Assembly (NCBI GenBank): GCA_001664505.1
Contig: CP011806.1
Location: 4,292,177 to 4,356,176 of the forward strand
Source: Acidobacteria bacterium Mor1
GTDB taxonomy: Bacteria > Acidobacteriota > Polarisedimenticolia > Polarisedimenticolales > Polarisedimenticolaceae
Reading direction: 5' to 3'
DNA: 64,000 nt
Positions 1 to 64,000 of this stretch are shown piece by piece (positions within the stretch are counted from its first letter, which is position 1; every line of letters begins with the position of its first letter). A program made the position numbers and the translations under genes. The notes beneath the pieces are model-generated. The model had not been told where the DNA came from. It did not search any database and worked only from the letters and a program-made list of their open reading frames with translations.

Positions 1-1230
1 TGCGGGCCGCCGACCCAGGCGCTCGAGACGCGGATCTGGGCCAGCTCTTCCTACAGTCCCGGCTACCTGCCTCGGAAGGCCATCGACGGCGATCCCGGTG
101 TGACCTCGAGCTGGTGTTCCGCCGACGGCGACCCCGATCCGGCGCTCCACGTCGAGTGGGTCTACCCGGCCCGGATCTCCGAGATCCGGATCCATAACGC
201 CTGGCTGACCCACGATTTCCAAACAGGCCGTTTCGAGCTGCGCAACGCCGCCGGCGGTCTGCTCTACGACTCCGGCATCGTCTCGTTGACCGCCGGGGCG
301 ATCACGCACCCGGTGATCCCCGCGGTCGGCGGGGTGCGCCGACTATCCTTCATCGGAGAAACCTGGCGTAGCGACGACCCGTGCATCAGCGAGATCGAGG
401 TCAGCGCCGACGCGCCCTGCCTCGTCGATGCCGACTGCGCCTTTGCCTCCCCCTGTATCGCCGTCGGGATCTGCGGCACCGACAAGCAGTGCACCGCCAC
501 CGCACCCCGCTGCCGCAATCTGGCCCTGGACCACGAGGCGGTCGCTGCCAGCAGCGAGTACTCCGCCGGCTACCGGCCGGAGCTGGCCGCCGACGGCAAC
601 CCGGCGACCTCCAGCAGTTGGTGTTCGGCCGCCGCCGACCAGGCGCCGGAGATCGCGCTGACCCTGCCCAACGCCCACGCGATCAGTCTGGTGCGCCTGA
701 GCAACGGTTGGCTCCTGAACAACTTCGAGAGCATCGACCTGCGCTTCGAGGACGAACAGGGCATCTCGATCCTCGAGGAGCAGGACATCCCGGTCGACGA
801 GGGGCAGCGCACCGTTGCCCTGGAGCATCAGGTGCCCCGCGCCCACAAGGTGGTGCTCCAAGGGCGAAGCTTCGACGAGGGGCCCTGCATCGGCGAGCTG
901 GAGCTCTATGGCGAGTACTGCTTTCTCGATATCGCGGGCCACAGCCCCATGAGCTGGCGTTTTCGTCCGGCGACCCCCGAGCCGGACTACGAGATGCGCT
1001 ACGGACTGCTGTCGGAGATGCGGGCCGACGCGGGCTTTCAGCGGGCGGGGTGCCTCGGGCGCTACCAGGGGGGCACCGCCGAGACGCTGCTGCCGGACCC
1101 GCCGGTGGGGGATGGTTTCTATCTGATCGCCCGGGGCTTCAACGTCTGCGTCGGCGAGCAATTCGGCCTGTCGCGGGTGTCGCCGGACCCGCGAGCGGTG
1201 ATGGAAAAAGAACCGGCGTGCACCCCGTGA
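1..1230 (+). CDS. Secreted protein with two discoidin-like domains (5' partial)
   Basis: The frame is open from base 1, so the start lies outside the window; about 409 codons are visible. Two repeats of roughly 130 residues each contain a TSSWCSA or SSSWCSA motif followed by a strand-rich stretch with NAWL or NGWL. This looks like the F5/8 type C (discoidin) carbohydrate-binding fold, although the shared motif is looser than in the classical family. A cysteine-rich linker (CLVDADC, CGTDKQC) separates them. The last 90 residues form a module (GDGFYLIARGFNVC, ending ACTP) also found at the C termini of three other secreted proteins in this window. Probable role: extracellular or surface carbohydrate binding. 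No enzymatic motif is visible. It is convergent with the spondin-like gene. Confidence 0.7.
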   Translation, partial: CGPPTQALETRIWASSSYSPGYLPRKAIDGDPGVTSSWCSADGDPDPALHVEWVYPARISEIRIHNAWLTHDFQTGRFELRNAAGGLLYDSGIVSLTAGAITHPVIPAVGGVRRLSFIGETWRSDDPCISEIEVSADAPCLVDADCAFASPCIAVGICGTDKQCTATAPRCRNLALDHEAVAASSEYSAGYRPELAADGNPATSSSWCSAAADQAPEIALTLPNAHAISLVRLSNGWLLNNFESIDLRFEDEQGISILEEQDIPVDEGQRTVALEHQVPRAHKVVLQGRSFDEGPCIGELELYGEYCFLDIAGHSPMSWRFRPATPEPDYEMRYGLLSEMRADAGFQRAGCLGRYQGGTAETLLPDPPVGDGFYLIARGFNVCVGEQFGLSRVSPDPRAVMEKEPACTP

Positions 1231-1245
1231 GGAATGCACGCCGGT
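1212..1245. terminator. Hairpin between convergent genes
   Basis: A perfect 11-bp inverted repeat (ACCGGCGTGCA at 1212-1222, TGCACGCCGGT at 1235-1245) with a 12-nt loop that contains the stop codon of the upstream gene. There is no T tract on either side, so it would be a non-canonical or bidirectional terminator, or an mRNA 3'-end stabiliser. Confidence 0.55.
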
Positions 1246-1279
1246 CTGAGTCGAAGGGGATGGACGTGAGTGGCCCTGG

Positions 1280-2512
1280 TTACATGCAGGGGCGGGTGGT
1301 CACCCTCGGGTGGCCGTTCTGGATCCGTCCCAGCGGGCTCTCGCTGCCGGCGACCTCGCCGGTCACCAGGTAGAACACCGCTTCGCCGGCCGCCGGCGTG
1401 AAGCTGTCCGCCAGCGAGTTGCTGCTCAGGCCGCAGAACGACGCTGCGTCGGGGTGTTGAGCCGGGTCCTGGGTGTAGTCGGCGCCGGCATGCAGTGCCG
1501 CCAGCTCGCCACGGTAGACGTTGTAGCTGGTGAAATTGCTGTCGGCCTGCCAGTTCAGGGTGTCGGTGCCGCCGGCGGTGAAGTGCAGCAGGCCGTCGTC
1601 GACATCGCAGAGATCGCCGGTCAGGTCGAAGTCATCGTCGTTCTGGTTGGAGTTGGCGATGGCCGGGCAGTTGTCGCAGGCGTCGCCGAAGCCGTCGCCG
1701 TCGCTATCGGTCTGAAGCGGGTTGTTGACCGTCGGGCAGTTGTCGTTGAGGTCGGTGCTGCCGTCGGTATCACTCTGGGCCACTCGCGGGTTCGAGCCGA
1801 TCTCCGCTTCACGCAGGTTGATCAGGCCGTCGCCGTCGGTGTCGTCGTAGGGCGGCAGGCCGTCGACGTTGAGGATCTCGAAGGTGTAGGTGCCGAAGGG
1901 GGGCACCACGCCGTCGACCTCGACCGGATGGCCGGTCAGCAGGTAGATCGGCATGTGCGGGTTGGCCGGGGCGTTGCCCGATTCGTAGCTGGCGCCGGTG
2001 TCGGTGCCGGCATCCCACGGATACACGTAAATCGTCACGTCGTCCTGGAAGCGGCCGTCCCGGACCAGCTTGAGCCCGGCGGTGCCGACGATCCAGTCGG
2101 GGCTCGGAGCCACCATGGTGATCAGGGTCACCAGCGGGAACTCACGGCTGGCATCGAAGGTGGTCGAGATCACGCCCGGCGAGTCGAACCCGCCGCCACG
2201 GATCAGCGACGAGGAGGCCCGGCCCAGGGCGGCTTCGGCCTGCATCTCGCTCTCGAAGGTGCTGCGGTTGCCGGTTTCGGCGACCCGTTCGACCCCGGGG
2301 GTGGCCAGCAGGCCGTCGCCCCAGAGGTAGGAGGTGCGCTGGTGCACGCAGCCGGTCAGCGGCGAATAGTGCGGGTCGAAAGGAAAATCGTCGGGATGCG
2401 TCTCTTCGCTCCAGACGCTATCGAAAGTAATGCGGTACTCCACCGGAATCTGGGCGAAGGTGGCCGCGTTCCACAGCAGCAGAACCGCGAGGGCCGGTAC
2501 CCATCGATGCAT
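1280..2512 (-). CDS. Secreted spondin_N-domain protein with thrombospondin type 3 repeats
   Basis: 410 aa. The signal peptide is about residues 1-21, with cleavage after TFAQ. Residues 24-220 match the spondin N-terminal domain: HPDDFPFDPHYSPLTG, LWGDGLLATPGV, the hallmark MVAPSPDW (133-140) and YPWDAGTDTG (164-173). Residues about 223-310 are Ca2+-binding thrombospondin type 3 repeats rich in DTDGDG and DSDGDGFGDACDNCP. The last 95 residues are the shared C-terminal module (VYRGELAAL, ending RPCM). The ATG is preceded by an AGGGGG Shine-Dalgarno. In animals spondin_N mediates adhesion to matrix; bacterial copies are known but lack assigned function. An extracellular adhesive or matrix role is inferred. 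Confidence 0.85.
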   Translation of the reverse strand: MHRWVPALAVLLLWNAATFAQIPVEYRITFDSVWSEETHPDDFPFDPHYSPLTGCVHQRTSYLWGDGLLATPGVERVAETGNRSTFESEMQAEAALGRASSSLIRGGGFDSPGVISTTFDASREFPLVTLITMVAPSPDWIVGTAGLKLVRDGRFQDDVTIYVYPWDAGTDTGASYESGNAPANPHMPIYLLTGHPVEVDGVVPPFGTYTFEILNVDGLPPYDDTDGDGLINLREAEIGSNPRVAQSDTDGSTDLNDNCPTVNNPLQTDSDGDGFGDACDNCPAIANSNQNDDDFDLTGDLCDVDDGLLHFTAGGTDTLNWQADSNFTSYNVYRGELAALHAGADYTQDPAQHPDAASFCGLSSNSLADSFTPAAGEAVFYLVTGEVAGSESPLGRIQNGHPRVTTRPCM

Positions 2513-2707
2513 CGTGTATCCCCCCTGAGGATCGTTATGCAGGTTTCTTGACAGACGTACACGGGTGCAAACCCCGGGGAGCCTCGATTTGTTCGCGAGA
2601 TCTCAAAAAAAAGGAGATTTGCTCGGCAGTTGCCGTTTTGGGGCCATCCGGACGCCAGTTGGGGCAACGAGGAGGAATTCTCCCAAGCCCCGCCCCTGGA
2701 GAACCCT

Positions 2708-4456
2708 ATGGACCGTCTTGTTCCCCTGGAATTGAAAATCCGCAAAAGGCTCGAGACCATCGACCGTTTCAAGGTCAATCCCACCTGGTTCGAGCAGCTC
2801 TTGTGGCGCCCCTGCACCGTGCGCATCCTGATGGTCGCGGATAGCTTCCTGTACTTCAGCGATGAGAGTTTCGGGCTCAGCGACCTGATCTCAATCCTGA
2901 AGCACGAACACCCCAACTACGTGCGCTTCGAGATCACCGCGGCGCATCGGGACAGTGTTTCCAACCTGGAGATCGGAGAGGGCAACGGCGATATCTCGAA
3001 TCGGATCAAGAGCTTCCGCTTCGACAACCCCAGCCAGTTCGACCCGGACGACTACGACCAGGTCTGGCTGTTCGCGGCCCGGCGTAGCCGGGAGGTCAAC
3101 GGAGAATGGAGCGGCCGCCTGACCGACAGCGAGTTGCGCGTCCTGATGCAGTTCATGGATGGCCACGGCGGCGTGTTCGCCACCGGCGATCACGAGGACC
3201 TGGGCGCCGCCATGGGTGGGTTCTTGCCGCGAGTCCGCCAGATGCGCCGCTGGTTCTATCCGGATCCCGGCCCCAACGGTGAAGGCTTGGCGCCGCCGTT
3301 CGAGGGCCCGGGGCGCTTCGACACCAATCGTGCGGGTCACGATGCGGGCTACCAGTTCAACGATCAATCCGACGATATTCCCCAGCCGATCATTCCCAAG
3401 AACTATTGGGCGCGCATCGGCGCGTTTCTCTCCGCCACCTATCCGCACCCGGTGCTTTGCGGTCCGCGCGGTGCGATCCGAGTCCTCCCGGACCATGCTC
3501 ACGAGAGTCAGTGCACCGTTGCGGCAAACCCGAACGCGACCGAGACCCTCGATGGGATGACGTTTACCGAGTTCCCCAATGCGACCGGTGGAGGGCCGCG
3601 GCCGCTGCCGGAGGTGATCGCTACCTCGACGGTGATCGGCGGGCACACCACCAGCGGCAAGTCCGGCAGCACGGTGTCCCGGTCCTTCGGAGCGATCGGA
3701 GCCTACGACGGCCATCGCGCAGGAGTCGGCCGGGTGCTGACCGACGCAACCTGGCACCACTTCATCAACATCAACCTGACCGGTGACGATGGCGCTTCCG
3801 GAGACAAGGCCCTCGGGTTCCTGGCCACTCCGGCGGGGCAGGATGTCTACGAGGACATCAAGGCGTATTTCGTCAATATCGCACTCTGGCTCTCACCCCC
3901 TGAGAAACAGCGCTGTATGCGCAACTGGGGCCTCTACTTCGTGGTCCAGAGCGATCGGTTGATGGAGGTCTTCGATCCGGCGATCCATTTGGGTTCGGCG
4001 CGTCTGGTCGACTACCTGGTCCTCGGCCGGCACGCCCGGGACTCCATCGGAAGGTTTGCCGGCCAGTGCCAACGTTTGCGCTGGACCTGGGACCTGGTGT
4101 TGGAGGAATGGCCTGTCCCGCCTTTCATCGACATGGGCGACCCCTGGCGTCCGCAACCTGGCGAAGATGACGATCAGACCTTCTTCGACGACCTCGAGGC
4201 GCGGGACTTGTTGGATCTCAACTGGGTCGGTGACGTGGCCCTCGGTGGCGCGATCCTCGCGTTGCGTGAGAAGGGGTTCCCTCTCGATCAGAAAACCCTC
4301 GACCGTTTCGACGACGTTGGCGACGAAATCGTGCGCAAGGGGTGCCGGGTGGCGATGGGTGAGGCGATGCCCTTCATCGAGCGCGGGCTGGAGGCCATGA
4401 GCGCAGCGGCGCGCAACGAGTTCCGCCAGGACTGCGGATCGAAAAAGAAGAAGTAG
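2708..4456 (+). CDS. Hypothetical protein with ThuA/amidotransferase-like N-terminal fold
   Basis: 582 aa from the ATG at 2708, which has GGAG 8 nt upstream. A TTG at 2630 would add 26 residues but has a poorly placed AAGGAG. No signal peptide. Residues about 38-200 alternate strands and helices (VRILMVADSF, YDQVWLFAA, LMQFMDGHGGVFATGDHEDLG), as in class I glutamine-amidotransferase-like/ThuA domains. I see no clear Cys nucleophile, so catalysis is uncertain. The middle contains GHTTSGKSGSTVSRSFG and a WHHF motif; the C-terminal third is helical and ends in a lysine run. It stands alone and is convergent with the carrier gene. Function unknown. Confidence 0.6.
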   Translation: MDRLVPLELKIRKRLETIDRFKVNPTWFEQLLWRPCTVRILMVADSFLYFSDESFGLSDLISILKHEHPNYVRFEITAAHRDSVSNLEIGEGNGDISNRIKSFRFDNPSQFDPDDYDQVWLFAARRSREVNGEWSGRLTDSELRVLMQFMDGHGGVFATGDHEDLGAAMGGFLPRVRQMRRWFYPDPGPNGEGLAPPFEGPGRFDTNRAGHDAGYQFNDQSDDIPQPIIPKNYWARIGAFLSATYPHPVLCGPRGAIRVLPDHAHESQCTVAANPNATETLDGMTFTEFPNATGGGPRPLPEVIATSTVIGGHTTSGKSGSTVSRSFGAIGAYDGHRAGVGRVLTDATWHHFININLTGDDGASGDKALGFLATPAGQDVYEDIKAYFVNIALWLSPPEKQRCMRNWGLYFVVQSDRLMEVFDPAIHLGSARLVDYLVLGRHARDSIGRFAGQCQRLRWTWDLVLEEWPVPPFIDMGDPWRPQPGEDDDQTFFDDLEARDLLDLNWVGDVALGGAILALREKGFPLDQKTLDRFDDVGDEIVRKGCRVAMGEAMPFIERGLEAMSAAARNEFRQDCGSKKKK

Positions 4457-4464
4457 TCTCGCAA

Positions 4465-4485
4465 GGGGGGAGCGTGTCTCCCCCC
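4465..4485. terminator. GC-rich hairpin between convergent genes
   Basis: GGGGGGAG (4465-4472), a 5-nt loop, then CTCCCCCC (4478-4485): a perfect 8-bp stem placed just after the stop of the + strand gene and just before the stop of the - strand carrier gene. It could end transcription in both directions. Confidence 0.6.
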
Positions 4486-4496
4486 GAAGCGGCCGG

Positions 4497-5900
4497 CTAG
4501 AGCCCCATGGCCGAGCCGAAGCGGACGCTCAGCACCAGGAACACCGCGGCCAGCAGGTAAAGCTTGATCAGCAGGGGGCCCGCGAAGCGAACCCAGGCGC
4601 CGTAGGGAATCCGGCCCAGGGCCAGAGTGCCCATCACCAGTGCGCTGGTGGGCACGATCATGTTGGTGAAGCCGTCACCGAACTGGTAGGCCAGCACCGC
4701 CGTTTGCTGCGGCACGCCGGTAAGGGTGGCCAGGGGCGACATGATCGGCATGGTCACGTAGGCCTGTCCACTCCCCGAGGGGATGAACAGGTTGGTGATC
4801 GCCTGCACGGCGAGCATGCCGAGAGACGCCACCTCTGCTCCCTGGTTTCGCAGCAGTCCGGCGATGCCGTAGATGATCGTGTCGATCACCTGGCCGTCGG
4901 AAAGCACCACCTCGATGGTGCGGGCGAAGCCGATCAGGAGCGCGGCGCTGGTCATCTCGCTGGCGCCGCGAATGAAGGTGCGGCTGGTTTCGCCCGGCTT
5001 CATGCCGGCGACGATCGCGCTCAGGATGCCGAGGCCGAGGAAGACCGCGTTGAGCTTGGGGATGTACCAACCCCGGGTCGCGGCACCCCAGACAAACAAC
5101 ACCAATGCGCCGACGAACATGATCAGGATCGTGATGCGCCGACCGTTCAGCTCGGTGTCCTTGGGCGGCTCGAATCCCTCGGAGTAGTCCACATGGGAGA
5201 CGAAGCTCTTGCTCGGGTCGGCCTGAACGCGGCGGGCGTAGGCATAGACATGCCAGAACGCCACGGCCAGGAACGCCACCATCATGCCCGCTCGAGCCCC
5301 GGCACCCGAGGTGATCGGTACACCGGCCAGGTTCTGGGCAATGATGACGCCGAACGGGTTGAAGCCCGCGCAAGCCCAGCCGATGCTGTAGGGCACCCAG
5401 ATCAGGCCCATGGCCACGATCGAGTCCATCTTCATCGCCAGGCACATGGTGATCAGAATCGGAATCAGCGGGACGTACTCCTCGCCCATGCCGATGGAGA
5501 ACGACCCCATGCTGAAGATCACCAGGCAGCCGGCGATCAGGATCCAGGGCTGATTGCCGAACATCTTGACGGCGCTGAGCAGGGCGGAGTCGATGGCGCC
5601 GCTGGCGCGCAGAATGGCGATCACGCCGCCGACGAGGAACACCAGGAAGACGATGTCCTGGGCTTCCTCGAGCCCCTTGCCGATGGACTCCAGGAAGGTG
5701 TCCCAGGGAAGGAAGACCCGATCCTCCTCCGAGACCGGCGCGTAGGTGTCGGCGACCACCATCTCGCGGTTGGGGTTATCCGGGTAGGGCACCCGTTCGT
5801 ACTGCCCCTGGGGAATGATGTAGGTCAGCAGCTGAGCGACCACGATGAAGCTGAAGATCAGCACCAACGAGTCGAGGGACCATCCGGTCTTTTTGGTCAA
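4497..5900 (-). CDS. YfcC/DcuC-type membrane carrier
   Basis: 467 aa with about 12 hydrophobic segments, beginning with a short cytoplasmic MTKKTGW leader and TM1 (LVLIFSFIVVAQLLTYIIP). The sequence follows the YfcC family, often annotated as C4-dicarboxylate or basic amino acid antiporters: a TYIIPQGQYERV start, a long periplasmic loop, SFSIGMGEEYVPLIPI, NPFGVIIAQNLAG and a late IPSGSGQAYVTMPIMSPL re-entrant motif. Length is normal for the family. It is a secondary inner-membrane transporter; the substrate cannot be told from sequence. The neighbours (TPR-sulfatase and LamG genes, same strand but 149 bp away) do not define one. Confidence 0.85.
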   Translation of the reverse strand: MTKKTGWSLDSLVLIFSFIVVAQLLTYIIPQGQYERVPYPDNPNREMVVADTYAPVSEEDRVFLPWDTFLESIGKGLEEAQDIVFLVFLVGGVIAILRASGAIDSALLSAVKMFGNQPWILIAGCLVIFSMGSFSIGMGEEYVPLIPILITMCLAMKMDSIVAMGLIWVPYSIGWACAGFNPFGVIIAQNLAGVPITSGAGARAGMMVAFLAVAFWHVYAYARRVQADPSKSFVSHVDYSEGFEPPKDTELNGRRITILIMFVGALVLFVWGAATRGWYIPKLNAVFLGLGILSAIVAGMKPGETSRTFIRGASEMTSAALLIGFARTIEVVLSDGQVIDTIIYGIAGLLRNQGAEVASLGMLAVQAITNLFIPSGSGQAYVTMPIMSPLATLTGVPQQTAVLAYQFGDGFTNMIVPTSALVMGTLALGRIPYGAWVRFAGPLLIKLYLLAAVFLVLSVRFGSAMGL

Positions 5901-6049
5901 GGTTCGGTTTCCCGCTGATTAGGTCGAGTGCAACTGCCGGATGATAACAGCATGGCCAAGCCGGGTGCGCCGAAAAAGAGGCGTTGAGCTTGTAATAACT
6001 TTTCGAACGGCAGGGCGCGACAGGCCGGAATCGGTGGTCCGGAGGACGG

Positions 6050-8326
6050 TCAGTTGCCGACGTAACCCAACCCCTTGAGGCGTTCCAGGGTCTCCGGATC
6101 CATCTCCTCCTCGGCGACGCCGAGCAGTTCCCGTAGTTCCGCAGCTTCGGCCAGGTGGCTGTCCATCGCGGCCACCAATCCGGCGCGGCCCTCGCCGACG
6201 GCCCATGCACGGCGCAGGGCCGGAGCCCAGCGATCCCGCTCTCCCAGGAGGTCGACCTGTTCCCCCGGATCGGCCGCGAGGTTGTAAAGCTCCTCCCGAT
6301 CGCCGCGGCGGATCAGTTTGAGCGAGCCCCGCCAGGTGGCGGAAAGCAGCCGTCCCTCGAGGTCGTAGGCCTGTGCGTGGGCAATCCGGTCGGAGCCGCA
6401 GCTGCCGGCGCCTCCCTCGGCGCAGCCGGCGACCAACGGCATCAGGCTGGATCCCAAGCCGAGCTTGCCTTCGAGGCCCGCCAGTTCGAGCAGGGTCGCA
6501 GGCAGGTCGGTCAGCGGCACCGGTCCCTGGATCGAGACACCCTGGGGCAGCCCCGCGCCGTAGGCGATCAGCGGGACCCAGGTCACCTCTTCATACAAGG
6601 TGTCGCCGTGATCGAAGATGCCGCGTTCGAAGATCTCCTCGCCGTGGTCCGAGGTCACCACCAGCACCGTGTTCTCGTCGAGGCCGGCGGCCTGCACCTG
6701 TTCCCACAAGGTCTCGACCAGGGTGTCCGCCCAGGCGACCTGGCCGTCGTAGAGGTCGCGGAAGACCTCGGCGTCGTCAGGGGAGGGCGGGAACAACAAC
6801 TGCTTGAAGCGGTTGTATTCGGCGATCGGCACCCGCGCCTCGGGCCAGGCGAAGCCGCGATGGGCGGCATCGGCCCAGCGCAGCCGGAAGTCTTCGGGGG
6901 CGTGGTACGGCTGATGGGGCGTGTAGGTGTGGACGAACATGAACCAGGGGCGGTTCTTGTCGAACTTGTCGAAGGTCTCGATGGCGGCCGCCCGGGTGCG
7001 GGGAAGCGAGCCCTGCATGTCGGCGATGAAGGTGTCGAAGCCCTGGTCGAAACCGAAGGCGGTGGTGATCCAGCCGTTCTCGGTGACCGCTGCGGTCTGA
7101 TAACCGTGGTCGTGGAGCGCCTCGGCCAGCATCGTCTCGGTGCCCTTGCTGCGCATGGACGTCCGTTCGTTGGGGAACAGGTAGCCGCGCAGTTTGCTCA
7201 GATCGGGGATCAGCCCGTGCGCCGCGGGCGAGAGGCCCGAGAGCATGGAGTAGTGCGAGGGGAGTGTCGAGTTCGAGGGCGCAACCGCCCGGTCGAACTG
7301 CACACCCTCGGCGGCGATGCGATCGAGGAAGGGTGAGGTCGAGCGTTCGTTGCCGTAGCAGCCCAGTCCGTCGGCCCGCAGGGTATCCAGCGATACCAGC
7401 AGGATGTTCGGCCGCGCCGGGTCGCCGGCGCCACGGCTGCCGTTGCCTGCCGGAGCGGGTTGTTCTTCGACCGCGTCGAAGGCACCGGCATCCCGCAGCT
7501 TGGTTTCGTACAGCCGGGCGAAGGTGTTGCGAGCCCGTTCGGCCTCGTCGTCGAGCCCCAGCTCGCCGGCCAGCCAGCTCTGGTAGTAGTGGGCTTCCAG
7601 ATGCTTGGCGTTGGCCTGGGTCGCCGCGCGGAACTCATCCAGCGCCGCGGCCTGCTCACCGTCGGACAGCAGGTCGAGTCCGAGGTGGTAGTGGGGTGGC
7701 GCGAACAGCGCTCCCAGTTTGCGCGCCTCCTCGATGGCCTGGCGAAGTTGCGCCCGTCCTTTTTCCCGTTGTCCCGCCTGCAGGTTGGAGTATCCGGCGA
7801 GGTTCAGCAGCCGCGGGTTGGTACCCGCGATCGGTTCCAGCAATTCGGCGGTCTGGGCGTAGCGGCCCCAGCGCATCAGCAGCTTGCTCAGCTCGACGGC
7901 CAGGTTGACGTCGCCGGGGTGGCTTTGGAGACCCAACGCGAGCCAGTCCTCGGCGTGGCCCAGGCGGTCGCCGGCAACCGCAACCTGGGATGCGGCCATC
8001 ACGAACTCGGGGCTGCCCGAGGCGATGCCTGGGTCGAGCACCTCGACCGCCTCGTCGATCCGATCGGGCATGCGGCCGTAGGCCTCGGCCAGCAGCAGCC
8101 AGGTGCGCGGGTCCTTGTTCTCCAGCTTCTTCAATCCGTCGGCAACCTCGGCGGGGCGGTTCCGGCCAAGGAGCTTCTCCGCGTCCTCAGGCGTCATCGG
8201 GCCGCCGCAGCCTGCCGATACCAACAAGAGCGCAAGCAGTGCGCCGAACACCGGCCGGGCAGCAACGCGCGTCGCCGGTGGCGAAACCGTGGACGGCCGG
8301 CCGTGGCGTCTGTGCGTCGGCGTCAC
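6050..8326 (-). CDS. TPR-containing sulfatase-family lipoprotein
   Basis: The frame is open further upstream, but GTG at 8326-8324 overlaps the TAG stop of the preceding gene (TAGTG), which favours that start: 758 aa. It gives a long N region, a hydrophobic stretch and a lipobox-like SAGC at Cys40. Residues about 60-300 are TPR-like helices. Residues about 320-680 are an alkaline-phosphatase-superfamily sulfatase domain: RPNILLVSLDTLRADGLGCYG, the DTLRAD metal site, VVTSDHGEE and an IFDHGD motif. The nucleophile motif is STLPSH, so Thr stands where sulfatases have Cys/Ser; formylglycine activation is therefore unlikely and a Thr nucleophile, as in phosphoglycerol transferases, is possible. 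Substrate unknown. Confidence 0.85.
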   Translation of the reverse strand: MTPTHRRHGRPSTVSPPATRVAARPVFGALLALLLVSAGCGGPMTPEDAEKLLGRNRPAEVADGLKKLENKDPRTWLLLAEAYGRMPDRIDEAVEVLDPGIASGSPEFVMAASQVAVAGDRLGHAEDWLALGLQSHPGDVNLAVELSKLLMRWGRYAQTAELLEPIAGTNPRLLNLAGYSNLQAGQREKGRAQLRQAIEEARKLGALFAPPHYHLGLDLLSDGEQAAALDEFRAATQANAKHLEAHYYQSWLAGELGLDDEAERARNTFARLYETKLRDAGAFDAVEEQPAPAGNGSRGAGDPARPNILLVSLDTLRADGLGCYGNERSTSPFLDRIAAEGVQFDRAVAPSNSTLPSHYSMLSGLSPAAHGLIPDLSKLRGYLFPNERTSMRSKGTETMLAEALHDHGYQTAAVTENGWITTAFGFDQGFDTFIADMQGSLPRTRAAAIETFDKFDKNRPWFMFVHTYTPHQPYHAPEDFRLRWADAAHRGFAWPEARVPIAEYNRFKQLLFPPSPDDAEVFRDLYDGQVAWADTLVETLWEQVQAAGLDENTVLVVTSDHGEEIFERGIFDHGDTLYEEVTWVPLIAYGAGLPQGVSIQGPVPLTDLPATLLELAGLEGKLGLGSSLMPLVAGCAEGGAGSCGSDRIAHAQAYDLEGRLLSATWRGSLKLIRRGDREELYNLAADPGEQVDLLGERDRWAPALRRAWAVGEGRAGLVAAMDSHLAEAAELRELLGVAEEEMDPETLERLKGLGYVGN

Positions 8327-9630
8327 TAGCGGGACTCCACGATGACCACCGCCATCGACGATTGCAGCTTCACCGTGCCCGGAGATCCCTTGCCCTCGGC
8401 AACGACCTCGACGCACTCGCCGGCGTTGAGGGAGAAGAAGGTCTCCGCCTGCACTGAAGCGTAGGCGTCGCCCCCCTGGCCGCCGAAGGAGCCGCTGCGT
8501 CCCGGGCCACGGAGGGGCGTGCCGTCTTCGAGACGGAAGCCCAGTTCGATGTTGACTCCGGGGGTCGACGAGAACAGCGGCAGCGATGCGTAGAGCCGCA
8601 CCCCGACGCCGTCGGCTGCGGAACAGAGCTTCGTCGGCGCCCCCTCGGCATCGTGAACGAAGGGGTCCTCGACCAGGTCCTGCAGGTTCCAGGGGATCGC
8701 CACCCCGTCGCCGTTGACGTCGATACGCTGATCGCTGCTGAGCTGCATCACCCCACCGGTTGCCGCGGTGGTGTAGACCGCGCCACCGCCGCTGTCTCCG
8801 GCAGAGCCGCCGGCCATGACCACGTCGCTCCCTTCGACCGAATCGCCCAGGCCGTAGCGGTCGGCGAGATAGGCGGTCAGTTGGCTGCGTTCGCTCTCCT
8901 CGAGCCAGCGGTCGTAGAACAGCATCTCGGCGATCCAGAGGCCGTTGCCGTCGGACTCGCTGTACTGGGTATGACGCAGTTCGAAAAACTTGCTGACGCC
9001 GACCATGTCGTCGAGTTTGCCGCCGGTCCCCTTGTCGACCCCGTCTACGTAGGAGTAGAGCGAGCTGCCCCGGCGGCCGAGCAGGGTCAGGTGGTAGCCG
9101 TCGCCGAACTCCACCGGTGTGTTGTAGGCCACGGTGCGAAGACCGCTGCCCTCCGGCTGAAAGTGATCGCTGTTGCCGTCCTTGCGCAGGATCATGCCGA
9201 TGCGACCGCCGGAGCGAAACAGCGCCCGGTTGTTGGCGGCGGCGCGGTAGACCACGGCGATGGTGTGGTCGATCAGATCGATCGGGGGATCGATGGCGTA
9301 GCCGTTGCCCTTGCGCACCTGCACCACCGCATGCTTGTTCAACCGCCCGACCCGGTAGACCGCCGGCAAGCCCTTGGCGTCGCTTTGCATGTCGCGGCCG
9401 TTGCTGCTGCGGTCGGGCCAGCTCTGGATCTCGTCCCCCTCGGAGTGGCTCTCGCCCAGGGAGTCCGCCCGGTACCAGGCCTGGAGCCCGGAGATCGACG
9501 ACGGGTCGACCTGCGCCGCGGCGGGCAGGGCGGCGGCGGCGAGGATCAGCAGAGAGAGTGCCGCCATCCCGAGGCGGCTAGACCGTCTCGAAGGCCGGAT
9601 TTCATGGTGGCGCTGGCTGTCGCTGTGCAT
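8326..9630 (-). CDS. Secreted LamG-like (concanavalin fold) protein
   Basis: 434 aa from the ATG at 9630. Longer in-frame starts would run antisense through the divergent gene and lack signal features. The signal peptide is MAALSLLILAAAALPAAAQ, preceded by a basic N-terminal stretch. Residues about 40-255 form a laminin-G-like jelly roll: ISGLQAWYRADSLG, IQSWPDRSSNGRDM, and the usual ending WIAEMLFYDRWLEESER with YLADRYG. The C-terminal 170 residues are a Gly/Ser linker followed by a beta-rich domain I do not recognise (VNGDGVAIPW, ETFFSLNAGECVEVVAEG). Its stop overlaps the start of the sulfatase gene, so the two are probably translationally coupled and may act on the same extracellular glycan or envelope target. 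Confidence 0.8.
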   Translation of the reverse strand: MHSDSQRHHEIRPSRRSSRLGMAALSLLILAAAALPAAAQVDPSSISGLQAWYRADSLGESHSEGDEIQSWPDRSSNGRDMQSDAKGLPAVYRVGRLNKHAVVQVRKGNGYAIDPPIDLIDHTIAVVYRAAANNRALFRSGGRIGMILRKDGNSDHFQPEGSGLRTVAYNTPVEFGDGYHLTLLGRRGSSLYSYVDGVDKGTGGKLDDMVGVSKFFELRHTQYSESDGNGLWIAEMLFYDRWLEESERSQLTAYLADRYGLGDSVEGSDVVMAGGSAGDSGGGAVYTTAATGGVMQLSSDQRIDVNGDGVAIPWNLQDLVEDPFVHDAEGAPTKLCSAADGVGVRLYASLPLFSSTPGVNIELGFRLEDGTPLRGPGRSGSFGGQGGDAYASVQAETFFSLNAGECVEVVAEGKGSPGTVKLQSSMAVVIVESR

Positions 9631-9696
9631 CCAGGAATGATAGAGGATTCGGCGCCGGCGTGGGCGCCTGCCCCAGGTGCCGCGTAGACTCGGGAG

Positions 9697-10842
9697 ATGG
9701 AACCGATCCGTGTCATCGCTGCGGTGCTGGGCCTGTCGCTGGCGGGCCTGGGGGCGCTGTCGACGGCCCGCGCGGCGCCGGAGGCTCCGGGTCAAGCGGG
9801 TACCCCGGCTCGGGCCACGGCGAACACGGCCGATCAAGGCGCGACGCCGCGACCCAAGCGGATCGAGCTGGAGTTCGAACTGCGGCTTCGGCACCGGCCC
9901 CGGGGCTTCGGACCTTCGGGCAAGCCGGTGGATGTCTGGGCCGGCGGCCGGCTGGAACTGGCGGAGCAACCGAACCGGCGGGGGAGCTATCACCTGGTCC
10001 GCACCCTGGAGGACCCCTGGGTCTTCCGCTGGCTGGACTTCAAGGATGAGGTCAAGCTCGGCGCCCAGGTTTCGGTGCCCGAGCCCGGTGGCCACCCCTA
10101 CGGTTCCCTGGCACCCGCCCTCGAGCAGCGTGCGCGACGGCTCCATGCTTGCTGGAAGGGTGAGCAGTGCGCACCGGTCCCCTCGATCTTCGACAGTTAC
10201 GATGAGTGGGGCGCAAGGGAGGCGTTCTGGGGCGCCGCGGACCCGCGCCGGGATGCGCTACATGAGCACCCGGTGATGCCCTTCTATGTGCTCGGCGATC
10301 CGGCGGGGCGCTTCCGTTTCCGCGTCGAGAGTGACGGCTCGGTGGCCCCGGCGAGTGTGTTCGACGAGATGAGCGGGCCCTGGTTGCGGGACGGGCCCGA
10401 CGCCTGGTCCCGCGGCGACGACCTGGGATGCGGCTACTGGGAGCCGGGCGGGCGGCCCCGCTGGGAGCCCAGGGGTTGGCAGGCTCTGGTGGCGGCACTG
10501 GGGTTGTTCGAACTGGGGGTCGGGGAGAACCAACTCGAAGCAGGCCGGCTCTCCGGTGATGTGGCAAGAGTGTTGCGCGCGTTGCTGCCGCTCGGATCGA
10601 AAGAGGTGCTGCCCGACAGCCCCGCCTTGGAACTTACTTCAGAGACCGGACGGAAGCGCGCCGAACGGGTCGACGGGCGGACCCGCTACCGCTTTCTTCG
10701 CACGAACCTGCTGGCGAAAGCGGCAGGCGACACGCACCACGCCGATCGAGTGTTGATCTCCATCGAAGATCTGAACGCCGACGGGCGCGCACTGTTCCTC
10801 GCTATCGGCTACCGCCGGTTGAGAGACGCCCCGTCCCCATAG
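9697..10842 (+). CDS. Secreted protein of unknown function
   Basis: 381 aa with a signal peptide (VIAAVLGLSLAGLGALSTARA) and a low-complexity Ala/Pro/Thr linker to about residue 50. The rest is a single soluble region with many charged and Trp residues (WVFRWLDFKDEV, SYDEWGAREAFWG, RPRWEPRGWQ), a CWKGEQC pair that may form a disulfide, and a C-terminal beta-rich part (ISIEDLNADGRALFLAIGYRR). I recognise no family. It is divergent from the LamG gene with only 66 bp between start codons, so the two promoters must overlap. A periplasmic or surface role is inferred from the signal peptide only. Confidence 0.65.
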   Translation: MEPIRVIAAVLGLSLAGLGALSTARAAPEAPGQAGTPARATANTADQGATPRPKRIELEFELRLRHRPRGFGPSGKPVDVWAGGRLELAEQPNRRGSYHLVRTLEDPWVFRWLDFKDEVKLGAQVSVPEPGGHPYGSLAPALEQRARRLHACWKGEQCAPVPSIFDSYDEWGAREAFWGAADPRRDALHEHPVMPFYVLGDPAGRFRFRVESDGSVAPASVFDEMSGPWLRDGPDAWSRGDDLGCGYWEPGGRPRWEPRGWQALVAALGLFELGVGENQLEAGRLSGDVARVLRALLPLGSKEVLPDSPALELTSETGRKRAERVDGRTRYRFLRTNLLAKAAGDTHHADRVLISIEDLNADGRALFLAIGYRRLRDAPSP

Positions 10843-11021
10843 TGCAACCCGGCGGCGCGCAGTTTCTACTCGCGTCAAGGTCGATCCGTGTGAAATCTAC
10901 GCGACGTTTTCGGTGCTGTCGTGATGCGGATGAACCGTCCGGCAAAAAACCGTTTTCCGGGGCTGTCCCACCACTGTTCTCGCCGTAAGATCCTCCCATT
11001 CCCCTCGCAGGAGGATCGACC

Positions 11022-11291
11022 ATGACTCGAGTGGTCTTCACCCAGAACCTCGAGCGGCACATCCCGTGTCCCCCCAAGGAAGTGGCGGCGCAGACTGTGC
11101 GCGATGCATTGGACGCGGTGTTCCACGAGAACCCCCAGTTGCGCGGTTACGTCCTGGACGAACAGGGGCGGCTTCGCCGTCACGTCGTCTGCTTCGTCGA
11201 CGGACAGATGATCGAGGACCGCAACACCCTGAGTGACCGGCTGGAGAACGACTCCGAGCTGTACGTCATGCAGGCGCTGTCCGGGGGATAA
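11022..11291 (+). CDS. MoaD/ThiS-like ubiquitin-fold protein
   Basis: 89 aa, with AGGAGG well placed before the ATG. The beta-grasp pattern and the exposed C-terminal Gly-Gly (QALSGG) place it in the MoaD/ThiS sulfur-carrier superfamily, in which the terminal Gly is adenylated and thiocarboxylated. Conserved features include VVFTQNLERHI, VRDALDAVF, LRGYVLDEQG, HVVCFVDG and SELYVMQALSGG. No moaE, thiG or E1-like adenylyltransferase is nearby, so it is unlikely to serve molybdopterin or thiamine synthesis here. It lies 65 bp upstream of a BNR-propeller gene on the same strand; I recall this pairing from other bacteria, but the pair's function is not established. Confidence 0.85.
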   Translation: MTRVVFTQNLERHIPCPPKEVAAQTVRDALDAVFHENPQLRGYVLDEQGRLRRHVVCFVDGQMIEDRNTLSDRLENDSELYVMQALSGG

Positions 11292-11356
11292 GCGGTCCAC
11301 CGCGCCCCGCATTTCCAGGGGGCAGGAATCTCCCTCCGGGAGGGTAGAATCCTCCC

Positions 11357-12433
11357 ATGAGCACCCTCCTCCACGTTGCTACCCGCAAGGGCCTGTTTAC
11401 CTACGCGTCGACGGGCGTCGAATGGGATGTGCAGAGCGCGTCCTTCATCGGCGATCCGGTCAGCGCCGTGCTGCAGGATCCGCGGGACGAAACCCTCTAC
11501 GCCGCGCTCAACCTGGGCCACTTCGGCTGCAAGCTGCGCCGCTCGGAAGACGGCGGCGAGAGTTGGACCGAGTGCGCCGTGCCGACCTACGACGCGGCGG
11601 AAGGGGAAGACGCCCCGGCGCTCAAGCTGATCTGGTGCCTCGAAGCCGGCGGTGTCGACCAGCCCGGCCGGCTGTGGGCCGGCACCATTCCGGGCGGGCT
11701 GTTCGTCTCCGACGATCGCGGCGACTCCTGGAAGCTGGTGCGGTCCCTGTGGGACCGTCCGGAACGGGCGAATTGGTTCGGCGGAGGCTACGACGAGCCT
11801 GGGATTCACTCGATCGTCGTCGACCCCCGGGATCGGGACCGGCTGATCGTCGGTGTTTCCTGCGGCGGCGTTTGGGTCAGCAACGACGGCGGCGATAGCT
11901 GGGAGTGCACCACCGAAGGCATGTACGCCGAGTACATGCCGCCGGACCGGCGCAACGATCCGTCGATCCAGGATCCCCACCGGTTGGTTCATTGCCCGAC
12001 CATGCCCGACGTGCTGTGGGTGCAGCATCACAACGGAGTGTTCCGTTCCACCGACGGCGGACGCACCTGGGGTGAGATCACCGCCATCGAGCCGTCGAAG
12101 TTCGGGTTCGCCGTGGGCGTGCACCCGCTGGAACCGATGACCGCCTGGTTCGTGCCGGGGGTGAAGGATGAATGCCGCATCCCCGTCGACGGCAGCCTCG
12201 CCGTTGCGCGTACCCGGGACGGCGGCCAGTCCTTCGACGTGCTCCGTCGCGGCCTGCCGCAGCACCACGCCTACGACCTGGTCTATCGCCACGCCCTGGA
12301 TGTCGCCGCCGACGGCGACCATCTGGCCATCGGTTCTACGACGGGGAACCTGTGGCTCACGTCGAACCAGGGGGACCGCTGGGAGGCGCTCTCGTCGACG
12401 CTGCCGCCCATTTACGCCGTGCGTTTCGCCTAG
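11357..12433 (+). CDS. Cytoplasmic BNR/sialidase-like beta-propeller
   Basis: 358 aa without a signal peptide. It has repeated Asp-box/BNR motifs (SEDGGESW, SDDRGDSW, SNDGGDSW, STDGGRTW, TRDGGQSF, SNQGDRW), giving a six- or seven-bladed propeller of the sialidase/sortilin type. The His- and Trp-rich blades (LVHCPTMPDVLWVQHH, WFVPGVKDECRIPVDG) are characteristic of this subfamily, usually annotated as WD40/YVTN/BNR-like protein. The true sialidase Arg triad is not evident, so glycosidase activity should not be assumed. The upstream MoaD/ThiS-like gene suggests joint function, perhaps as a scaffold or target for a ubiquitin-like carrier (inference). Confidence 0.8.
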   Translation: MSTLLHVATRKGLFTYASTGVEWDVQSASFIGDPVSAVLQDPRDETLYAALNLGHFGCKLRRSEDGGESWTECAVPTYDAAEGEDAPALKLIWCLEAGGVDQPGRLWAGTIPGGLFVSDDRGDSWKLVRSLWDRPERANWFGGGYDEPGIHSIVVDPRDRDRLIVGVSCGGVWVSNDGGDSWECTTEGMYAEYMPPDRRNDPSIQDPHRLVHCPTMPDVLWVQHHNGVFRSTDGGRTWGEITAIEPSKFGFAVGVHPLEPMTAWFVPGVKDECRIPVDGSLAVARTRDGGQSFDVLRRGLPQHHAYDLVYRHALDVAADGDHLAIGSTTGNLWLTSNQGDRWEALSSTLPPIYAVRFA

Positions 12434-12475
12434 GGCTTCGGGGGGGGGACGGGGAGTCTGGCGTGGGTGTACCGA

Positions 12476-12523
12476 ACGCTAATAGATTTGCGTTTGGTGC
12501 TACTATTCGCTAAGTTGTTAGCG
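12476..12523 (+). promoter_or_regulatory. Palindromic operator-like repeats before the DUF4143 ATPase
   Basis: In an AT-rich stretch, CGCTAA (12508-12513), a 4-nt spacer and TTAGCG (12518-12523) make a perfect 16-bp palindrome that ends 1 bp before the ATG at 12525. A further ACGCTAA lies at 12476-12482. A TACTAT (12501-12506) could be a -10 box, giving a near-leaderless transcript. The arrangement suggests a repressor site or a translation-blocking hairpin; no regulator gene is identified. Confidence 0.5.
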
Positions 12524-12524
12524 T

Positions 12525-13682
12525 ATGGTACAGCGCTTCCACTGGAAGAACAGGATCGAGCGAGCCTGGCGTGAGCGCTCGATCCTGTGGCTTTCCGGCG
12601 TTCGCCGGGTGGGCAAGACCTACCTGTGTCGATCCCTCGACAAGGTCGAGTACTTCGACTGCGAACTGCCCCGCACCCGGAGAATGATGGAGGATCCCCA
12701 GTCCTTCCTGGAGGATCTCAGGGGATCCCGAGTGGTGCTCGACGAGATCCACCGGCTCGACAACCCGTCCCAGCTGCTGAAGATCGCTGCCGACCACTTC
12801 CCCGATCTTCGTCTGCTGGCAACCGGTTCGTCGACCCTCGGCGCGTCACGCAAGTTCAAGGACACCTTGACCGGGCGCAAGAGGGATCTGTGGTTGACAC
12901 CGATGTCGCTGGCGGATCTGGAGGCCTTCGGGCGGGCTGAACTGGATCACCGCTTCTTGCGCGGTGGCCTGCCCCCGTTCTTCATGGCGGAGAAACTGCC
13001 CGAGGCGGACTTCCAGGAGTGGAGCGATTCCTACTGGGCCAAAGACGTTCAAGAGCTGTTTCGGCTCGAGCGCCGCTCCTCGTTTCAACGGTTTGCGGAA
13101 CTGGTCTGGGCGCAGAGCGGTGGGGTGTTCGAGGCTACCCGGTTCACGCGGCCGTGTGAGGTTAGCCGGCAAACCATCAGCAACTATCTGGGGGTGCTGG
13201 AAGCGACCTTCGTCGCACACGTGATTCGTCCGTTCAGCACCCACCGCCCAACCGAGATCGTCGCTGCGCCCAAGGTCTACGGGTTCGATACGGGGTTCGT
13301 CTGTTATCACCGTGGGTGGAGTCGGCTTCGACCGGAAGATCGGGGTCTTCTGTGGGAGCACTTTGTTCTGAACGAACTCCAGGCTGTGCGCCAGCAGCGC
13401 ACCATACGCTACTGGAGGAACAAGCGAGGCAACGAGGTGGATTTCGTGATCGCCCCTCGCAAGGCCGCGCCGATCGCCATCGAGTGCAAGTGGTCAGCGA
13501 ACGACTTCGATGCCAAGAATCTGCTCACATTTCGGCGCCAGTACGCTGAAGGGGAGAATTTCGTCGTCGCGCGGGATATCGAGCGCAGTTATCGTCGGAC
13601 CTACGACGGAACCCAGGTTCGCTTCGTCTCCTTGCCGGCACTCGCGCGGGCTCTGGAAGAACTCGATCCCTCCAATAGCTAG
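12525..13682 (+). CDS. AAA ATPase with DUF4143 and nuclease-like C-terminal domain
   Basis: 385 aa. Walker A is GVRRVGKT (25-32) and Walker B is VVLDEIHR (70-77), followed by the sensor-like ATGSS of AAA_14 proteins. The second half matches DUF4143: a winged-helix segment (FTRPCEVSRQTISNYLGVLEA), KVYGFDTGFVCY, and a PD-(D/E)XK-like tail (NKRGNEVDFVI, then AIECKW). Such proteins are common in accessory regions of bacteria and archaea with no settled function; DNA metabolism or a regulatory ATPase is usually proposed. There is no Shine-Dalgarno, because the palindrome occupies that place. Base composition is slightly lower in GC than the flanks, consistent with transfer. Confidence 0.85.
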   Translation: MVQRFHWKNRIERAWRERSILWLSGVRRVGKTYLCRSLDKVEYFDCELPRTRRMMEDPQSFLEDLRGSRVVLDEIHRLDNPSQLLKIAADHFPDLRLLATGSSTLGASRKFKDTLTGRKRDLWLTPMSLADLEAFGRAELDHRFLRGGLPPFFMAEKLPEADFQEWSDSYWAKDVQELFRLERRSSFQRFAELVWAQSGGVFEATRFTRPCEVSRQTISNYLGVLEATFVAHVIRPFSTHRPTEIVAAPKVYGFDTGFVCYHRGWSRLRPEDRGLLWEHFVLNELQAVRQQRTIRYWRNKRGNEVDFVIAPRKAAPIAIECKWSANDFDAKNLLTFRRQYAEGENFVVARDIERSYRRTYDGTQVRFVSLPALARALEELDPSNS

Positions 13683-13786
13683 AACAAGGTCGGAAACCCG
13701 ATGGGAAAGCCCCAATCGACCGCGTCCCCTTGAAGCCGACCCAACCCCTCGCTCGGAAGGGTGTTCCGTGCCACAATGGCGTCGTG

Positions 13787-14965
13787 ATGCTTCGACTACG
13801 TAGCCGCTCGGTTTTCCTGCTGTTGGCGGCCCTCGCCATCGCTCTCGTTGCTTCGTCCGCCTGGGGGCAGTCGCCGCCGCGGGTGACGATCTCCGTGGAC
13901 TCCAGCGGAGAGAGCACCCGGGTCGTGATCGGCCATGACCGCAAGATCACCCGGGCGGTGATCGCCGGCGACGGGGTGGTCGAGATCCTCTACGCCGAGC
14001 CGGTGGAGCTGGCGCAACCTTCGGGAACCGTCGAGGACGGCATCCTGGCCGGTTGGTCGCTGTCCGGCGAGCGCCGGTTGTTGCTCTACGCCGGTGCCGG
14101 CTTCCAGTCCTATGAAAGCTTTGAACTCTCCAACCCCGACCGGCTGATCCTGGACCTCAAGGGCGACCGGCAGGCGAGCGCGGCGGATCCCTTCCGCCAG
14201 GCGGCACCGGACCGGGCGGGGCAGACCGTGATCGTGGTCGATCCGGGCCACGGCGGTTCGGAGAAGGGCGCCGTCGGTCCGACGGGGCTGACCGAGAAAG
14301 AGGTCACCCTGGACCTGGCCAAACGCCTGCGGGATGTCCTCGAGCGGGAGCCCGGAGTTACGGTGGTGTTGACCCGCACCGACGACCGCTTGGTCGAACT
14401 CGACGAGCGGACCGCCATCGCCAACCACAACCAGGCGGATCTGTTCGTCTCGCTGCACCTCAACGCGGCCCCGCGCCGCAGCGCCAAGGGCACCGAGACC
14501 TATTACCTGTCGATGGAAGCCACCGACGACGAGGCCCGCACCTCCGCCGCCCTCGAGAACCGCTCGCCCGGCGGGGCATCGGCCGACGAAGACCCGGCCC
14601 TGGAGCTGATCCTCTGGGATCTGGCCCAGAACAGCCACCTGGGGCAGAGCAGCAAGCTGGCCGAGTCGGTGCAGGATCACCTCAACCGGCTGACCGGCAC
14701 CCGCAACCGCGGGGTCAAGCAGGCGCCCTTCCGGGTGCTGATGGGCGCGACCATGCCCGCGATCCTGGTCGAGGTCGGGTTCATCTCGAATCCCGACGAA
14801 GAGGCCCGCTTCCGCACGGTGGCCTACCGGGAAAAGGTGGTCGGAGCGGTGGCCGGCGCGGTCAACGAGTTCCGCGCCAATCTCGACCAGATGGTCGGCC
14901 AGTCCTACCAGGGTGGCGGCGAATCCGGGAGCGCCACCGGCTCCGACACCTTCGGAAACCGATGA
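13787..14965 (+). CDS. N-acetylmuramoyl-L-alanine amidase (Amidase_3) with AMIN domain
   Basis: 392 aa from ATG 13787, which puts a signal peptide (FLLLAALAIALVASSAWG) at the N terminus; an ORF start 57 bp upstream would bury it. Residues about 30-125 are an AMIN domain that targets such enzymes to peptidoglycan or the division site. Residues about 147-370 are the zinc amidase: VDPGHGGSEKGA (His155), LTEKEV (Glu170), VSLHLNA (His224) and ILVEVGFISN with the catalytic Glu. It cleaves the amide between muramic acid and the stem peptide in the periplasm. It overlaps the next gene by ATGA and heads a run GerMN-murI-rph-rdgB. Confidence 0.92.
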   Translation: MLRLRSRSVFLLLAALAIALVASSAWGQSPPRVTISVDSSGESTRVVIGHDRKITRAVIAGDGVVEILYAEPVELAQPSGTVEDGILAGWSLSGERRLLLYAGAGFQSYESFELSNPDRLILDLKGDRQASAADPFRQAAPDRAGQTVIVVDPGHGGSEKGAVGPTGLTEKEVTLDLAKRLRDVLEREPGVTVVLTRTDDRLVELDERTAIANHNQADLFVSLHLNAAPRRSAKGTETYYLSMEATDDEARTSAALENRSPGGASADEDPALELILWDLAQNSHLGQSSKLAESVQDHLNRLTGTRNRGVKQAPFRVLMGATMPAILVEVGFISNPDEEARFRTVAYREKVVGAVAGAVNEFRANLDQMVGQSYQGGGESGSATGSDTFGNR

Positions 14966-15636
14966 GCGCCCCGCTCCGCTGGAAGAGCGCCTTGACGGCG
15001 CTCGGCCTGTCGCTGTTCCTGATGGGCGGCTGTTCGTCGGGAGATGACGCGGCGGCGGACGCCGCGGTACCCGGGGATCCGGAAGCGGCCGGCGAGGTCT
15101 CCGAGGCCGGGGAGCCCGCCGAGGGTGGCGGCGAAGGGGACGTGGCCAGCAAGTCCGTCGAGCCGCTCAAGCGCACGGCGGTCAAGCTCTACTACCCGAG
15201 CAATGCCGGCAACTACCTGGTTGCCGAGACCCACGAGATTTTCGAGACCGCATCTCCCAGCGACCGGGCCAAGCAGATCCTGGCCGACCTGATCGCGGGG
15301 CCCAACGCCAAGGGTTCGCTGCCTTGTCTGCCCCGGGACGTGCGGCTGCGCCAGGTGTTCGTGCTGGAGGACGGCACCGCCTGGGTCGACTTCTCCTCGG
15401 AGCTGCGCAGCAGTCTACGGGGCGGCAGCCAGAACGAACTGCTGACCGTGTACGCCATCGTCGATTCCCTGGCCTTCAACATCGTCGAGGTGCGCCGGGT
15501 CGGGATCCTGATCGAAGGGCGCCAGATCGAGACGCTCAACGGACACATCGACATGTCTCGTCCGTTCCGGCCCGACGCCAAGTGGGTCGGCCGCCAGGCC
15601 TCGAACGACGTCTCGCGAAGTTCCGCCGTCGCATGA
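14962..15636 (+). CDS. GerMN-domain lipoprotein
   Basis: 224 aa with a lipoprotein signal ending MGGCSS (Cys24), then an acidic Ala/Gly/Glu linker to about residue 70. The remaining 150 residues are a GerMN domain: VKLYYPSNAGNYLV, RAKQILADLIAGP, GTAWVDFSSEL and TVYAIVDSLAFN. The domain is known from spore-germination protein GerM and from lipoproteins next to amidases and murI. The start overlaps the amidase stop (ATGA) and the stop overlaps murI (ATGA), so the three are co-translated. Likely a periplasmic, membrane-anchored cell-wall accessory protein; the biochemical role is unknown. Confidence 0.88.
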   Translation: MSAPLRWKSALTALGLSLFLMGGCSSGDDAAADAAVPGDPEAAGEVSEAGEPAEGGGEGDVASKSVEPLKRTAVKLYYPSNAGNYLVAETHEIFETASPSDRAKQILADLIAGPNAKGSLPCLPRDVRLRQVFVLEDGTAWVDFSSELRSSLRGGSQNELLTVYAIVDSLAFNIVEVRRVGILIEGRQIETLNGHIDMSRPFRPDAKWVGRQASNDVSRSSAVA

Positions 15637-16442
15637 ACGATCGCCCCATCGGTGTGTTCGATTCCGGGGTCGGCGGGCTGACCGTATTCCGGGCGCTGTG
15701 CGCGGCGCTCCCCGACGAGCCGATGGTCTACCTGGGCGACACCGCCCGGGTGCCCTACGGCACCCGTTCCCCCTCCACCGTCGAGCGCTATTCGATGGAA
15801 GCCCAGGACTTTCTCAACCAGCACCGGATCAAGCTGCTGGTGGTCGCCTGCAACTCGGCGTCGTCGGTGGCGCTGGATTCGCTGGTGCGGGAAAGCGACG
15901 TGCCGGTGGTCGGGGTGATCGCGCCGGGGGCGCGGCGGGCGGTGGAGCAGACCCGCAGCGGCGTGATCGGCGTGATCGGCACCCGGGCCACCGTGGCCAG
16001 CGGCGCCTACGAGCGGGCGATCCAGGCGTTGCGGTCCGACGCCCGGGTCGAGAGCCGGGCCTGTCCCCTGTTCGTGCCCCTGGCCGAGGAGGGCTGGACC
16101 GACAACGACGTCGCCCGCGCCACCGCCGAGACCTATCTGGGCGAACTGCGGGAGGCCGGCGTCGACACCCTGGTCATGGGCTGCACCCACTATCCGCTGT
16201 TGCGGGAGGTGATCGGCGCTACCATGGGGGCGGGGGTCGAACTGGTCGATTCCGCCGAGGCCGTGGCCGACGAGGTGCGCGGGCTGCTGGCGGACGAGGC
16301 TGCGCCGCCGCTGCCGGCCGGGGCGAGCGCGCGCCGTGATCTCTTCATCACCGACGAACCCGCACCGTTCATGAGGATGGCGGAACGCATCCTCGGGCCC
16401 GAGGCGACCCGCATCGAGCAGGTGCGCCTCGACGAGTATTGA
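15633..16442 (+). CDS. murI: Glutamate racemase
   Basis: 269 aa. The start is the ATG at 15633 within ATGA, overlapping the GerMN stop; longer in-frame starts would read through the upstream gene. It contains the family landmarks IGVFDSGVGGLTV, LGDTARVPYGTRS, the first catalytic Cys in VACNSAS and the second in MGCTHYPLL. It interconverts L- and D-glutamate for peptidoglycan stem peptides in the cytoplasm. Length is normal. Co-location with an amidase and a GerMN lipoprotein fits a cell-wall unit. Confidence 0.95.
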   Translation: MNDRPIGVFDSGVGGLTVFRALCAALPDEPMVYLGDTARVPYGTRSPSTVERYSMEAQDFLNQHRIKLLVVACNSASSVALDSLVRESDVPVVGVIAPGARRAVEQTRSGVIGVIGTRATVASGAYERAIQALRSDARVESRACPLFVPLAEEGWTDNDVARATAETYLGELREAGVDTLVMGCTHYPLLREVIGATMGAGVELVDSAEAVADEVRGLLADEAAPPLPAGASARRDLFITDEPAPFMRMAERILGPEATRIEQVRLDEY

Positions 16443-16459
16443 TCGGTCTGAGTTGACTC

Positions 16460-16488
16460 GCGACTCGCTCGTTCGTTTGACGAGTCGC
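16460..16488 (+). promoter_or_regulatory. Inverted repeat between murI and rph
   Basis: GCGACTCG (16460-16467), a 13-nt loop, then CGAGTCGC (16481-16488): a perfect 8-bp stem ending 13 nt before the rph start and adjacent to its GGAG (16492-16495). No T tract follows. It may be an mRNA structure controlling rph translation or an operator. Confidence 0.4.
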
Positions 16489-16501
16489 CTGCGGAGCATC
16501 G

Positions 16502-17248
16502 ATGTCACGACACGACGGACGAACCCCCGAGACCCTGCGCCCGGTCAAGATGACCCCGGGCTACATCCGCCACCCGCTGGGCTCGGTGCTGATCGAATGC
16601 GGCGACACCCGGGTGATCTGTAACGCCAGCGTTGAGGATCGGGTGCCGCCGTTCCTGCATCACAGCGGCGAAGGTTGGGTTACCGCCGAGTACGGCATGC
16701 TGCCGGCATCGACCAGCTCGCGGATGCAGCGGGAAGTGTCGCGGGGCAAGGCGTCGGGGCGGACCATGGAGATCCAGCGGCTGATCGGCCGTGCGCTGCG
16801 CACCGTGGTCGACCGGCGTGCGCTCGGTGAGCGCACCATCTGGGTCGACTGCGACGTGATCCAGGCCGACGGCGGGACCCGCTGCGCCAGTATCACCGGC
16901 GGCTTCGTCGCCATGGCGATGGCCATCGACAAGCTGAAGCAGGACAAACGGATCAAGAGCAGCGGCAAGGTGCTGCGCGGCGCCGTCGGAGCGGTTTCCG
17001 TGGGTTTGGTCGAAGGGGAGCCGGTGCTGGATCTCGACTACGTCGAGGATTCGGCGGCGGACGTCGACATGAACCTGGTGCGGACCGACGCCGGCGAGTA
17101 CGTCGAGCTCCAGGGCACCGGCGAGAACACGACGTTCAGCCGGGATCATCTGAATGAGCTGCTGCGCCTCGGGGATCTCGGAGTCGATCGATTGATCGCG
17201 GCGCAGAAGGAAGCGCTGGGGGATGCCTGGGAGCGGCTGCTGGGTTAG
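16502..17248 (+). CDS. rph: Ribonuclease PH
   Basis: 248 aa, with GGAG before the ATG. Family motifs cover the whole length: [80 protein letters not shown] and [16 protein letters not shown]. It is a phosphate-dependent 3'-5' exoribonuclease that trims tRNA 3' ends in the cytoplasm. The usual neighbour order rph-rdgB is kept. Only 59 bp separate it from murI, so it may belong to the same transcript. Confidence 0.97.
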
Positions 17249-17344
17249 GCGCCTCGCCCCGTTGCGTGCGTCCCCGATTCACCTCATTGCATCGCAACTC
17301 TCACCGCCCTCGGTCATTGGTCGGCCGCGGGCAGGAGCCTTCCG

Positions 17345-17962
17345 TTGAGCAGCCCCGACAAGCCAACCGTCGTCGTTGCTACGGGCAACCAGGGCAAGCT
17401 GAAGGAGTTCCGGCTGGCGCTGGAGCAGGTCGGCTTCGCCGTGGCCGGGCTCGAGGCGCTGTCGGAGTCGATCGAGGTCGAGGAGACCGGCACCACCTTC
17501 GCCGCCAACGCCCGGCTCAAGGCCGAGGCGTACTCCAGGCTGACCGACCACGTGGTGGTTGCCGACGACTCCGGCCTGGAAGTCGACGCCCTGGGCGGCG
17601 AGCCCGGCGTGAAATCCGCCCGCTACGGCGGCCCCGGGCTCGATGACCAGGGGCGGCTGCGCCTGGTAGTCTCGAAGCTCGAAGGGGTCGAGGATCCGGA
17701 CCGCACCGGGCGTTTCCGCTGCGCCCTGGCCGTGGCCCGGGCGGGGGAGACGGTCGCCGAGTTCGACGGGGTGATCGAGGGGCGGATCCTGCGGGAGCCC
17801 CGAGGAGAGAACGGTTTCGGCTACGATCCGGTCTTCTTCCACGAGCCCAGCGGCTGCACCACCGCCGAACTGAGCCCCGAGGCCAAGCAGCAGGTCTCCC
17901 ACCGGGGCGAGGTCATCCGCAAGTTCGTCGAAGCGGTCCGGAACGGCTCGCTAAAGCTTTGA
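17345..17962 (+). CDS. rdgB: XTP/dITP diphosphatase (RdgB/HAM1 family)
   Basis: 205 aa from a TTG start at 17345, supported by AGGAG at 17333-17337 with 7-nt spacing. Motifs: VVVATGNQGKLKEFR for substrate binding, TGTTFAANARLKAEAY, VVADDSGLEVDALGGEPGVKSARYGG, and GENGFGYDPVFF with a final SHRGEVIRKF. It hydrolyses non-canonical purine triphosphates (XTP, dITP) to monophosphates and keeps them out of nucleic acids. It follows rph directly, as in many bacteria. Confidence 0.95.
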   Translation: MSSPDKPTVVVATGNQGKLKEFRLALEQVGFAVAGLEALSESIEVEETGTTFAANARLKAEAYSRLTDHVVVADDSGLEVDALGGEPGVKSARYGGPGLDDQGRLRLVVSKLEGVEDPDRTGRFRCALAVARAGETVAEFDGVIEGRILREPRGENGFGYDPVFFHEPSGCTTAELSPEAKQQVSHRGEVIRKFVEAVRNGSLKL

Positions 17963-18039
17963 GCTTGCGGGGTTTCCGTGTTTTCGGGGTGTGGCGCGGG
18001 CGCGCCGTCGGGGCTTTGGGCGGCTGGCGGGGTTGCTTG

Positions 18040-18068
18040 TTGACGACCCCCGGACCCGGTGGTAACTT
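18040..18068 (+). promoter_or_regulatory. Sigma-70-type promoter of tRNA-Asn
   Basis: TTGACG (18040-18045), a 17-bp spacer and TAACTT (18063-18068), 27 bp before the tRNA. This is the clearest housekeeping promoter in the window; initiation near 18075 would leave a 5' leader of about 20 nt for RNase P. Confidence 0.65.
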
Positions 18069-18095
18069 ACGCGATTGTCAAGACCGCACACGTGT

Positions 18096-18171
<76 letters not shown>

Positions 18172-18208
18172 ACTCCAGACAAAATCAGGTTGCTCGACCC
18201 GAAGCCCG

Positions 18209-20332
18209 CTACGGACAGGCCGCGCTGATCCTCTCGGCGTCGTCACTGGCCCGGCCGTAGCTTCCGGCCCCGCACACGTTGCGGCCGCGGACGAGATACC
18301 AGAAACCCAGCTCGGCCGGCGGTTCCGTCGCGTCCGAGGCGGAGTCGCCCGCGGTCCCCGAGTTGATGCAAGTTTCTCCCGAACCGCTGCCCACCGGAAG
18401 CCCCTCCAGCTCTCCCCGCAGGACATCGTGCAAAGTCGTACTTCCCGCTCCGGGGGCGGCCGACTCCCAGCTCAGCGTCGTGCGGTCGGAAAGGAAAACG
18501 ACTCCGGCAACTTCCGCCGGTACGGCAAACGCACCGGCGTCGGTTGGGGCGCAGTCCTCGGCGTCGCCGAACCCGTCGTCGTCGGTGTCGAACGGATGTG
18601 TCCCGTTCAGGTACTCCTCGAGGTTGGTGTAGCCGTCGCCGTCGAGGTCTCCCGCGCTGTCGTCCGTCATGGTGTCCAGGCCGAACGATGTTTCCCAGGC
18701 GTCGGACATGCCGTCCTCGTCGACGTCCTCCGCCGGCAGCTCCGTCGACCGCGGCGGCCACGGACTGGTCCCGTAGTCCATCGGAGGAGCGTCGATGATT
18801 CCCGTGCAGTCGCAGGCGGTGCAATCGCCGCCGCAGACGGGGTAGTCATCGATGCGCCCCGAGCCCGGCTCGCGCTGGAAGCCGTTCGCCCTGTCGATGA
18901 GCCTGGTGTCGGTGACGTCCCGGCGGGGCAGTGTGGCGCCGACGTTGGCCAGCAGCGCCTCGAGATCGTCCGCCGCCGACGGCGTCACCGGCCACGTCTG
19001 CCCGGTGGCGACCGGAGAGGAAGCCGTCAAGAAGTCTGTGTACTCCCGGGGCGTGCCGCCGGAATCCTCGTAGCTCACGCACCATGGTGTCGTCACGTCC
19101 AGAGACATGTAGCCGGGTCCCGACAGGTCGCGGCACTGGGGGACGTCGGCGTGGTCGTCGAACCCGTTCGTCGTATGGGTGGGATAGCCGTCCGGGTTCC
19201 AGAACAGGTTCCCGTCCGAAAAGAGGGTGAAGGCAGGGTCGACGTTCCGGTCGGCGGGATCGGAAGACAGCGAGACGTCGAAGCCGTCGTAGTCGTGTAC
19301 CGAGAGAATCAGGTGCGGGCTCGTCGACGGCACGTGCTCCCGGTCGAAGCGCGACGCCGACGGCCCGTTGGCCTGGTGGTAGAAGTTGTCGCGGAAGTCG
19401 ACGTTCAACGGATGGATGACCCCTGCGTTGGTGACGTTGGCTGCCCAGAACCCGAAGCCGAACACCAGATTGCCGGCGAACTCTATTCTGCCTGTAGCGT
19501 TGATTAACGGGTTCCGCGTGGAGTTGCGCGTCAGCAGGTTGTGGTGCACCGAGATGTCCTCGCCGCCGTCGAGCAGGATGCCGGTGCTGTGCGCTCCCTT
19601 GCCGTGAACGCTGCGGTCGAGACCTTCGGCGACGATGCTGTGCTGGATCGTGATGTTGCGCGGCAACCCGGGTTCCGGACCGTCCCAGGTGGAGAGCACC
19701 TGGTCGACGGACCAACTCATCGAGACGTGATCGAGAATCACGCGATCCGACCCGTCCAGGATGGCGACGGCGTTCAGCGTCTCGGTCGTCGGGCAGGTCG
19801 GGAAGTACGGCGGATCGGGCTGCGGTTCGCCCAGAGCGTCGTCGCAGCCTGGTCCCGGACGGACGCGGATGTGGCGGATGATGACGTCGTGGGTCGAGAT
19901 CTCAAGCGGCGTCTGCAGGTTGTACGAGCTGACGCCTGCGCCCGGATGACGATTGCGCAGGGTGATCCCATCGCCGGGCGCGGTCTGCCCCGCGATCGTG
20001 ATGTAGGGAGAGTCGATCTCGAGCTTCTGGCGGAGCTGTATCGTGCCCCCCACCTCGAACACGATGGTGCGGGGGCCTTCCAGATCGATTCCCCAGCGCA
20101 GCGTCTCTTCGGGAATAGCACCCGGCTCGGTGCAGTGACTCGGGGGCCAGCTGCTCAGCTCGAAAGGCTTGTAGTCGCAGAGGTTGCGGACGATATGCAC
20201 CGTGCCGCCGCGGCCGCCGATCGACGTGGCGCCGTAGCCTTCGGCGCCCGGAAACGCCGGCACGCCCTGTGCGTGGATCGCGCCCGACGCAGCAAGGACG
20301 ACGACCAGGAAACCGAGGCTGAGTTCACGCAT
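18209..20332 (-). CDS. Secreted PL1-like pectate lyase family protein with TSP3-like repeats
   Basis: 707 aa from ATG 20332, chosen because a signal peptide (LGFLVVVLAASGAIHAQG) follows at once; GTG at 20341 is an alternative, and the longer frame runs far upstream without signal features. Residues about 25-450 are a right-handed beta-helix of the polysaccharide lyase 1 type: FPGAEGYGATSIGGRGG, GPRTIVFEVGGTI, YITIAGQTAPGDGIT, VIIRHIRVRPG and VHHNLLTRNSTRNPL. The EF-hand/TSP3-like part has DVDEDGMSDAWE and DLDGDGYTNLEEYLNG. The last 90 residues are the shared C-terminal module (GFWYLVRGRNVCG, ending AACP). Extracellular pectin or polygalacturonate-type degradation is inferred; the exact substrate is unknown. 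Confidence 0.85.
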   Translation of the reverse strand: MRELSLGFLVVVLAASGAIHAQGVPAFPGAEGYGATSIGGRGGTVHIVRNLCDYKPFELSSWPPSHCTEPGAIPEETLRWGIDLEGPRTIVFEVGGTIQLRQKLEIDSPYITIAGQTAPGDGITLRNRHPGAGVSSYNLQTPLEISTHDVIIRHIRVRPGPGCDDALGEPQPDPPYFPTCPTTETLNAVAILDGSDRVILDHVSMSWSVDQVLSTWDGPEPGLPRNITIQHSIVAEGLDRSVHGKGAHSTGILLDGGEDISVHHNLLTRNSTRNPLINATGRIEFAGNLVFGFGFWAANVTNAGVIHPLNVDFRDNFYHQANGPSASRFDREHVPSTSPHLILSVHDYDGFDVSLSSDPADRNVDPAFTLFSDGNLFWNPDGYPTHTTNGFDDHADVPQCRDLSGPGYMSLDVTTPWCVSYEDSGGTPREYTDFLTASSPVATGQTWPVTPSAADDLEALLANVGATLPRRDVTDTRLIDRANGFQREPGSGRIDDYPVCGGDCTACDCTGIIDAPPMDYGTSPWPPRSTELPAEDVDEDGMSDAWETSFGLDTMTDDSAGDLDGDGYTNLEEYLNGTHPFDTDDDGFGDAEDCAPTDAGAFAVPAEVAGVVFLSDRTTLSWESAAPGAGSTTLHDVLRGELEGLPVGSGSGETCINSGTAGDSASDATEPPAELGFWYLVRGRNVCGAGSYGRASDDAERISAACP

Positions 20333-20503
20333 GCGCTTCACCGTGGCAGATCCGAGACGACCGCCTGGTCGCCGCACTCCGCACTCATATACGGCGAAAC
20401 ATCCGAAGCGACCGAGAGCACCTCCCTCGTACGCGCGGTTTCCTGAGATCGACTCCAACCTTCGACGAGGCCTTTGCGTTCCACACTCCGGAGGTTCGCC
20501 GAG

Positions 20504-21607
20504 ATGATGCGTTTCATTCCAGTACTGCTGATCCTGATCCTGCTCGCCGGTTGTTCTGGTCACGAACCGGCGAGGGGGGAGCCAACCGAGGCGCTACGAA
20601 CCGAGCCCTTCGACTTCGAGGTCGAGGGCAGAAAGTTGTCCGGCCTGCTTGACCGGCCCACGGATCGTGACGCGACGGGGACGATCGTTCTCGTCCATAG
20701 CTACGGAGAGACCAACGTCGTCGAGCAGAACTGGTACTACTCCCTGCGATCTCGATTCGCGGCGATCGGCCTCAACGTCCTGATCTGGGACAAGCCCGGG
20801 TGCGGCGCCAGCGAGGGTGAGTTCGACATCAACCAGCCGGTGCAGGGAAGTGCCGAAGAGGTCGTCGCTGCCGTGCGGGAACTTCGGGGCCGGGATATCG
20901 CCGGTACCGAGGTCGTCGGGCTGTGGGGCGGTAGTCGCGCCGGCTGGATCGTCCCGCTCGCGATGCACGAGGAATCGTTCGACTTCTGGATCTCGCTGAG
21001 CGGGGTGGACGACAGGGAAAACGCCCGCTACCTGCTCGAAACAAACCTACCCCTCGAGGGCCGCTCCGAAGCCGAAACTCAAAAGCTCGTGGGTCAGTGG
21101 CAGGCGAGCTTCAACACCTTGTGGCAGGACGCGACCTACGAGGACTACCTGAACGCTGCACCCGATCTGAAAGACGATGATTTCATACAGCTCATGGGTT
21201 GGGACGGTACCATCTCCGAGGAGGAGTTCCTCGACTACCAGCGCAGGTTCCGAACCGGCGAACTGGCCGTGGATGAGGACACCGGACTGATGATCCCCGT
21301 GCCGAACTTCCGGCAGATCCTCTCATCGATCGATACACCGGTCCTGGCACTGTTCGGCGAGAAGGATACGAACGTCGACTGGCGCAAGGCCGCGGCAATC
21401 TACCGCGAGACGATCGGCGTCAACCCGAAGGCTTCGTTGACGATCAAGACCTTTCCCGACGCCAACCACAGCCTGAGACAGTGCAAGACCGGCGGCATCC
21501 GCGAGTTGCTCGCAGAGATCGAAACGGCACCCTTTGCCGACGGGTACTACGAGACGATTTTCGATTGGCTCGCCGAGCGCGGTTTCGGCACTGCCCAGAG
21601 TTCTTGA
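20504..21607 (+). CDS. Alpha/beta-hydrolase lipoprotein
   Basis: 367 aa. The ATG at 20504 has GGAGG (20490-20494) 9 nt upstream and begins a lipoprotein signal with a perfect lipobox LLAGC (Cys17). Residues about 30-350 have the alpha/beta-hydrolase order: GTIVLVHSYGE (oxyanion strand), IWDKPGCGASEG, the nucleophile elbow GLWGGSRAG, VLALFGEKDTNVDW with the acid, and FPDANHSL with the catalytic His. The fold resembles dienelactone-hydrolase/BAAT-like acyl esterases with a helical cap (QWQASFNTLW). It is a membrane-anchored periplasmic hydrolase of unknown substrate, divergent from the PL1-like gene. Confidence 0.85.
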   Translation: MMRFIPVLLILILLAGCSGHEPARGEPTEALRTEPFDFEVEGRKLSGLLDRPTDRDATGTIVLVHSYGETNVVEQNWYYSLRSRFAAIGLNVLIWDKPGCGASEGEFDINQPVQGSAEEVVAAVRELRGRDIAGTEVVGLWGGSRAGWIVPLAMHEESFDFWISLSGVDDRENARYLLETNLPLEGRSEAETQKLVGQWQASFNTLWQDATYEDYLNAAPDLKDDDFIQLMGWDGTISEEEFLDYQRRFRTGELAVDEDTGLMIPVPNFRQILSSIDTPVLALFGEKDTNVDWRKAAAIYRETIGVNPKASLTIKTFPDANHSLRQCKTGGIRELLAEIETAPFADGYYETIFDWLAERGFGTAQSS

Positions 21608-21650
21608 TTGTGGGAAGCTAGCTGTTGAGGAGTCGGTTTGGTTGTGGGCG

Positions 21651-23990
21651 TCAGCGCTCCGACGGAGCTTCCGCAAGCAGGAAGGACAGGATCGCTTCAG
21701 CCTCGGTTCGCCAGGTCCGGTAGCCCGGCCCGGCGATGAACTCGCCCCCTTCGAGGGGTAGTCCGGCTGCGCGGATGCGCTCGAACAACTCACGTGCGGC
21801 GGCGCGATCGTCGGTGCCGCTCTCTGCGGAGAGCGGTTCGTAGCGGCTCCAGCTGATGCGGAACGGGGTCGCGCGGTCCGCCAACGAAGAGAAGTCGGGG
21901 GCCTCCTGGAAGTAGAGCTTCGGCGATTGGAAGACGAAGCGTCCGTAGATGCCGGGGTGTTCCACGGCGAGGGTCGTCCCGACCGCGGCCTTGTCTTCGA
22001 CGGTCCAGAGGGCGCGGTGCTGCGGGTCGCTGTGGATCGGGTAGGCGGCCTCGATGGCCGGAAGCAGTTCCTCGCCGAGGAAGGTCAACGCGTTCCCGCC
22101 CCAGCTTCCGGCGACCCAGCCCCGAATGGGCACAAGCGCTACGATGGCGGCGCCCGGCCGGGTCTCGAACAAACGATCGAGAATGCCGACGATCTGTCCG
22201 TCTTCGATCCACTGATCTCCGTTGGGCATCACGATCAGCGGGTAGCGCTCATCGCGATCGAATCCGGACGGTAGATAGATCTGAACCGGGACCTTCTCGC
22301 CGTACGCGGCGCTGGTTACCTCCACGGTCTCCAGAGTGCCAGTCGCCGTGGCCTTCTCGGTCACGAAGGCCGGGTCGCTGAACCCCTCGAGCAGCACCTC
22401 GGAGGTCTCCGCGAAACCGCCCGAGCCGCGGTTCGGGTTGCGGGGATCTACCTGGGCGTCGGCGAGGTCGACCTGGAACTGATACTGCCAGCGACCGCCG
22501 GCCACCGCCGGGTACGAGCGAACGAACAGGTCGGCGCGGCCGACCCGGGTCATCGTTTCGCCCATCTCTGCGTCGTTCATCTGCCCGATGATCGAGACCG
22601 CATCGGCCTCACCGGCATAGAAGAAGTGCACCCAGCCCGGCTCGACGATGGGAGACTCCGGGTGTGCCGCGAGGAACTCGCCCACGAGCTTGCCGGGGTC
22701 GTCGGGCGCTTGTTCGATCCGCTGCATCCAGCGGGCGAACTCGCCGGAGGTGGGCAGCTTCAACGATGTCTCTGCGCGGCGCGACGCGGTGCCGGAAGCG
22801 CCGATGGCGACGCTGGCGATCTCGCTACGATTCCGCACGTAGATGCGACCGCCGGCGAAGCTGGGGGCGGTGTAGCCCCCGTGATCGGAAATGACCAGCG
22901 AAGCTGTCTCGCGATAGCCGGCAGGGTCCGCCTTGGCCAGGGTCAGCTTGCCCTTCGAGCCGAAGACCACGAAGTGGTCATCGAGCCGCAGGATCCCCCG
23001 GCCTGGAAGGTCGCGGGACTTCCAGACCGATTCGCCGGTCTCGAGCTCCACGCAGGTGAGGAAGGTGCCGTTGAAGCCGTACAGGTGATCGCCCACGGCC
23101 ACCGGAAGCGCCACGCTGCTCTTCAAGGCCTGGGAACGCCAGACCTCGGTGACCTTCGTCGTTTCGGAGTCCGCCGCAACGTCGAAGAGCGCAGCTTCGC
23201 TATAGAACATCATCAGGAAGCGATCGCCGACGAGCTGCAGCTGGGGATAGGTCGGGTCGAAGCCCCGTTCCTCGGAATGCCGATAGCTCCAGAGCTGTTT
23301 GCCGCTCTTCGGGTCCAGGGCCATCAGCTCCAGGGCGCCGGCGACGATCACCTGCCTGCGGCCGTCGGACTCGACGATCACCGGCGTCGAGTAGTCGATC
23401 CGATCGGTTCCGTGGGACCAGAGTTGGCGGCCGGTCTCAGGGTCGAGGCCGACGACGGAGTGTTTCTCGGAGCCGGCCGGGACGACGAGCACCCCGTCGA
23501 CTTCGAGGGGAATGGTGGCGAAGCCGTAGGTCGGGGCCTGGGCGCCCCAGTCGGTCTCGAGGTTTTTGCGCCACAGGATCTTGCCGTCCTCGGCGGCCAG
23601 GGCGAACAGATCGCCGAAGGGTCCGACGAAATAGACGCGGGAATCGGTCAGCGTTGCGGTGCCCACCGGTCCGTCGGTGGAACCGTCGTGCCCCCGGTAG
23701 GTCCGTCCGATCGGCGTCCGCCACAGCTCGCGCCCATCGGTCGTCGACCACGCCGCAACCACATCGTGGGTCCCGTCGGAAAAAGCGCTCACCGCACGAC
23801 CGGCCGCCACGGTGACTCCCGAGTAACCGGGGCCGATGGCGTGTTTCCACTCGAGCTTGAGCTGCGGGGACTCGGAGAGTACGGCGGGGCCGGCGGCGCT
23901 GCCGTCGAATCCGGGGCCGCGCAGATATCGCCATTCGGCGGCCTGTATCGCCGAAACGGCCGTCAGGAGCGCAATGAACAGAAACCTCAT
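21651..23990 (-). CDS. PQQ-type beta-propeller fused to degenerate esterase-D-like domain
   Basis: 779 aa with a signal peptide (FLFIALLTAVSAIQAA). Residues about 20-420 are a quinoprotein-type (PQQ_2) propeller: GRELWRTPIG, DGKILWRKNLETDWG, TGRQLWSHG, SGKQLWSYRH. A linker domain follows, then residues about 570-775 with the esterase D/enterochelin-esterase fold: VPVQIYLPSGFDRDERYPLIVM, LPAIEAAYPIH, and a final FIAGPGYRTW helix. At the nucleophile elbow, where active relatives read GHSFGG, this protein has TVEDKAA; the usual C-terminal His is Tyr. Serine esterase activity is therefore unlikely, and binding or scaffolding is more plausible. Secreted or periplasmic. Confidence 0.8.
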   Translation of the reverse strand: MRFLFIALLTAVSAIQAAEWRYLRGPGFDGSAAGPAVLSESPQLKLEWKHAIGPGYSGVTVAAGRAVSAFSDGTHDVVAAWSTTDGRELWRTPIGRTYRGHDGSTDGPVGTATLTDSRVYFVGPFGDLFALAAEDGKILWRKNLETDWGAQAPTYGFATIPLEVDGVLVVPAGSEKHSVVGLDPETGRQLWSHGTDRIDYSTPVIVESDGRRQVIVAGALELMALDPKSGKQLWSYRHSEERGFDPTYPQLQLVGDRFLMMFYSEAALFDVAADSETTKVTEVWRSQALKSSVALPVAVGDHLYGFNGTFLTCVELETGESVWKSRDLPGRGILRLDDHFVVFGSKGKLTLAKADPAGYRETASLVISDHGGYTAPSFAGGRIYVRNRSEIASVAIGASGTASRRAETSLKLPTSGEFARWMQRIEQAPDDPGKLVGEFLAAHPESPIVEPGWVHFFYAGEADAVSIIGQMNDAEMGETMTRVGRADLFVRSYPAVAGGRWQYQFQVDLADAQVDPRNPNRGSGGFAETSEVLLEGFSDPAFVTEKATATGTLETVEVTSAAYGEKVPVQIYLPSGFDRDERYPLIVMPNGDQWIEDGQIVGILDRLFETRPGAAIVALVPIRGWVAGSWGGNALTFLGEELLPAIEAAYPIHSDPQHRALWTVEDKAAVGTTLAVEHPGIYGRFVFQSPKLYFQEAPDFSSLADRATPFRISWSRYEPLSAESGTDDRAAARELFERIRAAGLPLEGGEFIAGPGYRTWRTEAEAILSFLLAEAPSER

Positions 23991-24074
23991 TGACTCTAGT
24001 GTACCGGCGGCGCTGGACCCGAGACGTAAAACGACGTTTACAAACGTCGACCCAGGCTCTCCAGGACGGCGGCG

Positions 24075-25559
24075 CTAGGTGCCGCAGAAGGTCTCGTAGG
24101 TGGCCGTGAACTCGCGGGGCGCCGGTTTCGCGTAGTGATCGCAACCGGGCTGCTCCTCGAAGGGGCGCTCGAGCACTTTCAGCAGCCGCTCGAACGGCGC
24201 AAGATCGTCAGCGTTCGAGGCCGCGTGCAACGCCTCTTCTACAAGGTGGTTTCGCGGAACGTAGACCGGGTTCACCGCGCGTAGGCTTTCGGCAACCTCG
24301 GCTGCCGGCTGCCGGGAGACTCGGCTCCGCCAACGCTCGAGCCACGATTGGATCTCGCCCGGGGCGGAGAACAGTTGCTCCAGAGCCGCAGAGTTGTCCT
24401 GGGCGGCATCGGTCAGGCTGCGGAACGCCAGCGTGTAGTCGATCTGGTTTGTTCGCAGCAACTCGAGCCATTCGCTCGCCAGAACATCCTCTTCCTGATC
24501 GGAATCCGGGCCGGGGTTCAGACCGAGCTTTTTTCGCAGTCCGGCCCGATACAGGTCCTCGTAGCGGGGGAGGAATTCTTCGAGCACTTTCGTCGCGGGT
24601 TCCACGGCTCGCTGCGGATCTTCCGGGTCCATCAACCGGAGAAGGGTCTCGGCGAGACGAGCCAGGTTCCAGGCAGCGATCTTCGGCTGGTTGCGATACG
24701 CGTATCGCCCCATCGTGTCGATTGAACTGAACACGGCGTCCGGGTTGTAGGCCTCCATGAAGGCACACGGCCCGTAGTCGATGGTCTCACCGGAGATGGT
24801 CATGTTGTCGGTATTCATCACGCCATGAATGAAGCCGGTGAGCATCCACTGGGCCACCAGCTTGGCTTGCCGATCGGCGACAGCCTGGAAGAACCGCAGG
24901 TAGCGATCCTCTTCCTTCGCGAGCTCAGGGTCGTGCCGTGCGATGGCAAAGTCGGCCAGCTCGGCGACGTGCTCGAACTTGCCCTGTGCCGCGTAGTATT
25001 CGAAGCTCCCTACCCGCAGATGGCTCGCCGCGACCCGAGTCAACATCGCGCCCGGCAACGGCTCCGACCGCATGACCGTCTCGCCGGTAGCCACGGCGGC
25101 CAGCGCACGTGTGGTCGGAATCCCCAGCGCGTGCATCGCCTCGCCGACCAGGTACTCCCGCAGTACGGGCCCGATCGCCGCCTTGCCGTCACCGCCGCGG
25201 GAAAAACGGGTCCGTCCGGATCCCTTGAGAGCGATGTCGCGGGATCGACCGTCGCCATCGACCGCCTCACCCAGCAACAACGCCCGCCCGTCTCCGAGCT
25301 GCGGCACGAAGTGGCCGAACTGATGGCCCGCGTAGGCCTGGGCGCCGGGGTGGGCTCCCGGCAACATCTCCTGACCCGAGAAGACTCGCGCCAGCCGGTC
25401 CGGATCCATCTCCTCGACCGGCAGGCCCAACTCCTCAGCGAGCCGGGCGTTGAACTGCAGCAGCCGGGGAGAGCGAACCAGCATCGGCTCGCCGGCCACG
25501 AAGTAGGCCGGCAGTCGCTCGGCGAAGCTGCGGGTCAATCTGAAGGATGGAGATGACAC
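24075..25559 (-). CDS. selO: Protein adenylyltransferase SelO (UPF0061/YdiU)
   Basis: 494 aa, full length for the family. A pseudokinase fold transfers AMP to Ser/Thr/Tyr of target proteins. Visible landmarks: AGHQFGHFVPQLGDGRA, LKGSGRTRFSRGGDGKAA with the ATP-contacting Lys112, LREYLVGEAMHALGIPTTRALA, the catalytic and metal motif NTDNM, IDYGPCAFME (DYG in place of DFG) and GRYAYRNQP. It lies 17 bp downstream of an endonuclease/phosphatase-like gene, probably in one transcript. SelO is linked to redox-stress responses in other organisms. Confidence 0.95.
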   Translation of the reverse strand: MSSPSFRLTRSFAERLPAYFVAGEPMLVRSPRLLQFNARLAEELGLPVEEMDPDRLARVFSGQEMLPGAHPGAQAYAGHQFGHFVPQLGDGRALLLGEAVDGDGRSRDIALKGSGRTRFSRGGDGKAAIGPVLREYLVGEAMHALGIPTTRALAAVATGETVMRSEPLPGAMLTRVAASHLRVGSFEYYAAQGKFEHVAELADFAIARHDPELAKEEDRYLRFFQAVADRQAKLVAQWMLTGFIHGVMNTDNMTISGETIDYGPCAFMEAYNPDAVFSSIDTMGRYAYRNQPKIAAWNLARLAETLLRLMDPEDPQRAVEPATKVLEEFLPRYEDLYRAGLRKKLGLNPGPDSDQEEDVLASEWLELLRTNQIDYTLAFRSLTDAAQDNSAALEQLFSAPGEIQSWLERWRSRVSRQPAAEVAESLRAVNPVYVPRNHLVEEALHAASNADDLAPFERLLKVLERPFEEQPGCDHYAKPAPREFTATYETFCGT

Positions 25560-25576
25560 AGGTTTCCGTCCCCTCG

Positions 25577-26395
25577 TCAGTCGTGGATCTCACCGTAGAG
25601 AATCGAGTGGTCCGAGAACTTTTCGATCCAGTCCTTCTTTTTCTGGTCGGTGGTCTCGTCAACCCACCCGGAGACTTCGATCTCCGCCCCGTCGAACTGC
25701 TTGAACTGGAGGTGGTCGGCGGCGTAGACGTGATCCAGGCTGGACGGGCCCGGTTTGGCCTTGCCGTTCCACCAGGTGTTGTCGTGGGTCTTGCTCAGCC
25801 GGCGCATGCCGTTCACCGAGGTCGACATGCGCTTGTCCACGAACTCCAGTTCCTTGGCGCCGTCAAAGTCGGTGACGTTGTTATACGCCGGGCTCAGGCC
25901 CATGGTGTTGATATCGCCGAGGGCGACGAAGTTCGCCTTCTGGCCCGCCGGGGCGGCCTTGTCGATGGCACGCTTGAGGCTCGCCACATGCTGGAACATG
26001 TCGTCGCGGAGCCCCCAGTCCCTCGGGTTGTCGAAGCTCTTCAGGTGCAGGAACAGCAACGAGTAGTTGTCGGTGCCGATTGTGATCGTCGCCAGCGCCC
26101 CCGGCCGCAGGGTGGGAACCTTCGACTGCAGCTCATCCTTCTGGGTAATGAAGCCGGTCAGCCCGCCCCGGATGCCGACCAGGATCTCGGGGACCCCGGG
26201 GCTCTCGGTGATCATGAACGAGTAGCCGGGCATCTTGGTGGTCAAGGCCTGGAAGACCGCCGCGCCCTTGACCTCGTAGATACCGAAGACATCGGGATCC
26301 TTCGCCTTGATCGCGTCGACGACGTCGTTGACGCGAGTCGCATCGTTGTGAAAGTTCTCGACATTCCAGGACAAGAAACTGAGTACTTTCGCCAT
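25577..26395 (-). CDS. Endonuclease/exonuclease/phosphatase-family protein
   Basis: 272 aa, no signal peptide, with AAGGAG before the ATG. The EEP (DNase I-like) fold is shown by LSFLSWNVENFHN (metal-binding Asn/Glu), DPDVFGIYEVKG, LLFLHLKSFDNPRDW (catalytic His region), NFVALGDINTMG and SSLDHVYAADHLQF, with a terminal SDHSILYGEI. All canonical active-site positions appear occupied, so hydrolysis of a phosphodiester or phosphate ester is expected; the substrate is unknown. It sits 32 bp after the CNNM gene and 17 bp before selO on the minus strand. Confidence 0.85.
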   Translation of the reverse strand: MAKVLSFLSWNVENFHNDATRVNDVVDAIKAKDPDVFGIYEVKGAAVFQALTTKMPGYSFMITESPGVPEILVGIRGGLTGFITQKDELQSKVPTLRPGALATITIGTDNYSLLFLHLKSFDNPRDWGLRDDMFQHVASLKRAIDKAAPAGQKANFVALGDINTMGLSPAYNNVTDFDGAKELEFVDKRMSTSVNGMRRLSKTHDNTWWNGKAKPGPSSLDHVYAADHLQFKQFDGAEIEVSGWVDETTDQKKKDWIEKFSDHSILYGEIHD

Positions 26396-26427
26396 CGCAA
26401 CTCTCCTTCAAGATCAGAGGATACGCA

Positions 26428-27489
26428 CTAGGCCTCGATATCGATGCCCATGGACTCGGCGCGGCGGCGCCACAGGCGGCGAGCGCTCTCCCGCATGTCG
26501 ACATCCTTGTCGGCTTCGTCGACGATCTCCATGCCCAGCAGGGTCTCGACGACGTCCTCGAGGGTGACGACTCCGGCGATTCCGCCGTGTTCGTCGATCA
26601 CGGCGCGGATGTGGTCACGGCCGCCGATCAACGCCTCGAAGGCGTTCCAGACCGCCGTCGTTTCGGGGAAACCTTCGAGCTCCCGCCGCATGTGAGACAG
26701 CGGCCGGTCCTCGTGGTGCTCGGCACGGGCCAGCAGGATGTCGTTGCGGAGCACGAAGCCGGTGACGTCGTCCCGGTCCCGTCCGTAGATCGGGATTCGG
26801 GAGAACGGCACGTCGGTGTGGGCTTCGAGGTATTCGGCGACGGTGGTGGATTCCTGAGCCATGAAGACCACCGTTCGCGGCGTCATGATGTCCCGGACCT
26901 TCATCGGCTGGAGCCGGATCAGGTTGCGGATGATCCGCGACTCCAGTTGATCCAGGGTGCCCTCGCTCAGCCCCAGCTGGACCATCGCGGCCACCTCCTC
27001 GCGGCTGAGGCCGGATCCTTTCTCCTTCTTCTCGAAGAACCGGGTGATCTGTTCGGAGAGCCAGACCAGCGGGAAGATCCCGCGGATCAGGCCGCGGAGC
27101 ATCACCCCACAGGCCGGGGCGAGCTGCTGCGCGTAGCTGGCGCCCAGGGTCTTGGGGATGATCTCCGAGAAGACGAGGATCAGGAAGGTCAGCACCGCCG
27201 AGATCACGCTGATCGGGATGCTCTTGAACACGATCGCTGCCTGAGCTCCGACACCGGCGGCGCCGAAGGTATGGGCCACGGTGTTGAGGATCAGGATCGC
27301 GGCCAGGGCCCGCCCGCGATTGTTCAGCAGGTACTCCCAGGTGTTCGCCACCGCTGAGCCCTCGGCCTTCATCCGCTCCACGTAGGTGCGGCGCACGCTG
27401 AGCAGCACCGCCTCGAACACCGAGCAGGCGAACGAGACGCCGATGGCGATGGCGAAATAGAGAACCAGAAGCGCGACGTCAAAGGACAT
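26428..27489 (-). CDS. CNNM/CorC-type membrane protein with DUF21 and CBS pair
   Basis: 353 aa from ATG 27489; longer frames add an unlikely Arg-rich extension. Residues about 1-180 form the DUF21/CNNM membrane domain (about four segments; ACSVFEAVLLSVRRTYVERM, FGAAGVGAQA, VFSEIIPKTLGASYA). Residues about 205-325 are two CBS domains (RDIMTPRTVVFMAQE, SRIPIYGRDRDDVTGFVLRNDIL, RAVIDEHGGIAGVVTLEDVVETLLG). CNNM/CorC proteins bind Mg2+-ATP at the CBS pair and are tied to Mg2+ efflux. The CorC_HlyC domain that often follows is absent, and the protein ends in a basic tail. First gene of the run with EEP and selO. Confidence 0.9.
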   Translation of the reverse strand: MSFDVALLVLYFAIAIGVSFACSVFEAVLLSVRRTYVERMKAEGSAVANTWEYLLNNRGRALAAILILNTVAHTFGAAGVGAQAAIVFKSIPISVISAVLTFLILVFSEIIPKTLGASYAQQLAPACGVMLRGLIRGIFPLVWLSEQITRFFEKKEKGSGLSREEVAAMVQLGLSEGTLDQLESRIIRNLIRLQPMKVRDIMTPRTVVFMAQESTTVAEYLEAHTDVPFSRIPIYGRDRDDVTGFVLRNDILLARAEHHEDRPLSHMRRELEGFPETTAVWNAFEALIGGRDHIRAVIDEHGGIAGVVTLEDVVETLLGMEIVDEADKDVDMRESARRLWRRRAESMGIDIEA

Positions 27490-27989
27490 GCCTGGAAAAC
27501 TAGCAGCCCTTCCGGCCTGTATGCAAAGCCACGTGAGATTCATCCTTGTTGGCTCGGAGAGTCCATGGCGCAGAGTTGACCGTACGTTGATTAGGTCACA
27601 GATGGTAGGAGCGGAGCAGATTCGTCTCGGCAGCCTCTTCCAGCCGCCGCCCGATTCGACCTCAGACAGTTGCTCGATAGCTCGATCAATACGCCTCTCG
27701 ATGGGGATCTGCTGTCGAAGAGGGTGCCGTGGCCGCGGAACGGGCCGATGCCGCGCAGCATCAGGACGTCGGCCACTCTGATCACCCTTCCTCCCGAGTC
27801 GACAATCGGTAGACCCCGCAAGTGGCCGTCTCGAAGCGAGAGGCTCAAGCAAGTCCCTAGCCGATCCGGGTGTTCGACGGTCCCGCTTTGAGTAGGTGTT
27901 TGGAGCCCTCGGCTGACCCGTCGCCCGCTCGCAAAGCCCTCGTCGCGGTGGCAATCGCACCGAATCAGGTGACTAGACTGCGGTTGTGC
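27490..27989. other. 500-bp stretch without a convincing gene
   Basis: No ORF with recognisable start, Shine-Dalgarno and family match. On the minus strand about 27760-27848 reads HLRGLPIVDSGGRVIRVADV, which resembles one CBS or PRC-barrel strand-turn-strand unit, but the frame continues into low-quality sequence. It may be a decayed fragment of a metal-transport or CBS gene. The stretch forms the left edge of the low-GC cassette. Confidence 0.4.
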
Positions 27990-30803
27990 CTAGTTGTAGC
28001 ACGGGGTTTCCCGTGACTCTTTGAGAATCGGGAATCGTTCCCGCTCCTCCGACGTAAAGCCCGTGACTCCTATCTCGACAAGTTTGGCGCAAGCTGCGTC
28101 AACTTGCTGTTTCGCCGACATAGTGAGGAACGGGTCTATGGCCCAAAGCTTTGCTGTTCGGTCGATGGACCCGGTGAGAACGTGGGTGCCTTCAGGCGAA
28201 AACGTGACCGAGCGAAGCTGGCCCACATGCCCGAAAAACGTTTGGATCGGAACATCTGCCTCAACCGACCAAAGCGCGGCGGTCCCGTCGAGCGAGCCTG
28301 TAAGGACGAACTCTCCGCTAGGGGCGAATGCCACGGCGACAATGCCCCGCGAGGTCCCGGCGAACACCCGTCGCGGCTCTTGGTCAGCAACGGACCAAAG
28401 AGTCGCCGTGTCGCGATAGGAGCCGGTCAGAATCTGATGGCCGTCCCGGCTGATGGCTACGGAGGTGACGCTGCTAGTTGTTGGAAAAGACCGCAAGAGG
28501 GTGTCTTTGCTGGTTTCCCATAGAAGGGCACCATTCTCTGATGTGCCAAGAAGGACATCTCGATCGTTGGGAGCGAATGCCGCGGATGTGGCGGTGCCCA
28601 CACCAATCGAGAGGACAGGTTTCGCCGAGCCTCGATCCAAATCCCAAAGCGTCGCGGTGCTATCGACGCCTAACACAAAGAGCCGTCGCCCATCTCCGGA
28701 TAGGATCGCCGTATTGGCGCGTGTCCGCGCGCCGATGCTTCGAAGCAGTTCTTGTTTCTCGAGCGACCAAACCCTCGCGACGCCGTCTACTGACGCGGCA
28801 AGTAGCTTCGCCCCACTCGCATCGAGCGCGAGGTCCGTGACCTGAGAGCGCCCTGCGCTAAAGGCGCGCGGTATTGTTTCGTTGTCGCGGCTCCACAGAA
28901 AGACCTCGCCGTTTCTTGATCCAGTCAGCGCGTACTTTCCGTTCGAGCTGAACGCCGTTGCGGAGACGGATCCTGTGTGGCCCGAGAGAGTCCGAATGAG
29001 GGAGTCGGAGCCAATGGCCCAAAACTTGATTGTTCCGTCGCCTGCAGTCGTCGCAAGCCGGGAGCCGTCCGGGGAAAAAGCGAGAGACAGAATTGGTCCA
29101 TCATGGCCCGCAAGGGTCTGCAGGCGCGTGAGGCTATCGACCATCAACAAATAGGTGGTGCCTGGACCAGACCCCACGGCGGCGACTGCTCCGTCCGGCG
29201 AAAACGCCACCTGGGCAAGTCGATTTCGACCCTCGGCAAAAGAACGGCGAGGCGTTTCTTGCCCGACGGTCCACAGTGTTGCGGAGCCATCGTAGTTGCC
29301 GAGAAGTACCTGTTTTCCGTCGGGAGAGAGCGCTGCCGAGGAAATGCCGTCCGAATCGCCAAGAAAGGTCTGCACAGGTTTGTCTTGATCGATGCGCCAC
29401 AGAGTCGCCTGCCCATCGGCCGCCGCCGTGAGTAGTGTGGAACCATCGCGTCCGATCGAAACAGATGTGATGGAGGCTGGGTGTTTGGGGAATGCTCGTA
29501 GAAGCTTGGCTTCTAAGTTCCAGAGCCGTGCAATCCCATCGGCACATCCTGTCAGAACGAGCTTGGCATCCGGTGAGAAGCTCACTGCGGTTACCGCATG
29601 CCCGTGGCCGTCAAACGTCTCCAGTAGGTTGCCCGTCTTTGTTTCCCATAGCTTCGCTTGTCGATCCGATGATCCGGTGACCAGGAGTTCTCCATCGCGC
29701 GACACCGCCAATGCACCGACCGCACCGTCGTGAGCAAAGATCGTTCTCAAGGTCGAGCCGGTGTGGGTATCCCAAATGCTGGCGATTCCGCTGCCCGAAC
29801 CGGAGACAATTCGGCGGCCATCGGGCGCGAAGGAAATGGACATCAGTTGCTCGCCAGCATCGATTGTCGCGAGCAAGTGGTTATGCGTGTAAGCTCTTTG
29901 AACCGCGGCCATAGCCCTGGGGTAGCCGGTGGGTGAGAAAATTGACTTCATCCGGCCGCTCTGTGCCGCGGGGTCGCCATGGAGCGCCAGCAGCAACGCG
30001 CGGGCGTGATCGCCATTGGCGCTCAGTCGCTCTGCCGCGACGGCGAAACGAGTTGCGCGTTCATCCGCAACGCGCTCCGTCAAGGTGCCGACTAGGTAAA
30101 TACCACTCGCAATCGCCAGGGCCGCACCGACGAACAGACTGGCCGATGAGACTAGCAATCGCTTGGTTCGGCGTCGCTGTTCGTGCTTCCACAACGTATC
30201 GAAGCTGACGTCCAGTAGTCCGGCCGCTAGGCGGGTGGCGACCTTCCGCAAGCCTTCACGCCCAAGATCGGGGGCAAGCGGTTCTTCCGGCTCTCCGGCT
30301 GGCGAACGGTCTAGTTCAACCCTCTCCAGCAGCGCCGGGTGGAAACAAGCACTTCTGCTAACGCGGAACCCCAGTGGGCCGCGCGCAACAACAGCGAACA
30401 CGCGCCCATGGCCTCTCTCTCTGAAGTGGCGGATCTCCATGCCGACCCAATCCGACTGTGCGGAGCGGGGAGTCGCCAGCACGATCAAGTTATCGCTATT
30501 GTCGAGGGCTCGCTTGAGGGAGTCGCGGAGGCTATCGGCCGCGCCCATCTCTTCCTCGTCTCTAAAGAAGCTGCCGAGCCCTCGATCCGGAGCCAGTCCG
30601 GCAAGCTTCACGCCTTTGGGTGCGCGCCAGAACGACAGTGCGAGATGAAGGCGCTTTGCGAGTGAAATGTCCTCCTGGCTGTAGCTGATAAACCCGCGAT
30701 AGCGCTTGCCTTGGCGATTCTCGACGATGGGGTTCCCTCCGGAGATCTCTGGCGAGAGTATAGCGTCGCCGCTCCTGAAGGTCCGCCACAACATTGTCCA
30801 CAT
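27990..30803 (-). CDS. Membrane TIR-domain protein with 14 WD40 repeats
   Basis: 937 aa. Residues about 33-175 are a TIR domain: RGFISYSQEDISLAKRL, GLGSFFRDEEEMGAADSLR, NLIVLATPRSAQSDWVGMEI. Glu123 in SDWVGME corresponds to the catalytic Glu of NADase TIRs such as SARM1. A single membrane segment (about 217-240, LVSSASLFVGAALAIASGIYL) follows a basic stretch, so the TIR faces the cytoplasm by the positive-inside rule. Residues about 320-905 contain 14 WD40 units (typically SFSPDG..L.TGS.DG.A.LW), enough for two seven-bladed propellers. A helical DHARALLLALHG segment joins the parts. TIR proteins cleave NAD+ or make cyclic nucleotides in immune signalling. Divergent from the sensor operon. No strong Shine-Dalgarno, so the start is uncertain by a few codons. 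Confidence 0.9.
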   Translation of the reverse strand: MWTMLWRTFRSGDAILSPEISGGNPIVENRQGKRYRGFISYSQEDISLAKRLHLALSFWRAPKGVKLAGLAPDRGLGSFFRDEEEMGAADSLRDSLKRALDNSDNLIVLATPRSAQSDWVGMEIRHFRERGHGRVFAVVARGPLGFRVSRSACFHPALLERVELDRSPAGEPEEPLAPDLGREGLRKVATRLAAGLLDVSFDTLWKHEQRRRTKRLLVSSASLFVGAALAIASGIYLVGTLTERVADERATRFAVAAERLSANGDHARALLLALHGDPAAQSGRMKSIFSPTGYPRAMAAVQRAYTHNHLLATIDAGEQLMSISFAPDGRRIVSGSGSGIASIWDTHTGSTLRTIFAHDGAVGALAVSRDGELLVTGSSDRQAKLWETKTGNLLETFDGHGHAVTAVSFSPDAKLVLTGCADGIARLWNLEAKLLRAFPKHPASITSVSIGRDGSTLLTAAADGQATLWRIDQDKPVQTFLGDSDGISSAALSPDGKQVLLGNYDGSATLWTVGQETPRRSFAEGRNRLAQVAFSPDGAVAAVGSGPGTTYLLMVDSLTRLQTLAGHDGPILSLAFSPDGSRLATTAGDGTIKFWAIGSDSLIRTLSGHTGSVSATAFSSNGKYALTGSRNGEVFLWSRDNETIPRAFSAGRSQVTDLALDASGAKLLAASVDGVARVWSLEKQELLRSIGARTRANTAILSGDGRRLFVLGVDSTATLWDLDRGSAKPVLSIGVGTATSAAFAPNDRDVLLGTSENGALLWETSKDTLLRSFPTTSSVTSVAISRDGHQILTGSYRDTATLWSVADQEPRRVFAGTSRGIVAVAFAPSGEFVLTGSLDGTAALWSVEADVPIQTFFGHVGQLRSVTFSPEGTHVLTGSIDRTAKLWAIDPFLTMSAKQQVDAACAKLVEIGVTGFTSEERERFPILKESRETPCYN

Positions 30804-30838
30804 GGAACGACCGCCCGGCGGGGCGGGCAGGAAGTTGA

Positions 30839-30866
30839 TTGACTTTCGCTCTCCGAATCATGTAAG
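30839..30866 (+). promoter_or_regulatory. Possible promoter of the sensor operon
   Basis: TTGACT (30839-30844), a 16-bp spacer and TGTAAG (30861-30866), about 60 bp before the ATG at 30928 in the 124-bp gap shared with the divergent TIR gene. The match is moderate and no operator is evident. Confidence 0.4.
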
Positions 30867-30927
30867 AAGAGCTCAGTATCAGAGCGAATCCCATAGCTCG
30901 TACCCAAGTCCTCTGCCAGGAAGTTCT

Positions 30928-32169
30928 ATGCCCGCGATGACTTTGGCTCCTAAGAAAGGACTCGTCCCGATTTTGGGCTTCGCCGCCGTGTGCTTCGGTC
31001 TCCTTTGGTTGCTCTACGAACCGAACGAAGAAACCAGGGTAATTGCGGTCATGGTTCCGCTGACGGGAGACTTCACGCCGAAGGGACACGAGCACCTTCG
31101 CGCTGCGGGCCTTGCACTTCGGCAAACACTAGCAGAGGAAAAGCACGCGGATTGCCGCAGTCTTGCCTGGAGAATCCTCGGATTCGACACAAACGGTCTT
31201 GATCGCCGGTCGCTGATCCTCGACGGCATCACCAAGGACCTGGCCGAAACGAAACCCGTTGCAACGGTGGGCTTTCATACCAGCGGAGAGTTGCAAGGAG
31301 CGCTCAAGTACGACGAGGATCGGGCGGATTCCCCGAATTCATGGATGCCCCTTCCGGAGTTCATCATCACTCCGACGGCGACCGCAGTTCTGCGAGATGT
31401 TCCACCTTTGCGGGACAACGACTCGGAACGAACGACCTTCTTGAGAGCCTGCCCCGATAGTAGAAGCATTGCACGCGTCCTTCTTGACTCTGCTGTGGAG
31501 AAGGCGAGCCCCGGGCTCCCTGAGTTGCGTGTCCAGGTGCTGTATGAGAGCACGGAATACGGGCGGGATCTCAGGAGGGCGATCGAGGAATGCGCCGACG
31601 GGCAGAATGGCTGTGCAAGCTGGCGTCTATCGCACTCCAGCCGGGGCGACCGCGCGGTGGTCATTGAGGCCGTTCCGATTGCGGACGAGCTCGAGCAGCC
31701 AGAGCGCTACGAGGGGCCCGTCATAGTCGCTGCCAGCCACGCGTCTGCCGACGCACTCTTCCGCCGGTGGCAGGATGAGGGCCTGAACTCGTTGACGCCG
31801 TTGATCTGTTCCGACGGCATTTTCACAAAGCTCGTGCTCTGTCAATTGGACGGTTACTTCAAGAATCTCTCTGTGGTGTCGCTGGCGCCGGGCAAAGAGA
31901 AGCTCGAGGAGTACAAGGGCGCGTATGCGGCCGAATACAACGACGCTAGCCCCGATGGGTATGGCTACTGGACCTGGGTCTATCTGCGAAGAATCGTCTC
32001 CGACTTCTGCGGCGGAGAGCCTGAGCCGCTTGCGGCGATTGTTGACGAGGCGCGAGCTAGCCAGTCCGGTGCGGGTGGCGCCCTTGTGCTGAACCTCAAT
32101 GAAGCAGCGCAACTCCACTCTCCGCTCAGCTTTGAAGAGGCTGTCGACTTTCTCGGCTGTTCGGATTAG
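30928..32169 (+). CDS. Membrane-anchored periplasmic-binding-protein-like sensor
   Basis: 413 aa. ATG 30928 has AGGAAG just upstream. Residues 10-28 form one hydrophobic anchor (LVPILGFAAVCFGLLWLLY) without a cleavage site. The rest resembles a type 1 periplasmic-binding fold (Leu/Ile/Val receptor): IAVMVPLTGDF, HLRAAGLALRQTLAEE, ATVGFHTSGELQ, FIITPTATA, VQVLYESTEYGRDLRRAI, VIVAASHASADALFRRW and YGYWTWVYLRRIV. No ABC permease or ATPase is nearby, so it is more likely a ligand sensor than a transport component, similar in principle to LuxP for LuxQ. It is 8 bp upstream of the MFS-kinase gene. Confidence 0.8.
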   Translation: MPAMTLAPKKGLVPILGFAAVCFGLLWLLYEPNEETRVIAVMVPLTGDFTPKGHEHLRAAGLALRQTLAEEKHADCRSLAWRILGFDTNGLDRRSLILDGITKDLAETKPVATVGFHTSGELQGALKYDEDRADSPNSWMPLPEFIITPTATAVLRDVPPLRDNDSERTTFLRACPDSRSIARVLLDSAVEKASPGLPELRVQVLYESTEYGRDLRRAIEECADGQNGCASWRLSHSSRGDRAVVIEAVPIADELEQPERYEGPVIVAASHASADALFRRWQDEGLNSLTPLICSDGIFTKLVLCQLDGYFKNLSVVSLAPGKEKLEEYKGAYAAEYNDASPDGYGYWTWVYLRRIVSDFCGGEPEPLAAIVDEARASQSGAGGALVLNLNEAAQLHSPLSFEEAVDFLGCSD

Positions 32170-32177
32170 AGCGATTG

Positions 32178-35100
32178 ATGGCTCACGCGCGCCCCACCCA
32201 GGGTCTGGAGAACGCCCGCCCTTACTGGACGGTGCAGTTCGTAGACTTCTTCGGAAGTGCGTTGTGGCTGTTGACCGCGTCTCTCTTCTGGATCGCCGAG
32301 TTGGGTTTCCGTCCTGTTCAGGTCGCCACGCTACTGACCGTCGGTTGGATTCTCCAGATCATCTTTGAAGTGCCTTCCGGCACATGGAGCGACCTTTTCG
32401 GGCATCGTCGGGCTGTTGTCTACGCCTTTGTTGCTCAAGTTGTCTACGCGCTCATCTATATCTGGATCGCCGCTGCCGCCCCCGAGGGGGGATGGGACCA
32501 CGCAGGCGTTATCTACTGGTGTATTGCGGGTGAGGCGTTCAAGAAACTGGGCCTCGCGCTATTGTCCGGCTCTCTAGAAACCTGGGCATCTGGTCCGATT
32601 CGGAGAATGCAGTCCGAGCGCCAACTTGGTGAACAGGAGAGGGGCCAACTCTACGACCAGCTTGAGATACCTGCGAAGAAGCGCGTGACGTTCGGGCTAA
32701 CACTTGGAGGAGCCCTCGCCTTTCTGCTTGTGGGCTCGGGAGCGTCGTGGTGGATCGTTTGGGCGATACCCGCGGCCACAAACACCATTCTGGCTGGCTA
32801 CATGCTTGCGCAGAAGGACTGGGAGCACCCTTCGCCGCGGAGAGGAACTCGCGGGCGAATCCGTGTTCGGATTCGTCGGGACTTCGCGCGGCTGGTGACG
32901 GTTGTGAGCGAGTTTCTCTTCCACGGCCGCGACGGTCGGCGTTTTCTCGTGCTGATGGTGGTCAACGCGGTAGCTTTTTCGCTGGTCTACTTCGTTAGCG
33001 CACTCTGGGCCCCCTTGGTTTACTACATGGACGCAGGACGTTTTTCGAGCGAGCGTGGTGGATTCCTGCTGGCTGCGTTTTGGGGCGCGATCTCGAGCGG
33101 CGCGATTCTCGGTGCCTACCTGTCGAAGGGTATTCTGGCCTGGATGAGGCGAAAGGAAGATCCCCTGTTGGTCTTCTCTATGCTGCTGTTCTTTATTGGC
33201 GCCATCTTCTTTTTGCTATGGAGCATCACGTCCTCAGCCGCGCAAACGGGACGCTGGATCTTTCTACTCAGCGCTGTAGTACTGGCGGGGTACAAATTCT
33301 GTGAAGGGCTGCTCCGCCCACTCTCTGCCACATTGATCCAGCAGGCTATCTCCTCCGATCGAACCCGGGCAACGCTTCTTTCGGTAGAGAGTTACGTCAG
33401 AGCCTTGTTCGCTTCCTTCGTGTTGTTGCTCATCGGGTTTTGCGGCGAGTACGGATTCGAGCTGATGTGGCTCTCTGCTGCCGCGATCGCGATCTTAGTC
33501 GCCTCGTTCATATGGAGTGTTCGGGGTTCCCCTCTCTTTGGTTGGCTCTGCGTAGCTGTCGTCGTGGGAATGGCGCTGTTCCTGTCGGAAAAGATCGCGA
33601 CTCGAGTTGACGCAGTAGCCGTTTCCCAAGAGAGCGCGGACATAATTTCAATATCCTCAAGCCCTGGCTCCGCGGATCTGGTCGAGTTGCGGGTGGAGAC
33701 TGGTGGACCTCTGGCACAGCTCGAAACCCTGACCAAGCCTGATGGTCGGGGCCTCGGAGTGCAGGAACTGCGATTCGCTTGGGATCTCGCCGATGTTCCG
33801 AGTGACGATTCCGCCCACTATAGCCTTCACGCCCGAAGTCCGATCGCTCTGTTTCTCGATCATGGTGAGCGTGGCTCCCAGAGGATGGAGCCTCTCCAGA
33901 TTCGAGATGTCTCGCAGGAGCAAGCACCGGGTAAGCCTGCGAAATCGTGGAAATCCAAGCCATTCTCTCTGATCGACACCAGTGACTGGCTTGTTCTGGG
34001 GGGGAGCTTTCTGCTTCTCGTTCTTGCCGGCCTCGGCGTGGCGATTCAGTCCAGAAAGAACGCGAGCCGGCATCAGGCCGTCCTAGCTGAAGCTGCGCGG
34101 ACCACGGCGGAGCTCCGGCCGGACCGTCTCTACGAGGAGGACAAGTATCCGATCGACGTGATCGGGTTTGGTGATGTGCTCAAGAGCTTGGGCGTGGCTC
34201 GATACGCTTTTGGCTTCATCGATTGGAACGACCGGAAGGCGCTGTGTGTGCTAACCGCGGAGGACCCCGAATGCATCGAGCGGTTGAAGCCGTTCGATAG
34301 CACGAACGTGCGCATCCGATTCTCCTCCAGCGAGATCTGGACGCGAAGCGTCGAGACTCAATTGCCAGCGGGCTCGACGGGGATTGCCCCCATCCGTTGG
34401 ATTGGTGAATCCGATATCGACTCTGATAGCGAGGCTGCGGTTGAATTCTTGCGTGAAGCTGCAAAGGACGGTCGTGCTGCGGTGATTCCTCTTGCTTGCA
34501 ACGGGAACGGTGACCCGGGAGTCGATGGCGGTCTCTTGCTGGTCTTCGATTCTAGGCTCGGCGCCACCGAGCGGGAAATCGAACTGCTGCACCGGGTCGC
34601 CGAGAACGTCTCGGCAACCCTTAGGCTTTCGCATCGACATTTCCTCAATTTCCACTCGGAGTACGATAGCCTCGACTACGCGATTCGTAAACTTGTTCAT
34701 GGCGTCCTACGCGATGAGCTGCGGGATGATCGCGCTACGATCGGAGACTCGTATCGCGACGAACTGCTGAACGCATTCGATAACCTTCGGAGGATTCGTC
34801 ACGATTTGGGCGAGCGACTCAACGGAACTCCTGCGCCCAGGGTGGCGGAAGGGAATCTGCTGGGTATTCTGAAGTACGACCTACTTTGGTTTAGTCGTTT
34901 GGCCGGGTCAACCGCCCGGGCGAGGAAGTTCGCAGGGGAGCCGGCCTTCGAGATGACTCTCCAACGGCGGCTCGATCGTGTGCGTGGTGACTTCAAGGTC
35001 CGACTGTTGGATTTCTGGATCGCCTATGCAAACCTGCTGCGTAACGCGATCAACCATTCCGGCGCTTCGATGGGCCGCAATCAGGCGATCTTGATCAGTG

Positions 35101-35357
35101 TAGAGTGTTGTGACCTCCCGGATGTCTCGGGCGCCCTTCGAGTCGTCGTGGATTCGAAGCATATGAGCATGACAGACGAGTCTTGGGTGAGGCATGTGGA
35201 TGACGCGCTGTTTCTATATCGTGACAGGAGAGCACGGAAAGGCCTGCTGCTCGCACAAGATGCTGCCCGGCGCATGGGGGGGAGCCTGCAGCGTGTCGAT
35301 CGCGAGGGGCGACTTGTTCCGGCACTAGTGATTCCGATAGAGACGGAGGGCAAGTAG
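32178..35357 (+). CDS. MFS transporter fused to GAF and histidine-kinase-like ATPase
   Basis: 1059 aa from ATG 32178; TTG at 32175 is in frame. Residues 1-455 are an MFS-type bundle of about 12 segments (VQFVDFFGSALWLLTASLFW, EVPSGTWSDLFGHRRA with the MFS A-like motif, FCEGLLRPLSATLIQQA). An extracytoplasmic beta-rich region (about 475-595) and a final membrane segment (WLVLGGSFLLLVLAGLGVAI) lead to a cytoplasmic GAF-like domain (about 640-820; AAVIPLACNGNGD, GGLLLVFDSRLGATERE). Then come helices with candidate phospho-His sites (KLVHGVLRDEL, RRIRHDLGERL) and a HATPase domain: N box NLLRNAINHS and G2 box GLLLAQDAARRMGGSL. The G1 DxGxG motif is degenerate (VVVDSKHMSM). Likely the sensor kinase for the next gene. 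Confidence 0.85.
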   Translation: MAHARPTQGLENARPYWTVQFVDFFGSALWLLTASLFWIAELGFRPVQVATLLTVGWILQIIFEVPSGTWSDLFGHRRAVVYAFVAQVVYALIYIWIAAAAPEGGWDHAGVIYWCIAGEAFKKLGLALLSGSLETWASGPIRRMQSERQLGEQERGQLYDQLEIPAKKRVTFGLTLGGALAFLLVGSGASWWIVWAIPAATNTILAGYMLAQKDWEHPSPRRGTRGRIRVRIRRDFARLVTVVSEFLFHGRDGRRFLVLMVVNAVAFSLVYFVSALWAPLVYYMDAGRFSSERGGFLLAAFWGAISSGAILGAYLSKGILAWMRRKEDPLLVFSMLLFFIGAIFFLLWSITSSAAQTGRWIFLLSAVVLAGYKFCEGLLRPLSATLIQQAISSDRTRATLLSVESYVRALFASFVLLLIGFCGEYGFELMWLSAAAIAILVASFIWSVRGSPLFGWLCVAVVVGMALFLSEKIATRVDAVAVSQESADIISISSSPGSADLVELRVETGGPLAQLETLTKPDGRGLGVQELRFAWDLADVPSDDSAHYSLHARSPIALFLDHGERGSQRMEPLQIRDVSQEQAPGKPAKSWKSKPFSLIDTSDWLVLGGSFLLLVLAGLGVAIQSRKNASRHQAVLAEAARTTAELRPDRLYEEDKYPIDVIGFGDVLKSLGVARYAFGFIDWNDRKALCVLTAEDPECIERLKPFDSTNVRIRFSSSEIWTRSVETQLPAGSTGIAPIRWIGESDIDSDSEAAVEFLREAAKDGRAAVIPLACNGNGDPGVDGGLLLVFDSRLGATEREIELLHRVAENVSATLRLSHRHFLNFHSEYDSLDYAIRKLVHGVLRDELRDDRATIGDSYRDELLNAFDNLRRIRHDLGERLNGTPAPRVAEGNLLGILKYDLLWFSRLAGSTARARKFAGEPAFEMTLQRRLDRVRGDFKVRLLDFWIAYANLLRNAINHSGASMGRNQAILISVECCDLPDVSGALRVVVDSKHMSMTDESWVRHVDDALFLYRDRRARKGLLLAQDAARRMGGSLQRVDREGRLVPALVIPIETEGK

Positions 35358-36295
35358 TGGCCAAGGTTTTGTTGGTTGACGATGAGCCGGACGTCTTTAA
35401 GGAACTCGTTGGCGACTGGTGCAACTCGCGGTTTTACGAGTTCAAACACGTCGAAACTTTCAAGGCGGCCGGCGTCCTGGACCAGGCCGCCGACGCGGAC
35501 ATTGTCGTAGTCGACCATGCGTTTGACGGAGAGAAAACAACAGGCCTGGATTTCCTGAGCAATGATCTCCGGCTGGAGAGGAGGTCGGACCAGGCGATCC
35601 TGATGGTGAGTCAGCACATGGGGAGGACGCTGCACCAGAAGGCAAAGCGCGCCGGTGCCGACGGTGCGTTGGAACGAGATCTTCCTCGGCGCGATCTCTT
35701 TGAGTACCTGGACAAAACCCATGCTGCGTTGATTGCTCGTCGCGACTCCGACCCGGTCGCGGTTCGCGAGCTGTTCGCCAGGGTAAAACAGGAGCATCGG
35801 GCCGCAATTCAATCGCTGGAACTCGATGATGGGGCTGCCCTTTGTGACAAGCTCGTATTTGTGGCGAGCCCATTCCCCGAAACGGTAGACGAGCGGTTGG
35901 AGCAATTGCTCCAAACCGTGGCGGGTGCCTTTGCCGGGCACGCGATTCCCATTGTGGCATCTTCGCCGGGCGCCACCCCCGAGACTATCTTCTCAAAGGT
36001 GCAGAATCACATTCGGCTATGTAGCGGAGTGATTGCGCTCTTCGGTGAGCGCGAGAAGGATCCCAATGGGGCGTTCAACCCAAACGTTGCTCTCGAAGCT
36101 GGTTTCGCTATAGGTCTGGAGAAGTCTCTCCTCTTCATCATGGATATGGAGAGCCCGTTGAGGTTTTCGGACATCGCCGGCGTAGAGGTTCTGCACTCTC
36201 GCCAGCTGAGCGGGGAGGAGTTGGAATCCAGGATTGTCGCTTGGTCAAGGGAATGGTCGACCGCCGCTCAGAGGCGAAGATGGGTTGGCGCCTGA
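35357..36295 (+). CDS. Response regulator fused to TIR-like nucleotide-binding domain
   Basis: 312 aa from GTG 35357, overlapping the kinase stop as TAGTG. Residues 1-125 are a receiver: KVLLVDDEPDVF (acidic pair), phospho-acceptor Asp53 in VVVDHAFDG, Ser85 in ILMVSQH; the usual Lys near GADGALERD is not obvious. Residues about 165-305 match the TIR-like predicted nucleotide-binding domain seen in bacterial signalling effectors: KLVFVASPFPETVDERL, LCSGVIALFGERE, NPNVALEAGFAIGLEKSLLF (Glu247 at the catalytic-type position) and an ESRIVAWSREW tail. There is no DNA-binding domain, so the output is expected to be enzymatic, for example NAD+ or nucleotide cleavage, or partner binding. Confidence 0.85.
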   Translation: MAKVLLVDDEPDVFKELVGDWCNSRFYEFKHVETFKAAGVLDQAADADIVVVDHAFDGEKTTGLDFLSNDLRLERRSDQAILMVSQHMGRTLHQKAKRAGADGALERDLPRRDLFEYLDKTHAALIARRDSDPVAVRELFARVKQEHRAAIQSLELDDGAALCDKLVFVASPFPETVDERLEQLLQTVAGAFAGHAIPIVASSPGATPETIFSKVQNHIRLCSGVIALFGEREKDPNGAFNPNVALEAGFAIGLEKSLLFIMDMESPLRFSDIAGVEVLHSRQLSGEELESRIVAWSREWSTAAQRRRWVGA

Positions 36296-36964
36296 CTCGA
36301 GTGCGTACCCTCGTGATCGTCTCCGGGGTTGCCGCGAGGGCCTCGCCCCATCCCGCTCTCGCAGGTCCTGAACGAGGTCATCGATCCCAATTCTGTCAAA
36401 CCGTTCGGCCAGGGAAGCGGTGTTCGACACTCGCCTTGTTGACGCCTATGCGGTGGCACAGTAGCTCCCACATGACCGCCGACAATCGGTCATAGGCAGG
36501 TCGCGGCCGACTGCGCCGCTGTTCATCGAGTGGCCCAGAGAGGGGACTCCTCGTTCCAGGGTTCCAGGCGAGTGGGAGCGAACCGGCGCCCAGACGGCTA
36601 TCGCTTGGTCCGTCTCCAACGGATCGATTGTCCTTTGAGACCGAGATAGCGAGTGCCGGAACGGAAACAAGGCCGCGATGGAGTGGCTCTCACTTCAATC
36701 CGGGAGCCGTGTCAAAGGACCGCTGAGTTGTGCGAAGGCTGCGGGCTGTTGGCAACGTTTGCCGGTTGCTTAGTTTGACGATGGTCCAGCAATGGACAGC
36801 AGCGCCGTGCCTGTCCGCATGGCAACGAGATTTCGTCGTAACGAAAATCCGTCGATCAGTACCTGATCCTGAGGCTCGTAGAGAAACCCGGGGCAGGTGG
36901 CCGTGCGATGTGCATGGCTCAAGCCTCGACGACAAGCTATCGAGCCACCCATCAGGAGGGTTCG
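36296..36964. other. 669-bp stretch without a recognisable gene
   Basis: Several short frames exist on both strands but none has a family match or good start signals. It contains a nested inverted repeat: GCCTATG (36444-36450) with CATAGGC (36491-36497), and inside it ATGACCG (36472-36478) with CGGTCAT (36487-36493). The last part must carry the promoter of the large secreted protein, which has AGGAGG (36953-36958) before its ATG. Some of it may be decayed mobile DNA. Confidence 0.4.
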
Positions 36965-39900
36965 ATGAGGTCACGGTTACGGGGCAAGTGCCTGCTTTTG
37001 TTGATGTTACTCACCTTGACGGCCACGCTGGGCCATGCCGGGGACGGCACGGTCGATTCCAGCGACGGCACGATCGATCTCAGCGTCAAGTTCCTCTATC
37101 CACCCAGTCCCAACGACATCGCGAACTTCACGGAGACGATCAAGGAAGCCAGCGTGATCCTCTGCGACGTCACCGAGGGGCAGATGCGGCTCGGCGAGGT
37201 CACGCTGCTGGGCGGGTCGAGCATCGGCACCGAGAAGGCGGATGTGCTGATCGGGCCGGTTTCCACGGCGGGTGCAGCCAACGCGTCGCTCTGCTGGGAT
37301 CCCGATGGCGCAGGGGGCTCCAATGCCTGCGCGGCGATCGGGACCGACGGCGACCGGGTCTACCTGTCACGCCACTACATCAACAACGGGACGGTGTTGG
37401 CTCATGAGCTGGGGCATTACGTGCTCGATCTCGGCGACAACTACGAAGCCCAGGCCTGCCGCGGCGTGCCGGTGGGCACGACCTTCCAGTGCCCGGGTTC
37501 AGGTGGCTCGGTGCCGGACTTGATGATGGCGGAGATCTGCAGTTCCGGCGTCGATTACAGCGAGATCACCACCCCCGCCAACCACGATCTGGAGCGCGGC
37601 CAGGGATCGCCTTGCGCGGCCTTCGGCTCGGTCTTCGGCGCCGGCCTCTGCGATGACGGCGGCAACGACGGCTGCGACTACAACGGCACCTACAACGTGG
37701 CCAGCGGAGCAGGCATCAACCAGTACGACCGCTGCGAGGCCTTCGATCCCAGCACCTGCAAGTACGAGCGCAGCGGCCACTCCTGGTGGACGCTCTCCAA
37801 GTTCGGTCAGATCACCGACGCGTGGACCCATCTCGAGGCGACCCACACCTTCGTGACCTATCCGGGGGTGCTGGACGAAGACCCCCAGCCGATCTGCAAC
37901 ACGGAGCCGATGGTCATCAATCAGGTGGATACTCCCGACGAATTGATGATGGTGCTCGATCGCTCCTGGAGCATGGCGTTCCCGCCGAGCGACGAGTACG
38001 AGCAGTGCAATATCGGGGACTGCCCGGAGATCTGCGGCAACAACGTGGACGACGACCTGGACGGCGATGTCGACGAGAGCAGTTGCTCGGAGCCACGGAT
38101 CGAGAAGCTGAGGGAGACGGCGAAGTCGGTCTTCGAGCTGCTGGAGTACGGTTCCCACGACCTCGAGGCAGGTGTCTACGCCTTCAACTGCAACGTGCAG
38201 AAGAAGCAGTCGCTGATCCCGCTGACCTGGCCCAACTACAACACGGAGTTGCGGCCCGAAATCGAGAACCTCACACCCAACGGGTCCACCGCCATCGGCG
38301 ACGCCCTGATCGAAGCCTCCCAGGAGTTCGACGACTCCAAGGAGCGGGCGATCATGCTGGTCACTGATGGATACGAGACCGCCTGCGCCAACTACCCGGT
38401 GCAGGATGTGATCGACCAGCTCGACTCGCTGGGGATCACCGTCTACGCCATCACCTTCGGCGCAGCGGTGGACAACGCCAACATCGGCGAGTACGTCGGC
38501 GGAACCGGCGGAAAGCTGGTCAACGCCGGCACCGCGGAGCAGCTGTCCCCCGCCTTCGTCCAGCAGTGGGCTTCCTACACCGGCGCGGGTCTGCTGATTC
38601 CGAAGCTCCCCTACGCGATGGAACGTGCCGGGTCGGCCCAGTCCACGCCGCCGCGAGACGGCGACAGCTGGTTCGGCGGGCAGACGAGCCCGCCCCAGCA
38701 CGAGGCCAGCACCAACGTGTTCGAGATCTTCGTCGAGAAGGAAACCGAGCGCCTGGTGGTGAACCTCGGCGGCGACATGGCCAACATGTCCGGCTTCGGC
38801 GTCGTTGCCAAGATGTCGGGCCCAGCCGGACCGGGACCGGTTGCCTACGACAGTGACGTTCCGGGCCCCGGCTTCAACGTCCGCCGGGAAAACCACTACA
38901 TGACGCTGCTGATCGATAACCCCAACCCGGGTCTCTGGACGATCGAGACCTCGGTTCCGGCGGACCCCGGCGTCGACTCGCAGCAGACCGGCTACCTGAC
39001 CGTCGCCACCGAGAACCCCGAGGCTTCCTTCTACACGAGCCTCGATCGCCACCACCTTGACGCTCCCGGACAGACGGTCGTGCTCCAGGCGCGGCCGAGC
39101 TTCGAAGGGCGGCTGCGCAACGCGCAGGTGTCGGCCAATCTGGTGCGTCCCGACGGGAGCATCGTCCCCCTGGACATGATCGACGCTTCGGCAATGGGCG
39201 CCGGCTATTCGGCCCGGATCGATCAGACTCCGTTCAAGGGGATGTATGAAGTGCGGGTGAGCATGCACTCCGACCCGTCGGTGACCGAAGTCGACCCCGG
39301 TTCGACCCTCGAGCCCTTCCCGGCGTTGGAGATGCATCGCACCGCGTCGGAGTTCTTCTATGTCTCCGTCGGGCAGAAGGTCTGTCCCTCGGGAGATCCC
39401 AACGACTGCGATGGTGACGGCATCGTCGATGAGAGCCGCGAAGACGACACCGACGGCGACGGTCTGCCCGATGACTGCGATCCCGACGCCGACGGTGACG
39501 AGATCGACGATATCGTCGAGGCCGGCAGCGGTGGCGTGGTCGATACCGACGGCGACGGCATTCCCGATCCGCTGGACCCCGACGCCGACGGCGACGGTGT
39601 TCCCGATTCCGACGATCCCGAAGTGGATCCGGGCAGCCCGGTGCACCGCCTGGGGCTGGGGGACGCGACCGCCGGGCTGTGGGGTGAGTCGATCGAGGTT
39701 CCGATTCTGCTCAGCAGCGACGAGCCGGTCACGGCGGTCTCGGCGGCGATGTCGTTCGACCTCTCGTGTGTCGAGATCGGCGGTCTGGTGGACTCGATCG
39801 AGCTACCCAAGGACTCGGTCGACAGCACGATCTTCGAGGTGGGAGTCAACGGGCTCGGACCCGACGAGATGCATCTCGACCTGAGGATGCGAGACAAGCA

Positions 39901-41251
39901 GCCCATCGCACCGGGCAACAACATCGAACTGGCCCGGGTTGTGATCCGGCCCACCGGCCAGTGCGAGCGGGTGTCCGATGTCTGTGTGGTGAGCCGCGTC
40001 GGCAGCCCGCAACGAGCCACGACGTTGACCGTCGACCGCGGTCTGGGTAGCGCCACCGTGACGCCGGAACGCTACTGCGGCGAGATCTCCATCGAGGCGG
40101 ACACCGACCCGCCGGTGGTCTCCTGCCCGGCGGATCGAGAGGAAGCGGCCGACCAGAGCTGCTCCTTCGAATGGACGGAGCCTGCGACGGCGGAGGACAA
40201 CGCCGATCCATCTCCGACGGTGACCAGCACGCCGACCCTGCCGGCGATGCTGGTCGGCGCCATGGACCACGACATCGTCTACGAGGCGGAGGATAGCTCC
40301 GGGAACCTGGGGTGGTGCACCACGACGGTGAGCGTGGTCGATGCCTCGGGCCCTCAGGGCGGGATCTTCTGGCCGCTTCCCGGTTCCTGCCATCCAGGGT
40401 CGGTCGCCGTCGGCGACGATTACGTCGACAACTGCAGCGCGCTGCTGGACCGCACCTACGAACCGGCGGGTGGCCCGGTCTACACCGATCACGGCGACTA
40501 TCTCGTGGCGCTTACCGCCCAGGATGACCAGGGCAACGCCTCGATGGACAATGTGTCCTTCACCATCGATCTCGTCGCCCCGGACGTAGACCTGCGCCCG
40601 GCCACCGGCGACTGGGACGTGCCCTCTTCCCGGCCGTTCGCCGATGTCTTCGACGCATCCGATGACGATCTGGCTGCGGGCGCCGTCGCCCACGAGCAGC
40701 TGTTCTTTGACGGATGTCTGCTGTACGACGGCAACGTGGCCGGCGACGGCGATGGCCTGCTCAGCGATCAATCGATGCGCCTGGACGAGCCGCTGCTCTG
40801 CGAGGCGCGGGCCCGCTGCGCGGTGACCGAGTTCTTCCAGCCGGAGGTCGAGGTATTCGCCGACGATTGTGCCGGCAACCGTGCACGGGATCGCGACGTC
40901 CGCAACCTGTCGCGGCCGATCGACGCGGTTACCTGCCAGCCGGTCCTGTCCATGCTGCAGCAGCCGGCGGGTACCGAGATCGGCTGGGATGCGGACTACT
41001 ACCAGGCCTTCGACGTGGTCCGCGGCGATCTGGCCAACCTCGCCGTCGCCGGCAGCGACGTCGATCTCGGCCCCGTGACCTGCGTCGGGGAGGACGCCGC
41101 CGCGGCTCCGGTGATCGATGACGTCGACCCGCTGCCCGGGCAGGGCTTCTTCTACGTCCTGCGCTACCAGCACTTCACGACGACGTCGACCTACGGATGG
41201 TCGTCGTCGGGAGAGCCCCGTCAATCCGGTCTCGGGGATTGCAGCCCGTAA
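36965..41251 (+). CDS. Giant secreted CLCA-like metalloprotease/VWA protein
   Basis: 1428 aa from ATG 36965, with AGGAGG upstream; an earlier in-frame start lacks a signal. The signal peptide is LLLLMLLTLTATLGHA. The N-terminal domain holds a zincin motif HELGHYVLDLGDNY (147-160), matching the HExxH...DxY arrangement of CLCA-type proteases. A VWA domain (about 325-545) has a MIDAS DRSWS (332-336) and MLVTDGYE. Further on are beta-sandwich regions, TSP3-like DTDGDG repeats (about 810-885), a cohesin-like segment (about 895-1020), HYR-like domains (PPVVSCPADR) and the shared C-terminal module (GQGFFYVLRY, ending DCSP). Probably a Ca2+-stabilised surface adhesin or protease. It is followed by a strong terminator. 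Confidence 0.88.
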   Translation: MRSRLRGKCLLLLMLLTLTATLGHAGDGTVDSSDGTIDLSVKFLYPPSPNDIANFTETIKEASVILCDVTEGQMRLGEVTLLGGSSIGTEKADVLIGPVSTAGAANASLCWDPDGAGGSNACAAIGTDGDRVYLSRHYINNGTVLAHELGHYVLDLGDNYEAQACRGVPVGTTFQCPGSGGSVPDLMMAEICSSGVDYSEITTPANHDLERGQGSPCAAFGSVFGAGLCDDGGNDGCDYNGTYNVASGAGINQYDRCEAFDPSTCKYERSGHSWWTLSKFGQITDAWTHLEATHTFVTYPGVLDEDPQPICNTEPMVINQVDTPDELMMVLDRSWSMAFPPSDEYEQCNIGDCPEICGNNVDDDLDGDVDESSCSEPRIEKLRETAKSVFELLEYGSHDLEAGVYAFNCNVQKKQSLIPLTWPNYNTELRPEIENLTPNGSTAIGDALIEASQEFDDSKERAIMLVTDGYETACANYPVQDVIDQLDSLGITVYAITFGAAVDNANIGEYVGGTGGKLVNAGTAEQLSPAFVQQWASYTGAGLLIPKLPYAMERAGSAQSTPPRDGDSWFGGQTSPPQHEASTNVFEIFVEKETERLVVNLGGDMANMSGFGVVAKMSGPAGPGPVAYDSDVPGPGFNVRRENHYMTLLIDNPNPGLWTIETSVPADPGVDSQQTGYLTVATENPEASFYTSLDRHHLDAPGQTVVLQARPSFEGRLRNAQVSANLVRPDGSIVPLDMIDASAMGAGYSARIDQTPFKGMYEVRVSMHSDPSVTEVDPGSTLEPFPALEMHRTASEFFYVSVGQKVCPSGDPNDCDGDGIVDESREDDTDGDGLPDDCDPDADGDEIDDIVEAGSGGVVDTDGDGIPDPLDPDADGDGVPDSDDPEVDPGSPVHRLGLGDATAGLWGESIEVPILLSSDEPVTAVSAAMSFDLSCVEIGGLVDSIELPKDSVDSTIFEVGVNGLGPDEMHLDLRMRDKQPIAPGNNIELARVVIRPTGQCERVSDVCVVSRVGSPQRATTLTVDRGLGSATVTPERYCGEISIEADTDPPVVSCPADREEAADQSCSFEWTEPATAEDNADPSPTVTSTPTLPAMLVGAMDHDIVYEAEDSSGNLGWCTTTVSVVDASGPQGGIFWPLPGSCHPGSVAVGDDYVDNCSALLDRTYEPAGGPVYTDHGDYLVALTAQDDQGNASMDNVSFTIDLVAPDVDLRPATGDWDVPSSRPFADVFDASDDDLAAGAVAHEQLFFDGCLLYDGNVAGDGDGLLSDQSMRLDEPLLCEARARCAVTEFFQPEVEVFADDCAGNRARDRDVRNLSRPIDAVTCQPVLSMLQQPAGTEIGWDADYYQAFDVVRGDLANLAVAGSDVDLGPVTCVGEDAAAAPVIDDVDPLPGQGFFYVLRYQHFTTTSTYGWSSSGEPRQSGLGDCSP

Positions 41252-41263
41252 CCTCGCCCGGTC

Positions 41264-41295
41264 ACGCCCCCGCCGGCAGTCGTCGGCGGGGGCGT
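41264..41295 (+). terminator. Strong hairpin after the CLCA-like gene
   Basis: ACGCCCCCGCCG (41264-41275), an 8-nt loop, then CGGCGGGGGCGT (41284-41295): a perfect 12-bp stem beginning 12 bp after the stop and followed by TCATTT. It is the best rho-independent-like terminator in the window, although the T run is short. Confidence 0.75.
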
Positions 41296-41386
41296 TCATT
41301 TCCGGTCAAACCCCCGGAAAACCCGTTTTCTCGCCGGAATTGCCGCTTCTTGGTCTCGACTGAGACCAGGCCCTAAGTTTTCCGGG

Positions 41387-43180
41387 ATGGCTCGGCACGC
41401 CTATTCCAGGTTCGAGGATCTCGACGGCTCACACCCCTTCAAGGCAGCCGTGCCCGGGGGCTACGTCGACTATGACGCACGCAGGCTCCCCGGCGGCGAA
41501 GTGGTCTGGTTCAACTTCGACCTCGCCAGGGAAATGGGCCTGATCCCGCGGGATCACGACAGCCGCCTGAACAGCGAACTGCGCCGCAAGATCCTCGATA
41601 CCTTCTGCCTGACGATCATCAACGAGTACGAGCTCGATCACGGCCGGCGCTATGAAGAAGACCGCCTGCCCGGAAAGTACATGGCGACGCGGTACCTGCA
41701 GCTCCAACACCCGGGGCGCGCAGGGCGCAGCTCGGGCGACGGCCGCAGCGTCTGGATGGGAGAGATCTCGCATCGCGGCACCCGTTGGGATATCTCCGCC
41801 TGCGGCACCGGCGTCACGAGGCTCTGTCCCGCTACCGCCGAGGAGAGCCGCTTCTTCAAGACCGGCAACAACGACGCATCCTACGCCTGTGGGACCTCCT
41901 CGCTGGGGGAGGGCATCTCGTCGGCGTTGATGAGCGAGACCTTCCACCGCAACGGAATCCTGACCGAGCGGGTCCTGGCGGTCCTGGCGCTCTCCAACGG
42001 CTTTGCCATCACCGTGCGCGCCGCGCCCAATCTGATCCGGCCCTCTCACTTCTTCGTCTGGCTCAAGCAGAACGACCTCGAACGTCTGCGTGGCGTGGCC
42101 GACCTGTACATCGATCGCGAACTCGCCAACGGGAACTTCTCGGCCAAGCGGGGACCTGCCCGCTATCGCGAGCTTGCCGACCGTGTCGCGGAAGACTTCG
42201 CCCGGGCCGCCGCCCGTTTCGAGGCCGACTACATCTTCTGCTGGCTCGACTGGGACGGGGACAATTGCCTGACCAACGGTGCGGTGCTGGACTACGGCTC
42301 GGTGCGGCAGTTCGGCCTGTTCCACCGGGAGTACCGCTTTGACGACGGGCCGCGCTGGTCGACCTCGATCGTCGAGCAGCGCCGCAAGGCGCGCTACATC
42401 GTGCAGACCTTCGCCCAGGTACGCGACTTTCTGATCGACGGCCAAAAGCGGCCGCTGGCGGGCTACCGGGATGACGAGGTGGTGCGGCGGTTCGACGATA
42501 TCTTCCTCGAGGAGCGTCGGCGCCGTTTCCTGATCAACACCGGGCTACCGATCAACTCCTGTGAAGCGCTGGCGCGGGACCACGTGGACGCGGTGGAGCG
42601 CTTCCGCCGTGCGCACGCCTACTTCGAGCGGCTGCGTGCGGCGCGTGGTCCGGTTCGGGTCGGCGACGGTCTCAACTGGAACGCGATCTTCAGCACCCGG
42701 GACCTGCTGCGGGAACTGCCTCAGCAGCTTCTGCGCCGGGGCGAGCCGTTCACCGCCGAGGAGTTCATCGAGGTCGGAGCCAGCACCTACGCTTCCCGGC
42801 GAGATCGAACGTTGACCAAGTCACGCCGCCGGATGGCATCGGAGTTTCAGCGGGCCTACTGGGCCTTGATCGAACGGGCTTCGCAGTACTCCCGCAAGTC
42901 CGTCGCCTGGACCTTGTCCGCCACGGCGCACCGGTCGGCACAGATCAACCGCTACGATCGCATCACCGGGGATGCCGCTTACTACGCCGCCAAGCGTCTG
43001 GCCTCCGCACGCAGGATGCTGTCGGAAGGCGAGTTCCACCGGGTGATCGAGCGCTACCTCTCGCTGCAGCCGACAACCCCCGGGCGGAAGCAGAGCGCCG
43101 CGCCGCTGAAGGCATTGAGTGCCAAACGTATTTTCGATGCGTTGCTCGAACTCAACGTGGAGCTGCGTCACGGCCTGTGA
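41387..43180 (+). CDS. Divergent SelO-like (UPF0061) pseudokinase
   Basis: 597 aa, about 100 longer than typical SelO. It aligns by eye with the selO product of this window: GDGRSVWMGEISHRGTRWDI against GDGRALLLGE...RDI; ETFHRNGILTERVLAVLAL against EAMHALGIPTTRALAAVAT; and WDGDNCLTNGAVLDYGS against NTDNMTISGETIDYGP. The metal and catalytic DN and DYG are kept, but the ATP-contacting Lys of LKGSG is Cys139 (ACGTG). A basic C-terminal region (about 460-590; TKSRRRMASEF) has no counterpart. AMP transfer with altered nucleotide binding, or loss of catalysis, are both possible. It stands alone between a terminator and a kinase gene. Confidence 0.75.
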   Translation: MARHAYSRFEDLDGSHPFKAAVPGGYVDYDARRLPGGEVVWFNFDLAREMGLIPRDHDSRLNSELRRKILDTFCLTIINEYELDHGRRYEEDRLPGKYMATRYLQLQHPGRAGRSSGDGRSVWMGEISHRGTRWDISACGTGVTRLCPATAEESRFFKTGNNDASYACGTSSLGEGISSALMSETFHRNGILTERVLAVLALSNGFAITVRAAPNLIRPSHFFVWLKQNDLERLRGVADLYIDRELANGNFSAKRGPARYRELADRVAEDFARAAARFEADYIFCWLDWDGDNCLTNGAVLDYGSVRQFGLFHREYRFDDGPRWSTSIVEQRRKARYIVQTFAQVRDFLIDGQKRPLAGYRDDEVVRRFDDIFLEERRRRFLINTGLPINSCEALARDHVDAVERFRRAHAYFERLRAARGPVRVGDGLNWNAIFSTRDLLRELPQQLLRRGEPFTAEEFIEVGASTYASRRDRTLTKSRRRMASEFQRAYWALIERASQYSRKSVAWTLSATAHRSAQINRYDRITGDAAYYAAKRLASARRMLSEGEFHRVIERYLSLQPTTPGRKQSAAPLKALSAKRIFDALLELNVELRHGL

Positions 43181-43276
43181 GCGCCGGCCCGGCCAATCCC
43201 TGGATCATTCGCGTTATGCTTCCGGACCTGAGCGCCGGACTCACCCGACCGGCGACCGCTGCCGGGAGGTGGGGAA

Positions 43277-46012
43277 GTGGCGTACAACGATGATGACCTA
43301 GATCGCCCGGAGCCGGCGGGCAATACTCCCGCAGATTCGACCACCGAGCACCACCCCGCCGAAGCATCCGCCCCCCGCAGCGTTCCCGACGAGACTCTTC
43401 CGCTGCAGATCGGCCCCTACCGGCTGATCCGCCGCCTCGGTCACGGCGGCATGGGTGTGGTCTACCTCGCAGAGCAGAGCGAGCCGGTGCGCCGGGAGGT
43501 CGCGGTCAAGCTGCTGCGCAGCGGGGCAGACTCCCCGCAGCTGGTCGCCCGCTTCGAGGCGGAGCGGCAGGCGCTGGCGATGATGACCCACCCCAACATC
43601 GCCCAGGTGTTCGACGCCGGGATCGACCCCCAGGGCCGGCCCTACTTCGTGATGGAGTTGGTGCGGGGGCCGCGGATCACCGAGTTCTGCGACGAGCGGA
43701 AGCTGGGCCTCGAAGAACGGCTGCGCCTGTTCCTCTCGGTCTGCGGCGCGGTGGCCCACGCGCACCAGAAGGGAGTGATTCACCGGGACATCAAGCCTTC
43801 CAACGTGCTCGTCGCCACCGACTCCGAATCGCCGCTTCCCAAGGTGATTGACTTCGGTATCGCCAAGGCGATCGAACCCGGCGCCGACGATGCGGATCTG
43901 ACCCAGGTCGGCACGTTGATCGGTACCCCGGAATACATGAGCCCGGAGCAGCTCGCCGCCGAGCGGGATGTGGATACCCGCGCCGACATCTACTCCCTGG
44001 GCGTGCTGCTGTTCGAGCTCCTGACCGGGGAGACCCCGGTCTCGCGTACCGAACTGGATGGTGCCGGGTTGCGTGCGATGCAGCGCCGGGTGCTGGAGAG
44101 TGAACCGCCGCTCCCCAGCGAGCGGGTGCGGCAGCGTGCCACCACGGCAGAGCGGACGACCCAGACATCGACCACCTCCATCGAGTCCCGCCGTCTGCGG
44201 GGTGAGTTGGACTGGATCCTGCTGAAGGCGCTGAGCCGTGAGCGCTCCCGGCGCTACCAGACGCCTCAGGAGTTTGCCGAGGATGTGCGGCGGTTCATGG
44301 GGGGCGAGGCGGTGTTGGCCGGCCCGCCGAGCCGCAGCTACCGCATCGGCAAGTTCGTGCGGCGCCACCGTTTCGCGGTGGGTGCCGCTGCCGCGGTGCT
44401 CACGGCGCTGTTGCTCGGTGCCGGCGGTCTGGCGGTCGGGCTCGCCCGTTCGAAGGCTGCCGAGGCGGTGGCGCGGGAGGAAGCGGCTAGCGCCGAACGC
44501 ATCGCTGACTTCCTGGTCGACGTTTTCGCCTCAGCCGACCCGGTGCTCACTCAGGGACGGGAGGTCACCGCCGTCGATCTGCTCGACGAGGGGGTGAGGC
44601 GGATTCGCGGCGAACTCGACGAAGAGCCGCGCACTCGTGGCCGCTTGCTGCAACGGATGGGCCTGGCCTATTCCCGCATGAGCCGTTACGACGAGGCGGG
44701 GGAGCTGCTCGGCGAGGCGGAGCAACTGTTCCAGGGCGAGGGCGAGGGCGAGGGCGAGGACCCCGTGCTGGCCGCGGGAGTGCTCTCCTCCCAGGCTCAT
44801 CTGGCGATGCTGGACAGCCGCCATGAGGAAGCCTTTGAGCTGGGGGATCGAGTCCGAGGGTTGCTCGCCGAAGTCCCGGGAGATCACTGGCGCGTGCTGG
44901 CGCCTCTTTCGGGCACACTGATCAAGTCCTACGCGCGCCTCGAGAAGAGCGAGGAGGCGCTGGCGGAGTACGAGCGCGGGATGGCACTCCTCGAGGGCAA
45001 GCAGGGTCGCGCCTCGGACAAGGCTCGCGCTGTGCTACTGGCCGCCGTCTCCGACGCGTATCAGTCCCAGGGGCTCTATCCCGAACGGGCGCAGGTGCTC
45101 GAGGAGTCCCTGGCGCTGCAGGAAGCTCATTTTCCGCCGATCCACCCGGACGTGATCAACGCCCGCAGCCGATTGGCCATGGCTTACATCCACCAGGACC
45201 GCAGGGACGAAGCGCAGGCCGTGCTCCAGGAAGCGCTTGCCGCGGCCCGGCAGGTCTACGACAAGAACGACGTCGTCGTGATGCTGCTGCTCTCCCGGAG
45301 CGCCATGGCGACCAACGATCCGCGGAAAAAGGCGGAGGCCTATGAGGAGTTGCTGGAAGTCAACAAGGAGGTCTACGGCGCAGACAGCACCAACGTGGCG
45401 GCCACCTCGACCAACCTTGCCGCGGTGCTGACGGCACTCGGTGAGCGGGAACGTGGCGACGAATTGCTCGAACAGGCGCTGGCCATCTTCGAGAAGGCCT
45501 ACGGTCCCGGCCACGGCCGAACAGAGGCCACCCGGAACAACATCGGTACCTCCCTCCAGACCCAGGGCCGGTACCGGGAGGCGCTCGCGGTCTTCCGCAC
45601 CGCGGCGCGCAACATCAGCGAGCGCCTGGGTCCGGATCATCCGCGGATGATCGAGCCGCTGGCCAACATGTCGACGATCCACAAGTCCATGGGCCGGTAC
45701 CGGGAGTCGACCCGAGACCTGGAACGCGCCCTGGTCATCACCTCCGACCGGTTCAAGGCGCCTCACCGGGTCCTGGCCGCGCTGCACTACAACATGGCCT
45801 GTCTCCACGCCGTGCAGGGCAAGCGCAAGGACACGATGGAGTCTCTCCAACAAGCTATCGACAACGGGTGGGAGCAGCGGGTAATGCTCGAGGACGAGGA
45901 CCTGGTTCGCTACCACGGCGACCCGGAGTTCGAGCGGCTGGCGGACATCGTGCGAGAGCGGAGCGGGGACCAGGGAGAGGTGAGCAGCGTGGTAACCGCG
46001 CCGCCTCGCTAA
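43277..46012 (+). CDS. Hanks-type Ser/Thr kinase with C-terminal TPR domain
   Basis: 911 aa from a GTG start behind GGGAGGTGGGG. Kinase domain about 45-320: glycine loop LGHGGMGVV, Lys78 in VAVKLL, HRDIKPSN (169-176), DFG (192-194) and EYMSPEQ, so all catalytic residues are present. One membrane segment (about 367-390, VGAAAAVLTALLLGAGGLAVGLA) separates it from about ten TPR-like repeats (AYSRMSRYDEAGELLGEA, LQTQGRYREALAVF). In this kinase family the TPR part is a sensor or protein-binding platform. An in-frame hexanucleotide repeat (44734-44757) encodes Gly-Glu pairs between TPRs. Followed after 62 bp by a second kinase. Confidence 0.92.
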   Translation: MAYNDDDLDRPEPAGNTPADSTTEHHPAEASAPRSVPDETLPLQIGPYRLIRRLGHGGMGVVYLAEQSEPVRREVAVKLLRSGADSPQLVARFEAERQALAMMTHPNIAQVFDAGIDPQGRPYFVMELVRGPRITEFCDERKLGLEERLRLFLSVCGAVAHAHQKGVIHRDIKPSNVLVATDSESPLPKVIDFGIAKAIEPGADDADLTQVGTLIGTPEYMSPEQLAAERDVDTRADIYSLGVLLFELLTGETPVSRTELDGAGLRAMQRRVLESEPPLPSERVRQRATTAERTTQTSTTSIESRRLRGELDWILLKALSRERSRRYQTPQEFAEDVRRFMGGEAVLAGPPSRSYRIGKFVRRHRFAVGAAAAVLTALLLGAGGLAVGLARSKAAEAVAREEAASAERIADFLVDVFASADPVLTQGREVTAVDLLDEGVRRIRGELDEEPRTRGRLLQRMGLAYSRMSRYDEAGELLGEAEQLFQGEGEGEGEDPVLAAGVLSSQAHLAMLDSRHEEAFELGDRVRGLLAEVPGDHWRVLAPLSGTLIKSYARLEKSEEALAEYERGMALLEGKQGRASDKARAVLLAAVSDAYQSQGLYPERAQVLEESLALQEAHFPPIHPDVINARSRLAMAYIHQDRRDEAQAVLQEALAAARQVYDKNDVVVMLLLSRSAMATNDPRKKAEAYEELLEVNKEVYGADSTNVAATSTNLAAVLTALGERERGDELLEQALAIFEKAYGPGHGRTEATRNNIGTSLQTQGRYREALAVFRTAARNISERLGPDHPRMIEPLANMSTIHKSMGRYRESTRDLERALVITSDRFKAPHRVLAALHYNMACLHAVQGKRKDTMESLQQAIDNGWEQRVMLEDEDLVRYHGDPEFERLADIVRERSGDQGEVSSVVTAPPR
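44734..44757 (+). repeat. Hexanucleotide repeat, four copies of GGGCGA
   Basis: Four perfect tandem copies inside the kinase gene, coding for alternating Gly and Glu in a loop between TPR helices. Because the unit is 6 bp, slippage would add or remove two residues without a frameshift. Confidence 0.8.
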
Positions 46013-46074
46013 CCCCGGTGATTTCCTCGAGGCAGCGGCGCGAGGATCGTGCTCGGATCTGGTAGAGTCGCGCG

Positions 46075-48798
46075 ATGTCCGTCGAGGTTGGCCAGGATCT
46101 ACTGCACTACCGCATCATCGACAAGATCGGTGAGGGCGGCATGGGCGTCGTCTGGCGCGCCGAGGATACGTCCCTCGGTCGCGAGGTTGCGATCAAGGTC
46201 CTGCCACCGGCCTGGTCTGCTGATCCCGAGCGACTCCAGCGCTTCGAGCGCGAGGCGAGGCTGCTGGCCTCGCTGAACCACCCCAACGTCGCAACGGTGC
46301 ATGGCTTGCACGAGGCGCCGACGGCCGGCGGGGCGCTCCGCTTCATCGCCATGGAGCTGGTGCCCGGCGAGGATCTGGCTCAGCGGATGCAGAGGGGCCC
46401 CATGGACCTCGAGGACGCGCTGGGTATCGCGCGGCGCATCGCAGATGGCTTGGAAGCGGCTCACGCCTCGGGGGTCGTGCATCGGGATCTGAAGCCGGCC
46501 AACGTCCTGCTGACCCCTGACGGCAAGGTCAAGGTGCTGGATTTCGGTCTGGCCAAGGCGGGAACGCCGGAGCCGACGGGCGACCCGCAGGCCTCCCCGA
46601 CGTTGACCTCTGCGGGTACCCAGGCGGGTGTGGTGCTGGGCACGGCGGCCTACATGGCGCCCGAGCAGGCCAAGGGGCACCTGGTCGACAAGCGGGCGGA
46701 CATCTGGGCATTCGGTGTGGTGCTGTACGAGATGCTCAGCGGCAAGCGGGCGTTCCTCGGCGACAGCATCGCCGACACCATGGCCTCGGTCCTGCGCCAG
46801 AAGGTCGACCTCGATCAGCTGCCTGCCGGCACGCCCGCCGCTGTCCGTCGTGTGCTGCGCCGCTGTTTGCAGAAGGACCCGGCCAGGCGCCTGCACGATA
46901 TCGCCGACGCGCGACTGGAGTTGGATGAACTCGACGTCGACGATGTGGGGCCTGTGCCGGTGGAAGCGGGAGGGCTCTCGTCGGGACCGCGTGGCTTCGG
47001 CTGGCCGATGTTGTTGGCGGCGGTTGCCGCCGGGGTCATCGTGGGTGGGCTGGCCTGGTCCTTCCTTGGAGGCGTCGACGCTGAGATGGACCAGGACCGG
47101 CCGGAGCCCGTCCGACGGTCGTTGATTCCACTCCCTGAAGGAAAGCCACTTAATCTCGAACAGGGCATGGCGATTTCACCGGATGGGACGTTGCTGGCGA
47201 TGACCGCGGGCATCGGAGGCGATTCCCTGCTCTACCTGCGGCAACTCGACTCGGAGGAACTGCGACCGGTCCCCGGGACCGAGGGCGCCCTGGTTCCGTT
47301 CTTTTCTCCCCGTGGGGACGAGATCGGCTTCGTCAGCGACGCGCAAATCAAGAAGGTGTCGCTCAGAGGGCGCGGGAACCAGGTGACCTCGCTGTGTGAC
47401 GCCCCGACCGCTACCGGCGCCGTTTGGGATGCTCGTGGCCGCATCTATTTCACCTACGGCGAGAGCCGTCTGGCCTGGGTTTCCGAGGAGGGTGGTTCCC
47501 CTACGGAACTGGGAGATGTCGGAGACGTGCACAGTATCGGCGTCCTACCGGGCGGACGTGGCCTGTTGCTCTCGTTGCACGACGCGGCTGCTCCGTCTAT
47601 GAGCAAGGACACCGCGAGTATCGCGGTCCTGATGCCGGACGATCGGACGGTACATACGGTCCATGAAGGGGGGTACGGCCCGAGTCTTTTCGCGGGTCGC
47701 TACCTGCTGTTCATCAAGGGTGGAGATCTGTTCGCTGCGGCATTCGATCTCGAGACCCTCAAGACAACGTCGCCACCGGTCAATGTTCAGCCCGGCGTGC
47801 AGACCGATTCGATCTGGGGTGTCGCCAGGTACGACACCGCAGAGGATGGCACGCTGGTGTTTGCCGGGGGCGGCGACTATGCCTACACGGTGCCTACCTG
47901 GATCGATCTCGAAACAGGTGACGAGGAGCCGCTGCCCATCGCCGCCGGTTACTACAACACCTTCAATCTCTCTCCTGACGGGAACTTGTTGGCCATCCAG
48001 GTGCTCGGAGGCGTGCAGGACTACGTGAGCATCTTCGATTCACGCAGCGGAACCTCTACGCGATTGACCGAGGAGGGGGCCGCCTGTTTCCCGACGTGGT
48101 CTCACGATGGACGGGAGGTGTTCTTCGCCTCGAACCGCGACGGCGAATACAGGCTTTTCCGCAAGCCGGTCGACGGTAGCGCGCCCGCATCGCGGCTGCT
48201 GACCGACGAGCAGGAAGCGGTGATGGGGACGTCGATCCGCTGGCCCAAGTCCGCGACCCCCGACGGCCGGGAGCTCGTGATCGATACGTGGGCTCATCCG
48301 ACCCAGGGTGGGGATCTGTGGCGGGTGCCACTGGACGGCGGCGATCCCCAGGTGATCCTGGACTCGGAGGTCAACGACATCATCCCGCAGGTCTCCCCCG
48401 ACGGAGAGTGGCTGGCCTACATCACCAATCGTTCCGGCGACTACCGCACCATGATACGGCGCTTCGGTTCGGACCAACGGCAGGAATGGGTCGTGTCCGG
48501 CCCCGAAGGCTACGATCCGCGCTGGTCTCCCGACGGAAAGTCGATCTACTACCGCTCCGGCCCGATCGGGCTTACCCGGGTACCAGTGATCCGGGACGGC
48601 AAGGTCTCTCCGGGCATCGCCCAGCAGGTGCTGCAGCTGAACGCCCACGATTCGTCGGGTTCGTCGTTCGCCGTGTCGCCTGACGATCGGCGCATCCTGG
48701 TCAACCGGCCGGTCGAGTACTCGTTGACCGACGAGACTCCGATCACTCTCGTAACCGGTTGGGCCCAGGAGGTTCGACGGATGGTGCGCGAGCAGTAA
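46075..48798 (+). CDS. Hanks-type Ser/Thr kinase with TolB-like propeller
   Basis: 907 aa. Kinase domain about 10-285: IGEGGMGVV, Lys41 in VAIKVL, HRDLKPAN (136-143), DFG (156-158) and AYMAPEQ. A membrane segment (about 309-332, MLLAAVAAGVIVGGLAWSFLGG) leads to an extracytoplasmic beta-propeller of PD40/WD40-like repeats (AISPDGTLLAM, FFSPRGDEIGFVSD, NLSPDGNLLAIQV, QVSPDGEWLAYITNR, RWSPDGKSIYY). This kinase-propeller architecture is common in Acidobacteriota and suggests sensing of a periplasmic ligand. Same direction as the preceding kinase; the DUF1538 operon follows after 68 bp. Confidence 0.92.
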   Translation: MSVEVGQDLLHYRIIDKIGEGGMGVVWRAEDTSLGREVAIKVLPPAWSADPERLQRFEREARLLASLNHPNVATVHGLHEAPTAGGALRFIAMELVPGEDLAQRMQRGPMDLEDALGIARRIADGLEAAHASGVVHRDLKPANVLLTPDGKVKVLDFGLAKAGTPEPTGDPQASPTLTSAGTQAGVVLGTAAYMAPEQAKGHLVDKRADIWAFGVVLYEMLSGKRAFLGDSIADTMASVLRQKVDLDQLPAGTPAAVRRVLRRCLQKDPARRLHDIADARLELDELDVDDVGPVPVEAGGLSSGPRGFGWPMLLAAVAAGVIVGGLAWSFLGGVDAEMDQDRPEPVRRSLIPLPEGKPLNLEQGMAISPDGTLLAMTAGIGGDSLLYLRQLDSEELRPVPGTEGALVPFFSPRGDEIGFVSDAQIKKVSLRGRGNQVTSLCDAPTATGAVWDARGRIYFTYGESRLAWVSEEGGSPTELGDVGDVHSIGVLPGGRGLLLSLHDAAAPSMSKDTASIAVLMPDDRTVHTVHEGGYGPSLFAGRYLLFIKGGDLFAAAFDLETLKTTSPPVNVQPGVQTDSIWGVARYDTAEDGTLVFAGGGDYAYTVPTWIDLETGDEEPLPIAAGYYNTFNLSPDGNLLAIQVLGGVQDYVSIFDSRSGTSTRLTEEGAACFPTWSHDGREVFFASNRDGEYRLFRKPVDGSAPASRLLTDEQEAVMGTSIRWPKSATPDGRELVIDTWAHPTQGGDLWRVPLDGGDPQVILDSEVNDIIPQVSPDGEWLAYITNRSGDYRTMIRRFGSDQRQEWVVSGPEGYDPRWSPDGKSIYYRSGPIGLTRVPVIRDGKVSPGIAQQVLQLNAHDSSGSSFAVSPDDRRILVNRPVEYSLTDETPITLVTGWAQEVRRMVREQ

Positions 48799-48866
48799 AC
48801 AGGTGTAGAGTTCTCCTGCACGTCGCACCGTGACGACGACCCGCAAAAGGGGAGTGTTTCAGTCCG

Positions 48867-49619
48867 ATGTCCAGGTTTCAGGCGATGTTCACCTGGCTGA
48901 AGTCGACCCTTCGGTTGGTCACCGACAGTTCGCGCGATCTCGCGTTCATCGTGCTGGTGATCGCGTTCTTTCAGATCGTCGTGTTGCGCCAGCCGTTCCC
49001 CGAACTGGGGCGAGTCCTGGGTGGTCTCGTTCTAGTCGTGCTGGGGCTCGCGCTGTTCGTTCGGGGGCTCGATCTCGGGCTCTTCCCCCTCGGCGAGAGC
49101 ATGGCCTACACCTTTGCCCGCAAGGGTTCGTTGGCCTGGCTGCTGGTCTTCGCCTTCGCCCTGGGCTTCGGGACCACCATTGCCGAACCGGCGCTGGCCC
49201 TGATCGCCGACGAGGCGGCCGAGGTCGCGACCCAGACCGGCGTGATCGAGGATACCGATTCGGCAAGGCTGGAGTACGCGCTGGGGCTGAGGCTGACGGT
49301 GGCCCTGGCGGTCGGCGTGGCCATCGTCATCGGGGTCTGGCGGATCATCGCCGGCTGGCCGATTCACATCATGATCGCCGGCGGCTACGCCATGGTGACC
49401 ACGATGACGATGTTCGCCCCTGCGGAGTTCATCGGGATCGCCTACGACTCCGGCGGGATCACCACCTCAACGATCACCGTTCCGTTGGTAACGGCCCTGG
49501 GGGTCGGTCTCGCCTCGTCGATCGAGGGCCGTAACCCGGTGATGGACGGTTTCGGCCTGATCGCCTTCGCGTCGCTGACGCCCATGATCTTCGTGATGAT
49601 CTTCGGGATCCTGATCTGA
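48867..49619 (+). CDS. DUF1538 membrane protein, first copy
   Basis: 250 aa with about six or seven hydrophobic segments. DUF1538 features: [69 protein letters not shown] and a last [13 protein letters not shown]. The re-entrant-looking TTIAEPAL and [13 protein letters not shown] motifs occur in both copies and suggest a transport pore. Its TGA overlaps the ATG of the second copy (TGATG). Substrate unknown; the PII-like and CBS genes downstream point to control by adenine nucleotides or nitrogen/carbon status. Confidence 0.85.
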
Positions 49620-50434
49620 TGCTGGCCGATCTCTTACAGGTTTCCCTCGGCACCGTGCGGGACGTATTGCCGATCGTGATCATCCTCACGGCCTTTCAAC
49701 TCCTGGTGCTGCGCAAGCCGGTGCCCAACCCGAAACGGCTGCTGGCCGGCTTTGCCTATGTCCTGGTGGGCTTGGTCCTGTTCCTGATCGGGCTCGACCG
49801 CGCCGTTTTCCCCCTGGGGAAGACGATGGCCGCGCAGCTGACGGACCCCGGATTCCTTCACGGCGGAGCGGACCCCGGGACGGCGCTCGATCCGTCCGCC
49901 TATCTCTGGGTCTACATCTTCAGCTTCGCCATCGGATTCAGTACGACCATGGCGGAGCCGGCGCTCATCGCCGTGGCGCGCAAGGCCAATGAGTTGACCG
50001 CCGGCGCCATCGGATCCTGGGGCCTGCGTATTGCGGTGGCGCTAGGGGTGGGAATCGGCATTACCCTGGGTGCGTATCGGATCGTGATCGGCGTACCGCT
50101 CCACTACTTCATCATGGCCGGGTATGTGGTTGTCGTGATCCAGACACTCTTTGCGCCCAAGACCATCGTGCCCCTGGCCTACGACACCGGCGGGGTCACG
50201 ACATCGACGGTGACCGTTCCGCTGGTCGCCGGTCTCGGTCTGGGGCTGGCCGAGTCGGTCCCCGGGCGGAGCCCGCTTCTCGACGGGTTCGGCCTCATCG
50301 CTTTTGCCAGTCTTTTCCCGATGATTACGGTGCTCGCGTACGCCCAGGCGTCTCAACTGCGCGCCGCGTATTCAGCCAAGAACAGGTCCCGGCATACATC
50401 GGGCAACGGACCTGCCGGAGAGGTTTCGCCATGA
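49619..50434 (+). CDS. DUF1538 membrane protein, second copy
   Basis: 271 aa, a paralogue of the preceding protein with the same order of segments: [78 protein letters not shown]. It probably forms a heteromeric membrane complex with its neighbour. It begins inside TGATG and its stop overlaps the PII-like gene (ATGA), so translation of the unit is coupled. The C-terminal 35 residues are a polar, cytoplasmic-looking tail. Confidence 0.85.
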   Translation: MLADLLQVSLGTVRDVLPIVIILTAFQLLVLRKPVPNPKRLLAGFAYVLVGLVLFLIGLDRAVFPLGKTMAAQLTDPGFLHGGADPGTALDPSAYLWVYIFSFAIGFSTTMAEPALIAVARKANELTAGAIGSWGLRIAVALGVGIGITLGAYRIVIGVPLHYFIMAGYVVVVIQTLFAPKTIVPLAYDTGGVTTSTVTVPLVAGLGLGLAESVPGRSPLLDGFGLIAFASLFPMITVLAYAQASQLRAAYSAKNRSRHTSGNGPAGEVSP

Positions 50435-50781
50435 GATTCAAACTCCTCGTCGCTTTCGTCGACGATCACATGACCGAGGAGGTCACCAAGGCGGCTCGGG
50501 AGGCCGGGGCGACCGGCTGCACCGTGGTGACCAACGCCCGCGGGGAAGGCCTGAAGAAGAAGAAGACCTTCCTCGGGCTCAACCTCGAAACCCAGCGGGA
50601 CATGCTTCTGCTGCTGGTTGAGGAGCACCGAGCCCGTCACATTCTGGAGATGATCGGGGAGACCGGTCGTTTCGACACCTCCCCGGGTACGGGCATCGCG
50701 TTCCAGCTGGACGTCGAGGATGCGGTGGGGGTGGCGCATCAGGTCGAGAGCATCAAGACGAGCGTGGAGGAAGAGCTGTGA
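50431..50781 (+). CDS. PII-like regulatory protein
   Basis: 116 aa with the ferredoxin-like PII fold: FKLLVAFVDDHMTEEVTKAAREAGATGCTV as beta-alpha, a T-loop-like RGEGLKKKKTFLGLNLETQ, and VEEHRARHILEMIGETGRF followed by GTGIAFQLDVEDAVGV. The uridylylated Tyr of GlnB is absent, so it belongs to the PII-like class that senses adenine nucleotides or other small ligands. Overlaps on both sides (ATGA, GTGA) tie it to the DUF1538 pair and the CBS gene; it probably gates that membrane complex. Confidence 0.85.
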   Translation: MRFKLLVAFVDDHMTEEVTKAAREAGATGCTVVTNARGEGLKKKKTFLGLNLETQRDMLLLLVEEHRARHILEMIGETGRFDTSPGTGIAFQLDVEDAVGVAHQVESIKTSVEEEL

Positions 50782-51182
50782 CGAAGAGGGGAACCGTCCG
50801 CGTCGCCGACGTGATGGAGCAGGACTACGTCATCCTGGACGGGGTGGCCACCGTGGCCGAGGCGCTGTCCGCATTGGTCGAAAAGAGCGCCCGGGTCGTC
50901 ATCGTCGCCAAGCGTGACGACGACGACGAGTTCGGCGTCGTGATGGTGGCCGACATTGCGAAGCAGGTGCTGGCCCGAAACCGGTCTCCGGAACGGACCA
51001 ATATCTACGAGATCATGGCCAAGCCGGCGCTGGCTGTTGCGCCGGAGATGGACATTCGTTACTGCGCCAGGCTCTTCGAAAATTTCGGCATCTCGACTGC
51101 CCCTGTGATCAAGGATGGCGAGGTCAAGGGGATCGCGACCTACGATCAGCTGGTCCTGAAGGGGCTGGCCCGTCAGTCCTAG
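50778..51182 (+). CDS. Stand-alone CBS-pair protein
   Basis: 134 aa from a GTG at 50778 that overlaps the PII-like stop. It consists of two CBS motifs: VADVMEQDYVILDGVATVAEALSALV with RVVIVAKRD..EFGVVMVADIAKQV, and NIYEIMAKPALAVAPEMDIRYCARLF with GISTAPVIKDGEVKGIATYDQL. CBS pairs bind AMP, ATP or similar ligands. As last gene of the DUF1538 unit, it likely adds energy-charge sensing to the predicted transporter. Confidence 0.88.
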   Translation: MTKRGTVRVADVMEQDYVILDGVATVAEALSALVEKSARVVIVAKRDDDDEFGVVMVADIAKQVLARNRSPERTNIYEIMAKPALAVAPEMDIRYCARLFENFGISTAPVIKDGEVKGIATYDQLVLKGLARQS

Positions 51183-51252
51183 GGCCCGGGCCGAGACTGC
51201 CGACGAACGGCGCCGGCGCCGCTCGGTTGCGCTATCCTAGCCTCGCGATGCC

Positions 51253-51283
51253 GGCCTCGGAGCGAGGCCGCCCGAAAGGGCGG
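51253..51283 (+). promoter_or_regulatory. Two overlapping hairpins upstream of the BNR gene
   Basis: GGCCTCG-GAG-CGAGGCC (51253-51269) is directly followed by CCGCCC-GAAA-GGGCGG (51268-51283), the second closed by a GNRA tetraloop. The stems share 2 bp, so they partly compete. They lie between the DUF1538 operon and the GTG at 51329, and could act as a terminator for the former or a structured leader for the latter. Confidence 0.45.
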
Positions 51284-51328
51284 TTGCGCGACCGGCTCGC
51301 CTACCCAGACCGAATAGAGGACCCTGCC

Positions 51329-54300
51329 GTGAAGAAAATCGCCCTGCTGCTGTGTCTCCTGCTGCTCATCCCGGGCCTGGCTCTGGCCAAGAAGAAGGAC
51401 AAGGATGACGAGGAGAAGCCCGAAACCAAGCTGAATGCCGACACCCTGGCTTCGATGAAGCTCCGTGGGATCGGCCCGGCCTACAACTCCGGCCGCGTGG
51501 TCGACTTCGCGGTCACCCCGGGCAAGCGGCATCGCTACTTCGTCGCCACCGCCTCGGGCGGATTGTGGAAGACCGACAACGCCGGCATCAGCTGGAATCC
51601 GATCTTCGACGGCGAGGGCTCCTACTCCATCGGCACCGTCGAGATCGACCCGAAGAATCACAACGTGATCTGGGTCGGCACCGGTGAGAACAACTCCCAG
51701 CGTTCGGTGGCCTTCGGCGACGGCGTGTACAAGAGCGTCGACGGCGGGAAGAGCTGGGCCAACATGGGGCTCAAGGAGTCCGAGCATATCGGCAACATCC
51801 AGATCGACCCCCGGGACTCCGACGTGGTCTACGTCGCGGCGATGGGGCCGCTGTGGAACAGCGGCGGCGACCGGGGTGTCTACAAGACCACCGACGGTGG
51901 CGCTACCTGGGAGCGGGTGCTTCACATCTCCGACGACACCGGCGCCGCCGAGGTCTGGCTCGATCCGCGGGATCCGGACACGGTCTACGCCACCTCGTGG
52001 CAGCGCCGCCGCCACGTCTGGACGCTGCTCAACGGCGGTCCCGAATCCGCCTTCCACAAATCGACCGACGGGGGCGCCACCTGGCGCAAGATCGACAGCG
52101 GTCTGCCCGGCGTCGACCGCGGCCGCATGGGCCTCTGCATCTCGCCCAAGGATCCCGACGTGATCTACGGCATCCTCGACGCGGTGCTGGACAAGGGGGG
52201 GCTCTTCCGCTCCACCGACCGGGGCGAGACCTGGAACAAGCAGTCCGGCCACACCACCAGCGGCGACTACTGGAACGAGCTGTTCTGCGATCCTCACGAT
52301 CTCGACACGGTCTATTCGGTCGGGGTCTGGCTCTGGGTCACCAAGGACGGCGGTAAGAGCTTCCAGAAGGTCAACACCGACAACATGCACGTGGACCATC
52401 ACGCCATCTGGATGGACCCGAAGGATCCGGACTACATGCTGGTGGGGAACGACGGCGGCGTCTACGAGACCTTCGATCGCGGCCGTAAGTGGCAGTTCAT
52501 GGAGAACCTGCCGATCACCCAGTTCTACCGGGTCGCGGTCGATAACTCCCGGCCGTTCTACTACGTCTACGGCGGCACCCAGGACAACAACACTCTCGGC
52601 GGCCCGAGCCGCACCCTGCGCCGCTCCGGTATCTCCAACGAAGACTGGTTCATCACCGTCGGCGGCGACGGCTACGAGACCCAGGTCGATCCGGAGAACC
52701 CGAACATCGTCTACTCCCAGTGGCAGTACGGCGGTCTGGTGCGCTACGACCGTAACTCCGAGGAGATCGTCGACATCCAGCCCCAGGAGGCCCCCGGTGA
52801 GCCGGCCGACCGCTGGAACTGGGATTCCCCGCTGATCATCTCTCCCCACTCCAACACCCGGCTCTACTTCGCCAGTCAGCGGCTGTATCGCTCCGACGAC
52901 CGGGGCCACAGCTGGAAGGCGATCTCCGGCGACCTCTCCCGTCAACTCGACCGGGATCAGCTGAAGATCATGGGCCGGCTGTGGGAGATGGACGCGATCC
53001 ACAAGAACAAGTCGACCTCCGACTACGGCAACATCGTCTCACTCAGCGAGTCGCCGCTGGTCGAGGGGCTGATCTACGTCGGCACCGACGACGGCCTGAT
53101 TCACGTCAAGGAGGGGGATGCCGAGTGGCGGTCGGTGGACAAGGTGCCGGGCGTGCCCCAGAACACCTACGTCAGCGATATCGAGGCGTCGCTGTTCGAC
53201 GACAAGGTGGTCTACGCCACCTTCAACAACAAGAAGCAGGGTGACTTCACTCCATACATCGCGGTCAGCCGCGATCGCGGCCGCAGCTGGAAGTCGATTC
53301 GCGGCGACATGCCCGATCGTCAGATCACCTACACCCTGATCCAGGATCACGTGAAACCGGAGATGCTCTTCGCCGGCACCGAGTTCGGTCTGTGGGTCAC
53401 CCTCGACGAGGGTAAGCAGTGGCACCAGCTCAAGGGCGGCCTTCCGACGATCCAGGTGCGGGATCTCGACATCCAGCGTGACTGGAACGATCTGGCGTTG
53501 GCCACCTTCGGGCGGGGCTTCTACATTCTCGATGACTACAGCCCGCTACGGGAACTCTCCGAGGAGAAACTGAAGGGAGAAGAGGCGATCCTCTTCTCGA
53601 CCCGCGAAGCGCTGCGCTACATGGAGCAGCGTGACCGGATCGATTCCCGCGGCGACGCCTTCTGGACCACCGATAACCCGCCCTACGGTGCGGTCTTCAC
53701 CTACTGGATTCGCGACGGTCTCAAGACCATGCGCGAGGTGCGCAACGAAGCGGAAAAGAAGGCGCGCAAGGACGAGACCGATCCGCCGATCCCGTCGATG
53801 GCCGAACTGCGCAAGGAAGACCTAGAGGTCGAGCCTCAGCTGTTCATGGTGGTGCGCAACGGAGACGGTGTCGTCCGCCGGGTGCCGGCGGCGCGCAAGG
53901 CCGGGCTCCATCGGGTGGCCTGGGATCTGCGCTGGCCGTCGGCGGCACCGACCAACCTGACGCCGTCGACCGATCTTCCGCCGTGGGTCGAACCCGAGCG
54001 CGGACCGCTGGCCCTGCCGGGCAGCTACACCGCGAGCCTCGAGTCCAAGGTCGCCGGCGAATGGAAGACTCACGCCGGGCCGATCGAGTTCAAGGTGACA
54101 CCGCTGGAGCTCAACACGCTGTCTGCCGACGACAAGGCTTCCGTCGCCGCCTTCCAGGCGGACGTGCGCGAGCTGCGTCGCGCGGTGCTCGGCGCCGGCC
54201 GGCAGGCCGATGAGATGGGCAACCGGATCCGGCACCTGCGCCAGGCGCTGTTGGATACGCCGGGCGCAGACGCTTCTCTCACCGCGGATCTGGAGGGCAT

Positions 54301-54595
54301 CCAGGGGCGGCTCAACGAGGTGCTGCTCGAACTGCGCGGTGACCCGACCAAGGGATCCCGCAACGTGTTCACGCCGCCGTCGATCACCAACCGGGTGGAG
54401 CGCATCGCCGGGGACCAGTGGTACACGACCCAGATGCCGACCGGCACCCACCGCCAGGCCTACGGCTGGGCCAAGGAAGCCTTCGGCAAGCTGCGCGGAC
54501 AGCTCCAGTCCCTGGGCTCGGATTTGACGGCGCTCGAAAAGCGGGCCGAGGCTGCAGGCGCGCCCTGGACTCCGGGTCGTGCTGCGGCGCGGTAG
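51329..54595 (+). CDS. Large secreted BNR/sortilin-type propeller protein
   Basis: 1088 aa from GTG 51329 (AGAGG 8 nt upstream), which starts a signal peptide KKIALLLCLLLLIPGLALA; a longer frame begins without one. A Lys/Asp/Glu-rich linker is followed by two propellers (to about residue 720) full of Asp-box motifs: TDNAGISW, SVDGGKSW, TTDGGATW, STDRGETW, FDRGRKW, RSDDRGHSW, SRDRGRSW. The C-terminal part (about 720-1085) has a FlgD-ig-like region and a coiled, charged helical bundle. Such proteins are abundant in Acidobacteriota and Bacteroidota, annotated as glycosyl hydrolase or VPS10/sortilin-like; enzymatic activity is not shown. Confidence 0.85.
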   Translation: MKKIALLLCLLLLIPGLALAKKKDKDDEEKPETKLNADTLASMKLRGIGPAYNSGRVVDFAVTPGKRHRYFVATASGGLWKTDNAGISWNPIFDGEGSYSIGTVEIDPKNHNVIWVGTGENNSQRSVAFGDGVYKSVDGGKSWANMGLKESEHIGNIQIDPRDSDVVYVAAMGPLWNSGGDRGVYKTTDGGATWERVLHISDDTGAAEVWLDPRDPDTVYATSWQRRRHVWTLLNGGPESAFHKSTDGGATWRKIDSGLPGVDRGRMGLCISPKDPDVIYGILDAVLDKGGLFRSTDRGETWNKQSGHTTSGDYWNELFCDPHDLDTVYSVGVWLWVTKDGGKSFQKVNTDNMHVDHHAIWMDPKDPDYMLVGNDGGVYETFDRGRKWQFMENLPITQFYRVAVDNSRPFYYVYGGTQDNNTLGGPSRTLRRSGISNEDWFITVGGDGYETQVDPENPNIVYSQWQYGGLVRYDRNSEEIVDIQPQEAPGEPADRWNWDSPLIISPHSNTRLYFASQRLYRSDDRGHSWKAISGDLSRQLDRDQLKIMGRLWEMDAIHKNKSTSDYGNIVSLSESPLVEGLIYVGTDDGLIHVKEGDAEWRSVDKVPGVPQNTYVSDIEASLFDDKVVYATFNNKKQGDFTPYIAVSRDRGRSWKSIRGDMPDRQITYTLIQDHVKPEMLFAGTEFGLWVTLDEGKQWHQLKGGLPTIQVRDLDIQRDWNDLALATFGRGFYILDDYSPLRELSEEKLKGEEAILFSTREALRYMEQRDRIDSRGDAFWTTDNPPYGAVFTYWIRDGLKTMREVRNEAEKKARKDETDPPIPSMAELRKEDLEVEPQLFMVVRNGDGVVRRVPAARKAGLHRVAWDLRWPSAAPTNLTPSTDLPPWVEPERGPLALPGSYTASLESKVAGEWKTHAGPIEFKVTPLELNTLSADDKASVAAFQADVRELRRAVLGAGRQADEMGNRIRHLRQALLDTPGADASLTADLEGIQGRLNEVLLELRGDPTKGSRNVFTPPSITNRVERIAGDQWYTTQMPTGTHRQAYGWAKEAFGKLRGQLQSLGSDLTALEKRAEAAGAPWTPGRAAAR

Positions 54596-54962
54596 CGCCG
54601 TGGGCGACTACGATTGGCGTTCCGAGGTCCTGGAGCTTCTCCAGGACCTCGCGAACAGCCGGGCGCAGAAGCGTGCATGGGTCGATCGGGAAGGGGCCTC
54701 GTTCTTCAGTCCCGTGGAGCTGGTTTGCCGGCTCTACGACGACACCGCCCTGGGCGACTACCTCGAGAAGGGCTCCGCATTCGGTGGCGATTGCGACCGA
54801 TTGCTTCGCGAGCTGGGTGATCTGGTCGGTAGCGTGAATCTGGATCAATCGCCGGAAGAGTTGCTGGCGGATGCTCAATGGCTAGAGGCGCAGAGGTTGG
54901 CTGAGCGGGTGATCCCTCTGGTCCGCGCCGCTCTGGGTGACAGAACCAACGACCCCGACTAA
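54579..54962 (+). CDS. Small hypothetical acidic protein
   Basis: 127 aa from GTG 54579 (overlapping the upstream stop), or 120 aa from GTG 54600, just after that stop. The second start removes an Arg-rich leader and is perhaps likelier. The protein is soluble and mostly helical (WRSEVLELLQDLAN, VCRLYDDTALGDYLEKG, CDRLLRELGDLVG), with no signal, membrane segment or family I recognise. It sits between the BNR gene and the third kinase gene, in the same direction as both. Confidence 0.6.
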   Translation: MLRRGSAVGDYDWRSEVLELLQDLANSRAQKRAWVDREGASFFSPVELVCRLYDDTALGDYLEKGSAFGGDCDRLLRELGDLVGSVNLDQSPEELLADAQWLEAQRLAERVIPLVRAALGDRTNDPD

Positions 54963-55005
54963 GACCGGCTTGACCTCCTGACAGGGCTGCGGCCAGAATC
55001 GGGTA

Positions 55006-57651
55006 ATGAGTCGAACGCCTGACGATCCCACCCCAGTGGAATCGCTAGTAACGGAAGCGTTGGAACAACCTGCTTCTGAGCGAGAGGCCTTCGTGCGTGC
55101 TCGCGCCGAGGATCCGACCCTGGCCGAGGCCGCCTTGGAGCATCTTGCGACGGTGCTCGAGTCGTCGGCTGATCCGTCCGAGGCGCCGACCATTGCGGGT
55201 AGAGCGCCGGCTTCATCCCGCTTCGGCTACGTTGCCGGCGATCGTATCGGCCCCTACGAGATCGTGAAGAGTCTGGGCGAGGGCGGCTTCGGTGTGGTCT
55301 ACCAGGCTCTTCAGCATGAGCCGGTGCGGCGCCAGGTCGCTCTCAAGGTAGTCAAGCCGGGCATGGGGTCCGAGCACGTCATATCGCGCTTCGAGCAAGA
55401 GCGACAGGCGCTTGCTCGAATGCAGCACCCGAACATTGCCCAGGTGCTCGACGCCGGCTCGACCGATCAGGGTGCTCCGTTCTTTGCGATGGAGCTCGTC
55501 AGCGGCGAGCCCATCACCGACTACTGCGACAAGCATGCCCTCAGCATCCAGGAACGCCTCGCTCTATTTCGTCAGGTCTGTGCGGGTGTCCAGGCAGCCC
55601 ACCAACGAGGCGTGATTCACCGAGATATCAAACCCTCAAACGTGCTCGTCGAACATCACGAAGGTGAGCCGCTGGTCAAGGTTATCGATTTCGGGATTGC
55701 GAAAGCGGTCGATCGAGGGACCGACGAGCAGACGATATTCACCCAGTTGGGACAGGTGATCGGGACGCCGGCCTACATGAGCCCAGAGCAGGCCGCGGGC
55801 AGTCTCGATATCGATACGCGCACCGACGTGTACTCCCTCGGGATGATGCTTTACGAGCTTGTGGCCGGAGCGCGGGCCTTCGACGACGAGACGCTCTACT
55901 CCGGCGGGTTCGGCGAGATGCAGCGGGTGATCCGTGAGGTCGACCCGCCTCGGCCGTCGACCCGGGCGGAGGCCTGCACCTCCAACGCATCCGGTAGTTC
56001 CCTCGACTCTGTCGAGCGCGCTCGTGAGCTTCGAGGAGACATCGACTGGATCGTGATGAAGGCGGTCTCCAAGGAGCGGGACCAGCGCTATGCGGCGCCG
56101 GCCGCCCTCAGCGACGACCTTCAGCGCCACCTCGATAACGAGCCGGTGGTGGCCCGGCCTCCCAGCCTGGGCTACCTGTTCCTCAAGTTCGCTCGTAGGC
56201 ATCGCATTGCGCTGACCGCGGCAAGCCTGGTGTTGGTGGCCCTGGTCGTGGGGATCGCTCTGGCGCTGATCGGTTTCCAGCAAGCCCGGACCGAGCGCGA
56301 TCTCACCCGCGCTGCCCTGGATGAGGCGGAGACCGTGACGGCGTTCCTTCAGGAGACGTTGGCATCGGCGAACCCCGAGCAGCTCGGGCGTGATGTGCTG
56401 GTCCGCGACATCTTGGCCAACGCAGCTGGTGAGATCGGAGATCTGGCCGATTCACCCCATGTTGAGGCCCGATTGCGGCGAACCCTGGGTGAGACCTACC
56501 ACAAGCTCGGAGACCTGCCCGAAGCCGAGAAACATCTCGCTCGAGCGTTGCAACTGCGAGAGCAGGGCGTCGGCGCGGACGATCAGCGCACTATCGAAAC
56601 AAGGAGCGCGCTGGGGAGCCTGCTGACCGAGGCAGGGCGCCACGACGACGCGGCTCGCGAGTTGGAGTCGGCCGTAGCGGACGCTCAGCGAGTCCTGGGT
56701 CCGGATCACCACACCACGCTGGTCGCCGAGAGCCGACTGGCACAGCTCGCCGTGGAGCGGGGTGATCTGGAGGCCGCCGCGGATCGCCTGGCTGCCGTGG
56801 TGGAACGTGCACCCGTGGCGCTTGGTGACGAACACCCGGCGGTAGGCTCAGCGCGAAGCGAGCTGGCGCGTGTCTGGACGCTTCAGGGCAAGTTCGAGGA
56901 TGCCGAGAGGGTCTACCTGGAGGCTCTGGAGTCGCTTGAAACCGCCCATGGCCAGGACCACCCCCAACCGATGCAGCTGCGCAACAACCTCGGAGCGCTC
57001 TGGTTCCGGATGGGGCGCTACGATGACTCGATCGTCGCCTTCGAAAAAGTGCTGGCCTGGCGCCAGCGGAGGCTCGGGGAGGATCACCCCTCGACCCTCG
57101 AATCGCTGAACAATCTCTCGGTAGTTCACCTGCAGAACGAGGACTTCGCTGCTGCGGTACCGGTGCTGCGTGACGCGCTAGGCCGCTACCGGCGAAGCGT
57201 GGGTGAGGATCACCCGTCGACGGTGATCGCGCTCTCCAACCTGTCTGCCGCGATCGGTGGAACCGGCGACGCGACGGGTGCGATCGACATGGCCCGGCAG
57301 GCGGTCGAAGCCGATCGCCGGGTGCGGGGTGAGGATCATCCAGGTTTCTATCGGACTCTGAACGGTCTGGCAAACCACTTTCTGTCCGCCGAGCGGGACG
57401 CCGAGGCCTTGCCGCTCCTTCAGCAGTGCGCGCTTGGTTCGAGGCGCCTGCTGGGTCCCGAACACAGGCAGACGCGAGGCCACGTCGAGCGCTACGCACG
57501 CCACCTGCTCAATCACGACGAGCTGGGGGGAACCTCGCAGAGGCGTCAGGCTCTCGAGCTACTTCGCGAGTTGCCTCCAGGCGAGGCCGGCGAACTGGAG
57601 AGCCTCATGGGCCGACTCGAGGTGCGGGTTGGCGCTGCAACCGGTCCGTAA
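55006..57651 (+). CDS. Hanks-type Ser/Thr kinase with TPR domain
   Basis: 881 aa. A helical N-terminal segment (10-55, VESLVTEALEQPASEREAFV) typical of this kinase class precedes the kinase domain (about 82-365): LGEGGFGVV, Lys114 in VALKVV, HRDIKPSN (205-212), VIDFGIAKA and AYMSPEQ. A membrane segment (about 397-420, LTAASLVLVALVVGIALALIGF) is followed by about ten tetratricopeptide repeats of the kinesin-light-chain type (GEDHPSTLESLNNLSVVHLQNEDF pattern). Closely related in layout to the kinase at 43277-46012, suggesting duplication. Active-site residues are intact. Confidence 0.92.
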   Translation: MSRTPDDPTPVESLVTEALEQPASEREAFVRARAEDPTLAEAALEHLATVLESSADPSEAPTIAGRAPASSRFGYVAGDRIGPYEIVKSLGEGGFGVVYQALQHEPVRRQVALKVVKPGMGSEHVISRFEQERQALARMQHPNIAQVLDAGSTDQGAPFFAMELVSGEPITDYCDKHALSIQERLALFRQVCAGVQAAHQRGVIHRDIKPSNVLVEHHEGEPLVKVIDFGIAKAVDRGTDEQTIFTQLGQVIGTPAYMSPEQAAGSLDIDTRTDVYSLGMMLYELVAGARAFDDETLYSGGFGEMQRVIREVDPPRPSTRAEACTSNASGSSLDSVERARELRGDIDWIVMKAVSKERDQRYAAPAALSDDLQRHLDNEPVVARPPSLGYLFLKFARRHRIALTAASLVLVALVVGIALALIGFQQARTERDLTRAALDEAETVTAFLQETLASANPEQLGRDVLVRDILANAAGEIGDLADSPHVEARLRRTLGETYHKLGDLPEAEKHLARALQLREQGVGADDQRTIETRSALGSLLTEAGRHDDAARELESAVADAQRVLGPDHHTTLVAESRLAQLAVERGDLEAAADRLAAVVERAPVALGDEHPAVGSARSELARVWTLQGKFEDAERVYLEALESLETAHGQDHPQPMQLRNNLGALWFRMGRYDDSIVAFEKVLAWRQRRLGEDHPSTLESLNNLSVVHLQNEDFAAAVPVLRDALGRYRRSVGEDHPSTVIALSNLSAAIGGTGDATGAIDMARQAVEADRRVRGEDHPGFYRTLNGLANHFLSAERDAEALPLLQQCALGSRRLLGPEHRQTRGHVERYARHLLNHDELGGTSQRRQALELLRELPPGEAGELESLMGRLEVRVGAATGP

Positions 57652-57658
57652 ATCGGGT

Positions 57659-58588
57659 TCAGTCGCTGCCGGCCTTGAACGCAAGCTCCAGGAGCAGGGT
57701 GGGGCCGTGCACCAGTTTGCCGTACTGGTTGTCGGTGACGACCAGTACGGTGTCTCCACGCCAGAGGACCCCTTCCGGGTTGGCCTTGCGCACCTCGGGG
57801 ATGTCCTCGAGATCCAAGGCCACGACCGCCTCTACCGATCCGCCGTCGTTCTCGATATCGAAGCGGATCAGACGCCGGTCGGCGAAGTGGCGCTCGATGG
57901 CGATTGCCTCGATCTTGCCGTTCCGGCTGCGGCAATCCATGCCGGCGATGCGGCCGGTATCGCTTGTGAGCGCGACCCGGGCACCGCGCCATTCAGAGGT
58001 CTCGAGGTCGAGGATGCCCAGGGGCGCGTAGCGGCGCCCGCCTACGGTGATCTCGATCTCCAGTGCAAGCACCAGAGACCCGTCGGCCACGCAGAGCGCT
58101 TCGATTCCGTTGTTCGATCCGGGTCGGTGCCCGAGGGTTTTCCAGGGAACCGTAATCTTCCGTGCGACAGTGGCCTTGGCCTGGCCCAACTCCATCAGGT
58201 AGATCGGAGCGTCGCCCGAGGACTCGGTCCCGATTGCCAACATGCCGGATTCCAACAGGGTCAGGGATTCCTGATCGAAGCCGGCGGGGATGCCCTCGAC
58301 GGGGATCGCCTCGCACTTCGCGTCGTCGGCGTCGTTCCAGATGCTGAGCCGGCGGCCGCGCTCCGGAGCCAGCCAGAGTCCGTCGCCGCGCGGGGCGATG
58401 CCGGAGACGCCCAGTCCGCAAGATTCCGGCAGTTGTCGAATGCGAGAAACGGTGAACCGGGAGGAGTCCGGCGCGGTGGAGTCCGGGGTTGCCTGCGGTT
58501 CCTGTCCCAGGGACACGGAGCCCTGGAGGAACGCCCCGAGCGCTACGAGGGAAAGCAGAGCAATCCGAACGAGCGCTGAGGGAGGCAG
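57659..58588 (-). CDS. Secreted propeller-like protein, probable CTG start
   Basis: 309 aa if translation begins at CTG 58588-58586. The first GTG (58516) would give 285 aa but leave the signal sequence untranslated. From the CTG the frame encodes LPPSALVRIALLSLVALGAF, a good signal peptide core, and GGGGAG (58600-58595), overlapping the sigma-factor stop, lies 6 nt upstream. The mature part is beta-rich with repeated strands (GVSGIAPRGDGLWLAPERG, ESLTLLESGMLAIGTE, NNGIEALCVADGSLVLALE, ANPEGVLWRGDTVLVVTDN), resembling the phytase-like/SdiA-regulated propeller group. Function unknown; cotranscribed with the sigma factor, so perhaps part of its regulatory circuit. Confidence 0.65.
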   Translation of the reverse strand: MPPSALVRIALLSLVALGAFLQGSVSLGQEPQATPDSTAPDSSRFTVSRIRQLPESCGLGVSGIAPRGDGLWLAPERGRRLSIWNDADDAKCEAIPVEGIPAGFDQESLTLLESGMLAIGTESSGDAPIYLMELGQAKATVARKITVPWKTLGHRPGSNNGIEALCVADGSLVLALEIEITVGGRRYAPLGILDLETSEWRGARVALTSDTGRIAGMDCRSRNGKIEAIAIERHFADRRLIRFDIENDGGSVEAVVALDLEDIPEVRKANPEGVLWRGDTVLVVTDNQYGKLVHGPTLLLELAFKAGSD

Positions 58589-58591
58589 GGC

Positions 58592-59365
58592 CTACTCCCC
58601 GCCGGAGGGCCCGAACAGCTTGGCGATCGCCTTGACCGGCACCTGGGTCTGGTCGGAGATCTCCTGAAACGAGGGCTCGCGACCGAGATCTTTTTCGAGC
58701 TCGGTAGCGGCCTTCTGCACCTTGCGCATTTTCTCGACCAGGTGCACCGGAATACGAATGGTCCGGGACTTGTCGGCGATGGCACGGGTCATGGCCTGCT
58801 TGATCCACCAGAAGGCGTAGGTCGAGAACTTGTAGCCGCGGGCGTACTCGAACTTCTCCACCGCTTTCATCAGGCCGATGTTGCCCTCCTGCACCAGGTC
58901 CAGGTAGGGGAGGCCCTGGTTGCAGAACTTCTTGGCTACGTGAGCGACAAGGCGCAGGTTGGCCTCGATCATGCCGTCGCGGTTGCGGTCCAGGCGGCGC
59001 TTGGCGTCGGCCAGTTTCTTGAACGCGGGGTTCTTACGCAGATCGGGGTTTTGCTTGACGTAGCTGCGCACGCGCTCGTGACAGCTTTCGATCTGCTGCA
59101 TCGACCACATCTTCTTGGAGCGGGCGGAAGGGTAGTCCCCGACCAGCACCTGGTGGCGGCAGTCGGCCGGCAGCTTGGCCGCGGCCTTCGCGTAATCCTT
59201 GCGGGCCTCCTCGAGGGCGCTCGCCAACTCGACCTCGGTTTCCCGGTCGAGCAGGGGGGTGGCGCCGAGCTCACGCAGGTACACCCGCGTCAGGTCAGCG
59301 TCGGGCGGCATGCGCTCGGCTTCATGGTTCGTGTCGGGGTCCTCGAGGCGGATTTGTTTACTCAT
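58592..59365 (-). CDS. Sigma-70 family factor lacking region 4
   Basis: 257 aa from ATG 59365; a longer frame has no support. Region 1.2 (DLTRVYLRELGATPLLDRETEVELA) is followed by a Lys/Arg-rich insert, region 2 (ANLRLVAHVAKKFCNQGLPYLDLVQEG, then IGLMKAVEKFEYARGYKFSTYAFWWIKQAMTRAI, the core-binding and -10 part) and region 3 (IRIPVHLVEKMRKVQKA, REPSFQEISDQTQVPVKAIAKL). It ends four residues later at FGPSGGE with no helix-turn-helix region 4, which contacts the -35 box. The next gene starts 4 bp after its stop, so there is no hidden frameshifted region 4. It may use extended -10 promoters or act with a partner. Confidence 0.85.
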   Translation of the reverse strand: MSKQIRLEDPDTNHEAERMPPDADLTRVYLRELGATPLLDRETEVELASALEEARKDYAKAAAKLPADCRHQVLVGDYPSARSKKMWSMQQIESCHERVRSYVKQNPDLRKNPAFKKLADAKRRLDRNRDGMIEANLRLVAHVAKKFCNQGLPYLDLVQEGNIGLMKAVEKFEYARGYKFSTYAFWWIKQAMTRAIADKSRTIRIPVHLVEKMRKVQKAATELEKDLGREPSFQEISDQTQVPVKAIAKLFGPSGGE

Positions 59366-59493
59366 GCCCCTTTCTATACGCAGGATTCGGGCCGGGTGTT
59401 TTTCCCCGGAATACGACGTTTTTCCCAGGCATCTGTCCTCTGGCGGCGACAAATTGCCGCGCTGGGCGGCCGAATGCGCCAATTTGGCGCATG

Positions 59494-62400
59494 TCAGCGC
59501 TTCTTGTCTTTCTTGCCCCCGTGGCCGCGGAAGTTCCTCGTGCGTCCGTCGTCGGATGCGGGAACCGTGCTCCCGCCTCCCGGACCCATGACCCCTCCCG
59601 GACCCGAGACCTGCGTCCAGACGAAGTCCCGAATGACTCCGTCGTCCTGGGAGTTGGTTCCGTTGCCGGGGGTGTGGGTTCTGTTGCTGCGCGAGGAGTT
59701 GTAGTCGCCGCCCTCTGCCGGTGCACGGCCGCGGGTGCCGCCGAAGATGTAGATCACGTCGTGGCCGCCACCACCTCCGAGCCCGGCGGCGGGTGTGTGG
59801 GTTCTGTTGCTTCGCGAGGAGTTGTAGTCGCCCCCTTCTCCCGGTGCCCGAACCTCGGTGCCGCCGAAGATGTAGATGACGTCATGCCCGCCGCCCCCTC
59901 CCGGCGCAGCGTTCGGGGTGTGGGTTCTATTGCTCCGTGACGAGTTGTAGTCGCCGCCCTCTGCCGGTGCACGGCCGCGGGTGCCGCCGAAGATGTAGAT
60001 CACGTCATGTCCGCCGCCACCTCCCGGCGCGGCATTCGGCGTGTGGGTTCTGTTGCTGCGCGAGGAGTTGTAGTCGCCGCCCTCCCCCGGCGCACGGCCG
60101 CGGGTGCCGCCGAAGATGTAGATCACGTCGCGGTGGCTGCCGCCTCCCGGTCCGGCGAGGGGGGTGTGGGTCCGGTTGCTTCGCGAGGAGTTGTAGTCGC
60201 CCCCTTCTCCCGGCGCACGCCCCCGGGTACCGCCGAAGACGTAGATGACGTCATGTTCGCCGCCGCCTCCCGGCGCAGCGAGGGGGGTGTGGGTTCTATT
60301 GCTCCGTGACGAGTTGTAGTCACCCCCTTCCGCCCGCCCGCGGCTCTTGGGGACCCAGGGGTGAGGGTTGGACATCCCGTAGGTCGTGCTGTGCCCCAAC
60401 GTATCGGAACCCTGGCGTGAGGTATGCCGGCCCGCGGACGGGTCGAAATATCCACCTCCGGTGCGATAGAGCCGTGTATCCGCGTCCCAGCGCATGCCGC
60501 CGAACAGATAGACGTTGCCCCGGCTACCTGGCCCGCCGATCGGGAGTCCGAAGTCGTCGTAGTCGTAGGACTCAACGGCAGCACCGGTTCCATCGGTAAG
60601 CGAACGAACGCTCTCATTGAAGTCGACGTGGTACCAGAGATCGTCGAGCGCCTGGTCGCCGTTCAGGTCCACCTCTTCCCGCATCTGAAGCAGACCGTCC
60701 GGACCGCCGACGTAGCTGACCTGCGGGATGCCCTGTCCATCCTGTTCTTCGATGACGGTCTGCCCGGACCAGTAGTAGCGCCGGGTCGTTCCGCCGCCGC
60801 TCGCCTCGATCCGGCGGCCCAGGGCGTCATAGCGGTAGCTGAAGGTGCGGCCGGGCACCGTGACCTCGATCATCTGGTCGCGGTAGTCGTAGACGATTCC
60901 TGTCCGATCGTCCGCCGACAGGGTCGCTCCCTTGCCGTCGTAGGTGCGGGAGCCGCGAGGGGTCGTGGTGTACTGGTTGCACTGCCGGTCCGCAGGCGTC
61001 GGTTGAGCCGGATCCATGGTGTACGTGCCGTCCTCGCTGCCGCCGGTCACTGTGGTGCGGTTTCCCGCACCGTCGTAGACGTAGGTGACTGTCTCGACGA
61101 GCGGGCCCGGATCGTTTCGTTCGCTCTCGGTCATGCGGTAGAGCGAGTCGTAGCTGTAGCGGGTGAACCGCGCGGCGTTCAGGTTGTCGCGAAATTCCTC
61201 CAGGGTGTCCGCCGGGCTCCAGGTCGTGCCCAGGTCCAGCCAGGGGATGCCGGCAGCCTCGTGAACGGTGCGCGTCGTGCGCCCGAGCGCGTCATGCTCA
61301 TAGCTGCTGTCGGTGCCGTTGGCCCGGGAGATGCGCTCGACCCGGTCCGGTCCGATGTAGAAAAAGCTCGCCAGGCTGTTCCCCTCGGACATTCCGTTGA
61401 CCCGGTTCAGCGCGTCGTATTGATAGTCGATGGTCCGTCCCGACGGGTAGCGTCGCTGTAGTTCGTTGCCGGCGCCGTCGAAGCTGCTCTCGGTCGTCCG
61501 GCCCGGGCCGCCGGCGACGCTCAAGGTCTCGCGAAGCACGTTCCCCATCGAGTCGTAGTCGAGGGTCACGCTGGAATCGTCGTCGTCGGCGACCCGTAGC
61601 CGGGACAGGCCGTCGTAGTCGTAGGTCTCGGTGGTGGTACCGCCGACACCTGCAGCGGGAACGACCTGAACGCCGGTCACCCGGTCCAGGTCGTCATGAT
61701 CGTAGGAGATCACCGTGCCGTTGGCGTCGGTCAAGGTGGTCACCCGCTGATGCACGTCGTACACGCGACTGGTGGAGGTCCCGTCGGCGTAGCTCGTGGA
61801 GGTCGGCCGGTCGAGGGCGTCGTAGGCATACTGGGTTATGTTTCCGTTGCCGTCGGTCATCGACGACAGCCGGTCGTTGTCGTCCCACTCGTAGTTGATG
61901 ATCACGGTGCCGCTCGGGTTGCCGCTGCCGGTGCCGTCGTCGGTAAGTTCGTGAATCGTCTGCAGCGGACGATCTGCGCCGTCGTACAGCGTGCGCGTCA
62001 CGTTTCCGAGGGAGTCGACGGTCAGCGTTCGCAGGTCCTGGGAGTCATGCCCGTAGGTCCATTGCCGGCCCAGGTTGTCGGTCGTCCCATCGTGGCGATT
62101 GAGAGCGTCGTAGGTGTAGGTCGTGGTGAAGACCTGGTTGGCCAGGCCGAGGTCGGACAGGTCGGTCCGCGTGACCTGCCGCAGGTTGGAGCGGTCGTCG
62201 TAGGCGAAGGTCAAGGTGTTCCCGCCTGCATCGGCCCGCGAGAGCAGCCGCCGGACTCCGTCGTAGGTCATGTCCGTCGAGTTGCCGCGGTCGTCGGTCA
62301 CCCTCAGCGGCCGGTCGTCGGCGTCGTAGAACACCTGGATCGTGCCGGATCCGTCGAGGATCGGCTGCCCCGTACCGATGTCGAAATGGTCGGTGTCCGT

Positions 62401-64000
62401 CTGGATCGGACGGTCGACCTCGTCGTAGCTGATCGAGACCTCCGCCAGGCGCGTCGTGCCCTGTCCGGAACCCTGGAGCGCTTCCCCTTGCACCCGTAAG
62501 CGGGTCTTCTTGCCGTTGGCGTTGTAGTTGTAGGTCTCGACGTTCCCCATGGCGTCGGTGCGTTGAGTCGGGCGGTCGTACCCGTCGTAGGCCCAGGTCG
62601 TGTCATGGGATCCCGAAGGGTCCTCGAGGCCGGATCGGATCGCCGCCAGTTCGCCGTTGGCGGTGTAGTCGAGCTGGACGCTCGCCTGGTCGGCGCTACC
62701 GGAGGCCCGTGTTTCCACGAACAGCAGATCTCTCTCGTCGTACTGGCGAGTCACGTAATTGTCCGGCTGGTTGCCGTTGGTGGATTCTCCAGAGTCGGCC
62801 CGGGCCACGTTGCCGTTGGGGTCGTAGGCGTAGGTCCGTTGGATGCACTCACCGCCCGCCGCCGTTTCGATCTGATCCTCAACGACACGATCGAGCTCGT
62901 CGTAGCGGTAGGCGCGGCTGAGGTAGGCGTTCGCCCGCGGGGTCTGACTCTCGTCTTTGTTCTCCTGGTCGACCCGGATGAGGCGGTTCGCCCGGTCTTG
63001 CCAGAAGTACCTGATATGCAGTTGTGGCGAGGGGGAGACCGAACGGACCATCTGATCCAGCTCGTTGTACGTGTGCTGGGAGAGGTTCCCCCGGGGGTCA
63101 GTCAGGTCGGTCATGTTCCCCGCAGTGTCGTACCCGAACGAGGTGCTGAGGGCGGTCCCCGGGGCATCGATGACGATCTGCGCCAGGTAGCCCTCCTCGG
63201 GGCCCGTTGTGAAGTAGTCGAAGGTGTCGACGCGACCCGCCGGGGTGGTCACTTGGGTCACCTGGCCGAACGCGTTGTAGACGTTGACCTGCTCGATCAC
63301 CTGTTGGCCACCACCCAGGGTGCCGCTGACTACCGTGGGGCGGCGCAGTACGGTGGGGTTTCCGTTGGGGTCATGGGTGTAGCTGGTCACGAAACCGCGT
63401 CCGTCGGTGTATGTCGAGGCGAAGCGATCGAGGAACGGCGCGGCTACTGCCGTGGCGGGGCGGGCCGGCGATTCGAACAGCGTTTCGAGGCTGGGTACTC
63501 TTCGCTGGGAGAAGCCGGTGGTGTAAGTCCAGGACTCCTGGATCGTCGCCTGATCTCCGCCGAGCGCGCCGGGGCTCCGGGTGCGCTGCAGGAGATCCGC
63601 CCGCTGCAGCGGATCGGCGTTTGCCTCGTCGTAGACCAGCAGGGTCGACGATCGGTTGGGCAGGTCGATTCGGGTGGTCATGCCGCCGGCGTTGTAAGCG
63701 TAGGTCGTGTCATAGGAGGGCGGGTCGCCGGCTCGCAAGGGAGATACGGCCTGGTTCTGCAGGGTGTCGCTGGGCGCTGCCGGGTCCGGAGCCCGCCCGG
63801 TGAAGTGGCGCTCCCGGAGAAGCTGCGCCGCACCGTCGAAGTCGTAGCGCGACACGTTGCCGGAGCGATCGTTGACCACCGTGGTGCTTGCGATCTGCGG
63901 TAGCGACGGATCCGGCGGGAGGATCGGATAGGTGTACGCCAACACCTCGCCGAGATGGATCTGATAGGCGATGCGGTCGAATCGGCCGTCTCCCGGGTTC
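59494..64000 (-). CDS. RHS-repeat protein with 41-residue tandem repeat C terminus (5' partial)
   Basis: The frame is open to the window edge, so the N terminus is missing; about 1501 residues are visible. Most of it consists of YD/RHS repeats (YDALNRVNGM, YDYDGLSRLRVADD, YDSLYRMTESE) that build a hollow beta shell. The RHS-associated core follows: YLFGGMRWDADTRLYRTGGGY and YFDPSAGR near residues equivalent to 60520-60400. In place of a recognisable toxin domain, the C terminus has five full copies and one partial copy of a 41-residue unit (GGDYNSSRSNRTHTP...DVIYIFGGTRGRAP), then a Gly-rich tail ending in GKKDKKR. No immunity-like gene is seen downstream. Probably a secreted or surface polymorphic protein. 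Confidence 0.88.
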   Translation of the reverse strand, partial: NPGDGRFDRIAYQIHLGEVLAYTYPILPPDPSLPQIASTTVVNDRSGNVSRYDFDGAAQLLRERHFTGRAPDPAAPSDTLQNQAVSPLRAGDPPSYDTTYAYNAGGMTTRIDLPNRSSTLLVYDEANADPLQRADLLQRTRSPGALGGDQATIQESWTYTTGFSQRRVPSLETLFESPARPATAVAAPFLDRFASTYTDGRGFVTSYTHDPNGNPTVLRRPTVVSGTLGGGQQVIEQVNVYNAFGQVTQVTTPAGRVDTFDYFTTGPEEGYLAQIVIDAPGTALSTSFGYDTAGNMTDLTDPRGNLSQHTYNELDQMVRSVSPSPQLHIRYFWQDRANRLIRVDQENKDESQTPRANAYLSRAYRYDELDRVVEDQIETAAGGECIQRTYAYDPNGNVARADSGESTNGNQPDNYVTRQYDERDLLFVETRASGSADQASVQLDYTANGELAAIRSGLEDPSGSHDTTWAYDGYDRPTQRTDAMGNVETYNYNANGKKTRLRVQGEALQGSGQGTTRLAEVSISYDEVDRPIQTDTDHFDIGTGQPILDGSGTIQVFYDADDRPLRVTDDRGNSTDMTYDGVRRLLSRADAGGNTLTFAYDDRSNLRQVTRTDLSDLGLANQVFTTTYTYDALNRHDGTTDNLGRQWTYGHDSQDLRTLTVDSLGNVTRTLYDGADRPLQTIHELTDDGTGSGNPSGTVIINYEWDDNDRLSSMTDGNGNITQYAYDALDRPTSTSYADGTSTSRVYDVHQRVTTLTDANGTVISYDHDDLDRVTGVQVVPAAGVGGTTTETYDYDGLSRLRVADDDDSSVTLDYDSMGNVLRETLSVAGGPGRTTESSFDGAGNELQRRYPSGRTIDYQYDALNRVNGMSEGNSLASFFYIGPDRVERISRANGTDSSYEHDALGRTTRTVHEAAGIPWLDLGTTWSPADTLEEFRDNLNAARFTRYSYDSLYRMTESERNDPGPLVETVTYVYDGAGNRTTVTGGSEDGTYTMDPAQPTPADRQCNQYTTTPRGSRTYDGKGATLSADDRTGIVYDYRDQMIEVTVPGRTFSYRYDALGRRIEASGGGTTRRYYWSGQTVIEEQDGQGIPQVSYVGGPDGLLQMREEVDLNGDQALDDLWYHVDFNESVRSLTDGTGAAVESYDYDDFGLPIGGPGSRGNVYLFGGMRWDADTRLYRTGGGYFDPSAGRHTSRQGSDTLGHSTTYGMSNPHPWVPKSRGRAEGGDYNSSRSNRTHTPLAAPGGGGEHDVIYVFGGTRGRAPGEGGDYNSSRSNRTHTPLAGPGGGSHRDVIYIFGGTRGRAPGEGGDYNSSRSNRTHTPNAAPGGGGGHDVIYIFGGTRGRAPAEGGDYNSSRSNRTHTPNAAPGGGGGHDVIYIFGGTEVRAPGEGGDYNSSRSNRTHTPAAGLGGGGGHDVIYIFGGTRGRAPAEGGDYNSSRSNRTHTPGNGTNSQDDGVIRDFVWTQVSGPGGVMGPGGGSTVPASDDGRTRNFRGHGGKKDKKR
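59668..60327 (-). repeat. 123-bp tandem repeat array in the RHS gene
   Basis: Exact 123-bp spacing of GTTGTAGTC on the + strand at 59698, 59821, 59944, 60067, 60190 and 60313. In the minus-strand gene, units are 60327-60205, 60204-60082, 60081-59959, 59958-59836, 59835-59713 and a partial one, 59712-59668. Copies differ at scattered bases, so the array is young but not freshly expanded. The unit is a multiple of three, so copy-number change keeps the frame. Confidence 0.95.

What the first reader, a model, noticed from the sequence alone, without database searches (positions are those of the whole stretch)
59668..60327. 123-bp coding tandem repeat in place of an RHS toxin tip
RHS proteins normally carry a variable toxin after the core. 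Here the core is followed by five full and one partial 41-residue repeats (NSSRSNRTHTP, DVIYIFGGTRGRAP) and a basic tail, with no immunity gene downstream. The repeat could be a new surface display or filament-forming unit, or a worn toxin region expanded by recombination.
Basis: partly seen in the sequence, partly recalled or inferred. Interest (0 to 1): 0.6.

Follow-up and report, generated by a model that had tools for sequence, protein, structure and literature searches.

The report
Repeat-tailed, probably uncleaved RHS shell protein
A large exported bacterial shell protein of a type that normally ends in a self-released toxin has lost the residues that cut the toxin free, and ends instead in a selectively maintained array of five and a half 41-residue repeats that is unlike any known domain; its function is not yet known.

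Summary
Window 59668-60330 (minus strand) encodes five 41-residue units plus a sixth 16-residue block, in frame, at the end of a ~2,100-aa RHS/YD-repeat protein. No immunity gene follows; a sigma-70-like gene does. The copies are old and under purifying selection: 44 of 65 substitutions are at third codon positions, and there are 15 amino-acid changes against 43 expected. This argues against a worn-out toxin. The unit has no homologue in 396 genomes of the phylum, plasmids, phages, viral contigs, GTDB genome contigs, the PDB or NCBIfam; Pfam gives only a sub-threshold Kelch hit. Both aspartates of the RHS C-terminal autoprotease are replaced (D to Q, D to P), so the tail is predicted to stay attached, as in teneurins. 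The nearest relative (same order) has the same N-terminal architecture and a degenerate core, but a short tail and its own internal array of LCCL-like motifs. A paralogue ends in a 43%-Trp tail, and another class member in a phage-baseplate OB domain. Best reading: a Sec-exported, non-cleaving YD-shell protein whose toxin slot is taken by a beta-rich surface or binding repeat. Filament formation is untested; structure models of the array are low-confidence. New variant of a known kind.

The parts
59494..64000 (-). In-window part of the RHS/YD-repeat gene; it continues past the window to a likely ATG at contig 4357972 or 4357990 (protein of about 2,100 aa)
60208..60330 (-). Repeat unit 1: EGGDYNSSRSNRTHTPLAAPGGGGEHDVIYVFGGTRGRAPG
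60085..60207 (-). Repeat unit 2
59962..60084 (-). Repeat unit 3
59839..59961 (-). Repeat unit 4
59716..59838 (-). Repeat unit 5
59668..59715 (-). Partial unit 6: only the 16-aa block EGGDYNSSRSNRTHTP
59497..59667 (-). Unique 57-aa C-terminal tail ending GGKKDKKR (net basic)
60331..60516 (-). Degenerate RHS-associated core end (NVYLFGGMRW...GRHTSRQG...NPHPWVPKSRGRA), below the TIGR03696 cut-off
60412..60414 (-). Gln codon at the position of the first catalytic Asp of the RHS autoprotease (GRHTSRQG for GRFxxxDPxG)
60349..60351 (-). Pro codon at the position of the second catalytic Asp (PHPWVPKSRG for PxxxxDPxG[LWF])

Best explanation
The gene encodes a Sec-exported YD/RHS shell protein: signal peptide-like N-terminus, acidic DFDGDG motif, Ig-like domain, DUF6531, about 13 scored RHS repeats and a core. 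In this lineage it has stopped being a releasable polymorphic toxin. The two aspartates that cut the C-terminus free are gone, so the C-terminal segment most likely stays covalently attached to the shell, as the C-terminus does in teneurins. That segment is an array of 41-residue units, each with two conserved blocks (EGGDYNSSRSNRTHTP and DVIYIFGGTRGRAP) joined by a variable Gly-rich linker. The array was duplicated and reshuffled by recombination and kept by selection on the protein. Its most likely role is an exposed, beta-rich repetitive binding or structural element rather than an enzyme. Shown: the array, its frame, its constraint, the loss of the catalytic residues, the absence of an immunity gene and the lack of known homologues. 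Inferred: export from the N-terminus, lack of cleavage, exposure of the tail, and a binding or structural role.
For: Constraint: pairwise dN 0.05-0.13 against dS 0.34-1.13; substitutions by codon position 8/13/44 and 15 amino-acid changes against a null mean of 43 (0 of 5000 as low). The coding frame is the only one of six that combines few changes with no stops. Catalytic Asp loss is scored against the consensus PxxxxDPxG[W/L/F] and the Asp dyad that is required for RhsA cleavage and killing (PMC8765631; also PMC8636562). The examined RHS proteins of the phylum whose core end was covered keep the first Asp except five, all in this class, and those five carry unusual tails: this array, a Trp tail, a short tail, an OB domain, and an alpha-helical segment. 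Asp loss needs at least two events on the YD-region tree. The G007 relative has the same N-terminus-to-core architecture. The next gene downstream is sigma-70-like. No toxin or other domain hit in the array.
Against: No homologue of the unit exists to test its function, and one genome per species means no strain comparison. dS rests on 41 codons per copy, so single values are rough. Both AlphaFold models are poor over the array (pLDDT 47 and about 35), and no fold match is significant. The protein could be a toxin of an unknown, repetitive kind released by another protease. Exposure is inferred from known YD shells; in Rhs and Tc toxins the C-terminus sits inside the shell.
Confidence: 0.5

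Rival explanations
1. The array is the remnant of a former toxin domain or junk sequence, amplified by slippage and not selected.
For: Tandem arrays do arise by slippage and unequal recombination, and the array shows mosaic higher-order structure. The immunity gene is missing. The core is degenerate.
Against: Amino-acid changes are about a third of the neutral expectation, with 44 of 65 substitutions in third positions; no stops or frameshifts; one 16-aa block is identical six times despite nucleotide divergence.
Confidence: 0.13
2. The array is an unrecognised effector or binding cargo that is still delivered, for example membrane-active or nucleic-acid-binding, released by a host protease instead of the autoprotease.
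For: It occupies the toxin position and the 57-aa tail is basic. A paralogue in the same genome has a Trp-rich tail in the same position, which could be membrane-active. Bacterial teneurin-like proteins can carry membrane-active tails (PMC13018210).
Against: No immunity gene next door, whereas almost all teneurin-like toxin genes have one (PMC13018210). The catalytic residues needed for killing in RhsA are absent. A Gly/Ser/Asn/Arg repeat is unlike known toxin domains.
Confidence: 0.2
3. The units are shortened Kelch motifs that form a beta-propeller or related beta-repeat fold.
For: Sub-threshold Kelch_1 hit to the array (17.2 bits, cut-off 20.1, E 0.0036, two stretches). hhalign against genuine Kelch repeats of the same genome: probability 76% over 12 residues, HDVIYVFGGTRG to NNMIYVIGGQIG. 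The genome has many real Kelch proteins.
Against: Only the strand and Gly-Gly signature matches; the Kelch second half (YDP...W) is absent; the score is below the gathering cut-off. The Foldseek hits of the AlphaFold model are mostly solenoid-type folds, at E above 1, and no propeller is among them.
Confidence: 0.1
4. The units are duplicated and diverged copies of the end of this protein's own RHS core (a rival about origin; it is compatible with the best explanation of function).
For: Local alignment GGGGGHDVIYIFGGTRGRAPGE----GGDYNSSRSNRTHT to GGPGSRGNVYLFGGMRWDADTRLYRTGGGYFDPSAGR-HT scores 50; 0 of 344 other windows of the protein reach it (maximum 37), and shuffled units reach it with p=0.004.
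Against: The match was noticed first and tested afterwards; a profile of the five units does not hit the core even at E 10; other RHS proteins' ends score only 23-34.
Confidence: 0.2

Closest known systems
Sec-exported RHS/YD polymorphic toxins (bacterial teneurin-like proteins, WapA-type)
   Same: Signal-peptide-like N-terminus, adhesion-type domains (Ig-like), DUF6531, YD repeats and an RHS core region with a variable C-terminus
   Different: Catalytic Asp dyad lost, core below the family cut-off, no toxin domain, no immunity gene, repeat array at the C-terminus
Metazoan teneurins
   Same: Works like: a YD shell whose C-terminal plug is not autocleaved, so that the C-terminal domain stays attached (PMC8765631)
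   Different: No ABD/Tox-GHH domain; no NHL propeller was found; bacterial; cleavage not tested by experiment
T6SS Rhs effectors (RhsA, Rhs1, Tse5)
   Same: YD shell and core end motif in recognisable register
   Different: No PAAR or prePAAR N-terminus found; autoprotease residues absent; no toxin or immunity pair
Kelch repeat
   Same: Hydrophobic strand followed by Gly-Gly (IYIFGG)
   Different: Only about 12 of 46 positions match; no YDP...W half; below the Pfam cut-off
G007 relative (locus L063, same order)
   Same: Same N-terminus, domain order and degenerate core; nearest in the YD-region tree (support 84/86)
   Different: No 41-aa array; short tail; its own in-frame array of LCCL-like motifs inside the YD region

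Membership tests
RHS/YD-repeat protein | Multiple YD (RHS) repeats above the family cut-off | tested here: met
   PF05593 E 9e-56, 13 stretches, DUF6531 E 2e-9
RHS/YD-repeat protein | RHS-associated core domain (TIGR03696) above cut-off 32.5 bits | tested here: not met
   14.9 bits on the in-window frame, 21.6 bits in the genome scan; recognisable but degenerate
Polymorphic RHS toxin | PxxxxDPxG[LWF] cleavage motif with Asp dyad | tested here: not met
   GRHTSRQG and PHPWVPKSRG in place of GRFxxxDPxG and PxxxxDPxG
Polymorphic RHS toxin | Recognisable C-terminal toxin domain | tested here: not met
   No Pfam or NCBIfam toxin match
Polymorphic RHS toxin | Immunity gene immediately downstream | tested here: not met
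   Sigma-70-like gene downstream
Teneurin-like uncleaved YD protein | Absence of C-terminal autocleavage | not testable with these tools
   Predicted from residue loss only
Teneurin-like uncleaved YD protein | NHL propeller and FN-plug in the superfold | tested here: not met
   No NHL domain among Pfam matches to E 0.1; divergent versions could be missed
Kelch repeat | Score above the Pfam gathering cut-off | tested here: not met
   17.2 against 20.1 bits
RTX nonapeptide repeat | Consecutive GGxGxDxUx nonapeptides | tested here: not met
   At most one GGGGHDVIY per 41 residues, and no Pfam match at E 10
Functional amyloid or filament former | Fibre formation | not testable with these tools
   Models are low-confidence; FapC appears among non-significant fold hits (E 3.6)

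The most novel reading that the evidence does not exclude
In this bacterial class, YD-shell proteins have repeatedly lost the toxin-release protease and turned the toxin slot into a site where new low-complexity or repeat tails evolve (41-aa array, 43%-Trp tail, baseplate OB domain): a bacterial parallel to the teneurins' path from toxin to attached receptor or adhesin.
Probability: 0.3. Interest if true: 0.65.

Novelty: new variant of a known kind. Interest (0 to 1): 0.42.

Why it matters
Teneurins are thought to descend from a bacterial YD-shell toxin that stopped releasing its tip. A bacterial lineage in which the release protease was lost at least twice and the tip was replaced by selected repeats would let that transition be tested in bacteria. 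It would also add a non-toxin class of RHS C-termini that surveys built on toxin domains and immunity genes would overlook.

Tried and rejected
Homologue searches with the unit: own genome (only this gene), 60 relatives and 396 phylum genomes (weak Gly-rich hits only), plasmids, viral contigs (12), phages, PDB sequences (E 0.19 at best). The single GTDB contig hit, L030, is a chance APGEGGDYNS match in what looks like an apolipoprotein N-acyltransferase (the enzyme name is my reading of the sequence). RTX was rejected (no consecutive nonapeptides). The PADLOC mad6 hit (17.8 bits over 20 residues in the PVRWMAPE region) was treated as spurious. The AlphaFold model of the array is all-beta with up to four strands per unit, but at pLDDT 47 and with Foldseek E above 1 I give it no weight, and repeats are prone to modelling as solenoids (general knowledge). 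Derivation from the own core: suggestive pairwise, not confirmed by profile.

Full report
1. What is there. The array lies at window 59668-60330 on the minus strand, period 123 bp, no indels. It is the end of one open frame of 2,172 codons that runs out of the window. Six copies of EGGDYNSSRSNRTHTP and five of DVIY[IV]FGGT..RAP alternate at exact 41-residue spacing, joined by a variable Gly-rich linker, and a unique 57-residue basic tail follows. The genome is a single contig, so the array is not at an assembly break; copy number could not be checked against reads.

2. Is it selected? Between the five full units there are 65 departures from consensus, 44 of them at third positions, giving 15 amino-acid changes where random placement gives a mean of 43 and never fewer than 31 in 5000 trials. 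62% of the random sets contain a stop, while the real one has none. Pairwise dN is 0.05-0.13 and dS 0.34-1.13. The other frames have 23 or more changes and carry stops. The protein sequence of the repeat is therefore maintained, and a decayed toxin is unlikely. Block A copies are most alike at a lag of three units (mean 3.0 nt) against one (6.2) or two (7.0) units, and block B does not follow the same pattern, as expected from repeated unequal recombination. GC at third positions is 0.79 in the array and 0.85 in the rest of the gene, so the array does not look recently imported.

3. The host protein. Pfam gives 13 RHS repeat stretches, DUF6531, a weak Ig-like match and little else. The N-terminus reads as a signal peptide (RAALRCTALLWALAAGTWAGAG), which is my reading; no predictor was available. 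TIGR03696 is found only below its cut-off. In Rhs effectors two aspartates in GRFxxxDPxG and PxxxxDPxG[WLF] cut off the toxin, and changing either one abolishes cleavage and killing (PMC8765631). Here the two positions, 21 residues apart, read Q (GRHTSRQG) and P (PHPWVPKSRG). The tail is thus predicted to stay attached, as in teneurins, where the same region is an uncleaved plug (PMC8765631).

4. Relatives. Three RHS proteins of this genome have an intact core and an ordinary tip; three have a degenerate core: this one, L061 and L062. The class holds 41 genomes, and six (this one included) have a close core relative at E 1e-15. In relatives across the phylum whose core end was covered, the first Asp is kept. 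It is lost in L004 (this gene), L061, L062, L063 and L065. Their tails are the array, a 296-aa tail with 127 Trp, an alpha-helical segment, a short tail and a Phage_base_V OB domain. The tail types were judged by eye except the OB domain (PF04717, E 5.5e-15). The YD-region tree groups L004 with L063 (84/86) and requires at least two changes of the label. L063 of genome G007 matches the window protein along its whole length, including the N-terminal DFDGDG and Ig regions, except for the 41-aa array and for its own insert, in which YTGDSSICTAAR recurs; Pfam reads that insert as LCCL pieces (42.4 bits, five stretches).

5. What it is not. No toxin domain; no neighbouring immunity gene, whereas such a gene follows almost all bacterial teneurin-like toxins (PMC13018210); not RTX; Kelch-like only in the IYIFGG strand. 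AlphaFold gives a regular all-beta arrangement with pLDDT 47 and pTM 0.47, and Foldseek finds nothing significant. The structure is therefore unknown.

6. Mechanism. Shown: array, frame, constraint, loss of the Asp dyad, no immunity gene, no homologue. Inferred: export, absence of cleavage, tail attached and exposed, and a binding or structural role. The rival that it is an unrecognised cargo cannot be excluded, and the Trp-rich tail of the paralogue makes that rival more interesting for L061 than for this protein.

7. Novelty. RHS proteins, teneurin-like non-cleavage and coding tandem repeats are each known. I found no paper describing an RHS core followed by such an array, in a limited search of an open-access library. 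I rate it a new variant of a known kind.

Noticed in passing
L061:2266-3153, minus strand (genome G000, contig C1, about 1869765-1870652): A paralogous RHS protein with a degenerate core ends in a 296-aa tail that is 43% Trp (127 W, 51 G). The sense frame is favoured because the antisense reading would need Pro encoded mostly by CCA in a GC-rich genome. No homologue in 100 relatives.
   Followed up: partly
L063:6329-6727 (genome G007): The same-order relative carries an in-frame array of LCCL-like motifs (YTGDSSICTAAR...HALGRDGGDSVIDPAG) inserted in its YD region. A genome scan for LCCL found nothing in that genome, but the control search rang nowhere either, so absence elsewhere is not shown.
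   Followed up: partly
L065:8501-10639 (genome G016): A class-level relative has a degenerate RHS core followed by a Phage_base_V/T6SS spike OB domain (PF04717) and a weak gp19 tail-tube match: an RHS shell fused to an injection-machine part at its C-terminus.
   Followed up: no
L004:6978-7061 (outside the window, same gene): Near the N-terminus a 17-aa motif GPVRWMAPE[AS]I occurs twice, with a weak match to the tyrosine kinase P+1 loop (PF07714 E 0.045).
   Followed up: no
58595-59482: The downstream sigma-70-like gene has regions 1.2 and 2 and only half of region 3, and no region 4 was matched: a shortened sigma factor.
   Followed up: no
60331-60516 versus 59716-60330: The repeat unit resembles the end of its own RHS core (VYLFGGMR...GGGYFDPSAGRHT); pairwise p=0.004, but no profile hit.
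   Followed up: yes
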